The translations under genes were made by a program, and so were the position numbers. Of a DNA stretch of 40,435 nt, positions 1 to 40,435 are shown in pieces; position 1 is the first letter of the stretch; every line of letters starts with the position of its first letter. Source of the stretch: a virus. The DNA lies in IMG/VR virus record IMGVR_UViG_3300046674_000357, positions 1-40,435 of that record, one strand, 5' to 3'. The notes under the pieces were generated by a model. It did no database searches. It saw only the letters and a list, made by a program, of their open reading frames with translations, and was not told where the DNA came from.

Positions 1-127
1 GCTCGCCGCGCGCTGCGCCTTGTCTACCGAACCCGCCGCGGCATGGCGCCCGTCTACGCGACCAGCGCCCTCGCCCTGAGCGGCAGCGTCCTGTCCACGG
101 CCCCGGACGGCTGGAAGACCGCCGTTG
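1..127. repeat. Contig-end overlap, copy 1 (identical to 40309-40435)
   Basis: Bases 1-127 are identical to 40309-40435. Joining them restores the translocase frame exactly, so the element is circular at about 40,308 bp. A length of 127 equals a common maximum assembly k-mer, so the repeat is best read as assembly overlap. Confidence 0.93.
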
Positions 128-1914
128 CCGCAACCGTCACCAGCGCGGCCATCACTACCGCCTGGGGGCGCTGGGAGGGCCGCGTCGGTAAGAAGCGTCT
201 CCGCAAGCGGCTGCCGGCCCGCAACGACTTCATCGCCGCCGTGTCCGCCGCCACCAGCGGAGGCGGGCTCGTCACCGCCATGGCCGCCACCGGCGGCGTT
301 CAGGTCGGCGACAGCCCCTTCCCGGCGCTCCTTGTCGCCTGGGGCCTTGGCCACGGCGTCTACTGGTGGCGCCGAGGCCGGCGCACAGCAGCCCCCGTCC
401 TCGACCTCACCGAGCAGATGAAGGCCTGGCAGGAGAACGTCGCCAGCTCCGACGGCTCCCTGCCGAACTCGAAGCTGGTCGACGTCGTCACCACCGACTA
501 CGGCTGGACCGGCGTCATCGTCCTGAACAAGGGCAACTGGCGCCGCGCCGTGTCGGCCATGAACGACATCGCCGGTGACCTCGACCTGCCCGAAGAGATG
601 CTCCAGATCGAGAAGGCCGTCGGGAAGTCCGCCCGTCGCGCGATCATCGCCGTCTTCGACCGCAACCCGCTGCAGAAGGGCACCGACCACCCGGGCCCGC
701 AGATCCTCGACATGGCGACCGGCCAGGCCAAGGTCGGCATCTTCTACGACGGCGCCCCCGCGCACTACGCCTTCTGGAAGCCGTCCGGGCCCGTCCACTC
801 CGTCGTCTACGGCGCCACCGACGGCGGCAAGAGCCGCTTCCTCGACATGCTGCTGGGCACGGAGCGCCACAACGGGATCGTCTCGTGGGTGTGCGACCCG
901 CAGGGCGGACAGTCGCTACCGCGTTGGCGGGAGTCGGTCGACTGGTACGAGGACACCGCCCAGGGCGGACTCGCCATGCTCTACGAGGTTCGCAAGATCA
1001 TGTATGAGCGTTCGGCCCGCTACTCGCTGATGGAGTTCATCGACGACAAGGGGCGCAAGCTCCGCGGCCGGGACCACTTCGTCGTCGGCGACCCTGACCC
1101 GCTGATCTCCGTCACCATCGACGAGGCCCACCGCGTCCTCAAACTGGCCGGCGCCGTCGACCTCGTCTTCGAGATCGTGCTCATGGCTCGCAAGTGCGGC
1201 ATCAAATTGCGGCTCGTCTTCCAGGGCCCCAAGGCCAACTACTACGGCTCCGGCCCCGAGAGCACCGACATCCGCGAGCAGCTCCAGAGTGGCAACACCG
1301 TCATGTTCCGTACCGCCTCCAGCCTCACCGACTCCATTGGCCTGCCCGGCTGGGACATCAACCCCAGCCAGCTGCCCATGTACTGGCCCGACAAGACCAG
1401 CACGGCCGGCCTCGGATACATCAAGGGCCCCGACAACCGGCAGGCGATGTTCCGCGCCCACTTCGACCGTGACCCCGCCCACTGGGCCACCACCGGCGAC
1501 ACCCCGACCATCGAAGGCTCCGCCGCCGCGTGCACCGGCAAGGCCTACACCGAGCGCCTCGACCGGCTCGCCGCACGCCTCCGCGGGGACACCGTCACCC
1601 TGCCCGACGACGCCATCCCCGCCGCCCCTGTCGCCGCGTCCGGCCGTGACCCGATCGCTGCTGCCGCCGCCGCCATCGAAGCCGAAGCGCCGGTCGGCAC
1701 GGACGAGAAGATCGCCGCGTTCCTCGCCGAGCGAGGCCGCCCCGTCGGCCGCAACACGATCGCGCAGGAGACCCGCCTCACCCTGTCCGCGGTGAAGAAC
1801 GCCCTCACCCGGCTCAAGACGAAGGGCCTCGCCGTCGACGTCGAACGCGGCGTCTGGTCCCACCCCGACCACGCCGACACGGTCATCGACGCCGCCGAAC
1901 TTGCCGCCGCCTAG
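1..1914 (+). CDS. TraB/FtsK-like DNA translocase, 3' part (gene begins at 40189)
   Basis: Likely the conjugative double-stranded-DNA translocase of a Streptomyces-type Tra system, a membrane-anchored hexameric ATPase. The frame is open from base 1; joined to 40189-40435 across the circle it gives a protein of about 677 residues. The N-terminus is basic, then come two hydrophobic stretches. A P-loop GATDGGKS lies near full-length residues 311-318 and a Walker B LISVTIDEAH near 408-417. The C-terminus is a winged-helix-like segment (about 80 residues, with NTIAQETRLTLSAVKNAL), the place where TraB/FtsK proteins read their DNA recognition repeats. The internal ATG at 43 has no Shine-Dalgarno and is not the start. 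Two small genes follow on the same strand. A chromosomal-type FtsK role is less likely given the length and neighbours. Confidence 0.85.
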   Translation, partial: ARRALRLVYRTRRGMAPVYATSALALSGSVLSTAPDGWKTAVAATVTSAAITTAWGRWEGRVGKKRLRKRLPARNDFIAAVSAATSGGGLVTAMAATGGVQVGDSPFPALLVAWGLGHGVYWWRRGRRTAAPVLDLTEQMKAWQENVASSDGSLPNSKLVDVVTTDYGWTGVIVLNKGNWRRAVSAMNDIAGDLDLPEEMLQIEKAVGKSARRAIIAVFDRNPLQKGTDHPGPQILDMATGQAKVGIFYDGAPAHYAFWKPSGPVHSVVYGATDGGKSRFLDMLLGTERHNGIVSWVCDPQGGQSLPRWRESVDWYEDTAQGGLAMLYEVRKIMYERSARYSLMEFIDDKGRKLRGRDHFVVGDPDPLISVTIDEAHRVLKLAGAVDLVFEIVLMARKCGIKLRLVFQGPKANYYGSGPESTDIREQLQSGNTVMFRTASSLTDSIGLPGWDINPSQLPMYWPDKTSTAGLGYIKGPDNRQAMFRAHFDRDPAHWATTGDTPTIEGSAAACTGKAYTERLDRLAARLRGDTVTLPDDAIPAAPVAASGRDPIAAAAAAIEAEAPVGTDEKIAAFLAERGRPVGRNTIAQETRLTLSAVKNALTRLKTKGLAVDVERGVWSHPDHADTVIDAAELAAA

Positions 1915-1939
1915 CCCTCACCGACTGAAGGAGATTGCG

Positions 1940-2194
1940 ATGCTCTTCGATCCACCCAAGTACGAGTGGGAAGCCGCCACTGTCCGCGAGGCCCTGGAGT
2001 ACCTGGAAGCCGCCAAGGACATGATCGACGCCCATATGGCCAGCTTGGCGCCCGGCACGCAGGGTCGCATGGAGCGCGAGCGGCGCACGCCGATCAAGCT
2101 GACGCTCCAGCTGGACCTGGGACCCCTCGTGCAGTGCATCAATGACCGCCGGACCGTTGAAGCCCTCACCGCCGAAATCGACGACCTGAACTGA
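1940..2194 (+). CDS. Small acidic protein downstream of tra
   Basis: An 84-residue protein that I do not recognise. The start at 1940 is chosen over an upstream ATG at 1901 because GAAGGAG (1927-1933) sits seven bases before it and because it clears the stop of the translocase. The sequence is predicted helical (EAATVREALEYLEAAKDMID) with no membrane segment, cysteines or known motif. It lies 25 bp behind the translocase on the same strand and is followed by a small membrane protein, so it is probably co-transcribed with the transfer genes. An accessory or regulatory role in transfer is inference from position only. Confidence 0.7.
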   Translation: MLFDPPKYEWEAATVREALEYLEAAKDMIDAHMASLAPGTQGRMERERRTPIKLTLQLDLGPLVQCINDRRTVEALTAEIDDLN

Positions 2195-2232
2195 CCATGC
2201 CGCGCCATTTGGTCCGAAAGGAGACCCAGACC

Positions 2233-2730
2233 ATGCACGCACAGCCTGAGCCCACCGACCGGGCCGAAGTACAGAAGCTCGTCAGCGCCGTCGAGGCCGC
2301 ACTCGTCCAGGAGATGCAGACGGCGATCCGCATCGACCACCCCGACGTTCCGTCCTGGCAGGACGGCCCCCGCATCGGCACCACTCCGCCCGTACAGCAG
2401 CCGGGCCGGCCCGCCATGTCCCCGCGAGCAACCGATGCCAGTGTCCTCATGCTGGCCGGGGGCGGTATGTCTTTCCTCGTCTGCGGCGGCATTGCGCTTG
2501 TCATGTGGGCGTCCCAGAGCGCCGACCCCGTCGTCTGCGGCATCGTCTTCGGCGCCCCCACGGCGCTCGCCCTCGCGCTCGGCCGGCTTTTCGGACGGGC
2601 CAAAGCCGCCATCGAGGCGGCCCCGGCTCCGGTTCACCACCACTACAACGGCGACGTTCACCAGGACCAGCGGAGCATGGAGAGCAAGAACTACGGCGTC
2701 ATCGCCAACACTCGCAACCAGATCAGCTGA
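2233..2730 (+). CDS. Small two-span membrane protein, Spd-like by context
   Basis: A 165-residue protein. The start at 2233 is preferred to 2197 because AAAGGAG (2217-2223) lies nine bases upstream. The middle holds two hydrophobic segments (about residues 72-92 and 96-114) around SVLMLAGGGMSFLVCGGIAL. The C-terminus is polar, His/Gln/Asn-rich (HHHYNGDVHQDQRS). Streptomyces conjugative elements usually carry small membrane 'spread' (Spd) proteins next to tra; this gene fits that class by place and topology but I have no sequence proof. It is the last gene of the plus-strand transfer block and ends at a bidirectional terminator. Confidence 0.7.
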   Translation: MHAQPEPTDRAEVQKLVSAVEAALVQEMQTAIRIDHPDVPSWQDGPRIGTTPPVQQPGRPAMSPRATDASVLMLAGGGMSFLVCGGIALVMWASQSADPVVCGIVFGAPTALALALGRLFGRAKAAIEAAPAPVHHHYNGDVHQDQRSMESKNYGVIANTRNQIS

Positions 2731-2750
2731 TCACCCCGCAACGACGAAAC

Positions 2751-2788
2751 GCCCCCTGCCCGGCCGAGGAATTGGCCGAGCAGGGGGC
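2751..2788. terminator. Bidirectional intrinsic terminator between transfer and late operons
   Basis: A 9-bp GC-rich stem, GCCCCCTGC (2751-2759) with GCAGGGGGC (2780-2788), followed by CTTTG on the plus strand. It sits between converging genes that end at 2730 and 2797, so it can serve both. Confidence 0.8.
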
Positions 2789-2796
2789 TTTGTCGT

Positions 2797-3396
2797 TCAC
2801 GGGTACTGGCGGCGAGTCGGGTCGAGCGCGGGCTGACCGGTCGTGGGAGACGGGTCCGCCGGCGGCTGGGCCGGGGCGTTGTCCCGTCGGCAGACCAGCG
2901 CGTCCGGGTCGTTGGCCGGTGGCTGCAGGCTGTAGCCGTCAGGGCAGGTCTGACCGTTCGTACCGTCGCGGCCGTCCTTCCCGTCGGCGCCGGCCGGGCC
3001 TGGTTCGCCCTGCGGTCCGGGAGGGCCAGCGACACCAGCCTGCCCGGGTGCGCCAGTCTGGCTGACCCCGGCCACACCGTCGGCGCCGTCCTCCCCGGCC
3101 GCCCCCGTCTTGCCGGGGGAACCTGACGGACCGGGCGGCCCCGTGGGGCCAGGATCGCCCTGCTGTCCGGGCGGGCCCGTGACGCTGGCACCGGGCTGCC
3201 CACGGGATCCAGGCGGGCCGGCGACCGGTGTGCCGCCGAGCTGCTGCACCTGCCGGGCCAACTGGTCCCGGGCCACGTTGGAGTTGCGCAGGTCGCTGGA
3301 CAGCTGGCTGACCTGCCACCAGAAGAACGCCGCGAGTGCGGCGGCCAGGCACCAGGCGAGCAGGGCCATTGGGTCGCGGCGGGGGGTTTTGTGCAT
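2797..3396 (-). CDS. Collagen-like, membrane-anchored protein at the end of the late operon
   Basis: A 199-residue protein with an N-terminal transmembrane or signal-anchor segment ([18 protein letters not shown], about residues 10-27), a short heptad-like linker ([20 protein letters not shown]), then about 90 residues of Gly-X-Y repeats ([16 protein letters not shown]), and a C-terminal Cys pair region. Gly-X-Y stretches form collagen triple helices and in phages are known from tail fibres. Here the N-terminal anchor and the place right after a holin-like gene make a membrane or envelope location as likely as a virion one. The start overlaps the preceding stop by one base (TGATG), which suggests translational coupling. 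Confidence 0.8.
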
Positions 3397-3704
3397 CAGA
3401 CCCCCCGGTTCGCGTTGAACAGCTGAATGGCGAGCAGCAGTACCGGAACGATGAGGCTGAAGAAGATCAGCCGCCGGTCGTTCTGGCGCTGCCGTTCCTT
3501 CTCGGCGGCCTGTTCCTCGAGCTTGGCGACCCTGCCGACCACGGCGGTGTGCCGTTCGTCCTGTGCCTGCTGGCCGAGGCGCACGATCTCCGCGTCGGCC
3601 TTCTTGTCCGTAAGAGACACGACACCGTGGATGTCCTCTTTCAGGTCCTGGCGCACGTCTTCCAAGCGGCGAACGACTTCACCGATCGTCGGCTCATCAG
3701 CCAT
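3396..3704 (-). CDS. Holin-like / XhlA-like membrane protein
   Basis: A 102-residue protein with a long charged coiled-coil N-terminus (about residues 1-80, rich in Glu, Lys, Asp and Arg) and one C-terminal hydrophobic segment, [18 protein letters not shown] (about 79-96). That is the topology of XhlA-type and other phage lysis-associated membrane proteins. It lies at the distal end of the late operon, the usual lysis position. GGAG stands six bases before the ATG at 3704. No endolysin neighbours it, so the holin call rests on topology and place only. Confidence 0.55.
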
Positions 3705-3748
3705 AGGTGACTCCGTTCAACGAGGCGCGGGTGCCTCCAGACATGACG

Positions 3749-3773
3749 AAAGCCCCGGCCATCAGCGCGGGGC
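3749..3773 (-). terminator. Weak intrinsic terminator after the 3791-4033 gene
   Basis: GCCCCG (3752-3757) pairs with CGGGGC (3768-3773); on the minus strand the stem is followed by TTTCGT. It could partly separate the fibre genes from the holin-like pair. Confidence 0.5.
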
Positions 3774-3790
3774 GTCAGTGTGCGGGTGGA

Positions 3791-4033
3791 TCAGGAAACT
3801 TCGGGCTGCGGGTCGAGGAGCTCAGCAGTCAGGAGCCGCATGTCGTGGCGGCACTTGGCGCAGATGATCCGGACGATCCCGTTATTCGAGTAGCACTGGG
3901 CGAACTCGAAGACCTTGAGGTAGTTCACGCAAGTCTCGGTGTCGTCCCGTGCCGTGACCTTGTAGTACAGGTACGGCTGGAAGACGGGCGGGTCCGGGTC
4001 CGGCTCGGGGGTCGGCTCGGGTTCTGTGGTCAT
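3791..4033 (-). CDS. Small Cys-containing protein next to the tail fibre gene
   Basis: An 80-residue unknown. The start at 4033 gives a 4-bp ATGA overlap with the fibre gene; an upstream in-frame ATG at 4051 would overlap further and lacks support. The N-terminus is an acidic Glu-Pro/Asp-Pro repeat. The C-terminal half has a CAKC motif plus two more cysteines (TCVNYL, AQCYSN), which could bind one metal ion. It is translationally coupled to the fibre gene, so a virion or fibre-accessory role is possible but unproven. Confidence 0.65.
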   Translation of the reverse strand: MTTEPEPTPEPDPDPPVFQPYLYYKVTARDDTETCVNYLKVFEFAQCYSNNGIVRIICAKCRHDMRLLTAELLDPQPEVS

Positions 4034-4767
4034 TGTCCGATCGCCATCCAATGCACTCCGGTTGTGGTGGTATTTGCGCGGGTCAGCCAGATCGTGAGTC
4101 CGGTCGCGTCCACGGCGGACACGCCGACCCCGAGCACGGTGGTGCCGGGAACCGAGGTGACGGCGGTGGCCTGGGCTGTGAACGTGGTGCCGGCCAGGGC
4201 GAACCCGCCCACGGTCACCGATGTCGGGGTGTTCGCGGCGGACGGGGTGATGTTCACCGTCCCGAAGGCGAAATTCCCCGCGTTGAGGAGTCCACCGACG
4301 TTCATGACGTCCGCCGTGACTGTGACTTCGGAGTCGGCGGTCGTAAGCCCCGTCGCGGAGTACATATTGATCATCGCGGCGGAGTTTTCCGGGGCGTTGC
4401 CGGAGGAGATCAGCAGCTCGAACAGGGTCTCGTCGATCTGGCTGAACCCCACCCGGCCCTCATCCTGGGTCTGGGTGACGCCGCGGACGCCGAAGCACAT
4501 GTCGCCGGCGGCGAGGGCGGCGTAGTACTCGGCCGCGTCCCGGGTGTCGTACACGGCCACGGCAGCCATGCCCCGGTCGTCCCAGTCCGCGGCCATCTCC
4601 GCCAGGGTGTTGCCGTCGTCGTCAGTGAGCGTCAGCCCGCCCGTGTTGAACGCCGTGTGCCCGGCCCGTTTCGAGGCGCGAAGCTCCCGGATTTCCCGGC
4701 GGAGCTGGGCGACCTGGCGGGCGAGCGTCGTGATGTCGGGTGGTAGCTGATCGAGCTGTCGGGCCAT
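4030..4767 (-). CDS. Tail fibre / minor tail protein with receptor-binding-like C-terminus
   Basis: A 245-residue protein with an N-terminal coiled coil (LARQVAQLRREIRELRASK, about residues 16-34), a middle region of short beta-rich segments, and a C-terminal beta-rich domain containing NITPSAANTPTSVTV. This resembles the C-terminal modules of trimeric fibre proteins of actinobacteriophages. The gene is the last large tail gene and follows two other distal tail genes by one-base or four-base overlaps. Binding to host envelope is inferred from layout; no receptor can be named. Confidence 0.75.
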   Translation of the reverse strand: MARQLDQLPPDITTLARQVAQLRREIRELRASKRAGHTAFNTGGLTLTDDDGNTLAEMAADWDDRGMAAVAVYDTRDAAEYYAALAAGDMCFGVRGVTQTQDEGRVGFSQIDETLFELLISSGNAPENSAAMINMYSATGLTTADSEVTVTADVMNVGGLLNAGNFAFGTVNITPSAANTPTSVTVGGFALAGTTFTAQATAVTSVPGTTVLGVGVSAVDATGLTIWLTRANTTTTGVHWMAIGQ

Positions 4768-5849
4768 CAGGAGTCCTCCACGAGGATCGGTGAGATGCGG
4801 TCCTGGCCGGGGTCGAGTGACCAGGACCAGCAGCGGGCCACTGTGGTGGCACCGTTGGGGTGCCGCGGTGAGCGGGTGATCTCGATGCGGATGCTGTCGC
4901 CCAGGCCGAAGTCGGCGATGGCGCGCGGTGCCCGGGAGGCGACGGCCTCAACGGTCCAGACGGTGGCGCCGGCGCGGGTGACGGCGAGTTCCTCGAGGGC
5001 GTGGGCGGTGAGCTGGTCGGGGTCGGTGAGCCCGTCGGCCGGTGTGTAGCGGTGCTCCCATCGGCAGTACCCGGCGGCCAGCAGTTCGTCGGCGGTGACC
5101 AGCTGGGAGCGCAGCCGGGCGGTGCCCTCGCCCTCGCCGGAGGCCAGCACGCTGGTGGCGCCCTTGCCCTCTTCGTAGGACTCGCTGAGCGTGTAGCTGG
5201 AGATCGAACCAGGCAGGTCGAAGATGGGTTCGGGGTTCGAGGTGACCGTGCCGATCTGCGGGCGTACCCGGATCGGCAGGACGAACCCGGTGCGGCTGCT
5301 GTTCCACGCGGTGTCGACAGTCCACTCGGGTCCGCCGCCCGCGGTGAGCTCCTGCCACACAGACAGGATGGTCCGGTCGTCGCCGTCGCCGACGCTGTAC
5401 GTGCCCAGCATTCCGGTCGGGGGGGCGTCGAACTGGAACGGCGGTGCGTCCACGAGGAGCGGGGCCCCGGTCTGGGTGAAGAGGACCGCCTGGTCCACGC
5501 CGAACTGGGAGACGGGCGCCGTGTACCGGCGGTCGAAATACGCCTCCGGGGTGGCGCCGCCCAGCTCCACCGTCGGCGCCGAACCGCCCGCCCGGGTCAG
5601 GGTCAGCCAGGCACCGATCGGCAGGTCCGTGGCCCGGTCAACGGGGACGAGCATCGTGCGCCCGGGCGTGGTCGCCGCTTCCCACTCGCGGGGTGCCCCG
5701 TCCAGGGCCAGCGACATGGTGGCCGTGGTGGACGCGCCGAGCTTGCGGGACAGGGTCGGGGAGGCGATGGCCTGCAGCTGCTCGATGATCTGCCCGGACC
5801 GGAGATCGCACCCGTACCAGTCCAGCTCGACAGGCCGGCCGCGGGTCAT
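4767..5849 (-). CDS. Gp37-like minor tail protein (ReqiPepy6 Gp37 type)
   Basis: A 360-residue tail-tip protein. The start at 5849 forms an ATGA overlap with the preceding gene; a longer frame from 5927 would run back into it. The N-terminus (ELDWYGCDLRSGQIIEQLQA) and the following beta-rich part with the segment PTVELGGATPEAYFDRRYTA resemble the siphovirus Gp37-like family of tail-tip/baseplate proteins common in actinobacteriophages. It would sit between the distal tail protein and the fibre. Family assignment is from memory of the pattern and has not been checked by profile search. Confidence 0.7.
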   Translation of the reverse strand: MTRGRPVELDWYGCDLRSGQIIEQLQAIASPTLSRKLGASTTATMSLALDGAPREWEAATTPGRTMLVPVDRATDLPIGAWLTLTRAGGSAPTVELGGATPEAYFDRRYTAPVSQFGVDQAVLFTQTGAPLLVDAPPFQFDAPPTGMLGTYSVGDGDDRTILSVWQELTAGGGPEWTVDTAWNSSRTGFVLPIRVRPQIGTVTSNPEPIFDLPGSISSYTLSESYEEGKGATSVLASGEGEGTARLRSQLVTADELLAAGYCRWEHRYTPADGLTDPDQLTAHALEELAVTRAGATVWTVEAVASRAPRAIADFGLGDSIRIEITRSPRHPNGATTVARCWSWSLDPGQDRISPILVEDS

Positions 5850-6880
5850 GCGACCGGTTCCACGCCGAGCTGCCCGGACGTGGTGAACGTCTGCGTGCCG
5901 ACGGTGCCGACGCTGGACACGTACCACTGGGGTGTCAGGGTCACGGATGCGCCGGGCGTCATGCCGGTGACGAGGACCCGCCGGGTGGCGTAGGTGCGGC
6001 CACCAGCAGCGGCCACGCCGTTCTCAGCGTTGGCGGCCATCGTGTAGCCGCCGCTCGCACGCCAGACCACCCACACCGTGCTGGTGGTGGTGATCTGGTT
6101 GTGGACGGCTCCACCGATGGAGATCCATGCCATGCCGGACGGTGGCACCGTGAACGTGAGCGGCGGCCACTGGGCGCCACTGAAGTCCGTGAACGTTGCG
6201 GTGACCGGGTACGTCGTCGGGTTCGCCAACTGCTTCGAGACCTGCGGGTCGTACTTCAGGTACCGCCACTCGGTGCCGGTCCAGCGTCGCAGCCCGTCTC
6301 CGGAGTCCCACAGCTGTCCGGTGTACGGGGCGGTCGGGGCAACCGAGCCGACGGTGAGCCCGCCGGCCGCCGCGGTGTACGCGCGGGTCGCGGTCGACAC
6401 CGAGGGCGAACCGCTGCCGCTCTTCGGGACGCTGATCGTGGCGAGCACGATGTACGACGGATCGGCGGGGGTCGGGGCGACCGGTGACGCGGCGGCCGTT
6501 CCGGCGAGGTACAGGATGTCTCCGTCCCGGGCGCCGGACGCGTCGGCGTCGGTGTCCCGGATCCGGGCGTACACCAGGTCCACCCGGGGGTTCGTCGCGT
6601 TCGCGGCGGTCAGGGTCCTGGTGACGGAGGCGTCGTTGTAGAAGAGGTACGGCCCCTGGACCGCACTGGAGCCGCCCTGGACCACGCCGGCCCCGGCGGT
6701 GATGGTGATGGTGGACCCGGCCACGGATACGGCGAGACCGCCGCCGGGACGTACGCCAGCTTGGACCTGCAGGCCGCCCGCCCCGGGGGACAGGAGTGCG
6801 GCCAGCGCCTGGCGGAACGACTGCGACGCGTAGGAGGGGCTGCCGGCTGAGGCATTGATCGGAAACGCGGTGATGGTCAT
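5846..6880 (-). CDS. Baseplate / minor tail protein
   Basis: A 344-residue beta-rich protein. The N-terminus (MTITAFPINASAGSPSYASQ) and a following segment rich in small residues around VSVAGSTITITAGAGVVQGG resemble actinobacteriophage baseplate-upper or minor tail proteins that attach fibres. The middle carries a LWDSGDGLRRWTGTEWRYL segment often seen in such proteins. It lies 7 bp after the distal tail gene and overlaps the Gp37-like gene. Fibre-like role by position and composition. Confidence 0.7.
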   Translation of the reverse strand: MTITAFPINASAGSPSYASQSFRQALAALLSPGAGGLQVQAGVRPGGGLAVSVAGSTITITAGAGVVQGGSSAVQGPYLFYNDASVTRTLTAANATNPRVDLVYARIRDTDADASGARDGDILYLAGTAAASPVAPTPADPSYIVLATISVPKSGSGSPSVSTATRAYTAAAGGLTVGSVAPTAPYTGQLWDSGDGLRRWTGTEWRYLKYDPQVSKQLANPTTYPVTATFTDFSGAQWPPLTFTVPPSGMAWISIGGAVHNQITTTSTVWVVWRASGGYTMAANAENGVAAAGGRTYATRRVLVTGMTPGASVTLTPQWYVSSVGTVGTQTFTTSGQLGVEPVA

Positions 6881-6887
6881 GCGTGCC

Positions 6888-7745
6888 TCACATCCAGGCG
6901 GATCGGTAGGTGACGGTCAGGGTGGCGGCGGCCGAGTAGGCGCCTGCTCGGAATGCGAGGTTGGAGGCGCCGGGCTGCAGCACCGGCCACGTGCCGGTGG
7001 TCAGTGAGCGCCTGGACGCGACGCTGTTGTAGTAGGCGGTGTGCGCGTCGCAGTCGAGGTCCAGCCAGTCCCCCGCGTCGATGTCCCCGGCGTACAGCAG
7101 GGAGGCCGACGTGCCGTCCGGCCCCGTCACCGAGACGAGCGGCTGGGACACCGGGCCCGCGATCCGCAGCAGCGGGCGGGCGTCAATCGATCCGGCGTTG
7201 ACGACGGTGGTATCTCCGGCGACCACGGCGGCGTCGATCGTCGTGGGCAGCGTGAGCGGGAACGTGAGGCCCCCGGTCACGGTGGGCAGCCGCAGGACGG
7301 TCACGGTGTCTGTCGTGGCGTACAGCCGTGGGTCGGCGGCCGTGACCAGGACGCTGTACGTCGCCACGGTGTCCGTCACGTACTTGATGAGGATCCGCCC
7401 GGACCGGCGGACCACAGCCTGCTTCGGCACCGTCTCCATCACCGTGAGCACGGTCCCCATGAGGGGCAGTGCCCGCAGCTGGTCGATGGCGCCGTCGAGC
7501 GTGGCCCGGTCCGGTGCCTGGATCGAACCGCCCAGGGTGATGGGCCGTTCGCCGAGATACACCGGACTGGCCCACGACCCGTGGTCCGCTTCCCGCGGCT
7601 GGGACTCGGCCCGCACATCCGGGGAATCCCAGCCGTCGATCTCCTGCAGGCGCCACGCGACGCCCTGCGCGTCGACGGAGCCGAGCGGCAGGGCGCCGAG
7701 CGTGGCGCCCAGCCCGCCCAGCGTCTGGCCTGGTGCGTATGTCAT
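6888..7745 (-). CDS. Distal tail protein (Dit / siphovirus-type tail component)
   Basis: A 285-residue protein that follows the tape measure gene, the usual place for the hub protein at the tail tip. The N-terminal half (WRLQEIDGWDSPDVRAESQP, then GSWASPVYLGERPITLGGSI) matches the Dit pattern: a ring-forming domain with an RPITL-like strand. The C-terminal half is beta-rich (galectin-like in known Dits). It is separated from the tape measure gene by 12 bp. Confidence is high for tail-tip component and moderate for the exact Dit label. Confidence 0.78.
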   Translation of the reverse strand: MTYAPGQTLGGLGATLGALPLGSVDAQGVAWRLQEIDGWDSPDVRAESQPREADHGSWASPVYLGERPITLGGSIQAPDRATLDGAIDQLRALPLMGTVLTVMETVPKQAVVRRSGRILIKYVTDTVATYSVLVTAADPRLYATTDTVTVLRLPTVTGGLTFPLTLPTTIDAAVVAGDTTVVNAGSIDARPLLRIAGPVSQPLVSVTGPDGTSASLLYAGDIDAGDWLDLDCDAHTAYYNSVASRRSLTTGTWPVLQPGASNLAFRAGAYSAAATLTVTYRSAWM

Positions 7746-7757
7746 GCGGACCTCCCC

Positions 7758-10700
7758 TCAGGCGATGAACGTCAGGTGGCGGGCAAGGTCGTTCGCCTGC
7801 TCTGCACTGGACTGCTTGGCCCCGTTGAGCGTCAGGTTGGTGACGCGCTGGTCGTAGTGCGAGCCGCCCCCGCTTCCGCCACTGGAGCCGAAGCGGCTGG
7901 CCGGCCGGGCGTCGTAGCCCATGAGGCGGGCGGTGGCCTGCAGCAGGGACCTGGACCGGGAGGACCCGTCGTGGGGAATCCACGACTCGGGCACGCCGGC
8001 CTCGCCACCGAGGACCATCTGAGGTCCAGTGAGGATGCCGCCGCGGGCCATGGTCTTGATGCCGGTCTGGCCGGTGAACTGCTTCAGGAACACGTCCCGG
8101 AACTGCGCGGGCAGGCGCTTGATCTGGTCGAGCATCTTCGGGACCAGGTCCCGGATCGTGCCCGGGTCCAGCCCGGCTGCGATCAGGTCGGCATACCCGC
8201 GTCCCGCACCGCCCCGCAGGGTGGTGAGCAGCAGCAGGGCATTGGAGAGATCCTCGCCGGACAGCGTGCCGCCGGCCTTCCCGACCGCCGCGTTGGCCTT
8301 GGCGACGTCGGCCGCCTTGCCCGTGGCGGCGGTGTGCGCGAGCGCCTGGGCGTTCGCGTCGCCCTGTGCTGCGAGGGCCTGCGCCAGGTCCCCGTACCCC
8401 TGGGAGGCAAGAGTCTGCAGGTCGGTGGCGAACTGCTGGTTGACCTTGGTTGCCGAGGTGAGCTGCTGGGTGAAATCCGCCAGGGTCGCCTTCGCGGCCT
8501 CACCGGTCTTTTGCAGCTTGGACACGATGTCCTTGAACTGCTTGTCGCTGGCCCCGGCAAGCGCGTTGACGAGGGAGTATCCCTCCTCGCCCATGGATTC
8601 CAGCAGGGTCCGGACCTCCTCACCTCCCCGCTTCCCGATCGTCGAGAGGTTCTTGCGCCACTTCTCCGTCGCGGCCACGGACTTCGACAGCTGCAGCTGG
8701 TAGGCCGCCAGGTTGAACGAGGTGGGCGCCTTGGCGCCCTTCTTCACACCGAGCGCCTTGTCCGCGTCGTAGACGTCCTGGCGCTCTGCCTTGACCTTGG
8801 CGTCGGCCTTCTTCTTCGCGCTCTTCGCGGCGGCGACCTTGTCCTTTGCCGCCTCCAGCTGCCGCGCCGTGTGATGTCCGTGGCGGACCTTCGACAGGTT
8901 CTTCTCGGCGTCCTTGAGGGAGTTGGCCTTCTTCTTCGCGTCGGCCAGCGCCTTGTTCAGGTCGTCCCAGGCCTTCTTGAGGTCTGCGAGTTCCTTGTCG
9001 TACCGGGACTTGGCGTCGGTGGGTCCGCCGAGGACGGACGCCCCGGTCGGGGTGTACGTGAACCCGGCAAGACCACCCGAAGCGAACCGGCCGGCGTTCA
9101 CGCGGTCGAGCATGGACACGCCGTACTTCCGGACTGCGTCGGCTTTGACGATGTACTCGCCGTTGCTGACCAGGGCCGGGATGCTGTCCGACGTGCCTGT
9201 ACCGGGGCCGGAGATCGGGCCGCCAAAGGGGTACATCTGCAGCACTTCGCCGCCGCTCGCGTACCGCCGGATGAGGCCGCCGTTGCGTCGGGACTGGATC
9301 ATGTCCGGGACGCCGTTGGCGTCGGAGTCAGCTCCAGTCGCCTTGAGGTACACCCCGATCCCGACCGGCTTGCCCTGAATCCCGTTGATGGCGCGCTGAA
9401 TAGCGCCGACCTGGCCGATCGCTGACCCGGTCGGGATGCTGACCTTGACCCGCCCGTCCTTCATGTGGGTGACCTTGTAACCGAGGCCCTTCAGTGTCTT
9501 CTCGGCGGTACTGGTCAGGGCCGACATGGTGAAGGACTTGCCCTTGGTGCCACGGATGTTGTCCTGGACGGTCTGCAGGTCCTTTACTGCGGCCTTGGTG
9601 TCGGCGCTGACCTTCGTTTCGGCCGAGTCCGGGAGCTGGGTGTAGGCGGCGGTCAGCTTGTCGATTGCGTCCTGCGAGAACCCGGCCGCATGCATCGTGT
9701 CCTTCAGGAGCCCGATGTCTTTGGCCAGGACGTCGTTGCCGGCCTCCACCGAATTCTGCTGCTCGGCGACGGCCTGGGCGTGTTCCATCGCGGCCTTGGC
9801 CGCGTCCAGATAGGCCGACTTGACGTTCCGGCCGTGCTCCGTGGTGACGTCCAGGGAAGTGCCGTTTTCCTTCACCGCGGCGGTGAGGTCGGCGAGCGAT
9901 CCGCGGAACCCGATTTCCTGCTCGGCCGCGCTGATGCTGATCCCGTTGAGCGTCTTCAGCGTGTCGGTGAGCTGCTCGGCGGCAGACCGCTGGTCCTGCA
10001 ACTCGTCTGTCGTCATGCCCAGGTCGCCCGCGAGGTCTTCGGACGACTTGCCGGTGAGCTGCTGCTCGATGCCAGTGTTGGCCAGCGCATCGGTGTACCC
10101 CGGCAGCAAGCTCTTCAGCTTCTCGACCGAGGTGCCGTTCTTCGCCGCGTTCGCCGCCATGATGTCGAACGCTTCGGCGGCCACGTCGGCATGCCCGGAG
10201 GTGACCAGCCCACCGAGCGCGTCGTCGACAGACTTGACCTGATCGCGGGCGTCCTGCAGGGCGATGTCCGTCTCGGCTATACCCTCGGTCAGGCCGAACG
10301 TGATGCTGTTGACGATGTCCGTGGTGCGGTTCTGGCCACTCGGGTGGGCGATGCGGCCCACCGCGTCACCGAAGCCGTCGAGGTTGTCGCCGAAGGTCTT
10401 CGTCAGCTCCCCGGCTGCCTTGCCCTTCTTCCCCAGGTCGACCAGGGCCGAGGCCATCTTCGCGGTCGACGGCGGGGCGTCCTTGAACGTGTCCCGCACC
10501 TTCTGTGAGGCCATGGAGACGAGTTCAAGGCCGGCCACAACGGCGCCGACCTGGCCCAGCACCATCATCGACGTGCGGGCCCGTGCCGCCGTGACGCCCA
10601 TGCCCACAAGGGCGGCCCGGGTCGCGGCGATCCGAGGCAGAAGCAGAAGCATTGCCGACCCGGCGAGCGTCACCGCACCGCCGATACCTGCGAACAGGGT

Positions 10701-11813
10701 GACGGCGTGCTGCAGCGGGGCGGGCAGGCCGTTGTAGGCGTTGACGACCGTGGTGATCCACTGGGCCATCGTTCGCAGCGCACCGTTGGCCGACGAGCCG
10801 CCCTCGATGAGCGCCACCTCGATGGCGCCCTTGAGGCGCTCCATGTCGCCGACGAGGTTGTCGGTCTGCACGGATGCCATGCGCTGGGCGGCGCCCTGGT
10901 CGTCGACGGCCCGGCGGTAGGCGTCGATTCCCTTGGCGCCAAGCTCGTACAGGATGGTCGCGGACCGGACGGCGTCCGACCCGAAGATGGTGGCCATGGC
11001 GCTGTTGCGGGCCTCGGGCGTGAGCTTGCCGAAGGACTCCTTCATGCGCTGGGCGGTCTCGGACAGGCCGACGAACTTGCCGCTGCTGTCGTAGGCGGAG
11101 AATCCGATCTTCTCCATGGCGCCCTGCGCCTCTTTGGACTGCGGGACCAGGCGCTGCAGCATCGTCTTGAGCGACGTGCCAGCGTCGGAGCCGATCAGGG
11201 CGTGGTCGGCGAACGCCGAGAGCACGCCCACGGTGTCCTCGAGGGACAGGCCCGTCTGGTGGGCGAGGAGGCCGCCCTGTCGCAGGGCTGTGCCCAGGCC
11301 GTGGACGTCCGCGGCGGACTTGTTCGCGCCGGCCGCGAGGAGGTCGGCGATGTGGCCGACGTCCTTGCCGGCCAGGCCGAAGGTGTTCATCGCCTGCGCG
11401 GACAGGGTGGCCGCCTCGGACAGGTCGACCTGCCCGGACGCGGCCAGTGCGAGCGAGCCTGAGAGCGCGCCGCCGATGATGTTGGCGGTGCTGACGCCCG
11501 CGCGGGCGAGCTCGGCCTCGGCGTTCGCCGCCTCGGTGGCCGTGAACGACGAGCTCTTGCCCGCCTCCAGGGCGGCCGCGCGGAGCTTGGCCATGTCCGC
11601 GGTCGACGCCCCGGTGACGGCGCGCACGTTGGACAGAGCCTTGTCGAACTTCGCAGCCGCGGCAGCGGCCACCGCGAATCCTGCGAGCAGCGCCGCACCG
11701 GCTGCCGCGCCACCGTTGGCCAGCCGCGACGTGTTGTCGGAGGCCGACCGCATGTTGCGGGTGTAGTTGGAGATGTCAGCGCGGAGCCGGACGGTGACGG
11801 TACGGGTGACCAC
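7758..11813 (-). CDS. Tail tape measure protein
   Basis: At 1351 residues this is the longest gene, as expected for the protein that sets tail length and helps DNA pass the envelope. A GTG start at 11813 is used. The N-terminal region (DISNYTRNMRSASDNTSRLA) and the helical core that follows fit the TP901-type phage minor tail family. A hydrophobic stretch lies near residues 370-405 (VTLAGSAMLLLLPRIAATRA). Long Ala/Lys-rich coiled-coil parts follow. A DSDANGVPDMIQ loop near residue 828 resembles a calcium-binding D-x-D-x-N loop. The end carries GGILTGPQMVLGGEAGVPES, a motif often near tape measure C-termini. It follows the frameshifted chaperone gene by 3 bp. Confidence 0.92.
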   Translation of the reverse strand: MVTRTVTVRLRADISNYTRNMRSASDNTSRLANGGAAAGAALLAGFAVAAAAAAKFDKALSNVRAVTGASTADMAKLRAAALEAGKSSSFTATEAANAEAELARAGVSTANIIGGALSGSLALAASGQVDLSEAATLSAQAMNTFGLAGKDVGHIADLLAAGANKSAADVHGLGTALRQGGLLAHQTGLSLEDTVGVLSAFADHALIGSDAGTSLKTMLQRLVPQSKEAQGAMEKIGFSAYDSSGKFVGLSETAQRMKESFGKLTPEARNSAMATIFGSDAVRSATILYELGAKGIDAYRRAVDDQGAAQRMASVQTDNLVGDMERLKGAIEVALIEGGSSANGALRTMAQWITTVVNAYNGLPAPLQHAVTLFAGIGGAVTLAGSAMLLLLPRIAATRAALVGMGVTAARARTSMMVLGQVGAVVAGLELVSMASQKVRDTFKDAPPSTAKMASALVDLGKKGKAAGELTKTFGDNLDGFGDAVGRIAHPSGQNRTTDIVNSITFGLTEGIAETDIALQDARDQVKSVDDALGGLVTSGHADVAAEAFDIMAANAAKNGTSVEKLKSLLPGYTDALANTGIEQQLTGKSSEDLAGDLGMTTDELQDQRSAAEQLTDTLKTLNGISISAAEQEIGFRGSLADLTAAVKENGTSLDVTTEHGRNVKSAYLDAAKAAMEHAQAVAEQQNSVEAGNDVLAKDIGLLKDTMHAAGFSQDAIDKLTAAYTQLPDSAETKVSADTKAAVKDLQTVQDNIRGTKGKSFTMSALTSTAEKTLKGLGYKVTHMKDGRVKVSIPTGSAIGQVGAIQRAINGIQGKPVGIGVYLKATGADSDANGVPDMIQSRRNGGLIRRYASGGEVLQMYPFGGPISGPGTGTSDSIPALVSNGEYIVKADAVRKYGVSMLDRVNAGRFASGGLAGFTYTPTGASVLGGPTDAKSRYDKELADLKKAWDDLNKALADAKKKANSLKDAEKNLSKVRHGHHTARQLEAAKDKVAAAKSAKKKADAKVKAERQDVYDADKALGVKKGAKAPTSFNLAAYQLQLSKSVAATEKWRKNLSTIGKRGGEEVRTLLESMGEEGYSLVNALAGASDKQFKDIVSKLQKTGEAAKATLADFTQQLTSATKVNQQFATDLQTLASQGYGDLAQALAAQGDANAQALAHTAATGKAADVAKANAAVGKAGGTLSGEDLSNALLLLTTLRGGAGRGYADLIAAGLDPGTIRDLVPKMLDQIKRLPAQFRDVFLKQFTGQTGIKTMARGGILTGPQMVLGGEAGVPESWIPHDGSSRSRSLLQATARLMGYDARPASRFGSSGGSGGGSHYDQRVTNLTLNGAKQSSAEQANDLARHLTFIA

Positions 11814-11816
11814 GGC

Positions 11817-12652
11817 TCACCTCCTGCTCTTGCGGTGCTCGAGATGGACGTGCAGCCCATCGGCGGAGCCCTTGTTGTCCTGGTAGGCGCGCACCGTCTT
11901 CGCAGACATCGCGCAGGCGTGGCACAGGATCAGGTCGGCCCTGTACTGCTCTTCGTTCTTGGGGTCAGTGGCCTCGGACCACGGTTGGCCGCAGTCGGGG
12001 CAGGTGTCCGCCTCGACCTCGGCCAGGGCGAGCGCCCACGCCCGGTCCTCCTCGGTCCACACCGGCTCGCCAGGGGCGACGGCACGGCCGAGGAAGACAG
12101 AGCGCGGAACACTCCACGCCCGCGCGGTCTCTACTTCCCGTCGCCACCGACCGCCGCCAGGAGAGCGGAGGCGGCCAACGAGAAAGGGACGAGACCAGCA
12201 GCGTTGTGCACGTCCCAGGCCGCATCGAACAGGCGCTGAATCTGCCCCTGGTTGATGACCTTGAACAGTTCCTTCGCTTCGTCCGCGGTCATGACCGGGT
12301 CGACGCACGACGCGGCGATCAGCGCACGGGGGAAGGACTCCGAGTCGAAGAGCTCTTCCTTGCTCGTCGACGGGTGCGCGGCCAGGAGGCTGGAGTACTC
12401 CTCGTCGCCGATGTACCGGAACCGGAACTCGGCCTCCGACTCGCGCGCCTTCTCCCGGAGCTCGGCGATCCGCGCAGCGATGCCCCGGCCGGGGTGTTCC
12501 TCGGCGAGGTCCGAGGGCTGCCAGTCTTCCGAGACCTCGAGGAGCTCGGCCTCCAGGCTCTCGATCTCCCCGGCGGTCGCACCGTCCAGCATGACCTTGA
12601 CGGTGCGCTCGCGCGGCTTGGCCTTGGCCAGCAAGGCTTTGATGTCGGGCAT
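11817..12652 (-). CDS. Tail assembly chaperone, frameshifted long form (G-T fusion)
   Basis: The long product is predicted from 12652-12182 joined by a -1 ribosomal frameshift to 12182-11817, giving about 278 residues. Reading across the slip yields ...PF then LVGRLRSPGGG..., continuing to the stop at 11817. The T part holds two Cys pairs, CPDC and CHAC, which suggests a zinc ribbon. Long-tailed phages typically make a short G and a longer GT protein, just before the tape measure gene, to chaperone tail assembly; place, order and slip direction all fit. No independent start is needed for the downstream frame. Confidence 0.82.
12131..12652 (-). CDS. Tail assembly chaperone, short form (G)
   Basis: A 173-residue product of normal decoding. 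ATG at 12652 overlaps the major tail protein stop (TGATG), which suggests coupling. The sequence is acidic and helical (IESLEAELLEVSEDWQPSDL) and ends in an Ala/Leu-rich tail, typical of G-like chaperones. The stop TAG at 12131 lies about 50 bases beyond the slippery heptamer, so most ribosomes end here and a minority make the GT fusion. Confidence 0.83.
   Translation of the reverse strand: MPDIKALLAKAKPRERTVKVMLDGATAGEIESLEAELLEVSEDWQPSDLAEEHPGRGIAARIAELREKARESEAEFRFRYIGDEEYSSLLAAHPSTSKEELFDSESFPRALIAASCVDPVMTADEAKELFKVINQGQIQRLFDAAWDVHNAAGLVPFSLAASALLAAVGGDGK
12182..12188 (-). other. Programmed -1 frameshift site C CCT TTC
   Basis: On the minus strand the heptamer CCCTTTC is read in the G frame as C CCT TTC, a perfect X XXY YYZ slippery site. 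A one-base slip back moves ribosomes into the downstream open frame that ends at 11817. It lies in the last 20 codons of G, upstream of the tape measure gene, as in most siphoviruses. Confidence 0.85.
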
Positions 12653-13131
12653 CAGGCGATCGTCGCGGCGGTGGCCGGCGGGTCCGTGACCTTCATCGGC
12701 GACACAAACTTCATGACCTCGTTCGCGGCCGGGCTGGAGTTCTGGGGCTCGCCACACGTGATCGGGTAGACCTCCGCCTTCTGCCCGACGGTCCAGGCAG
12801 TGCCCACGGCCACGCCGCGGCGCACGACCAGGAACCCGCTGACGCCGTACTTCAGGGTCGAGTACGGGGCGTCGTCGGTGGGGTTGTCGCCACGCTTGAA
12901 CGTGAGCTCGGCGTCGAAACCGACGCGGCCCACGGTCTTGGTGTCGAAGGTGCTGGCCAGCGAGCTCGTGTCGACGTCCGCGGTGGACGGGTCGAGCTTG
13001 AGTCCGTCGGGGGTGATGCGCTTGGTGTAGTCGGCACCAGCGGTCAGCTCGGCCACGGTCGGCGCGTTGATGTTGGCGACGGTCGACAGCCAGGCGACGC
13101 GAGTCTTGCCGTCGCTGATCAGGTCGGACAT
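12652..13131 (-). CDS. Major tail protein
   Basis: A 159-residue protein; start at 13131 with GGAG upstream, not the longer frame from 13260. The sequence (MSDLISDGKTRVAWLSTVAN, later VGFDAELTFKRGD) has the beta-sandwich composition of tail tube subunits and lies between the head-tail connector genes and the tail chaperone, the standard order. A hairpin-terminator before the gene (13156-13177) may set its level apart from the head genes. The C-terminus overlaps the chaperone start by one base. Confidence 0.85.
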   Translation of the reverse strand: MSDLISDGKTRVAWLSTVANINAPTVAELTAGADYTKRITPDGLKLDPSTADVDTSSLASTFDTKTVGRVGFDAELTFKRGDNPTDDAPYSTLKYGVSGFLVVRRGVAVGTAWTVGQKAEVYPITCGEPQNSSPAANEVMKFVSPMKVTDPPATAATIA

Positions 13132-13149
13132 GGGGCCCTCCAGGGCATG

Positions 13150-13177
13150 AAGAAAGCCCCGGCCGGCGGCACGGGGC
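13150..13177 (-). terminator. Intrinsic terminator or attenuator before the major tail gene
   Basis: GCCCCG (13156-13161) and CGGGGC (13172-13177) form a stem that is followed on the minus strand by TTTCTTC. It lies between the 13196-13525 gene and the major tail gene, and could produce partial termination inside the late operon. Confidence 0.6.
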
Positions 13178-13195
13178 GTACAGGGTGGGTGGGGG

Positions 13196-13525
13196 TCAGA
13201 TGCGGAGCGAGGCGACCGTGACGGACGCCGCCGCGGAGTAGCCGACGGCGCACAGGCCATCGGTCGCGCTCTGCAGGAGGCCCGGCTGAATCGGGCCGAT
13301 CATCCGCTCTGCGGACGCGGGTACGGCCACGGTGATGTTGGTGACGGCCTGGCCGAACACGGCTGCGGTCGCGGTCAGCGTCACCGTGACGCTGGACGCC
13401 GAACCGTTCTTGACGTGGATGAAGTTGCGGTCGCCCACCTCCACCTTGTCGCCGCCGGCAGCAGCCGAGGAGTAGGTGGGGTTGAGACCTGCCAGGGCTA
13501 CGGCCTGGGTGGCGAGAATCGCCAT
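13196..13525 (-). CDS. Small putative virion structural protein
   Basis: A 109-residue beta-rich protein; start at 13525 (MAILATQAVALAGLNPTYSS) rather than the longer overlapping frame. Segments NFIHVKNGSASSVTVTLTAT and ERMIGPIQPG give the feel of a small all-beta domain, similar to small structural proteins seen beside tail-tube genes in Streptomyces and other actinobacterial phages. It lies between the tail terminator-like gene and the major tail gene. Whether it decorates head or tail cannot be told here. Confidence 0.68.
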   Translation of the reverse strand: MAILATQAVALAGLNPTYSSAAAGGDKVEVGDRNFIHVKNGSASSVTVTLTATAAVFGQAVTNITVAVPASAERMIGPIQPGLLQSATDGLCAVGYSAAASVTVASLRI

Positions 13526-13538
13526 GAGCTTTCTCCGA

Positions 13539-13949
13539 TCAGGAGGGGATGGACTGGATCCGGTACTGCACCGGCACGAACCACAGGGGTGGGGTGACGT
13601 CGTCGTCGCGCTGGACGGGCGGCCCCCCCTGGTCCTCAGGGCGCCAAGCCGCACGCCCAGCGACCGTGAGCGGCCCTGAGAGCGCCTCTCGCACCTTGTC
13701 GGCAACCCAGAGCGCCCGTTCCACCGAGCCGCCCACACAGGTCACCTGGAACATCGCGGTGAAGTCCGTGCGGTCGTCGGCGAGCGAGGCCCGGCCGGCC
13801 ATCCCCGGGTCGGGGTAGATGACCGCGAACTTGTCGGGCGCTACCCATCCGGCGCTGGTGGGCGTGCCGCCGACGTAGACGGTCAGCCCGCCCCCGATCA
13901 GCGCTGCCTCTACGGCATCGACGTGGGGCAGAACGGTGGGTGTCGTCAT
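13539..13949 (-). CDS. Tail terminator / tail completion protein
   Basis: A 136-residue protein. Place (last connector before tail tube genes), length and the pattern of an N-terminal helix followed by a beta-sheet core (FAVIYPDP, FTAMFQVTCVGGSVERALWV) fit siphovirus tail terminator proteins, which cap the tail and join it to the head. The ALWVADKVREAL helix after the central strand is typical of the fold. It lies four bases after the preceding gene (HK97 gp10-like). Confidence 0.68.
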   Translation of the reverse strand: MTTPTVLPHVDAVEAALIGGGLTVYVGGTPTSAGWVAPDKFAVIYPDPGMAGRASLADDRTDFTAMFQVTCVGGSVERALWVADKVREALSGPLTVAGRAAWRPEDQGGPPVQRDDDVTPPLWFVPVQYRIQSIPS

Positions 13950-13953
13950 CGGC

Positions 13954-14355
13954 TCACCACCACGTCAATCCGCGCTCGAGAATGAGCGCCATCTGTGCCT
14001 CGAACTGCGGCACCTCGTTGACCAGGGCCCGGCCGCCGTCGTTGTGCGGCGGATTTTTCACCGACCCGTACTCGAGCAGGTTGCCGAGGGCTCCCTGGCG
14101 TCCGGATTTCTCGGGGCCGATGATGGCCAGGACCTGGTCCGGGCCGAAGGTATGCACGTCGTACCCGATGGTCCGCGGGTAACTGGGTGCGTGCTTCGGG
14201 GCGGACGCGCGGGCGTTCACGCGCCAGTCCCTCTTGATGTTCAGGGCGCCCCGGGCGACGACCGCCCGGGTGTCGCGCCGGGCTCGGGGGATGCCCCGGG
14301 CGAGGTGGAACTGCAGGCGCCGCACGTCGCGCATGTCGAACGGGTTCCCAATCAC
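13954..14355 (-). CDS. HK97 gp10-like head-tail/tail completion protein
   Basis: A 133-residue basic protein. A GTG start at 14355 gives a GTGA overlap with the upstream gene's stop; the longer frame up to 14421 would sit inside that gene. The sequence contains a basic helix (RRLQFHLARGIPRARRDTRA), a strand-rich middle and an LLEYGSVKNPPHNDGGRAL segment, which resembles the E-(Y/F)-G-(T/S)-x-x-x-P signature of HK97 gp10-type proteins. It lies in the usual slot between the DUF6093-like protein and the tail terminator. Confidence 0.7.
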   Translation of the reverse strand: MIGNPFDMRDVRRLQFHLARGIPRARRDTRAVVARGALNIKRDWRVNARASAPKHAPSYPRTIGYDVHTFGPDQVLAIIGPEKSGRQGALGNLLEYGSVKNPPHNDGGRALVNEVPQFEAQMALILERGLTWW

Positions 14356-14759
14356 GATCGGTCCTCCGCACTGATGCGCCACGCCGTGGCCTGGGACGAG
14401 AACTGTCCGCCCGTCGCCCACAGGAGCACCCCCACCATCCGGGGGTCGTCCGACTCCAGCACCTCTATCCGGGCGCCCGGCAGAAGCCGGGTACCGGGCA
14501 GGACGGTGGACCAGGGCACCGACACCTCGACCTCGCGGAGAACGACCTCTCGTTCCCCGGCCTGGGTGTCCTCGCCGGCCGACTGGGCGACCGGTTTGAT
14601 CCGGGCCCGGCCGTAGTAGAGAACGGTCTGGGCGCCGGGGACAGAGTTGCCGGTCGCCCGGTCGAAGACGTCCTCGGCCTGGTTGTAGATGCGGATGAGG
14701 TCCCGCATCCGGCGTTCAGCGGCCGCCCGCCCCTGGGCCAGTGCCGCGTCCTCGCTCAC
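14352..14759 (-). CDS. Head-tail connector protein, DUF6093-like
   Basis: A 135-residue protein starting with GTG at 14759, overlapping the previous stop by four bases (GTGA). Sequence hallmarks are DLIRIYNQAEDVFDRATGN, a YYGRARIKP strand and a C-terminal LPGARIEVLESDDPRMVG segment, matching the DUF6093 type of small connector found between head and tail genes of actinobacteriophages. Its role as stopper or adaptor is inferred from gene order. Confidence 0.68.
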   Translation of the reverse strand: MSEDAALAQGRAAAERRMRDLIRIYNQAEDVFDRATGNSVPGAQTVLYYGRARIKPVAQSAGEDTQAGEREVVLREVEVSVPWSTVLPGTRLLPGARIEVLESDDPRMVGVLLWATGGQFSSQATAWRISAEDRS

Positions 14760-15118
14760 GGAGACACGACCGGGGCGCCGGGAACGATGCTGAACGACGA
14801 CGTACGGATGGGCCGGAGTTCGTCGACCTCTGCTTCGGTCAGGTAGATCTCGCCCGAGGAACGGGACGAGTCGACCGTGAACGAGTAGTCGTCGATGGAC
14901 TCCTGCCGCAGCCCGTTCGGGTTCCGCAGAACCCGCAGGACCATCGCGCAGCAGACCTTCTTGGAGACGGCCGTCGGCGTGGCGATGTACTGCGGGAACC
15001 GGTCGAAGATGACCGACGTGGCGTCGTCGAGGAGAACGGGCGCCTGGCGGGCCTCCACGTCCGTGAGGTCACGGCCGAGCCGGTCCGCCAGGTCCGCGGG
15101 GGTCGCCAGGGTCACCAC
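14756..15118 (-). CDS. Head-tail adaptor (HK97 gp6 / Gp19-like)
   Basis: A 120-residue protein. A GTG pair stands at 15118 and 15115 with AAGGAG upstream; 15118 is chosen, 15115 is possible. A longer open frame to 15529 is only antisense-like extension over neighbours. The helical start (TPADLADRLGRDLTDVEARQ) and the central helices (KKVCCAMVLRVLRNPNGLRQ) are typical of ring-forming adaptors that dock under the portal. The gene lies after the capsid gene in standard order. Confidence 0.75.
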   Translation of the reverse strand: MVTLATPADLADRLGRDLTDVEARQAPVLLDDATSVIFDRFPQYIATPTAVSKKVCCAMVLRVLRNPNGLRQESIDDYSFTVDSSRSSGEIYLTEAEVDELRPIRTSSFSIVPGAPVVSP

Positions 15119-15120
15119 GG

Positions 15121-15318
15121 CTACTCCTTCTTGGCGTCGCCCTCGGTCTTGGCCGCAGCCTTGACCTCGGAGATGCCCTCCTCCTCGGGGAGGCCGCGCA
15201 GCCGCTTCACGACCGCGGCATCCGTGGTCTCGAGCTCGCCGCCCTCGAACTTCGCCCAGATCCCCTTGTCGTCCTGCAGGGTCAGGGCCGGGTACTTCTC
15301 GCTGCTGAACTTCGCCAT
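15121..15318 (-). CDS. Small protein after the major capsid gene
   Basis: A 65-residue protein that starts MAKFSSEKYPALTLQDDKGI, has one short beta part (GIWAKFEGGELETTD) and a charged Ala/Lys/Glu tail. Small proteins like this commonly follow actinobacteriophage capsid genes; the function is not established. The stop is 2 bp before the adaptor's GTG start, so the pair is probably coupled. No membrane segment or cysteine is present. Confidence 0.7.
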   Translation of the reverse strand: MAKFSSEKYPALTLQDDKGIWAKFEGGELETTDAAVVKRLRGLPEEEGISEVKAAAKTEGDAKKE

Positions 15319-15330
15319 GACGGCGGCTCC

Positions 15331-16287
15331 TTAGCTGAGGTCCTTGATGACGCCGTGGTAGACCTCGGGGCCGTACTCCAGACCGACCTCGCCGTACAGC
15401 TGCCACTTCTCGGAGGCGCCGACCTTGGCGAGCTGCTCCGCGAAGAGCAGGCCCTTGCCGGGGATCTCCAGCCACACCGGGGCGCAGACGGAGAGGTCGA
15501 CGACGCCGATCTGCCCGGTCGGCATCCACCGGTCGAGCATCACGCCGAAGGTCCCGAAGTCGGTCACGATGGTGTCGACGGCGACGCCACCGATGTTGCG
15601 GGTCATCGTCGGCTGGTTCAGCGAACCGGTGCCGTACAGGTTCGACAGGGCGACCTTCTGCGCCGGGCCCACCATGAAGACGGTGGACTCCTGCGGCAGC
15701 TTGGCGCCCGCGGCGAACATCGCCGACAGCTGGGCGTCCACGATCGTCTTCGAGATGGCGCGCGGGGTGCCGCCGTTGGCGTTCACGTTCGTGGTGACGG
15801 CCGCGAGCAGGCCGCGGGTCTTGCGGGCGGTGGCGTTGGTGCCGGGCTTGGCGTAGACGCCCGTCAGGAACGACAGCTCGATGTCCACGGCCATGGCTTC
15901 GAGCTCGGCCGTGATCTGCGCGGTCAGCTCGTCGTTGACCGGGTTGTCGTCGGCACCGATGTTGATGCCGCCGTACATGCCGGTCGCCGCCTGGCGGGTG
16001 TAGGACACCTCGATGGCGGACTGGTGGATCTCCACCACGTTGGAGACGTTCGAGCGGGAGCGGGCCACACCGGTCGGCGCGGCCGCACCCTCGACCACCG
16101 AGTTGTTCGTGGTCGACGCGCGACGGTCAACGGTCTGCCACTCGAACTCAACGGACTTGGTCCGCTTGCCGCCGGACAGGCCGCCGATCGCCGAAAGGAA
16201 CGGCGTCTCGGTCGGAGTGACGGTGTAGAGCTCACCGTGATAGTTCGGCAGGTTGTAGGTCGTGCCCTGCCCTGCAACTGCGCCCAT
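15331..16287 (-). CDS. Major capsid protein (SU10 / DUF5309 type)
   Basis: A 318-residue HK97-fold capsid subunit. The N-terminus (NLPNYHGELYTVTPTETPFL) followed by VEFEWQTVDRRA and SNVVEIHQSAIEVSYTRQAA is the pattern I know from the SU10-type major capsid family. The central LPQESTVFMVGPAQKVALSN lies in the A-domain. No protease gene is seen nearby, which fits an SPP1-like assembly route using a separate scaffold without head protease. The gene follows the scaffold gene at 16336-16983 by about 48 bp. Confidence 0.9.
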   Translation of the reverse strand: MGAVAGQGTTYNLPNYHGELYTVTPTETPFLSAIGGLSGGKRTKSVEFEWQTVDRRASTTNNSVVEGAAAPTGVARSRSNVSNVVEIHQSAIEVSYTRQAATGMYGGINIGADDNPVNDELTAQITAELEAMAVDIELSFLTGVYAKPGTNATARKTRGLLAAVTTNVNANGGTPRAISKTIVDAQLSAMFAAGAKLPQESTVFMVGPAQKVALSNLYGTGSLNQPTMTRNIGGVAVDTIVTDFGTFGVMLDRWMPTGQIGVVDLSVCAPVWLEIPGKGLLFAEQLAKVGASEKWQLYGEVGLEYGPEVYHGVIKDLS

Positions 16288-16335
16288 GGCGTCCTCGCTT
16301 AAGGGATTGGAGGGCGAGGCCGACGGCCTGCCCGG

Positions 16336-16983
16336 TTACTTGGTGGATTGGCTGATCTCGCGGAGCTGCTGCGTCTTGAGCGCCAGCGCGAGCTTGGTGT
16401 TGCCGCCGGACTCCGCCTCGGTGATCCGCTGCCCGAGGGTCGCTGTACTGCCCGGCCTGGCTCCCTGTGAGGGATCCGGCGCCGGAACCCGCGGCCCGGG
16501 TGCGGTGGCGGCCCAGTGCGGCTTGCGTTCCAGCAGGCTGTCCAGGGCGGCCGTGATGGCGTCCCGGTCGATGCCGCCGTCCTCGGTGAGGAACTCGGCG
16601 CCCTGAAGGGCGTCAACGGCGTCCTGCGGGTCGGTGAAGCGCCCGGCGGCCAATGCCTCCACCTTGGAGGCGGTGGCGAGCCTGGTGGCCGCTGCGGCCC
16701 GCTCCTCGGCCTTCGTAGCCCGCTCGGCGAGCTTCTCGGCCTCGGTCTTGTCGCGGTCCGTGAACTCCTGCAGCTTCGCGGCCTGTTCCTTGCTCAGGCG
16801 CTCGGCTTCCTTCGCACGGTTCTTCCACTCGGTCAGCGCCTTCTCCCCGGCAGGGCCGAGGGGCGCGTCGTCGACGGGGTCACCGTTCGGAGGCTCGGCC
16901 GCAGGCGGCTCTGCCGGAGTGGCTGCCGGGGCCGGCGGGTTGCCCGCGGACGGATCGGCGTTCGGTTCGCTGGGGGTACTCAT
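16336..16983 (-). CDS. Capsid scaffolding protein
   Basis: A 215-residue protein with a Pro/Ala-rich N-terminus, a central highly charged coiled coil (AKEAERLSKEQAAKLQEFTD) and a flexible tail that ends with LALALKTQQLREISQST. These features and the position just before the capsid gene are typical of phage scaffolds, which guide capsid subunits and then leave. No protease domain is visible, so this is not a fused protease-scaffold. Confidence 0.85.
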   Translation of the reverse strand: MSTPSEPNADPSAGNPPAPAATPAEPPAAEPPNGDPVDDAPLGPAGEKALTEWKNRAKEAERLSKEQAAKLQEFTDRDKTEAEKLAERATKAEERAAAATRLATASKVEALAAGRFTDPQDAVDALQGAEFLTEDGGIDRDAITAALDSLLERKPHWAATAPGPRVPAPDPSQGARPGSTATLGQRITEAESGGNTKLALALKTQQLREISQSTK

Positions 16984-17031
16984 GACGTGCTCCCGTTGCA
17001 GGAGTTGGGGACCGTCGGCATTGCGCCGGGG

Positions 17032-18096
17032 TCAGGTCAAATAGCCGAAGCGCTTGAGCATCGCGATGGCGTCATCGCGGCTGGCAGCGCGCCGGAAGAT
17101 CTCCTCGGGCATGAGCCGAGGGGTGCGGATGCTGAACGCCCGGCCGATGTCCGCCGGGACTTCCCCGGCATCGATCGCGCGCCGCCGCTCCACGTTGTAG
17201 AAGCGGGAGCCGCGCCGGGTGCCCACGCGGGTCGCCGAGACGCGGCCGTCGCCGATCCCGGCCTGGTACATGCCACGGCGGGCGTTGATGATCTGGCCCA
17301 TGTCGGCGCCCTCGCGGATTGCACTGGCGCCAGCGGCGGTGAACACGCGGTCCTGCTCGGCCCGGGACAGGGTGTTGAAGTACGCCCGAGGATCGAGGAA
17401 ACCGCGGCCGCCTTCGCCTGGCCGTGTCGTCGGAGAGAACCGGTCAGAGCCGATCGAGCCGCGGCCGGCCCGGTTGCGGGCGACCAAGGTTGTCGGCAGG
17501 TGGATGCAGTCGCACCGCGGGTGCCGCTGAAAGCCGGAGTTCCAGCCGTACTCCGCGCCGGCCAGAATCACGCACCGGGCGCACGCGGGAGGCTGCACCA
17601 CCCGTACATAGCCCTGGATCGTGCGACGCCCGGCCATCCCGGAAGCCACCGCACCGCGGCCTGCGTCGGCCACCTGCGTTGCTGTCAGCCGCAGAGCACT
17701 CGACAGTGCGCCGCGGGCCGCGTCCTCCATCGACTGCCCGGCCAGCATCCGCACCTTCCAACCGATGACCGGCTGGTAGAGCAGAGAGAGCAGGGAGCGT
17801 CCGTCAGAAGCCACACCAGCGAAAGCGGTGGGCGCGACCCGGCCGGCGGCCGCAGTCTCGGCGCCCTCCGCGCCTTGGATGGCGTCCAGGTACGCGTCGG
17901 CAAGCGCCGCGGCCGCGATCTGCTCGGCAACGACGGCCTGTTCCAGCGACGGGGCGAGCTGCTCCCACGATCCGGTGATGTCGCCGCGGTCGATGCGACG
18001 CCAAAGGGTCTGTACGCGGTTCGTGGCCCTGCGCACCGCACGCTGCTGACGGCGGTACTGGTCCAGTGCGATCCCTCGCACGTCCTGGGCGACCAC
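17032..18096 (-). CDS. MuF-like minor capsid protein with Cys/His metal site
   Basis: A 354-residue protein after the portal, the SPP1 gp7/MuF position. The GTG start at 18096 lies 3 bp after the portal stop. A long helical N-terminus precedes a Cys/His cluster: C172-x2-C175, H192, C195 and C197 (PACARC, QRHPRCDC). Such CxxC-H-x2-C-x-C clusters occur in phage minor head proteins of actinobacteriophages. The C-terminus is basic. It probably enters the procapsid with the portal. No fused toxin domain is visible. Confidence 0.83.
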   Translation of the reverse strand: MVAQDVRGIALDQYRRQQRAVRRATNRVQTLWRRIDRGDITGSWEQLAPSLEQAVVAEQIAAAALADAYLDAIQGAEGAETAAAGRVAPTAFAGVASDGRSLLSLLYQPVIGWKVRMLAGQSMEDAARGALSSALRLTATQVADAGRGAVASGMAGRRTIQGYVRVVQPPACARCVILAGAEYGWNSGFQRHPRCDCIHLPTTLVARNRAGRGSIGSDRFSPTTRPGEGGRGFLDPRAYFNTLSRAEQDRVFTAAGASAIREGADMGQIINARRGMYQAGIGDGRVSATRVGTRRGSRFYNVERRRAIDAGEVPADIGRAFSIRTPRLMPEEIFRRAASRDDAIAMLKRFGYLT

Positions 18097-18099
18097 GGG

Positions 18100-19509
18100 C
18101 TACGCCTGCAGTTGCGGGTCGACCACGGCCGGTGTGGGCTTCGGCCCGTACTCGGCGGCCAGGTCGGGTCCGATGACCCGGTCCATGGCGTCGGTGTCCA
18201 TCTGCCGCATCCGCTCACGCTGCACCGCGGTGTACCCGAGGTCCTCGCGGCCCTGCTCGATCGGCAGCAGGCCGACCTGGACCAGCTTCACGACGGCGTC
18301 CGCCTGCTGCGCGAACGTCGGCGTTGCCGGGTTGCGCCACAGGGTCTCCAGCGACTGGGCACGCGGGTCCCACTTGCCGTCCCGGATCCGCAGGGCCAGG
18401 CGCATGGCGTCCTCGTAGGCGCCACCCCAAGCTCGCTGCTTACGTTCGGCACGCTTGACCAGCCGTGTCTCACTCGAGCGGATCGCGTCGGCCGAGGGCG
18501 GGTTGTCGGTGGCCAGGCCCAAGAAGTGCGGCGGCATCCCGGACAGCGACGCCGTGAGCCGGGCCAGCTGGCCAAGGGTGCTGTGGAAGTTCGCCAGCTG
18601 GGCTTCAGGGAATTGAATGACGTCCGCGCCGTCACCATCAGGGCCCGTTTTGCGGTTCTTCGTCGTCGCCCAGATCCGGCCGGCGATCCTCGACCACACC
18701 GAGACCGGGTTGCCGTCCTCGTCGGTGAAGTCCTTCTCGTCGACGCCGAACGCGACCCGTCGGGGCATCGCGTGGTACTCCGCGCTGACCATCATGTCCG
18801 TGGCGATTTTGCAGGCCGCATCGGACAGCGGAAGGATGTCCGCCAACTCAGAGATACCGCCCGGCTTCAGCAGCCTGGGCCGGTTCACGATCGGCACGAC
18901 GGGCGGAACCTCAAGGCCGTGCTCATCCCGGCCGGTCTCTCGCCAGTTGCCCGGTGTCGTCTGCTCGTAGTGGTGCGTCACGCCCGGCAGGTACAGCGTT
19001 GCGAACTGGTCCGTGATGGCGTCGGTGATCGGGTCCTGCTCGTGGTACCGCTTCAGCGCCGACCGAACGGTCCGCGTGCGCGGGTCCCAGTCGACGACCA
19101 TCTGCAGCGGCGACTCCACCGTTATCAGGGGCGTGGCGGGGTCCTTCTCGTTCGTGCCGCCCACCAGGAACGCACGGCGCATCGTCAGCGCGTCCACGTG
19201 CCCCTGCTGGGTGGCTTCGTCCAGGCCGTTCGCCTGCCAGATCGCCCAGAGGTCCTCGGCTGCCGTCTCGTCGTCGGCATAGCGGAACCCTTCGACGTCC
19301 AGGCGCTCCTCGAGCGCGTCGACGACCAGGCGCGGCCAGTTGATGACGACCTGCTTCAGCTGCTCGCCCAGCTCCTCCAGAAGCTCGGGGTGCATGTAGG
19401 AGAGAGGCTGCTGACCCTCGTAGTACCGGTTCAGCGACTCCAGGCCGGGCTTCTGCGCTTCGTGCACGCGCGCCAGGTAGGCCACCCACTCGTCCGCTGT
19501 ACGGTCCAT
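18100..19509 (-). CDS. Portal protein (SPP1 gp6-like)
   Basis: A 469-residue portal, the dodecameric ring through which DNA enters. The ATG at 19509 lies 7 bp after the terminase stop. Characteristic parts include LNRYYEGQQPLSYMHPE near the N-terminus, NWPRLVVDALEERLDVEGFR, and the central MPPHFLGLATDNPPSADAIR, a hallmark of SPP1-like portals where ligand-contacting regions sit. The length fits the family. It is followed by the MuF-like gene. Confidence 0.92.
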   Translation of the reverse strand: MDRTADEWVAYLARVHEAQKPGLESLNRYYEGQQPLSYMHPELLEELGEQLKQVVINWPRLVVDALEERLDVEGFRYADDETAAEDLWAIWQANGLDEATQQGHVDALTMRRAFLVGGTNEKDPATPLITVESPLQMVVDWDPRTRTVRSALKRYHEQDPITDAITDQFATLYLPGVTHHYEQTTPGNWRETGRDEHGLEVPPVVPIVNRPRLLKPGGISELADILPLSDAACKIATDMMVSAEYHAMPRRVAFGVDEKDFTDEDGNPVSVWSRIAGRIWATTKNRKTGPDGDGADVIQFPEAQLANFHSTLGQLARLTASLSGMPPHFLGLATDNPPSADAIRSSETRLVKRAERKQRAWGGAYEDAMRLALRIRDGKWDPRAQSLETLWRNPATPTFAQQADAVVKLVQVGLLPIEQGREDLGYTAVQRERMRQMDTDAMDRVIGPDLAAEYGPKPTPAVVDPQLQA

Positions 19510-19516
19510 CAGCGCA

Positions 19517-21166
19517 TCACCTCCGTCCGCCCATCACGATCATTCGGGAGCTCTTCTGTGGCTTGGCCTGGCCTGCCGCAATCGCGTCGACCGCGGCCTC
19601 ATGGGCGAGGACGGAGCAGACGACCAGGTCGATCTTTTGGTGTACGGGCCCCTTCTTGAGCACGTACCGGTTCGCCGGCCTCGCCCCTTTGCGAACGTTC
19701 CGCATGTGCACGGACGTCATCTCGCACCCGTCGTGCCGGAAGGAACTGTCGGCCTTGAGAACGTCGGTCAGCAGCTGCTCGCACGCGGCGTGCATCTGCA
19801 CCACCCGGCCGGTGTGCCACTCCGTCACGCGCTTCTCGCCGTGCCGGGCCTGCCACGCGGCGACCTCGCTCGTCCAGTACGGCGGGTCCGCGTACATGCG
19901 GATCACGTCATACCGGTCGAACATCTCGGCCACCGCGGCATCGACTTCCAGGCGGGGCACCTGGCCTTCCCACTCGGCCGGGTTCCATACCGTTGGACGT
20001 CGATCCGGCCCGTAGACCGGGGTGAACTGGAAGCCGTCCAGGGTCTCGGCCCGCAGACCGGTCCAGTCGTCGATGTCGGAGCCGTCAAAGCCGAGGGCGA
20101 TGCGGGCCCCGTCCGGCGGCAGTTCCAGTGGGGCGGCCTTGCGGGCGTCCCATCGGTCCTGCTGCACCCAGGCGCCCATACCGGCGACGATGCGGTTTCC
20201 GTAGAAGCGCTCAGCCTCCGCCGGCTCTTTCTCCAGCAGCTCGGCGGCCTCGCCCTCGATGGCGTCCAGGTCGATGTGCGCGCTGCCCTCGTAGACGTGG
20301 GCGTGGATACGGCGCCGTTCGGCCTTGTTCGTGTACGACAGGCCCTTCGGCGGCAGCCGATGGAAACGGTAGATGTCCGTAGAGCTGGACTCTGCGGTCT
20401 TTTGGGCCACGGAGTTCTCCGACGGGTCCCAGCTGTTCGTGGTCTCCATCGAGCGGCCCTGCATGCCCGCCAGGCCGCGGCGCTGAGTGGTCGCGACCTT
20501 GCTCATCTTGTTGTGCTCGTTCCAGATACCCGTCTCGTCCTGGACCACGAAGGTCACCGGGTTGCCGAGGCGGGACTGGGCGCTCGAGGTGACGACGTCG
20601 ATACGGCCGTCGTTCGGCAGGCGGATGAACTGTTCGCCGACCTTCATGAGTTCCTGCAGCGGGCCATTGCGGACCATCGCCTGCAGCGGTCGGTAGACGT
20701 TGTCCGTCTGGTCTTCGCTGGTAGCGGTGATCTGGAGGAGAGGAGTCGTCCACGGGCGCCCGATCGGCTCGCCCGGCTCGTACTCGTACACCCAGCCGCA
20801 GGGACAGCCGTGCTTGCGGCACTCGTACCGCTCGCCGCCGTTAGCCCAGCCGCCGAAGAGGACCGGGCCAACGGCCTCGGCCGCCACGATTCCCGCAGTC
20901 CACGGGCCCTTGCCCGACTTCTGCGGGGCAACGACCTGCGCGCGCCGGTAGTGGAACGCGGTGGACAACTGACCCACCTTGGCGGTGGGGCGGACCCGGT
21001 AGAAGCTGGCCGTGGCCCGCAGCTGCCAGTCGTACATCTCGAACGGCTGCGGCGTGGTGACCAGGCCGCCCACCGACTGCAGCAGGCAGTGCCGGGCAAT
21101 CCAGTCCGGGACGACGTACAGGGTCGCGAAGTCGAGCGGCCAGGTGCCGTCGTCAGCCGCTACCAC
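19517..21166 (-). CDS. Terminase large subunit
   Basis: The 549-residue packaging motor and nuclease. The start is GTG at 21166, overlapping the small-subunit gene by 14 bp. The ATPase half has a Walker-A-like PQKSGKGP (residues 81-88) and Walker B VTFVVQDE (204-211). The nuclease half has acidic residues at D361 (ALGFDGSD), D427 (MYADPPYW) and D513 (KIDLVVCSVL), matching the RNase-H-fold nuclease triad. An inserted CxxHxCxC-like motif (YECRKHGCPCGW, about residues 115-125) could bind metal. It works with the small subunit and perhaps the HNH nuclease. Confidence 0.93.
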   Translation of the reverse strand: MVAADDGTWPLDFATLYVVPDWIARHCLLQSVGGLVTTPQPFEMYDWQLRATASFYRVRPTAKVGQLSTAFHYRRAQVVAPQKSGKGPWTAGIVAAEAVGPVLFGGWANGGERYECRKHGCPCGWVYEYEPGEPIGRPWTTPLLQITATSEDQTDNVYRPLQAMVRNGPLQELMKVGEQFIRLPNDGRIDVVTSSAQSRLGNPVTFVVQDETGIWNEHNKMSKVATTQRRGLAGMQGRSMETTNSWDPSENSVAQKTAESSSTDIYRFHRLPPKGLSYTNKAERRRIHAHVYEGSAHIDLDAIEGEAAELLEKEPAEAERFYGNRIVAGMGAWVQQDRWDARKAAPLELPPDGARIALGFDGSDIDDWTGLRAETLDGFQFTPVYGPDRRPTVWNPAEWEGQVPRLEVDAAVAEMFDRYDVIRMYADPPYWTSEVAAWQARHGEKRVTEWHTGRVVQMHAACEQLLTDVLKADSSFRHDGCEMTSVHMRNVRKGARPANRYVLKKGPVHQKIDLVVCSVLAHEAAVDAIAAGQAKPQKSSRMIVMGGRR

Positions 21167-21617
21167 CAGGCACCGCCCTCAGCCTGGCGCGGGCCGAGTT
21201 CGCCGCGATCGGCGTGGGGCCGGCCGTGTGCTCGTCGGCTTCCTCAGGTCGGTCGATACGCCACCGGTTGGCGCGCATTCCGGGCGTCGTCAGGCCGAGC
21301 GAGTCAGCCATCTGCCGCACTAGCGTGGTCAGCACCGCGGCAGACCCTCGCTCCTCGGCCTCGACCAGGCGCCGCACGTACAGGGCCACTTCGATCTCTT
21401 GGCTGTATCGCTCCCAGACCAGGGCTTGGGGCTTGGACCAGAGGTCTTCCCATAGGTCTTCTTCGCGCTCTGCCTGCGAGGTCAGCGGCCAGTCGGGCGT
21501 TGCGCCCTGGCGGCCTTCTGCGGGCAGGATCGTCCACTCGCCGGCATCCCTGTCGCGCTTCAGCGCGTTCGGGTCGGGCGCCGGCCCGGACCTGGTTCGT
21601 GCACCACCCTTGGGCAT
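21153..21617 (-). CDS. Terminase small subunit (P27-like)
   Basis: A 154-residue protein. The ATG at 21617 is preferred to a GTG at 21626 because GGAG lies eight bases before the ATG. The N-terminus (MPKGGARTRSGPAPDPNALK) is typical of P27-type small terminases of actinobacteriophages; a helical middle follows (YSQEIEVALYVRRLVEAEER). It overlaps the large-subunit gene by 14 bp. The upstream 200 bp carry a cluster of TGATCA-like repeats that could be its DNA target. Confidence 0.85.
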   Translation of the reverse strand: MPKGGARTRSGPAPDPNALKRDRDAGEWTILPAEGRQGATPDWPLTSQAEREEDLWEDLWSKPQALVWERYSQEIEVALYVRRLVEAEERGSAAVLTTLVRQMADSLGLTTPGMRANRWRIDRPEEADEHTAGPTPIAANSARARLRAVPGGSG

Positions 21618-21680
21618 GTCGATCACTCCAACTGGGCCGCGTTGCGCGGCAAAGTCGCCATCACCTTGCGTGACAGCGGG

Positions 21681-21820
21681 GCATGATCACCGGGTGTCGG
21701 ACCATGATCATCGGAGGCTCTGAACCCGGCAGACCGGGCAGCCACCTCCCCGGCGGTCCTTCTGATGATCTTGATCGGGGTCCCTCCCCGGGGTGATCAT
21801 CAGCCGGTGATCACTGATCG
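21681..21820. repeat. GATC/TGATCA repeat cluster upstream of terminase genes
   Basis: Seven GATC tetramers lie in 135 bp, at 21685, 21706, 21767, 21773, 21795, 21809 and 21816, most within TGATCA-like contexts. This partly non-coding stretch lies between the terminase small subunit and the upstream gene. Packaging-initiation (cos/pac) or operator roles are both possible. Confidence 0.45.
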
Positions 21821-22137
21821 TGACCATCCGTGAGGCCGGCCAAGCCGTCGTAGTCACTGAGCGGCCTGACCAGGGGAGTTGTCCGGGGGATGGTCCAGGG
21901 GATGTCCGGGTCGGCGGGGTCGACCATGATGCGGCCCTGGTCGTCGCGCTGGAACTCGGCGTAGGCGATGACCGTGCGCCGGCCGGTGCGCTCGATGGTG
22001 AGCCCGGGTGCGGATGCCATGTTCTCGGGAATGAGTCCGTTGTCCGTGGCCCACATGCACAGCAGCTCACGATGCTCGTCGACGTCGCTTGCGCTGATGG
22101 TCGTCAGCACGCGTGTGGCCGCCGCCTTGGTGCCCAT
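21811..22137 (-). CDS. Hypothetical protein between HNH and terminase genes
   Basis: A 108-residue acidic protein that I do not recognise. The start overlaps the upstream gene stop by one base (TGATG). The N-terminal helix (DVDEHRELLCMWATDNGLIP) is followed by beta segments (RRTVIAYAEFQRD, GRIMVDPADPDIPW) and a C-terminal tail. Small proteins of this type sit just upstream of terminase in many actinobacteriophages. It ends in the GATC repeat cluster. No motif supports a specific function. Confidence 0.7.
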   Translation of the reverse strand: MGTKAAATRVLTTISASDVDEHRELLCMWATDNGLIPENMASAPGLTIERTGRRTVIAYAEFQRDDQGRIMVDPADPDIPWTIPRTTPLVRPLSDYDGLAGLTDGHDQ

Positions 22138-22358
22138 CAGTACGTGAACTCCGGGATCGTGACCGTGTAGTGGCCGGCGTTGGGGTCGTCATTCTTGGCT
22201 TCGTTCACCCAGTCAATGCACATCTGGTGATCGTCGACGGCGATGAACTGTTGCTGGTATCCGGCGATGCGGACGCCTGTCTCGCGCGTGGCCTTGGTCA
22301 TCCGGTCGAGGGCGTCGGCCAGGTTGCGCAGGTCTTCGGCGTTCATGCGGATGCTCAC
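22137..22358 (-). CDS. Small hypothetical protein
   Basis: A 73-residue protein with a GTG start at 22358, making a GTGA overlap with the HNH gene stop; the frame itself is longer but enters the HNH gene. It has a helical N-terminus (AEDLRNLADALDRMTKATRE) and a beta hairpin part (QFIAVDDHQMCIDWVNEA). The N-terminal LRNLADALDRMTK resembles the QLHTIADQLDKLTK of the protein at 22955-23395; the two may be distant paralogues. Function unknown. Confidence 0.7.
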   Translation of the reverse strand: MSIRMNAEDLRNLADALDRMTKATRETGVRIAGYQQQFIAVDDHQMCIDWVNEAKNDDPNAGHYTVTIPEFTY

Positions 22359-22738
22359 TGGTTCCACCCTCCTGGTTGGTTCGCTGCGGTCTCGCTGCTG
22401 TGGCAGGGCTGGCATAGGCCCCGGCCGTACTGGGGGTCGTCGGGGTCCAGGCCGCGGGTGATGAGCTCGCGCCGGCTGAGTGGCCAGTGGTCGGCGTGTA
22501 CGGATGTCCGGCCGCAGGGGTCGCGGTGTCCGTGGTCCTGGTCGGTGCATACGCACGCGGGGTCGCGGGCGAGGACTGCTGGCCGGAACCGGGTCTGGTG
22601 TCGTACGCCGTAGCCGCGTTGCCGTGCGCTGCCGCGCTTGCGTTCGGCGTCGCGCTGGCAGTTGGTGCAGCGTCCGCCCTGGCTGTACTCGGGGCAGCCT
22701 GGTGTGGAGCACACGCGCCAGCGTTGGGACTTGGGCAT
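22355..22738 (-). CDS. HNH endonuclease next to terminase
   Basis: A 127-residue protein. The start at 22738 (MPKSQRWRVC) is preferred to longer forms. An N-terminal zinc ribbon (C10, C15, C24, C27) is followed by the HNH core with VHADHWPLS (residues 80-88) and LCQPCHSSETA (C109, C112, H113). HNH proteins beside terminase genes are required in HK97-like phages for cos cleavage, so this may be part of the packaging machine. A homing role is less likely because it sits in a tightly overlapping operon. Confidence 0.85.
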   Translation of the reverse strand: MPKSQRWRVCSTPGCPEYSQGGRCTNCQRDAERKRGSARQRGYGVRHQTRFRPAVLARDPACVCTDQDHGHRDPCGRTSVHADHWPLSRRELITRGLDPDDPQYGRGLCQPCHSSETAANQPGGWNQ

Positions 22739-22778
22739 GTCACCTCCGCTACCGTGGCCGTTCTTGGGGGTGGTGGGC

Positions 22779-22940
22779 ATGAAGCAGAAGCTGGACGTTC
22801 CACTCGGAATCGTCGTGGCTGGGCTGGTCCTGATGATCGGCTGCCGGTTGATCACGTGGTGGCCAGGGGTGATCGCGGGTGCGGCGCTGATCGCGGGCGT
22901 CCTGGTCTCCGCGGCGTTGAAGCGACGGCAGAAGGGGTAG
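22779..22940 (+). CDS. Small two-span membrane protein on the opposite strand
   Basis: A 53-residue protein, MKQKLDVPLGIVVAGLVLMI..., with two hydrophobic segments (about residues 9-22 and 28-45) and a basic tail KRRQKG. It sits alone on the plus strand between minus-strand genes at 22355-22738 and 22955-23395, with GGGGGTGG before the ATG. The positive-inside C-terminus and clear membrane pattern make a real gene plausible. Function is unknown; a holin-like or superinfection role is a guess. Confidence 0.5.
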   Translation: MKQKLDVPLGIVVAGLVLMIGCRLITWWPGVIAGAALIAGVLVSAALKRRQKG

Positions 22941-22954
22941 CGGCGGGGCGTGCG

Positions 22955-23395
22955 TCAGGCGGCGCTGTCGGGTTCGGCGCGGCCGGCCTGCGTAGCCGGG
23001 GCCGTCAGGACCGCGGAGTCGATGGTCGCGCGTCCGGCCTTGGCCATCTCCCGCATCTTCTGCGCGACCCATCCGTCGGTGCCGGTCTGGCCGGACTCGC
23101 CGTATGGGGCGGGTTCGAAGTCGCCGAGGTGGGGCTTGTTCGGGCCGAGGTCGAGGATGTACCGCCACGGGGGCTCGCCGTTGTTCCGGGCCCTGGACGC
23201 CTTCGATGTCAGGTCGGCCGGCGCCCAGTGGACGACACCGACGTGTCCGCCAGGGAAGCGGACGGGAAAGCTGTCGGGGGTGGTGGGGTCACCCGCTGCC
23301 TCTTTCTCCCGCCTGACCTTGGTCAGCTTGTCCAGCTGATCCGCGATGGTGTGGAGCTGGCGGGGCGTGTACGGGTTCATCCACGGATACGTCAT
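22955..23395 (-). CDS. Hypothetical protein at the start of the late operon
   Basis: A 146-residue protein; the start at 23395 (MTYPWMNPYTPRQLHTIADQ) follows AAGAGG. It has a short N-terminal helix, a central beta region (FPVRFPGGHVGVVHWAPADL) and a flexible C-terminus. Its N-terminal QLHTIADQLDKLTK resembles the small protein at 22137-22358. This may be the first gene of the late transcript, as about 340 bp without genes lie upstream. Function unknown. Confidence 0.68.
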   Translation of the reverse strand: MTYPWMNPYTPRQLHTIADQLDKLTKVRREKEAAGDPTTPDSFPVRFPGGHVGVVHWAPADLTSKASRARNNGEPPWRYILDLGPNKPHLGDFEPAPYGESGQTGTDGWVAQKMREMAKAGRATIDSAVLTAPATQAGRAEPDSAA

Positions 23396-23739
23396 GGTCG
23401 CCTCTTCGAGCGGGAGATGGGGGTGGGGTGGCACGGTCCCGGCCCGCCCTCACAGGCCAGGACCGCGTTGCCGCCCCTCACCAGGGGGGTTTTGGGCCCC
23501 CGCCGCGGATGGCCTGTCGGCTCAACCGTCCGGTGCGGGGGCAGGTCCACGTGCCGCGCGCACCGCTTCCCGACGGTGGGGGCTCGTGAACGAGGGTGGC
23601 CCGTCGCCGGGCGCGGGGAGCACAGAGCGACGGGCCAGCTCAACGCGAGAGCCCCGCCGGCCGATGTGGCTGACGGGGCTCTCGGAAGTATGTGGGCACA
23701 GTGGTGCTGGAAAGATCGTGGCGCATTTCTGTTGAATCG
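23396..23739. promoter_or_regulatory. Gene-free region upstream of the late operon, with a hairpin
   Basis: I see no convincing gene here. The region has GC-rich runs and a perfect 10-bp inverted repeat, GAGAGCCCCG (23647-23656) and CGGGGCTCTC (23674-23683), with an 18-base loop and no T-run. It separates the int-side minus-strand genes from the late operon and is the natural place for the late promoter; I could not pick a -10/-35 pair. Confidence 0.45.
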
Positions 23740-23955
23740 TCAAGCTGCGACCGTTGCACGCTGGTTCGGGCGGGATGTCTTGGGTGCCTGAGCTGCGGCG
23801 ACTATCTCGGGGCCGTGGAACAGCGGTCGTTTCGGGGTGCTGCCGCGGACGGGGGTGAGGAGTCCACGGCGCCGCCAGTCTCGGATGGTGGCGGGCTGTA
23901 CGCCGACGAGGAGTGCGGCGTCACGGGTGGTCAGCGGCGGGAAGAACGGGGCCAT
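23740..23955 (-). CDS. MerR/excisionase-type small DNA-binding protein
   Basis: A 71-residue protein with the helix-turn-helix LTTRDAALLVGVQPATIRDW followed by a wing, RRRGLLTPVRG (residues about 8-38), as in MerR-like and HTH_17/Xis-like domains. The small size, with no effector domain, suggests an excisionase or a simple regulator. It is the last gene before the gap upstream of the late operon, and four genes downstream of the recombinase. A late-gene activator is an alternative. Confidence 0.72.
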   Translation of the reverse strand: MAPFFPPLTTRDAALLVGVQPATIRDWRRRGLLTPVRGSTPKRPLFHGPEIVAAAQAPKTSRPNQRATVAA

Positions 23956-23998
23956 AGATCAAGTGTGCGATCACCCGCCCCGATCATTCCCCCCGGTC

Positions 23999-24370
23999 CT
24001 ACGGCCGCCAGTCCTCGCGGTAGTCGGGGTGGTCGGCGAAGGGCAGGGCGAGCAGGCGGAGAACATGCTCGGCCAGCACAGGTTCGCCGTCGTCGATGTA
24101 GTCGCCAGCGACCGTGGCGGCCAAGTCCGTCACGGTCCGCCGCTTGGCTTCGACCTCGCGCAGGACGCGGGCCGGGTCATGGCGGGCGATGTGGGCGGCG
24201 TTGTGCGGGTGGCAGAACGCCTCTTCGTCACCGATTACGTTGTGCTCGACACCGTCCAGGAACAAAGTCCCACCGACCGGCCACGCCGTCGAACGAACCC
24301 CCGCAGCCTGCGCCGTCTGCCCGTCGTCGTCGAGGCGGTCGTGGAGGAACTGCATCAGGTCGTCAGTCAT
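23999..24370 (-). CDS. DUF6221 family protein
   Basis: A 123-residue protein starting MTDDLMQFLHDRLDDDGQTA. The C-terminal half has HIARHDPARVLREVEAKRR and LRLLALPFADHPDYREDWRP, the signature of DUF6221, a family frequent in Streptomyces chromosomes, phages and integrative elements with no known function. The family marks the host range as Streptomyces or near relatives. ATG at 24370 lies about 35 bp after the previous stop. Confidence 0.85.
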   Translation of the reverse strand: MTDDLMQFLHDRLDDDGQTAQAAGVRSTAWPVGGTLFLDGVEHNVIGDEEAFCHPHNAAHIARHDPARVLREVEAKRRTVTDLAATVAGDYIDDGEPVLAEHVLRLLALPFADHPDYREDWRP

Positions 24371-24405
24371 GCCGAGCCCCTGTTCGTGGTCGTTGGGTTG
24401 GCGGG

Positions 24406-24816
24406 TCAGGGTTTTGTCAGGTCCGCGAGCGTCGCGGCGTACTGCTCGCTGTCGATGCCGATGGGCCGTTCCCTGCCGTCTGCTACGTCGCGCCGGTAGA
24501 GCTTCTCCTGTCCGTCGGCCCACGTGCGCAGTCGCAGCCGCGCAGCCTCCACGGTGATGTCGAGTGCGGCGGCGATCTGTTCCCAGGTGGCGCCCATGCG
24601 GCGGGCGTCGGAGATGTAGAGCCCGGTCCGCTCCAGTTCTCGCCGCACGCTCTCCCGGAGCGCGAGCACGGCCAGGGCGTCGTCGAGCGTGCCGCGCAGG
24701 CCGCGCTGCTCGTGGACGCTGGCTCGTTCGATCTGCCACTCCAGCGGCGTGGCCGGGGGTACGTCGTCCGGGGTGCGGATGTCGAGTGCCTGGAAGCGGT
24801 CGTATGCGTCGGACAT
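24406..24816 (-). CDS. Protein with a helix-turn-helix near the C-terminus
   Basis: A 136-residue protein; start at 24816 (MSDAYDRFQALDIRTPDDVP). A long helical region (ALAVLALRESVRRELERTGL) precedes GATWEQIAAALDITVEAARL, a sigma-factor-like or Fis-like HTH in which the G-x-T/S-W-x-x-I pattern is common in small Streptomyces proteins. It may be a DNA-binding adaptor. Its neighbours are likewise small accessory genes in the int-side operon. Confidence 0.72.
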   Translation of the reverse strand: MSDAYDRFQALDIRTPDDVPPATPLEWQIERASVHEQRGLRGTLDDALAVLALRESVRRELERTGLYISDARRMGATWEQIAAALDITVEAARLRLRTWADGQEKLYRRDVADGRERPIGIDSEQYAATLADLTKP

Positions 24817-24856
24817 GGTTCCCCCTGCGGGTTGGTGTGATCGGTGGCTGGTCGGG

Positions 24857-25072
24857 TCAGGCTCGGACGCTGCGGGCGAGGACTGCGTCGAGGCAGCCGC
24901 CGGGGAGGTCCACGACTCCGTCGAAGTCGGCGAGGGTGACGCCGTGCCGGGCGGCGGTCGCCAGCAGGTCTCGCAGCAACGCGCCGGCGTCGTAGCGCTG
25001 CTGGGGGGTGATGGGGTCGCCAGCGCGCTGGATGTCAGCAATCCGCTGGGTGGGGGTTCGAGTGTCTGGCAT
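24857..25072 (-). CDS. Small hypothetical protein downstream of the recombinase
   Basis: A 71-residue protein (MPDTRTPTQRIADIQRAGDP...), mostly helical, with GALLRDLLATAARHGVTLAD in the middle and a hydrophobic, Leu/Val-rich end. No motif is recognised. It starts about 45 bp after the recombinase stop on the same strand, so it is probably co-transcribed. Confidence 0.65.
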   Translation of the reverse strand: MPDTRTPTQRIADIQRAGDPITPQQRYDAGALLRDLLATAARHGVTLADFDGVVDLPGGCLDAVLARSVRA

Positions 25073-25118
25073 GGCTTCCTCGGTTAGGGGCGTGAGTGGT
25101 CGAGGTGGGCGTGGGGGG

Positions 25119-26219
25119 CTACAAGATGCCTTTGCCTGCGGTCTCTTCCCAGCGCTGAATCTTGCGGATGTACGTCTCGAAGACCGGGCTGCCGGGGGCG
25201 TGCCCGGACTGCTTGCGGGTCACGTCGGGGCGCTTCCCGGCCTTGGTGCTGGCGGTGATGAACCCGGATCGCATCGAGTGGCCGGTGAGCTTCACGTCGA
25301 CGCCGGCGCGGGCCGCAGACCGGGTGATGGCGAGGCGTACCGCGTTCGGGGACATGCGGGTCGTACCGAGGTGGCCCCACTGGTCGACGGGGCGGAACGC
25401 GGGCCCCTGCTCCAGGGCGGCGGCCTCTTTCCAGGCGAGCCAGGCCCGGACGGCGCAGAGCGCGGGGTCGTCGGCGTAGTCGACTTCGACGTCGCGGTCC
25501 GGTCGGCCCTTGACGCCGGGGACGTGAACCTCGAGGCCGCCTTCGACCAGCTTGATATCTGCGACGTCGAGGGCGGAGACCTCGGCGGTGCGGCCGGCGA
25601 TGCCGAACTCCATCAGGGCCATGGCGCGGTTGCGGAGGACGGCAAGCTCGGGCAGCTCGTAGACCGCGCGCCGGCGGCGGGATCCGGGCGTGCGGGGGAC
25701 GACCCTGTCGGCGGAAACGAGCTGCTGCAGGTGTCCGGGGGTGGCCGGTGCGGCTTGCCCGCGGCCACGTGCCTGCTTCTCTCGGTCCTTGCCGAGAGAC
25801 TTGAGGACCTTGCGGGCGGCTTCGGTCGCTTCCTTCGGCACCTGGACGCCGCGGTCGCGTGCCTCAACGGTCACGCCGGTGATGCGGCGGTCGATGGTGG
25901 TGAGGGCGGCTTCCTTGACGTCGTCGAGCCAGACGACGAACCCGACCATGGTTCCTTTGGTGACGGCGGTCGGCGGCAGGAGCGTTCCGGTGTTCTGGGC
26001 GAGCCAGGTGTGGAACTCGGTCCAGAGCGCCCAGTCTCGCGCGTACCCGTCCTTGGTCTTCTTCGGGCGGATGTCTTTGAGGTGGTCTTCGGCTGCCTGC
26101 TCCATCGCGGCGAGGACGGCAAGGGTCGCGGGGTCGTAGCGGTCGACCTCTCCCCCGCCGCTCTCGACAACGATCTCGGCTTCGACGACGTCCACGTGTT
26201 CGAGCTCAGTCCCGCTCAT
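25119..26219 (-). CDS. int: Tyrosine recombinase / integrase
   Basis: A 366-residue tyrosine recombinase. The N-terminal SAM-like DNA-binding part spans about residues 35-145. In the catalytic domain I can see R210 (GIAGRTAEVSALD), H314 and R317 (LTGHSMRSGF), H340 (KQSGHAPGS) and the nucleophile Y350 (VFETYIRK). All core residues are in place. AGGGAGG lies seven bases before the ATG. The enzyme could integrate the circle into the chromosome or resolve plasmid multimers; a palindromic candidate site lies just upstream at 26285-26304. No tRNA-like attP was noticed next to the gene. Confidence 0.9.
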   Translation of the reverse strand: MSGTELEHVDVVEAEIVVESGGGEVDRYDPATLAVLAAMEQAAEDHLKDIRPKKTKDGYARDWALWTEFHTWLAQNTGTLLPPTAVTKGTMVGFVVWLDDVKEAALTTIDRRITGVTVEARDRGVQVPKEATEAARKVLKSLGKDREKQARGRGQAAPATPGHLQQLVSADRVVPRTPGSRRRRAVYELPELAVLRNRAMALMEFGIAGRTAEVSALDVADIKLVEGGLEVHVPGVKGRPDRDVEVDYADDPALCAVRAWLAWKEAAALEQGPAFRPVDQWGHLGTTRMSPNAVRLAITRSAARAGVDVKLTGHSMRSGFITASTKAGKRPDVTRKQSGHAPGSPVFETYIRKIQRWEETAGKGIL

Positions 26220-26284
26220 CCCGAAGCCTCCCTATATGACTACTGACTGTCACTCATGTCCCGTTTATCGGCGTGGCTATGGCA

Positions 26285-26304
26285 GCTTATCAACGTCGAT
26301 AAGC
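26285..26304. repeat. Near-perfect 20-bp palindrome between int and the plus-strand module
   Basis: GCTTATCAACGTCGATAAGC has 7-bp arms around a 6-bp centre. A partial copy TTATCGGCG lies at 26265. This may be an operator for int or a recombinase core site. Confidence 0.55.
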
Positions 26305-26339
26305 GCGTGGGGTGCGTTCCAGAGGACTCGGCACCTCTC

Positions 26340-26349
26340 CTGACGTCAG
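26340..26349. promoter_or_regulatory. Short palindrome and GGTCA repeats before the 26422 gene
   Basis: CTGACGTCAG is a 10-bp palindrome, followed by GGTCACG at 26349 and again about 12 bp later. The stretch lies in the divergent region between int and the plus-strand small zinc protein, so an operator is possible. No clear -35/-10 pair was found. Confidence 0.3.
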
Positions 26350-26421
26350 GTCACGGAACGGTCACGCAAGATCGTTCGAGGTCATTACCCGCGAGGGAAG
26401 ATCTGGGGGAACACTGTCGGC

Positions 26422-26649
26422 ATGCCGCTTCCCCGGACCGAGTGCCCTGTCTGCGAGCGAGACGTCGCCATCACGCGGCGCGGTCTCACGTACCGTCACG
26501 ATCCCGCCGGGGGGCGCGACCGCGAGCTGAAGTCCTGCCCGGGCAGTCTCAAGCCGGTCCGTGCACCCGAGGGTCAGCCGGTGCTGTTCGTGTCGCCCGA
26601 CGACCTCACGCCGCGATCCGATCTCCTCGAGGGCTCCCTGCTGTTCTGA
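26422..26649 (+). CDS. Small Cys-pair protein
   Basis: A 75-residue protein with a CPVC pair at residues 8-11 (RTECPVCERDVAITRRG) and one later cysteine (KSCPG), with a His (YRHDP) between: a likely small zinc-binding module of the kind common in Streptomyces and phage accessory regions. The Shine-Dalgarno is weak. It lies about 100 bp before a second Cys-rich gene and is probably in the same plus-strand unit. Confidence 0.65.
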   Translation: MPLPRTECPVCERDVAITRRGLTYRHDPAGGRDRELKSCPGSLKPVRAPEGQPVLFVSPDDLTPRSDLLEGSLLF

Positions 26650-26698
26650 TCGCGCGCCCGCGCGTAGGGCGGTCCAGAAAGTCCAGGAACCCCGACCC

Positions 26699-26716
26699 AC
26701 CGTTACGGCTACGCGT
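26699..26716 (+). repeat. CCGTTACGG element 1
   Basis: ACCGTTACGGCTACGCGT. It recurs with one mismatch at 26740-26757, 41 bp downstream, and in inverted form at 27216-27233. The core CCGTTACGG is an inverted repeat (CCGT-N-ACGG). Confidence 0.75.
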
Positions 26717-26739
26717 GACAGAGTCGCCCTCCGTCCCTT

Positions 26740-26757
26740 ACCGTTACGGCTATGCGT
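26740..26757 (+). repeat. CCGTTACGG element 2, overlapping a start codon
   Basis: ACCGTTACGGCTATGCGT; 17 of 18 bases match element 1. The ATG of the 26752 gene lies inside it, so a protein bound here would block both transcription and initiation. Confidence 0.75.
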
Positions 26758-27225
26758 AGAGAAGAGTGTGCGATGTGCACCGGCCCGTTCGGCGGACCGG
26801 CCTACCTCGTCAACGCCACCCGGTGGAAGGGGCAGAGCCGATGGGGCACCCGGGAACCGATCTGCGAGCCCTGTTACATCCGCGGTCGGACCGACCCCGA
26901 GACCAACACCGCGCCGGCCGACTCCGAACGGACCGGCGACCGCTTCCAGTGGCACCCCTGGCCCACCGGCCGCGGGGCACTGCTGCCGCCAACCCCGTGC
27001 GAGGGGTGCGGGCTGCTGATCGTCCGACACGGCGACCCGCTACTGAAGCGCGTCACGTGCTCGGCTTCCTGCCTGACGTCTCTAACCCGTACCCGTAACG
27101 GTAATCAGGGGAGCGGGCCGTGCGAGACGTGCGGCAAGGCGATCACGACCGGGCGGGCGGACTCCCGGTACTGCGGTTCCGCCTGCCGACAGAAGGCGTA
27201 CCGGGCAAGACAACGTCACGCGTAG
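26752..27225 (+). CDS. Cys-rich zinc-ribbon protein bracketed by inverted repeats
   Basis: A 157-residue protein with four Cys pairs or clusters: CAMC (6-9), CEPC (about 38-41), CEGC (about 83-86) followed by CSASC, and CETC followed by CGSAC near the end (PCETCGKAITTGRADSRYCG). That suggests two or three zinc ribbons, usual for nucleic-acid-binding proteins. The first ATG keeps C6, which supports it over the ATG at 26773, although there is no Shine-Dalgarno; leaderless translation is possible. Start and stop codons both lie in copies of the CCGTTACGG element, which suggests autoregulation or gene-cassette-like ends. Confidence 0.75.
   Translation: MRREECAMCTGPFGGPAYLVNATRWKGQSRWGTREPICEPCYIRGRTDPETNTAPADSERTGDRFQWHPWPTGRGALLPPTPCEGCGLLIVRHGDPLLKRVTCSASCLTSLTRTRNGNQGSGPCETCGKAITTGRADSRYCGSACRQKAYRARQRHA
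27093..27103 (-). repeat. CCGTTACGG element 3, inside the zinc-ribbon gene
   Basis: CCGTAACGGTA, the reverse of TACCGTTACGG. It lies in the coding sequence at about residue 115. Confidence 0.6.
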
Positions 27226-27233
27226 CCGTAACG
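27216..27233 (-). repeat. CCGTTACGG element 4, inverted, overlapping a stop codon
   Basis: TCACGCGTAGCCGTAACG; its reverse complement CGTTACGGCTACGCGTGA is identical to bases 26701-26718 of element 1. The TAG stop of the zinc-ribbon gene lies inside. Confidence 0.75.
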
Positions 27234-27248
27234 CCCGAAAATGACGAC

Positions 27249-27277
27249 GGCCCCCTCCCGCTGCCAGGGAGGGGGCC
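27249..27277. terminator. Terminator after the zinc-ribbon gene
   Basis: A perfect 11-bp stem GGCCCCCTCCC (27249-27259) with GGGAGGGGGCC (27267-27277) and a 7-base loop. No long T-run follows, as often in Streptomyces. Confidence 0.75.
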
Positions 27278-27376
27278 GCGCGCTGTCCGCCTCGCATCGC
27301 GGCGGGACCGGACGGGCGGAGCGTGATCCGGTTACTTCCGGCGGATTCCTATAGGACAGGGGCCGGGACACGCAGA

Positions 27377-27403
27377 AGGCCCCCGCCTGCGGGACGGGGG
27401 CCT
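27377..27403. terminator. Second GC-rich hairpin between zinc-ribbon and par genes
   Basis: AGGCCCCCG (27377-27385) pairs with CGGGGGCCT (27395-27403), with a 9-base loop. It probably isolates the par operon from upstream transcription. Confidence 0.6.
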
Positions 27404-27677
27404 CCGTGTGCCGGGCTGCGATCCGGAGCGCCGACAGTAGTACGTGCTTCTGACATATGACCACGGGCAAGCGCCCCCGCCGTTGTTCGCAGCCGACGGG
27501 GAGCGCCGGGGCCGGGACCGGGCGGCGTGATGAGACCGTCCGGGCTGGGCCTGCGCCTCGCCACGGCCTACCTCCAGGGCGGGAAGGGCACGGGGTCCGG
27601 CGGGCGCCTGCGGTAAGGGGGAACCGCGGCGGACGCCCGCCTGCCCGTGTGCCGGCTGCGATCGGCGCATCGCCACA
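27404..27677. other. Gene-free stretch upstream of the par repeats
   Basis: No convincing gene is seen; the open frames here lack start signals and sit in GC-rich non-coding sequence. The par promoter may lie at its right end. Confidence 0.4.
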
Positions 27678-27785
27678 GTACTGCATGCAGTACCTACGGA
27701 ACGCAGCACCCACGGGGAACCTGCATGCCGTATCTGCTGGCTTCCGTAATGCCGTGGCCACTGCATTACGGCATGCCGTATCTGC
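27678..27785. repeat. Palindrome and repeat cluster upstream of parA (candidate parS/operator)
   Basis: The cluster has a 16-bp perfect palindrome GTACTGCATGCAGTAC (27678-27693), an inverted repeat CCGTAATGC / GCATTACGG (27744-27752, 27763-27771), a 14-bp palindrome TACGGCATGCCGTA (27767-27780), and a 15-bp direct repeat GCATGCCGTATCTGC at 27723 and 27771. The first 20 bases from 27681 recur (17/20) after the operon at 28836. This is the layout of a centromere or partition operator. Confidence 0.75.
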
Positions 27786-27856
27786 GTGCACACTGCGTTG
27801 CTGAATTGCTGGGGTCAGTGCCTACGTGATCACTGCATCCCGGTACCGTCGCGGCC

Positions 27857-28471
27857 ATGCTGCGAATCGCAATCGTTCAACTGAAACCAGGGACGGGGAA
27901 GACGACGTCGGCCGTATGGCTGGCCTACGCCTTCCACCGCCGGGGCCTGGCCGTGGGCCTGGCCGACGCCGACAAGGGCGCCTCGGCGCTGGAGTGGTCC
28001 GACCAGGCGGGCGGGTTCCCGTTCTCCGTGGCCGGCCTGCCCGTGAAGGACTTCCACCGCCGGGCCGACGACTTCGCCCCGAAGGCGGACGTCATCATCG
28101 GCGACATCCCGCAGATCGAGGACCACGCGGGCATCGCCCGTTCCGCGATGAAGTGGGCCGACGTCCGGCTGATCCCGGTGGCGCCCACGGGGATCGAGCT
28201 GGACCGCATGGCACCGATCGCCGACGAGCTCGAGGACATGGAGACCGTGCTCCGGGTTGGGTCGACGTCGCACGTTCTGCTGAACCGAGTGGTGTCGGGT
28301 GCCGCGTCCGGGCCGGCCGCTCGCCGGGCTCTGACCCGTAGCGGGTACGACGTGCTGACGACGACGGTGCCGCGGCTGGAAGTCTTCGCGAACTCCTTTG
28401 GTGCGGAGCCTGTGGCGAACTCGGCCTACGACCAGCTGGCGACGGAGCTCCTTGAGAGGCGGCCGGTATGA
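27857..28471 (+). CDS. parA: ParA-family partition ATPase
   Basis: A 204-residue ParA/MinD-type ATPase. The deviant Walker A KPGTGKTT (residues 10-17) has the signature first lysine; DADKGASAL gives the A' region and VIIGDIP the Walker B region. The absence of an N-terminal HTH makes it a small ParA (type Ib-like). It would move the plasmid by binding nucleoid and its partner protein. The stop overlaps the next start (ATGA). Repeats upstream probably serve as operator or centromere. Confidence 0.88.
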   Translation: MLRIAIVQLKPGTGKTTSAVWLAYAFHRRGLAVGLADADKGASALEWSDQAGGFPFSVAGLPVKDFHRRADDFAPKADVIIGDIPQIEDHAGIARSAMKWADVRLIPVAPTGIELDRMAPIADELEDMETVLRVGSTSHVLLNRVVSGAASGPAARRALTRSGYDVLTTTVPRLEVFANSFGAEPVANSAYDQLATELLERRPV

Positions 28472-28800
28472 GCGGCGAGAAGGCTGAGGAACGGCTGACC
28501 CGGGCGCTGACGGGAGGCCGGAACCGGGACAAGGAGCGGGGCGAGGGGGCGCCTGTTCGCCGGCCGACGGCCACGCGGACGAAGCCGGTGCGGATGACGG
28601 TCGACATGGCACCGTCGCTGCACCGCCGTCTGAAGAACTGGACGACCTACGCATCCGAGCAGCTGGACGTCGCCGACGTTCCGGCCGCCGAGGTGGTGCG
28701 GTCGCTGGTCGATCTGCTGACGAACGTGCAGCGCTCGCCCGAGGTTCGACAGCTGCTGGTCGCCGCGGTCCTCGAGGAGCTCCGCGAGCAGAGGCAGTAG
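28468..28800 (+). CDS. Small ParB-like centromere-binding protein
   Basis: A 110-residue protein coupled to parA by an ATGA overlap. A basic, disordered N-terminus precedes KPVRMTVDMAPSLHRRLKNW and VPAAEVVRSLVDLL, which look like the strand plus two helices of a ribbon-helix-helix domain, as in small centromere-binding partners of type Ib partition systems. The likely target is the repeat cluster on either side of the operon. The name parB is not given because I see no canonical ParB domain. Confidence 0.75.
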   Translation: MSGEKAEERLTRALTGGRNRDKERGEGAPVRRPTATRTKPVRMTVDMAPSLHRRLKNWTTYASEQLDVADVPAAEVVRSLVDLLTNVQRSPEVRQLLVAAVLEELREQRQ

Positions 28801-28833
28801 GTACGGAGTGCAGTAGCTCAGTGGCTGCGGCAT

Positions 28834-28855
28834 CACTGCGTGCAGTGGCTACGGA
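28834..28855. repeat. Downstream copy of the par repeat
   Basis: An inverted repeat CACTGC (28834-28839) / GCAGTG (28842-28847). Bases 28836-28855 match 27681-27700 in 17 of 20 positions (consensus CTGCRTGCAGTRSCTACGGA). It flanks the par operon on the far side. Confidence 0.7.
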
Positions 28856-28925
28856 GCAGGGGGAGCGTTGTCGGTGCCGGGTGTCATCCTGATATGGACG
28901 ACGCGGGCGGGGATTCCCGCGGAAC

Positions 28926-28970
28926 GCGAAGAGGGACCCATTCCCGGGGCGGGGAAGGGTCCCTCTTCGC
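28926..28970. terminator. Strong bidirectional terminator after the par operon
   Basis: A 14-bp perfect stem, GCGAAGAGGGACCC (28926-28939) with GGGTCCCTCTTCGC (28957-28970), extended by a further TTCCC/GGGAA pairing. It lies between the plus-strand par operon and a minus-strand gene ending at 28981. Confidence 0.85.
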
Positions 28971-28980
28971 ATGTCCGGGG

Positions 28981-29622
28981 TCAGGCGAGGGCTAGGCGCA
29001 GGTACAAGGCCGTGTTCAGGTGGTGGCCGCAGTCGTCGCACGCCACGGTCCGGGCGGCCTTGTCGTAGCGGAGAGTTCCGCCGCACTCGGTGTCGTCGTC
29101 GAGGCGGGGGCAGGTCTTGCCGAGCTCGGTGGTGGTCGGCTCGTCGCGGTCGCCGGTCGCGGACCGCATGTCGCCAACGACGTCGCGGAGCTCGCACGCC
29201 AGGGCGTACAGGTCGAGGTTGACGGTGGCCCAGGCAAGGTGAGCGCGGAGGCTGCGCACGGTGGCGGCCAGGCGGTGGTCGGCGCTGCCGGTGGCGGGGG
29301 CGGCGATGAGGCCGCGGGCCTGGCGGATGGCGACGTCGTGCTGGGAGAGCCGGTCGTGGGCGCCGCCGGGGGCGATGAGGGCCAGGACGTGCTCGGCGGG
29401 CGGGATGCCACCGGACGTCTTCGTGTTCCCAGAGACGCGGGGGCCGGAGTGCCCGCGGCCGCGCTCCAGGTAGTCGGGGAGCTCGACCCACAGCCGCTCG
29501 ACCTGGTCGATGTGGTCGTGGAGCCAGTCAACGCAGGCCTGGCAAACGGTGAACGTCGCGCGGGGGCCGTGCATCTCGGCTTCGCGGCACACGGTGCAGA
29601 GCGGGGTACGGATGTCGGTCAC
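28981..29622 (-). CDS. Zinc-ribbon protein with N- and C-terminal Cys pairs
   Basis: A 213-residue protein. The N-terminus has CTVC and CQAC (residues about 9-12 and 27-30), a treble-clef or zinc-ribbon pattern. The C-terminus has CP...CGG and CDDCGHH (about 175-202), a second ribbon. Between them lies a long helical region with ALIAPGGAHDRLSQHDVAIR. Proteins with this arrangement occur in Streptomyces phages and are thought to bind nucleic acid; no function is established. It lies about 40 bp from the nuclease-like gene on the same strand. Confidence 0.75.
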   Translation of the reverse strand: MTDIRTPLCTVCREAEMHGPRATFTVCQACVDWLHDHIDQVERLWVELPDYLERGRGHSGPRVSGNTKTSGGIPPAEHVLALIAPGGAHDRLSQHDVAIRQARGLIAAPATGSADHRLAATVRSLRAHLAWATVNLDLYALACELRDVVGDMRSATGDRDEPTTTELGKTCPRLDDDTECGGTLRYDKAARTVACDDCGHHLNTALYLRLALA

Positions 29623-29659
29623 GGCTGGCCCCTCGGTGGTGGTCGGTAAGTGGTGCGGT

Positions 29660-30319
29660 TCAGCGGGAGCCGGCGCGGGCCTTGAGGCCCCAGTGCTTGC
29701 CGTAGATGGGGCCGTTGCGCTCGGTCCATACCGGGTGGGTGTTGAGCTGGAATGTGAGCCCCTTGCCCCAGTACATGAGGAGTTCGCCGATACCCAGCTG
29801 CCCGAACAGATGCCGATACATGAAGGCGGCGTAGTCGAAGTTTTCCTCGTCGTCCTCTCCGGGGGTTCCGGGATTGAGCCACCGGAGGGCGCCGGGGCAG
29901 GTGAAGATCGGGATGCGTCCGTATCCCTGCCAGTCCACGTGGGTGTAGTCGATGGCTTGCGCCGTCAGCCCGGTGATGTCGTGCGTGGAGACCTCGCTGA
30001 TGACCGAGTTGAAGGTCTTGAACTCCAGCCCAAGGGCAACGTTGGGGTTGTGCCACTGCTCGGGCTGACGGGGGCGGACGATCGCGTCGATGCGGAGGTT
30101 CTTGCCGGAGCAGTGCGCGCCAGGCACCTGCTCCTCGATGAAGAACCAGGGGTCAAGGCGGGCGAGGACGCGGCGGGTGAGGTCCGCTTCGTCCTGGTGG
30201 CCGACGAAATCAAGGGGCGTCTTCCAGATGTGCCGGTAGGAAGGCCGCGGAATGTCGGCGGCGAACGGGTTGGGTTCGCCTGCGAGTGGGATGAATCCCC
30301 AGCCTGCGTCGGTGGTCAT
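29660..30319 (-). CDS. PD-(D/E)XK nuclease candidate (RecB/Cas4-like core)
   Basis: A 219-residue protein with a nuclease-like set of residues: E44 (HQDEADLTRR), D78 (NLRIDAIVRP), E99-F-K101 (LGLEFKTFN) and Q121-x3-Y125 (LTAQAIDYTHV). This E-D-ExK-QxxxY order is that of RecB, AddB and Cas4-type PD-(D/E)XK nucleases. The rest has strands and Trp-rich segments. It stands near the replication operon, so a role in replication, recombination or defence is plausible. The match is by motif reading only. Confidence 0.62.
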   Translation of the reverse strand: MTTDAGWGFIPLAGEPNPFAADIPRPSYRHIWKTPLDFVGHQDEADLTRRVLARLDPWFFIEEQVPGAHCSGKNLRIDAIVRPRQPEQWHNPNVALGLEFKTFNSVISEVSTHDITGLTAQAIDYTHVDWQGYGRIPIFTCPGALRWLNPGTPGEDDEENFDYAAFMYRHLFGQLGIGELLMYWGKGLTFQLNTHPVWTERNGPIYGKHWGLKARAGSR

Positions 30320-30351
30320 GTGGCTCCGTTCGGGAAGGGACGGATGGTTCG

Positions 30352-30696
30352 TCAGGCCGCGCGCGCGGGCCGGCGGATGAGCTGGCGGACGATGGGCGGG
30401 GCGGGTGCCCCTCCTCGGCGGACGGTTCCGCTACGGCAGAGGCAGGGGTGGCCACGGCGGGAGACGATGGCCGGCCGGGGTGCGCCGTGGTACCGCATGG
30501 CGAGGTCGATGTCGTAGAGGTGGGGGTGCTCCATCGCCATCCACCGGACAACGTCGGTGAGGTGGTCGACGTCGGCGCCGTGTTCGAGGTGGTCCTGCAG
30601 CTGGCGGCCGAGGCCGCGGATGAGGACAGGGGAGAGGCCGCGCCCGTCGGCCCAGTAGCGGGCGAGACGTGCGGCCGTGCTGCTGATCGTGTCCAC
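30352..30696 (-). CDS. Small helical protein of unknown function
   Basis: A 114-residue protein. GTG at 30696 is chosen because GGAG lies five bases before it; GTG at 30702 or ATG at 30735 are alternatives. The helical N-terminus (TISSTAARLARYWADGRGLS) and HGADVDHLTDVVRWMAMEHP precede a basic C-terminus. It lies just beyond the strong hairpin that ends the replication operon, so it must have its own promoter. Function unknown. Confidence 0.62.
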   Translation of the reverse strand: MDTISSTAARLARYWADGRGLSPVLIRGLGRQLQDHLEHGADVDHLTDVVRWMAMEHPHLYDIDLAMRYHGAPRPAIVSRRGHPCLCRSGTVRRGGAPAPPIVRQLIRRPARAA

Positions 30697-30756
30697 TGAC
30701 ACTCCAGTGCTCAGGCCCCGCGCCCTTACGTCCAAGGTGGCACAGCTCGGGCCGAT

Positions 30757-30800
30757 CGTTCCCCCTGCTCTCCCCCGAGGGGGCGTGAGCAGGGGGAACG
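30757..30800. terminator. Terminator of the replication operon
   Basis: A perfect 14-bp stem, CGTTCCCCCTGCTC (30757-30770) with GAGCAGGGGGAACG (30787-30800), and an inner CCCCC/GGGGG pairing. It lies a few bases downstream of the 30808 stop on the minus strand. Confidence 0.88.
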
Positions 30801-30807
30801 TGACCGA

Positions 30808-31257
30808 CTAAAGCCAGCCCATGTCTTTCAGGCGTGCAACAGCACGACGGTGAGCAGTGCAGATCGCCTCTCTCTGCTCGACCGAGAGACCGTCTGCCCG
30901 CCGCGTGAAGGCGACGGGCCCGCGCATCTTCACAAGGCGCTGCTCTGTCGTAACCAGCTCGCTGGCGTAGCCGTCGACATGAGCATCGGAGGGCGCGCTG
31001 AGTTCCCAGAACATGCCGTTGGCCACGATGTTCCTACGCCCACGCTTCGTCGGGTCGTATGTCGTGTAGTGGAAGGCAAAGATCGGGAAGCAGTGCGGGA
31101 TGTCCTCGATTGTCGTGCCGCCGTATCCGGGATTGTCGGGGATGAGCCGCTGCTTCAGTTCCTGGAAGGTGGTCGTGTGGAAGGTGAGGGCGCCGTCCTC
31201 GGTGACGAGTCCGTACTCGTGTGGCGCGCGCGGAGCGTTTCCGCTGTTGATGATCAC
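30808..31257 (-). CDS. Hypothetical protein coupled to the helicase gene
   Basis: A 149-residue protein whose ATG overlaps the helicase stop (ATGA, 31254-31257), which suggests co-translation. It has TEDGALTFHTTTFQELKQRL near the N-terminus and SELVTTEQRLVKMRGPVAFT later. No domain is recognised. It ends the replication operon, so a helicase-loader or replication-accessory role is possible by position only; it has no visible P-loop or metal motif. Confidence 0.7.
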   Translation of the reverse strand: MIINSGNAPRAPHEYGLVTEDGALTFHTTTFQELKQRLIPDNPGYGGTTIEDIPHCFPIFAFHYTTYDPTKRGRRNIVANGMFWELSAPSDAHVDGYASELVTTEQRLVKMRGPVAFTRRADGLSVEQREAICTAHRRAVARLKDMGWL

Positions 31258-32651
31258 GACTGCGCCATGTCGCAGAACCGGGAGTAGTGACCCTGGAACG
31301 CAACGGTGATCGTCGCTGTGGGTCCGTTGCGGTGCTTACCCACGATCAGGTCGGCCTCGCCGGCTCTCGGAGTTTCACTCTCGTACGCGTCCTCGCGGTG
31401 CAGCAGGATCACCAGGTCGGCGTCCTGCTCGATGGCCCCGGACTCCCGTAGGTCGGACACGATGGGCTTCTTGTCGGTGCGCATCTCGGGCCCGCGGTTC
31501 AACTGGGCCAGGGCGATGATCGGAACGTTCAGTTCCTTGGCCAGCATCTTGAGGCTGCTGCTCATCTCCGCAACCTCCTTCTCGCGGGACTCGGGGCGTC
31601 GACCGCCGAGCCGCATCAACTGGAGGTAGTCCAGCACGATGAGACCAATGTCCGGGTGCTTGGCCTTGGCCCGGCGGAGCTTGGCCTGGATCGACGAGAA
31701 CGTCTTCTCGGAGTCGTTGATGTGCAGCTGCGCGGCTTTGATTCCCGGCAGCGCGTTGGCCATCTTGCCCCTGTCCTCGTCTGTGAGCCGACCGGCGCGA
31801 AGGTGGTGGAGCCCGACCCTCGCCTGAGCGGAGATCAGGCGCATCATCAGTTCCCTGGTCGGCATCTCCAAGGAGATGAATGCCGAGGGGATGCCGTGCT
31901 TGATCGAGCAGTTGCGGGCGATGTCCATAGCGAGGGTCGACTTGCCCATGCCGGGCCGTCCGGCGATGACGATGAGTTGGCCGGGGTGAAGTCCCTGGGT
32001 GAGCGCGTCCAGGTCTGTGAAGCCGGTGGCGATGCCGGAGATATCGCCGCTCCTGGCCTGCTCGATGTACTCCAGGGTGTCGGCAAGGACGTCACCGGGG
32101 AGCACGAAGTCGTGCTTGTCGCTGCTGCTCGCGCCTTCGGCGACGGTGGCAATCTCGCCGGCTGCGGTGGCAAGGACCTCGTCGACGGTGCCTTCGCAGG
32201 CGAACCCGGTCTGCGCGATGGCGACACCGGCGGCGGCCAGGCGGCGGAAGACTGCCCTGCGGTGGACGATCTCGGCGTAGTGCTGGGCGACCGCCCCGGT
32301 CTCGAAGGCGTTCGAGATCTTCATGACCTCCATGAGGCCGCCGACCTGGGTCAGTAGCCCGTCCTGTTCGAGGGCGTCGCCGAGGAGGCGCCAGTCGTTC
32401 GGCAGGCCCTTGGCGTACCGGGCAACCATGAACCTGTGAAGGATCTGGTGGGCGGGCAGGTAGTAGTCCTCGGCCTGAAGGGTTTCTTCGCAGTCCATGA
32501 CGGCCTGGGGGGAGAACATCATCCCGGCGAGGGCAGTGCGTTCGGCGTCGAGGTCGTACGGGGGCTGGCGGCCGGAGTCGGGCGAGTCGTCGTACGGCTC
32601 GTCGTCATAGCCGGCGGGGGTACCTACCTGCTGAGGCGGCAGTAGAGTCAT
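31254..32651 (-). CDS. dnaB: DnaB-type replicative helicase
   Basis: A 465-residue hexameric helicase. ATG at 32651 is preferred (AGGAGA about seven bases upstream) to 32705. The N-terminal DnaB domain spans about residues 30-130 (DAERTALAGMMFSPQAVMDC). The RecA-like domain has Walker A GRPGMGKST (231-239), Walker B LIVLDYLQLM (337-346) and the conserved AQLNRGPEMRTDKKP and SGAIEQDADLVILLHR segments. It would unwind DNA at the iteron origin set by the initiator one gene upstream. A 36-bp hairpin separates the two genes. Confidence 0.93.
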   Translation of the reverse strand: MTLLPPQQVGTPAGYDDEPYDDSPDSGRQPPYDLDAERTALAGMMFSPQAVMDCEETLQAEDYYLPAHQILHRFMVARYAKGLPNDWRLLGDALEQDGLLTQVGGLMEVMKISNAFETGAVAQHYAEIVHRRAVFRRLAAAGVAIAQTGFACEGTVDEVLATAAGEIATVAEGASSSDKHDFVLPGDVLADTLEYIEQARSGDISGIATGFTDLDALTQGLHPGQLIVIAGRPGMGKSTLAMDIARNCSIKHGIPSAFISLEMPTRELMMRLISAQARVGLHHLRAGRLTDEDRGKMANALPGIKAAQLHINDSEKTFSSIQAKLRRAKAKHPDIGLIVLDYLQLMRLGGRRPESREKEVAEMSSSLKMLAKELNVPIIALAQLNRGPEMRTDKKPIVSDLRESGAIEQDADLVILLHREDAYESETPRAGEADLIVGKHRNGPTATITVAFQGHYSRFCDMAQS

Positions 32652-32678
32652 GACTAGATCTCCTGTAGTGAGGTTGCG

Positions 32679-32714
32679 CGGCGCCCGGTCCTTGGTAGGG
32701 ATCACCGGGCGCCG
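32679..32714 (-). other. Strong hairpin between initiator and helicase genes
   Basis: CGGCGCCCGGT (32679-32689) pairs with ACCGGGCGCCG (32704-32714), an 11-bp perfect stem without a T-run. It may attenuate helicase expression or act as a processing or stability element. Confidence 0.6.
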
Positions 32715-32725
32715 TTGTACGTGGG

Positions 32726-33943
32726 TTAGATGGACGGGCTCTGGAGGGCATCCAGAAGGCTCGTGATGCTCTTCGTCGACACCGGCCCGCGCTCAGGCTC
32801 CGTCGGGATGCTGGTGTACGCCTGACGGGGAGCCGGGGTCTTAGTGGCGAACGGCGCCTTCGACATGGAGGCGTGCTTGGCCAGGTTGCTGCCGTACTTC
32901 GGAAGTTCCTGAGCGCGGGCGATGACCCACCACAGAGGCCGTGCGGCAAGAAGCTCGGCAGCGTCAGCAAGGAACTGCTTGCGGGTGCCGTTCAGTGCGG
33001 GTCCACCGAGCGCTTCCTCGTAGGCAGCAAGGACCTGGGCGGCATCGTCGGTCGGCTCGGCAGTGGCCGTGTCGGTTGTCGGCGAAGCCTCGTTCTCTCT
33101 CTCTTCTGCTGCCTCAGGAGCGGCAGATTCCTGCTGCTCACCGGCCTCAGCGGAGAGAGAGAAAGACTTCTTAGGGGCACTTCTTAGGGGGGTGCCGTTT
33201 CCGCAGGTAGAAGCCGGATCCGTTCCAGAATCCTGGAGAGTTGTTCCAGAATTCGGGAATGGTGTTCCGGAATTCTGGAACGGATCTTGGTCTGGCTCCT
33301 CGGTGGAGTCCTCGCTGTGGTCTGTTCCGGAATTCTGGAACGCCTCGATCTCGCTGGACGAACCAACCCAGACTTGGGCGATCTGGTGGCCCTCCGAGTT
33401 GGTCGAGTAGGACGTGAGGTGGGTGGGGAGATCGACCGGGTTCGTGCGCCAGTCGGGCGTGTAGTGGTCCAGTTTGTCCCAGGCGTTTCGCCAGCCGGTG
33501 AACGTGGCCGGAGGCAGGTCCTTGATCGTGTAGCCGCGCAGGATCCCCCGGGCCGCCCTGTCCTTGCCCTTCAGCTGGCTGACGCCCTCGGCCTCGACCA
33601 GGTCCCGCGGCACGACCAGCTGGAGCTGCTCAAGGTTCTTGAGGTACTCGTACATGGTCGAGACGCTGACCGGCTTCTCTGCCTTGCCGTTGCTGCCGGG
33701 CATCAGGAAGCAGAGCTGGTCGATGGTCATGCGGCGGAGGCCGGCCCCGGGCAGGAACTTTTTGGTCTCGGAGATCATCGTGCGCAGGAGGACGTAGAGC
33801 CTGGCCCCACCATCGCTGAGCCCCGGCATCAGGGGCAGGTAGTCGCGGAGCAGTGAGAACGTCCAGTAGTCCGTGATGTCGCCGCCGAACGCCAGTGTGA
33901 CGTCTTCCGCTGCGTCTTCCGGCGGTGCCTGCTCGTCGCTCAT
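32726..33943 (-). CDS. Replication initiator (lambda O / DnaD-like) carrying its own iterons
   Basis: A 405-residue protein. The N-terminal winged-helix part covers about residues 20-115 (MTIDQLCFLMPG and VSVSTMYEYLKNLEQLQLVV). A disordered central linker (about 195-300) includes FQNSGT, PFPNSGTT and LQDSGT repeats encoded by the iterons, and a C-terminal helical part (VLAAYEEALGGPALNG) resembles DnaD-like helicase-recruiting domains. Layout matches lambda O: DNA-binding N-terminus, origin in the gene's middle, helicase-contacting C-terminus, helicase downstream. The assignment is by architecture. Confidence 0.78.
   Translation of the reverse strand: MSDEQAPPEDAAEDVTLAFGGDITDYWTFSLLRDYLPLMPGLSDGGARLYVLLRTMISETKKFLPGAGLRRMTIDQLCFLMPGSNGKAEKPVSVSTMYEYLKNLEQLQLVVPRDLVEAEGVSQLKGKDRAARGILRGYTIKDLPPATFTGWRNAWDKLDHYTPDWRTNPVDLPTHLTSYSTNSEGHQIAQVWVGSSSEIEAFQNSGTDHSEDSTEEPDQDPFQNSGTPFPNSGTTLQDSGTDPASTCGNGTPLRSAPKKSFSLSAEAGEQQESAAPEAAEERENEASPTTDTATAEPTDDAAQVLAAYEEALGGPALNGTRKQFLADAAELLAARPLWWVIARAQELPKYGSNLAKHASMSKAPFATKTPAPRQAYTSIPTEPERGPVSTKSITSLLDALQSPSI
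33222..33341. other. Candidate origin of replication: four 18-bp palindromic iterons
   Basis: Iterons at 33222-33239, 33243-33260, 33264-33281 and 33324-33341 share the palindromic consensus GTTCCRGAATTCYGGAAC. The first three are spaced by exactly 21 bp and the fourth lies 60 bp on. All are inside the initiator gene. Adjacent bases 33140-33190 are purine/pyrimidine-rich with a repeated ACTTCTTAGGGG and CTTCTTAGGGG, a possible unwinding element. Confidence 0.85.
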
Positions 33944-34189
33944 CGGGTCCTCCCGCTGGCAGCGGTGGGGATGCTGGACCCGGTCTGTTCTGTGGCGCTT
34001 GTCGCCATGGTGCTTACTCCTCGTGGAGGTACTGAGGAAGCACTGAGGGATGACTCACCCTGGTCCCCCGCTACCGGCCATCCCCGTGGCCAGGTACCGT
34101 AGGAGCCGAGGTAGCAACCTCAAAGCTTCTTCTCATGGAGCAACCGCGGTGGCGAGTCTTCCCGCACGTCCACCGTGATCGCAGTTCAG
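33944..34189. promoter_or_regulatory. Control region upstream of the replication operon
   Basis: No gene is seen. The region has AGGTAGCAACCTC at 34109-34121, which matches an element before the GntR gene in 12 of 13 bases. I see no confident -10/-35. It is the likely promoter-operator of the replication genes. Confidence 0.55.
34109..34121. promoter_or_regulatory. Candidate GntR operator upstream of replication operon
   Basis: AGGTAGCAACCTC; compare AGGTAGCAACGTC at 35363-35375. Confidence 0.55.
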
Positions 34190-34214
34190 TGCCCGGCGCT
34201 ACCAACGCCGGGCA
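34190..34214 (-). terminator. Terminator of the GntR/xis-like operon
   Basis: TGCCCGGCG (34190-34198) pairs with CGCCGGGCA (34206-34214) around a 7-base loop. It lies ten bases after the 34224 stop on the minus strand. Confidence 0.75.
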
Positions 34215-34223
34215 TTTGCGCGT

Positions 34224-34442
34224 TCAGGCGCTGTTCGTCAGCATCCTAGGTTCGCGCTCCAGGTACCGCTCGAAGTCCTTCCGGTGCAGACGCGTGATGC
34301 CGTCGAGCCGGAGGACCCGCACCGGCAGAGCACCGGATGCGAGGCGGTTGCGCACGGTCTTCGGGTCGACCCCAAGCCGTGCTGCTGCCTCAACAACGCG
34401 TATGAAATCGGGCGTCACGTGAGGCAACTTCTTGTAGGGCAT
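34224..34442 (-). CDS. Excisionase-like HTH protein
   Basis: A 72-residue protein; the start at 34442 (MPYKKLPHVTPDFIRVVEAA) with GGGAG upstream is chosen over 34586. It has AARLGVDPKTVRNRLASGAL followed by a strand-rich wing (VLRLDGITRLHRKDFERYL), the HTH_17/Xis pattern. It lies about 150 bp after the GntR gene on the same strand. It could control the recombinase or replication, although the recombinase gene lies some 8 kb away. Confidence 0.78.
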   Translation of the reverse strand: MPYKKLPHVTPDFIRVVEAAARLGVDPKTVRNRLASGALPVRVLRLDGITRLHRKDFERYLEREPRMLTNSA

Positions 34443-34588
34443 CTCAGCTCCCCTATCCATGGGCGGCCGCCTGCGGAGGGTTCCGCGCGGCCACATAACA
34501 GACCCTCGCACAGGTTCGGGCGTTTGCTCCCGCCGGTCCCCCCGCGAGGTCGCGACCTGCCGGAACGTGAAATTTGGGAGGCTCATGC

Positions 34589-35350
34589 CTAGTCGGTTTC
34601 CTCGGCGAGGTTGTAGTCGTAGGTCGACTCCCGTCCGGGGCCGGCGATGCTGACGCCGTACTCAATGGCCACGTCATCGTCGGTCCACAGCAGTGTGGTG
34701 CTGATCTTCACTGCGGCCGGAAGCTCAATGCCCAGCAGTTCGGCGTCCTCTTCTGTGGCGAGGCGGGTACTGATCTGGTCCCGCCCACGGGTGGCCTTCA
34801 TGCCGGTCTGCTGTTCGACGTAGCCCCAGGTCCCCGCAACGATCCGATCGGCTTCGAGCAGCTTCGGCGAGCTGTCGGCCAGCGCGGCGTCGAACCAGGA
34901 GATCGATGCGCTCACCGGCTGATGGTCCGGGCCGTAGGTCACGCGCACACGCTTGATGGCGGTGGGCTCTTCCCCTTGCAGGCCAAGCACGGCAGCCACG
35001 TCGGCCGGGGCCGGCACGACCTCAGCGGAAGTGATCTTTGCGTACTCGCCCGGGGTGTAGATCCGTCCCGTCCGGCGTACAGATCGGGCGCGGTCGCGAC
35101 CGTTGCGGTGCAGGTTCTTCGGGTTCTGCACCACGGTCCGAAGACCGGGCCCGCCAACCTTCACGTGGCCCTCTTCCTGCAAAAGGCCGACCGCCTTGGA
35201 CGCGGTGACCTGGCTGACTCCCCAGTCGTCGGCGATCGTCCGCAGCGTCGGGATGGGGTCCCCCGGGTTCAGGTCGCCCCGCATGATTTGGCCGCGCAGG
35301 TTCTCAAAGATCTGAACGTATGGGGGCTTGGACTGCTCGATCTTCGGCAT
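34589..35350 (-). CDS. GntR-family repressor with UTRA domain (KorSA-like)
   Basis: A 253-residue regulator; ATG at 35350 with AGGAG eight bases upstream. The N-terminal winged helix covers about residues 8-75 (LRTIADDWGVSQVTASKAVG) and the C-terminal half fits a UTRA/chorismate-lyase-like effector domain (KRVRVTYGPDHQPVSASISW). GntR repressors such as KorSA or TraR control transfer and replication of Streptomyces conjugative elements. A shared element before this gene and before the replication operon suggests autorepression and repression of replication. The effector is unknown. Confidence 0.87.
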   Translation of the reverse strand: MPKIEQSKPPYVQIFENLRGQIMRGDLNPGDPIPTLRTIADDWGVSQVTASKAVGLLQEEGHVKVGGPGLRTVVQNPKNLHRNGRDRARSVRRTGRIYTPGEYAKITSAEVVPAPADVAAVLGLQGEEPTAIKRVRVTYGPDHQPVSASISWFDAALADSSPKLLEADRIVAGTWGYVEQQTGMKATRGRDQISTRLATEEDAELLGIELPAAVKISTTLLWTDDDVAIEYGVSIAGPGRESTYDYNLAEETD

Positions 35351-35558
35351 GAGGGCGCTCCTAGGTAGCAACGTCTGGCAACACGCTTAAGTTAGCACGC
35401 TTGGGGTTGACAGACCACAAGGGGGCTGACAGAGTTCTACATGTCGGGAACGACGGTGGCCCATACAACGCCAAAGGGCCCAGGTGTAAGCGCACCTGGA
35501 CCCGATGGGGGCCCCGAAGGACCCGGCGACCAACCCTGATGCAACCAGAGGTGATCGC
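35351..35558. promoter_or_regulatory. Divergent control region between repressor and transfer module
   Basis: The region has AGGTAGCAACGTC (35363-35375), a repeated ACGCTT with AAGTTAGCACGCTTG (35389-35403), a TTGACA at 35407-35412 on the plus strand, and a repeated TGACAGA. An 11-bp imperfect hairpin GGGCCCAGGTG / CACCTGGACCC lies at 35476-35503. It is the likely switch between maintenance and transfer; exact promoters are not resolved. Confidence 0.55.
35363..35375. promoter_or_regulatory. Candidate GntR autoregulatory operator
   Basis: AGGTAGCAACGTC, 12 of 13 bases identical to 34109-34121; lies between the repressor ATG and the divergent region. Confidence 0.55.
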
Positions 35559-35966
35559 ATGCAGAACGGTACCGGTGCACCTACCCCGATGGGTGAAGCA
35601 CCCGCCCAGTTCGACGACCTGAAGAAGGCTGCCGAGTACCACATCGGTGTCCACCCCGCCCTCGACACCGTCATCGACGGCCTCCTGCAGCTCGCGACGC
35701 TGCAGGCCAACGGCGACAAGACCAGCGCGCTGCTGAACAGCATTGCCAGCGACACCAGCGGCGGTGACGTGTTCAGCCTGATCGCCTACGTGATCGCCCA
35801 CCTCGGCCACCCCGGCAGCAACACTGCCCTGACGGTCGACGTGCCGGCGTCCCGACTGCGCGACATCGAGTACAACACCCGCGAATTCGCCCGGTACATC
35901 GAGCTGTACCTGCCCCGCGAGCACGTGGACGAGGCGGTCTGGGACCTCAATCCCGGCGACCTGTAG
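35559..35966 (+). CDS. First gene of the transfer module, unknown
   Basis: A 135-residue acidic protein; ATG at 35559 follows AGAGGTG. It is helical, with FDDLKKAAEYHIGVHPALDT, a TVIDGLLQLATLQANGDK segment and AVWDLNPGDL at the end. No membrane segment or known motif. It opens the plus-strand module after the divergent control region, so it is probably under GntR control. A regulatory or transfer-accessory role is inference. Confidence 0.7.
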   Translation: MQNGTGAPTPMGEAPAQFDDLKKAAEYHIGVHPALDTVIDGLLQLATLQANGDKTSALLNSIASDTSGGDVFSLIAYVIAHLGHPGSNTALTVDVPASRLRDIEYNTREFARYIELYLPREHVDEAVWDLNPGDL

Positions 35967-36073
35967 CACCTCCCCGAGGTACCAACGGCCCGGCGACGAC
36001 TCCCCCGCACCTGTCAGCCCCACCGCCGGGCCCCCTTCCCACCGCACTACCGGCACCGCCCGGGGAGTCCGTC

Positions 36074-37009
36074 ATGCCCGCATCACCGGAGCAGCTGCTC
36101 GCGCTGCTCGAAGCACCGCACTGGAAATCGCCCGGCTCGACCAGCCGGAAGACCGAAGGGCCCAGGGCCCGTCGCACAGAAGGGCAGGCCGCAGTGAATC
36201 TCACCGTCATGGACCACATCGCCGAAGGGCACCAGGTCCTGGCCCGCGCTGCGAAGCTCGCCGCGGAGGGCACACCGCTCGCCCGCCGCGAGTCCGCCGC
36301 GCTGCGTACCGCCCAGGCGATGAGGTCCGGCGCACTGATGGGCGACACGTCGTCCGTCCGGCAGCACCGGTGCCCCGCCTGCGGCTGCTTCAGCCTCATC
36401 ACCCGCAACGAGCTGGCGTACTGCGGCAACCGGCACTGCGCGCCGGCCGGGATCCAGCGTCGCTGGAACTTCCGCGACCTGGCGTTCACCGGCCCCGGCC
36501 CGGTCGGGGTCGTCCGCCGCAGCGAGAACCGCCCGCGCGACATCGTCGACAAGAACACGATCCTCGCGTTCTTCGCGCCGACGCCGTACCCGCTGTCCGC
36601 AACCACGCTCGCCCGGATCGTGCAGACCTACGGGCTGCCGGACTGGCGCCACCTCGACAAGCCGGGTGCCCGCTTCTACTCGCTGTCCGACGTGATGACC
36701 GCGCACGCCGTACACACGGCCGGCCGGGAGCCGTCGACCTGCACGACCGGCACGGACCGCCCCGCCTGCACCGGCCTGGCGGACCTCTTCTTCGGCGCCA
36801 CCGACGCGAACCAGCGGCGGGTCGAGGCCGCGAAGGCCTTGTGCGCCGCGTGCCCGCTCAAGGAGACCTGCCTCGAGCAGGCGATGGAGCTGCCGGTTCG
36901 AGAGCAGCACGGAATCTTCGGCGGGCTCACCGCCAAAGAGCGGCTCCAGCTCCGCCGCACCCACCGACTTCCCTTCCCGCCCACCAAGAGAGAGGACACC
37001 CGCCCATGA
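36074..37009 (+). CDS. WhiB-domain protein with N-terminal zinc ribbon
   Basis: A 311-residue protein with GGGGAG before ATG. A zinc-ribbon-like set at C100, C103, C117 and C122 (CPACGCFSLI, YCGNRHC) is followed by about 110 residues of linker and a C-terminal WhiB domain: C232 (or C223), C257-x2-C260-x5-C266 (CAACPLKETC) and the GIFGG loop (280-284). WhiB proteins hold a [4Fe-4S] cluster and work with a sigma factor in Actinobacteria. Usual WhiB proteins are about 80-130 residues, so the fusion is unusual. It may regulate transfer or host genes. Confidence 0.85.
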   Translation: MPASPEQLLALLEAPHWKSPGSTSRKTEGPRARRTEGQAAVNLTVMDHIAEGHQVLARAAKLAAEGTPLARRESAALRTAQAMRSGALMGDTSSVRQHRCPACGCFSLITRNELAYCGNRHCAPAGIQRRWNFRDLAFTGPGPVGVVRRSENRPRDIVDKNTILAFFAPTPYPLSATTLARIVQTYGLPDWRHLDKPGARFYSLSDVMTAHAVHTAGREPSTCTTGTDRPACTGLADLFFGATDANQRRVEAAKALCAACPLKETCLEQAMELPVREQHGIFGGLTAKERLQLRRTHRLPFPPTKREDTRP

Positions 37010-37125
37010 GCGTCGAACAGATTGGCCTGCTGGCCGCCGGAGGCGTGCTCGGCGCCTACCTGCTCCTGCTCGCCGACATCGCCTGTGCCGTCATCCGCGA
37101 CCGCCAGACCCAGGAGGAATCATGA
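37006..37125 (+). CDS. 39-residue single-span membrane protein
   Basis: MSVEQIGLLAAGGVLGAYLL continues through a single hydrophobic segment (residues about 5-29) to a short charged tail. The ATG overlaps the WhiB-fusion stop (ATGA), and the stop overlaps the next start (ATGA), so it is tightly coupled in the operon. Such tiny membrane proteins accompany Streptomyces transfer genes. Function unknown. Confidence 0.75.
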   Translation: MSVEQIGLLAAGGVLGAYLLLLADIACAVIRDRQTQEES

Positions 37126-38225
37126 GCTTCACCGACAAGATCCAGGCGGCCGGTCGCCGCGTGGATCCGTTCGCCATCGTCGAGAAGCTGCTCACCCTCG
37201 CCTCGCTCGCCCTGGTCGCCATCACGGTCGGCGGGCAGCTGGGCCAGATGCTCGGCGTGCACGGCAAGGTCGGCATGGTCGTCGGCTGGTCGATCGCCAT
37301 CGTCTACGACGCCCTGTGGATCGGCGCTCTGCGCATGTCGGAGATCGCGATCCGGCAGCGCTCGAAGGTCGGCATGGCCGTGATGCTGGGCCTGTCCGCC
37401 ATCGCGGTCGGCGTCTCGGCGACGATCCTGCTCATGCTCGGCCACGCGAAGGTCTTCGCCTTCGTGCCTGTCGCCGCCGCACTGTTCATGGGGCTGCGTC
37501 TCTTCGCCAGCAACGTCCTTGCTGACCCGGCGACGGCCGCCCAGATTGCCGAGCAGTCCGCCGCCGATCGCAACGCCCGAGCCCTTGCCGCAGCCGACGC
37601 CCGGCACCTGCGATCCGAGGCGACCACGGACGTCTACACCGAGACCGCCGGCCACCTCGCGGAGATGGAGCGGCAGATCGCCCGGGCCGACGTTCTCACT
37701 CGGGCACAGGCCGAGATCAATGAGGCCCGCTCCAAGGCCGAGAAGCGCCTGCAGGAGTCGGAGAAGAAGCACGGAGCAGAGGCCCTGGCCTTCACCCAGC
37801 GCGACCTGGTTCTGGTCGGGACACGGCCTGCGGTCACGGCTGGTGGAGACACCCCGGCCGAGCTGGAGGGTCGCACCGTGGTCACACAGGACAGGCCGCA
37901 AATCGAGGGTGTGACCCAGGAGCCCGTGACCCCGGTCGAAACGGACACCTTCGAGGGCGTCGAGCAGGTCCCCGCCGAGGGTGCCATGACCCTCCAGGAA
38001 CTCGCCGACATCGAGGGCGTGACCATCCCCGAGCCGGGCGTGACCCTCTCCGACGAGCAGCTCTCCGTTGTCCTGCGGTGGCTGCGGTACGGCATGGAGC
38101 CGCCCCGCTCCTACCGGCAGGCGCAGAAAGATTTCCGGGACGCCGGCTTCAGGGCCCGCGAGGAGCGCGTGCGCCGCATCTGGGGCGAGATCGAGACCCG
38201 AGAGATCGCAGCCCCGGCCAGTTAG
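37122..38225 (+). CDS. Multi-span membrane protein, SpdB/DUF2637-like, with charged tail
   Basis: A 367-residue protein. Four hydrophobic segments lie in the first 130 residues (LLTLASLALVAITVG; VGMVVGWSIAIVYDALWIGA; VMLGLSAIAVGVSATILLML; FVPVAAALFMGL), followed by a long charged coiled coil (AEINEARSKAEKRLQESEKK) and a C-terminal helical part (LSDEQLSVVLRWLRYGMEPP). This resembles SpdB/DUF2637 proteins that spread plasmids across hyphal septa with Tra. Role in intramycelial transfer is inferred from family and operon. Confidence 0.72.
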   Translation: MSFTDKIQAAGRRVDPFAIVEKLLTLASLALVAITVGGQLGQMLGVHGKVGMVVGWSIAIVYDALWIGALRMSEIAIRQRSKVGMAVMLGLSAIAVGVSATILLMLGHAKVFAFVPVAAALFMGLRLFASNVLADPATAAQIAEQSAADRNARALAAADARHLRSEATTDVYTETAGHLAEMERQIARADVLTRAQAEINEARSKAEKRLQESEKKHGAEALAFTQRDLVLVGTRPAVTAGGDTPAELEGRTVVTQDRPQIEGVTQEPVTPVETDTFEGVEQVPAEGAMTLQELADIEGVTIPEPGVTLSDEQLSVVLRWLRYGMEPPRSYRQAQKDFRDAGFRAREERVRRIWGEIETREIAAPAS

Positions 38226-38357
38226 CCCCGCGTCCGGCACCGCCAGTGAGGCCCAGCCCCCCACGGTCTGGTCCTTGCTGAGACTGCCGGAAGCAGTCGA
38301 TACAGCGAAAACCCCAGGTCAACCCCGGTGAGTGGCCCGGTGAGCGGAACCCTCGCA

Positions 38358-38378
38358 GACCCGGCAAGCAGACCCGGC
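38358..38378 (+). promoter_or_regulatory. Candidate clt/TRS: GACCCGGC direct repeats
   Basis: GACCCGGC occurs twice, 12 bp apart, in the gene-free 38226-38417 stretch of the transfer module. It resembles the 8-bp GACCCGGA-type repeats that TraB of other Streptomyces plasmids reads. Only two copies are seen and GC-rich 8-mers recur by chance, so this is tentative. Confidence 0.4.
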
Positions 38379-38417
38379 GACAACCCCAAGAAGATCCACC
38401 GCTGACAGGAGGAAGAG

Positions 38418-38651
38418 ATGGCCACCCGCACCCGGCGCCCCAGGCAGGCCGAACGACAGGCCCGCTCAGCCCAGCACATGGGCGACCGGCGCCGGGCCGC
38501 GGAGCAGCAAGGCCCCCTCACAACCCTCCCCGTGGCGGTGGACCAGCTCCGCGCAGTCATCGCCCGGCTCCCCGAATCACAGCGAGCGGACGCCGCCAGC
38601 AAGGCGGTCGAGCTCCTCGACCAGCTCCGCCAGTCCATCGCCGACACGTAA
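38418..38651 (+). CDS. Small basic protein of the transfer module
   Basis: A 77-residue protein with GGAGGAAGAG before ATG. The N-terminal 30 residues are very basic (RTRRPRQAERQARSAQ), and the C-terminal part is helical (AVDQLRAVIARLPESQ...AVELLDQLRQS). Such a pattern fits a small DNA-binding or partner protein. No family is recognised. It lies just downstream of the candidate clt repeats and before two membrane-associated proteins. Confidence 0.72.
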   Translation: MATRTRRPRQAERQARSAQHMGDRRRAAEQQGPLTTLPVAVDQLRAVIARLPESQRADAASKAVELLDQLRQSIADT

Positions 38652-38669
38652 CCGAACGTGATGGCTCAA

Positions 38670-38689
38670 GGAACGGCTCAAGCCGTTCC
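38670..38689. repeat. 20-bp inverted repeat in the transfer module
   Basis: GGAACGGCTCAAGCCGTTCC has 9-bp arms around CA. GGCTCAAG also repeats directly at 38663 and 38675. It lies in the gap 38652-38781 and may be an operator or a terminator without T-run. Confidence 0.6.
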
Positions 38690-38781
38690 GGGCAAGCCAT
38701 CGAGATCTCAACGCGCCTGCCCGCGCCCGCGCGCACGCGAGGAAACCACTAACCCAGCGTAATCGCAAGGGGGAACCGAAA

Positions 38782-39249
38782 ATGCCCATGATCGATGCCG
38801 GGATCTCCGCCGCAACAGGCGGAACCTGCCTTGGAACAGCCGGCGTGCTGTACGTCGCCGACCGGCTTCCGTGGATCAACAAGTTCACCGCGAAGGTCAA
38901 GAGCCCGCAGATTCAAGTCCTGCTCGTTCTGACCGCATCCATCGGCCTCGTCTCCACCCCCGCCGGCCAGCTCATCAACCAGGCCACCACGGCTGTCGAC
39001 GGGTTCGTTGACGGGCTGGCAGGCGAGTGGACCGGCTTCGGGATCACGTTCGCGCTGGCCCTCGCCGCCCTGATCTGGCTGATCAGCGACTTCGTGAACG
39101 GCGTCAAGGCCCGCACCCTGCTGCTCGCGGCGTTCACGCCCACGCTCACCGTCATGATCCCCGGCGTACTTGGCGAAGGGGCGTCCAAGGCGCTCGGCTT
39201 CATCGCCACGCAGGTCGGATCCCTCGTCATGTGGCTGATGGGGGGCTGA
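38782..39249 (+). CDS. Multi-span membrane protein of the transfer module
   Basis: A 155-residue protein with a clear Shine-Dalgarno (AGGGGGAA) before ATG. It has an N-terminal hydrophobic stretch, then VLLVLTASIGLVSTPAG, ITFALALAALIWLISDFV, and two further stretches at the C-terminus (LLLAAFTPTLTVM, ALGFIATQVGSLVMWLM), giving four or five spans. It is followed 3 bp later by the next gene and is likely part of a septal or envelope transfer complex. Unrecognised family. Confidence 0.72.
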   Translation: MPMIDAGISAATGGTCLGTAGVLYVADRLPWINKFTAKVKSPQIQVLLVLTASIGLVSTPAGQLINQATTAVDGFVDGLAGEWTGFGITFALALAALIWLISDFVNGVKARTLLLAAFTPTLTVMIPGVLGEGASKALGFIATQVGSLVMWLMGG

Positions 39250-39251
39250 CC

Positions 39252-40124
39252 ATGCTCGGACTCATCATCCTGCTGGCCATCGCCTACGCCTGCGCTCGCG
39301 GCATCGAGAACGGCATGGCCGACGTCTCCAAGCAGCACAAGAAGCGCGTCGCCAAGACCGCGAAGAAGAACGGCCACCGTACTGGCGCCAAGCTCGCCGC
39401 CTGGGCTGCCACCTCGGCGACCGCGCTCGCCACCTTCAGTCGCGGCTTCAAGCGGGGGTGGCAGCGCGAGTGGCCCAAGGCGAAGAAGCGGGCCGCCACC
39501 AAGTTCGGCCGCTACGAGCCGGAGCCCGAGCTGGCGATCGGCGAGGACATCGGCCCGGACGGCGCACCCGTCACCAAGACCGAACCCGCCACCGCCATCG
39601 TCCCGAAGCAGGCCGACGGCACCACTGAGTCGAAGCCGGCCGTTCCCGAGGCCCGCGCCTTCGTCCTGATCAAGAACGACGACCCCGAGACCGAACCCAC
39701 CACCGCATCCACAGCAGGAGGAACCATGGCCATCGCCCAGCTCCAGGAGATCACCGGCGTCAGCACGCTCAAGGCGTTCGTCGCCCGCTACGCCTCCGAG
39801 AAGAACGTCAGCGCCGAGGAAGTCGCCTCCCTCGCCCAGCGCACCGTCGACGAGCTCGCAGCCATCGAGGCCGCGATCGAGCAGGCCACCGCGCTGGAGT
39901 TCGGTGACGACGGCGGCTCCCTCACCGAGCTCGCCGCCCTCCGCGACCTGGCGATCGCCGCTCAGACCGCCGCCCTCGCCTACCAGAAGGCCGCCCTGGA
40001 CGCCGCCTCCCTCGCTGCCCAGTCCTCCAAGAACATCCACGACCGGCACAGCGACATTCAGGAAGCCGTAGCCGCACAGGGCGGCCGGATGGCCTCCAAG
40101 CAGGCATACACCCAGGACGCCTGA
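39252..40124 (+). CDS. Membrane-anchored protein with long cytosolic tail
   Basis: A 290-residue protein with an N-terminal anchor (LGLIILLAIAYACA), a very basic region (KQHKKRVAKTAKKNGHRT), an acidic linker and a helical C-terminal domain (residues about 159-290: LQEITGVSTLKAFVARYASE, then AAIEAAIEQATALEF). A perfect AGGAGG (39716-39721) and an in-frame ATG (39726) inside the gene could make the C-terminal domain alone. It lies directly before the translocase, so it may help to assemble or dock the Tra pore. Confidence 0.72.
   Translation: MLGLIILLAIAYACARGIENGMADVSKQHKKRVAKTAKKNGHRTGAKLAAWAATSATALATFSRGFKRGWQREWPKAKKRAATKFGRYEPEPELAIGEDIGPDGAPVTKTEPATAIVPKQADGTTESKPAVPEARAFVLIKNDDPETEPTTASTAGGTMAIAQLQEITGVSTLKAFVARYASEKNVSAEEVASLAQRTVDELAAIEAAIEQATALEFGDDGGSLTELAALRDLAIAAQTAALAYQKAALDAASLAAQSSKNIHDRHSDIQEAVAAQGGRMASKQAYTQDA
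39726..40124 (+). CDS. Possible in-frame internal product of the 39252 gene
   Basis: A 132-residue alternative product, MAIAQLQEITGVSTLKAFVA..., in frame with the longer gene. AGGAGG lies four bases before the ATG, stronger than the site before most starts here. The domain boundary coincides with the end of the disordered linker. If used, the cell would hold both an anchored and a soluble form. Confidence 0.4.
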   Translation: MAIAQLQEITGVSTLKAFVARYASEKNVSAEEVASLAQRTVDELAAIEAAIEQATALEFGDDGGSLTELAALRDLAIAAQTAALAYQKAALDAASLAAQSSKNIHDRHSDIQEAVAAQGGRMASKQAYTQDA

Positions 40125-40188
40125 CCCCACCTGCGGCCCCGGCTACCCGCCGGGGCCGCCTTCCCCGCCCACATCAAGGAGAGACGTC

Positions 40189-40435
40189 GTGGCGACCACC
40201 GTCGTTGTTGAGAAGCATGTCGAGGACGAGATTGCTCGCCGGTCAGGCGGCAAGCGTGGCGGCCGCCGCAAGGACGGCGCGAAGCCCGTACGTCACAACA
40301 GCAAGGACGCTCGCCGCGCGCTGCGCCTTGTCTACCGAACCCGCCGCGGCATGGCGCCCGTCTACGCGACCAGCGCCCTCGCCCTGAGCGGCAGCGTCCT
40401 GTCCACGGCCCCGGACGGCTGGAAGACCGCCGTTG
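40189..40435 (+). CDS. TraB/FtsK-like DNA translocase, 5' part (continues at 1)
   Basis: GTG at 40189 is preceded by AAGGAG (about 40176-40181). The frame runs off the end of the window and matches the frame at base 1. The first 54 residues that this adds are very basic (RRSGGKRGGRRKDGAKPVRH), a possible DNA- or lipid-contacting tail ahead of the membrane segments. It follows the gene ending at 40124 on the same strand. Confidence 0.85.
   Translation, partial: MATTVVVEKHVEDEIARRSGGKRGGRRKDGAKPVRHNSKDARRALRLVYRTRRGMAPVYATSALALSGSVLSTAPDGWKTAV
40309..40435. repeat. Contig-end overlap, copy 2 (identical to 1-127)
   Basis: See the entry for 1-127; the join gives a continuous circular sequence and one intact translocase gene. 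Confidence 0.93.

Follow-up and report, generated by a model that had tools for sequence, protein, structure and literature searches.

The DNA analysed here (hereafter the window) is the whole 40,435-nucleotide stretch of the viral record IMGVR_UViG_3300046674_000357, a Streptomyces phage with genes for a terminase, a DnaB-type helicase, a tyrosine integrase and a ParA-like protein. The locus under study comprises a small zinc-ribbon gene and an array of short repeated sites, with the following features in and around it:

25119-26219, - strand, tyrosine integrase gene, adjoining the cassette
26699-26716, + strand, outer left site E1, ACCGTTACGGCTACGCGT
26740-26757, + strand, start-codon site E2, ACCGTTACGGCTATGCGT, with the ATG at 26752 inside
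26752-27225, + strand, zinc-ribbon ORF of 157 aa, with several CxxC zinc-binding motifs in about three modules
27085-27102, - strand, internal inverted site within the ORF, ACCGTTACGGGTACGGGT, 16/18 matching positions
27215-27235, - strand, right outer inverted site, covering the stop codon TAG at 27223-27225
27248-27278, no strand assigned, strong hairpin with a 12-13 bp stem, just past the cassette
27857-28800, + strand, ParA-like gene and, after it, a small gene

Repeats rich in GCATGC/CTGCAT at ~27670-27850, ahead of the ParA-like gene, could be a partition site.

The 18-bp site ACCGTTACGGCTAYGCGT is present at 26699 (+), 26740 (+), 27085 (-, weaker) and 27215-27235 (-), and no further copy was detected in the whole 40,435-bp record when up to 3 mismatches were allowed. 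The original prediction had described two direct copies before and across the ATG, an inverted copy across the stop TAG and a gene thereby bracketed by inverted repeats, and all of these are found: the arms at 26701-26719 and 27215-27233 form a 19-bp inverted repeat with 100% complementarity, and the right copy (27218-27235, -) matches the site at 16 of 18 positions overall, with an exact 16-bp core that spans the TAG. The copy within the gene, which had been described as limited to the core, is indeed present, but it is longer than the core and inverted. The zinc-ribbon ORF is the sole gene between the 19-bp repeats. No match to a sigma-70-type promoter was found for it, and the hairpin past the cassette is terminator-like by consensus on the - strand only.

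No catalytic domain was recognised in the 157-aa protein, no Pfam or NCBIfam model scored above its cut-off, and no transposase-family match was obtained. A weak match (E = 1e-5, residues 36-153) was obtained with PHROG_1271 (HNH endonucleases), on a region that takes in the C-terminal zinc motifs. The AlphaFold model, which is confident for residues 1-71 only, gave no significant fold match. The dN/dS ratio between the window gene and its nearest relative (locus L023) is about 0.45.

Relatives of the protein found here, complete or partial, number about 25, and those of full length come from Streptomyces only; tblastn searches located relatives in 11 Streptomyces plasmids, where they are mostly unannotated. 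Occurrence of the gene family is patchy (10 of 393 Streptomyces genomes), and the neighbourhoods are mostly unrelated, in settings that include plasmids, chromosomes and prophages. The layout of gene plus sites is repeated in ~20 loci, the sites being 18 bp or longer. A site at the E2 position lies over the start codon in nearly all relatives, nearly all complete copies have one inverted site within the ORF, and one to three inverted sites are usually found on the 3' side; the number of sites differs among copies. L023, L115, L015, L016 and L028 likewise have their stop codon in the right site or next to it. The E1-E2 direct pair is 40-41 bp apart in the window, L023, L063, L115 and L116, which are considered as the window subfamily, and 31 bp apart in the other relatives, which have an additional direct site 60 bp past the internal inverted site. 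When genomes were searched for the same element around other genes, as the original prediction had proposed, the strict paired-element pattern was matched solely at this gene family among the 393 Streptomyces genomes. The original prediction would have been refuted by a wide occurrence of the elements at unrelated positions, and this search did not refute it. Matches to the 16-bp site in viral contigs (L005-L013) were isolated and had no relative of the gene, and were taken as chance occurrences. The observation is thus real, and broader than first described.

In S. anulatus plasmids (L119, 2707-2910; L018, 3296-4945), extra right-end sites occur in runs, 50-70 bp apart, beside the gene. At 1500-2650 of L067, which is the same locus as L058, one truncated and one complete cassette lie in a head-to-tail tandem, with a single CCGTTACGG common to both copies at the junction and no flanking DNA between them, a hint that this core itself is perhaps a boundary.

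The sites within the ORF are constrained as DNA. Within the internal inverted site, the Arg codon at the core is CGT in 17 of 17 relatives, and the other invariant Arg columns are mostly CGG or CGC; at the internal direct site of the non-window subfamily, the codons GTT, GCT, CGT, GAT and TCT are kept. These codons are rare in GC-rich Streptomyces genes, and their freezing at the internal sites shows that these positions hold a nucleic-acid signal besides the protein sequence. Covariation of the outer sites was assessed by permutation within subfamilies: over 17 bp, left and right sites are more alike within a copy than between copies (p = 0.0002; p = 0.005 without L017 and L028). The left and right ends of transposons likewise resemble each other within a copy. 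For the pair formed by the start-codon site and the internal site, covariation is marginal and not convincing (p about 0.05).

Evidence for mobility comes from relatives with longer ends. In L028 (S. griseus NCTC13033), a 730-bp insertion (3875-4604) without transposase is delimited by ~120-bp inverted repeats, TGTCCGG...CCGGACA, and a 5-bp duplication, GAAGG, directly flanks both ends. When the flanks were joined with one GAAGG, they aligned unbroken to the S. anulatus plasmid L018 (83% over 120 bp); on this alignment, L018 is demonstrably an empty site for the L028 cassette and L028 an insertion. S. anulatus plasmids L117-L120, examined as empty sites for L018 itself, allowed no clean call because the neighbouring genes are paralogous and rearranged. 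A decayed cassette in the Streptomyces sp. WAC08241 chromosome (L029, 3841-4537) has both TGTCCGG-type ends, with flanks that agree at 4 of 5 bases (TCCCG/TCCCC); it interrupts a repeat of a CRISPR array with a 60-61-bp period. One TGTCCGG end is retained in L017, L024, L027 and L059, and most copies outside these six loci have no such ends.

The same type of end is also found around another gene. A 493-bp element of an S. uncialis plasmid (L072, 5000-5492; NZ_CP109292.1) is bounded by ~50-bp inverted repeats of the TGTCCGG type, is flanked by a perfect CCCTG duplication, and carries an unrelated 115-aa gene of unannotated function, without CGTTACGG sites. The outer TGTCCGG ends therefore serve more than one cargo, which points to a trans-acting transposase yet to be found. 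No transposase was detected between TGTCCGG ends in the 393 Streptomyces genomes and the plasmid collection, and two extra genome matches considered as an autonomous partner sit in seemingly ordinary genes. Partial ends of the L072 kind were seen in L073-L076. Near 1500-1570 of L078, a ~70-bp palindrome, in which two partial TGTCCGG-type ends face each other as in a miniature inverted-repeat element, adjoins a transposase gene of another kind.

All five members of the window subfamily are located in phage-like segments. A tyrosine integrase neighbours the window and L023 copies and a serine integrase that of L115, and the L063 and L116 copies lie near tape-measure genes. By eye, the similarity between the window and L023 appears not to extend past the outer site on either side. 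At the window copy, no TGTCCGG ends were visible, no target duplication was seen (its exact borders being uncertain), and no empty-site relative was found via the ParA and integrase neighbours: the search with ParA brought up nothing closely related, and L112-L114, which are relatives by their integrase and in which the cassette is absent, share no flanking genes near it. Mobility of the window copy thus rests on the evidence from the family. The suggestion that the repeats mark the boundary of a mobile cassette is well supported for the family, by mostly unrelated neighbours, TGTCCGG repeats and target duplications in some members, an empty site and covariation of the outer sites, but does not extend in the same way to the window copy itself.

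Taken together, we consider that the segment 26699-27235 probably belongs to a family of mobile cassettes that are specific to Streptomyces and carry one gene each. The best reading is that this family resembles mobile insertion cassettes in which the sole protein is a zinc-ribbon, putative DNA binder. A protein that reads the site array is the best-supported mechanism, and the encoded zinc protein, which probably binds the array, is its simplest candidate, since the sites travel with the gene and no paired sites were found elsewhere. If the protein binds, the stretch CGTTAYGGNTNNGCGTG is expected to be covered. With the start codon lying inside E2, occupancy of this site would block initiation, and the protein would then repress its own gene; occupancy of the outer sites may mark the ends of the element. 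A trans-acting transposase would move complete members, in the manner of mobile insertion cassettes. The window copy would be a phage-adapted version bounded by the 19-bp inverted repeat, and is possibly now fixed as a phage moron. That the sites are operators for the gene's own product, an option of the original prediction, is plausible, given that they accompany the gene and are conserved as DNA even inside the ORF, and is compatible with mobility too.

The most serious competing explanation, which we regard as possible though clearly the less probable one, is that of an autoregulated phage moron whose sites are operators only, engaged in cooperative or looping repression, so that their symmetry would not reflect transposition ends. 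Spread of the gene would then be due to the mosaicism of phages and plasmids, a TGTCCGG cassette having captured one clade. The phage-like setting of 5/5 window-subfamily members, the window copy without target duplication, the L072 element with TGTCCGG ends around other cargo and no array sites, and the variable number of sites among copies are all consistent with it. Against it, covariation within a copy is seen for the outer sites and is unconvincing for the internal pairs, 3'-end operators of which one encloses a stop codon are unusual, and the flanks appear, by eye, to lose their similarity precisely where the outer sites lie. An alternative of another kind makes the zinc-ribbon protein the mobility protein itself, which would bind end and internal sites and drive or direct recombination at CCGTTACGG boundaries; we consider it improbable. 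If true, the family would be one of mobile elements with a new kind of small recombination factor, distinct from DDE transposases and from both tyrosine and serine recombinases.

It is more doubtful still that the inverted sites act as an RNA element, pairing in the mRNA in order to tie its ends together, hide the start codon and control translation or stability. When the transcript was folded, the window RNA folded better than shuffled sequences (z = -2.98), with one stem between the 5' outer and 3' sites and another between the start-codon and internal sites, but such a fold is expected from any inverted repeat, the start-codon/internal pair covaries only marginally, and direct copies are as well conserved as inverted ones. 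The stem tying the mRNA ends that had been put forward is thus possible but weakly supported. Chance clustering of a GC-rich motif can be given almost no weight. It could appeal to the bare 9-bp core, for which the window shows no clear enrichment when one mismatch is allowed (17 matches vs 11 expected). However, for the 18-bp site, with up to 2 mismatches counted, 3 exact matches and 1 two-mismatch match were observed, vs a mean of 0.02 and never more than 1 when the window was simulated 300 times with a first-order Markov model, and other loci show the same layout and rare codons. Chance is already refuted by the frozen codons and the simulations.

Seen as a whole, these are cassettes without a transposase whose protein family is new and whose placement of sites within the gene is unusual. 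Searches of open-licence papers returned nothing matching such an element in Streptomyces, which is weak evidence of novelty. The family adds largely unannotated one-gene cassettes to Streptomyces plasmids, chromosomes and temperate phages, and the DNA-conserved sites inside its sole gene make it simple to test if so tiny a protein, a putative DNA binder, governs or assists the movement of the gene that encodes it.

Several known systems can be compared with these cassettes. The junction core of integron gene cassettes is GTTRRRY; the window core GTTACGG does not fit it, and an integron-type attC reading was therefore dropped. Ends of the Tn7, IS21 and TniA types are characterized by TGT...ACA termini, a 5-bp duplication and several spaced subterminal repeats. 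Complete family members resemble them in all three respects, but transposase, ATPase and targeting gene are all absent. A phage moron stands alone between phage modules, as one gene equipped with a promoter and a terminator of its own. The window subfamily is likewise a single gene between phage modules, patchy among phages, but its site array brackets and enters the gene, and relatives also occur on plasmids and on chromosomes outside recognised prophages. The start-associated sequences of Cluster K mycobacteriophages are 13 bp long, precede many genes per genome, occupy the ribosome-binding-site position and contain AGGAG (PMC3203893). They share with the present array a repeated non-coding site near the start codon in an actinophage; here, in contrast, a single gene is concerned, sites also lie within and at the end of the gene, and there is no Shine-Dalgarno core. 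Mobile insertion cassettes are transposase-less elements such as MIC231 of Bacillus cereus and mic-qnrD (PMC3913671). Like them, the family described here is bounded by inverted repeats, carries a passenger gene and no transposase, has a 5-bp target duplication at L028 (and, around other cargo, at L072) and is presumably moved in trans. It differs from them in that no partner insertion sequence was found and the window copy shows the inverted repeat alone, and in that the passenger is a DNA-binding-type zinc protein whose gene itself holds conserved copies of the end site.
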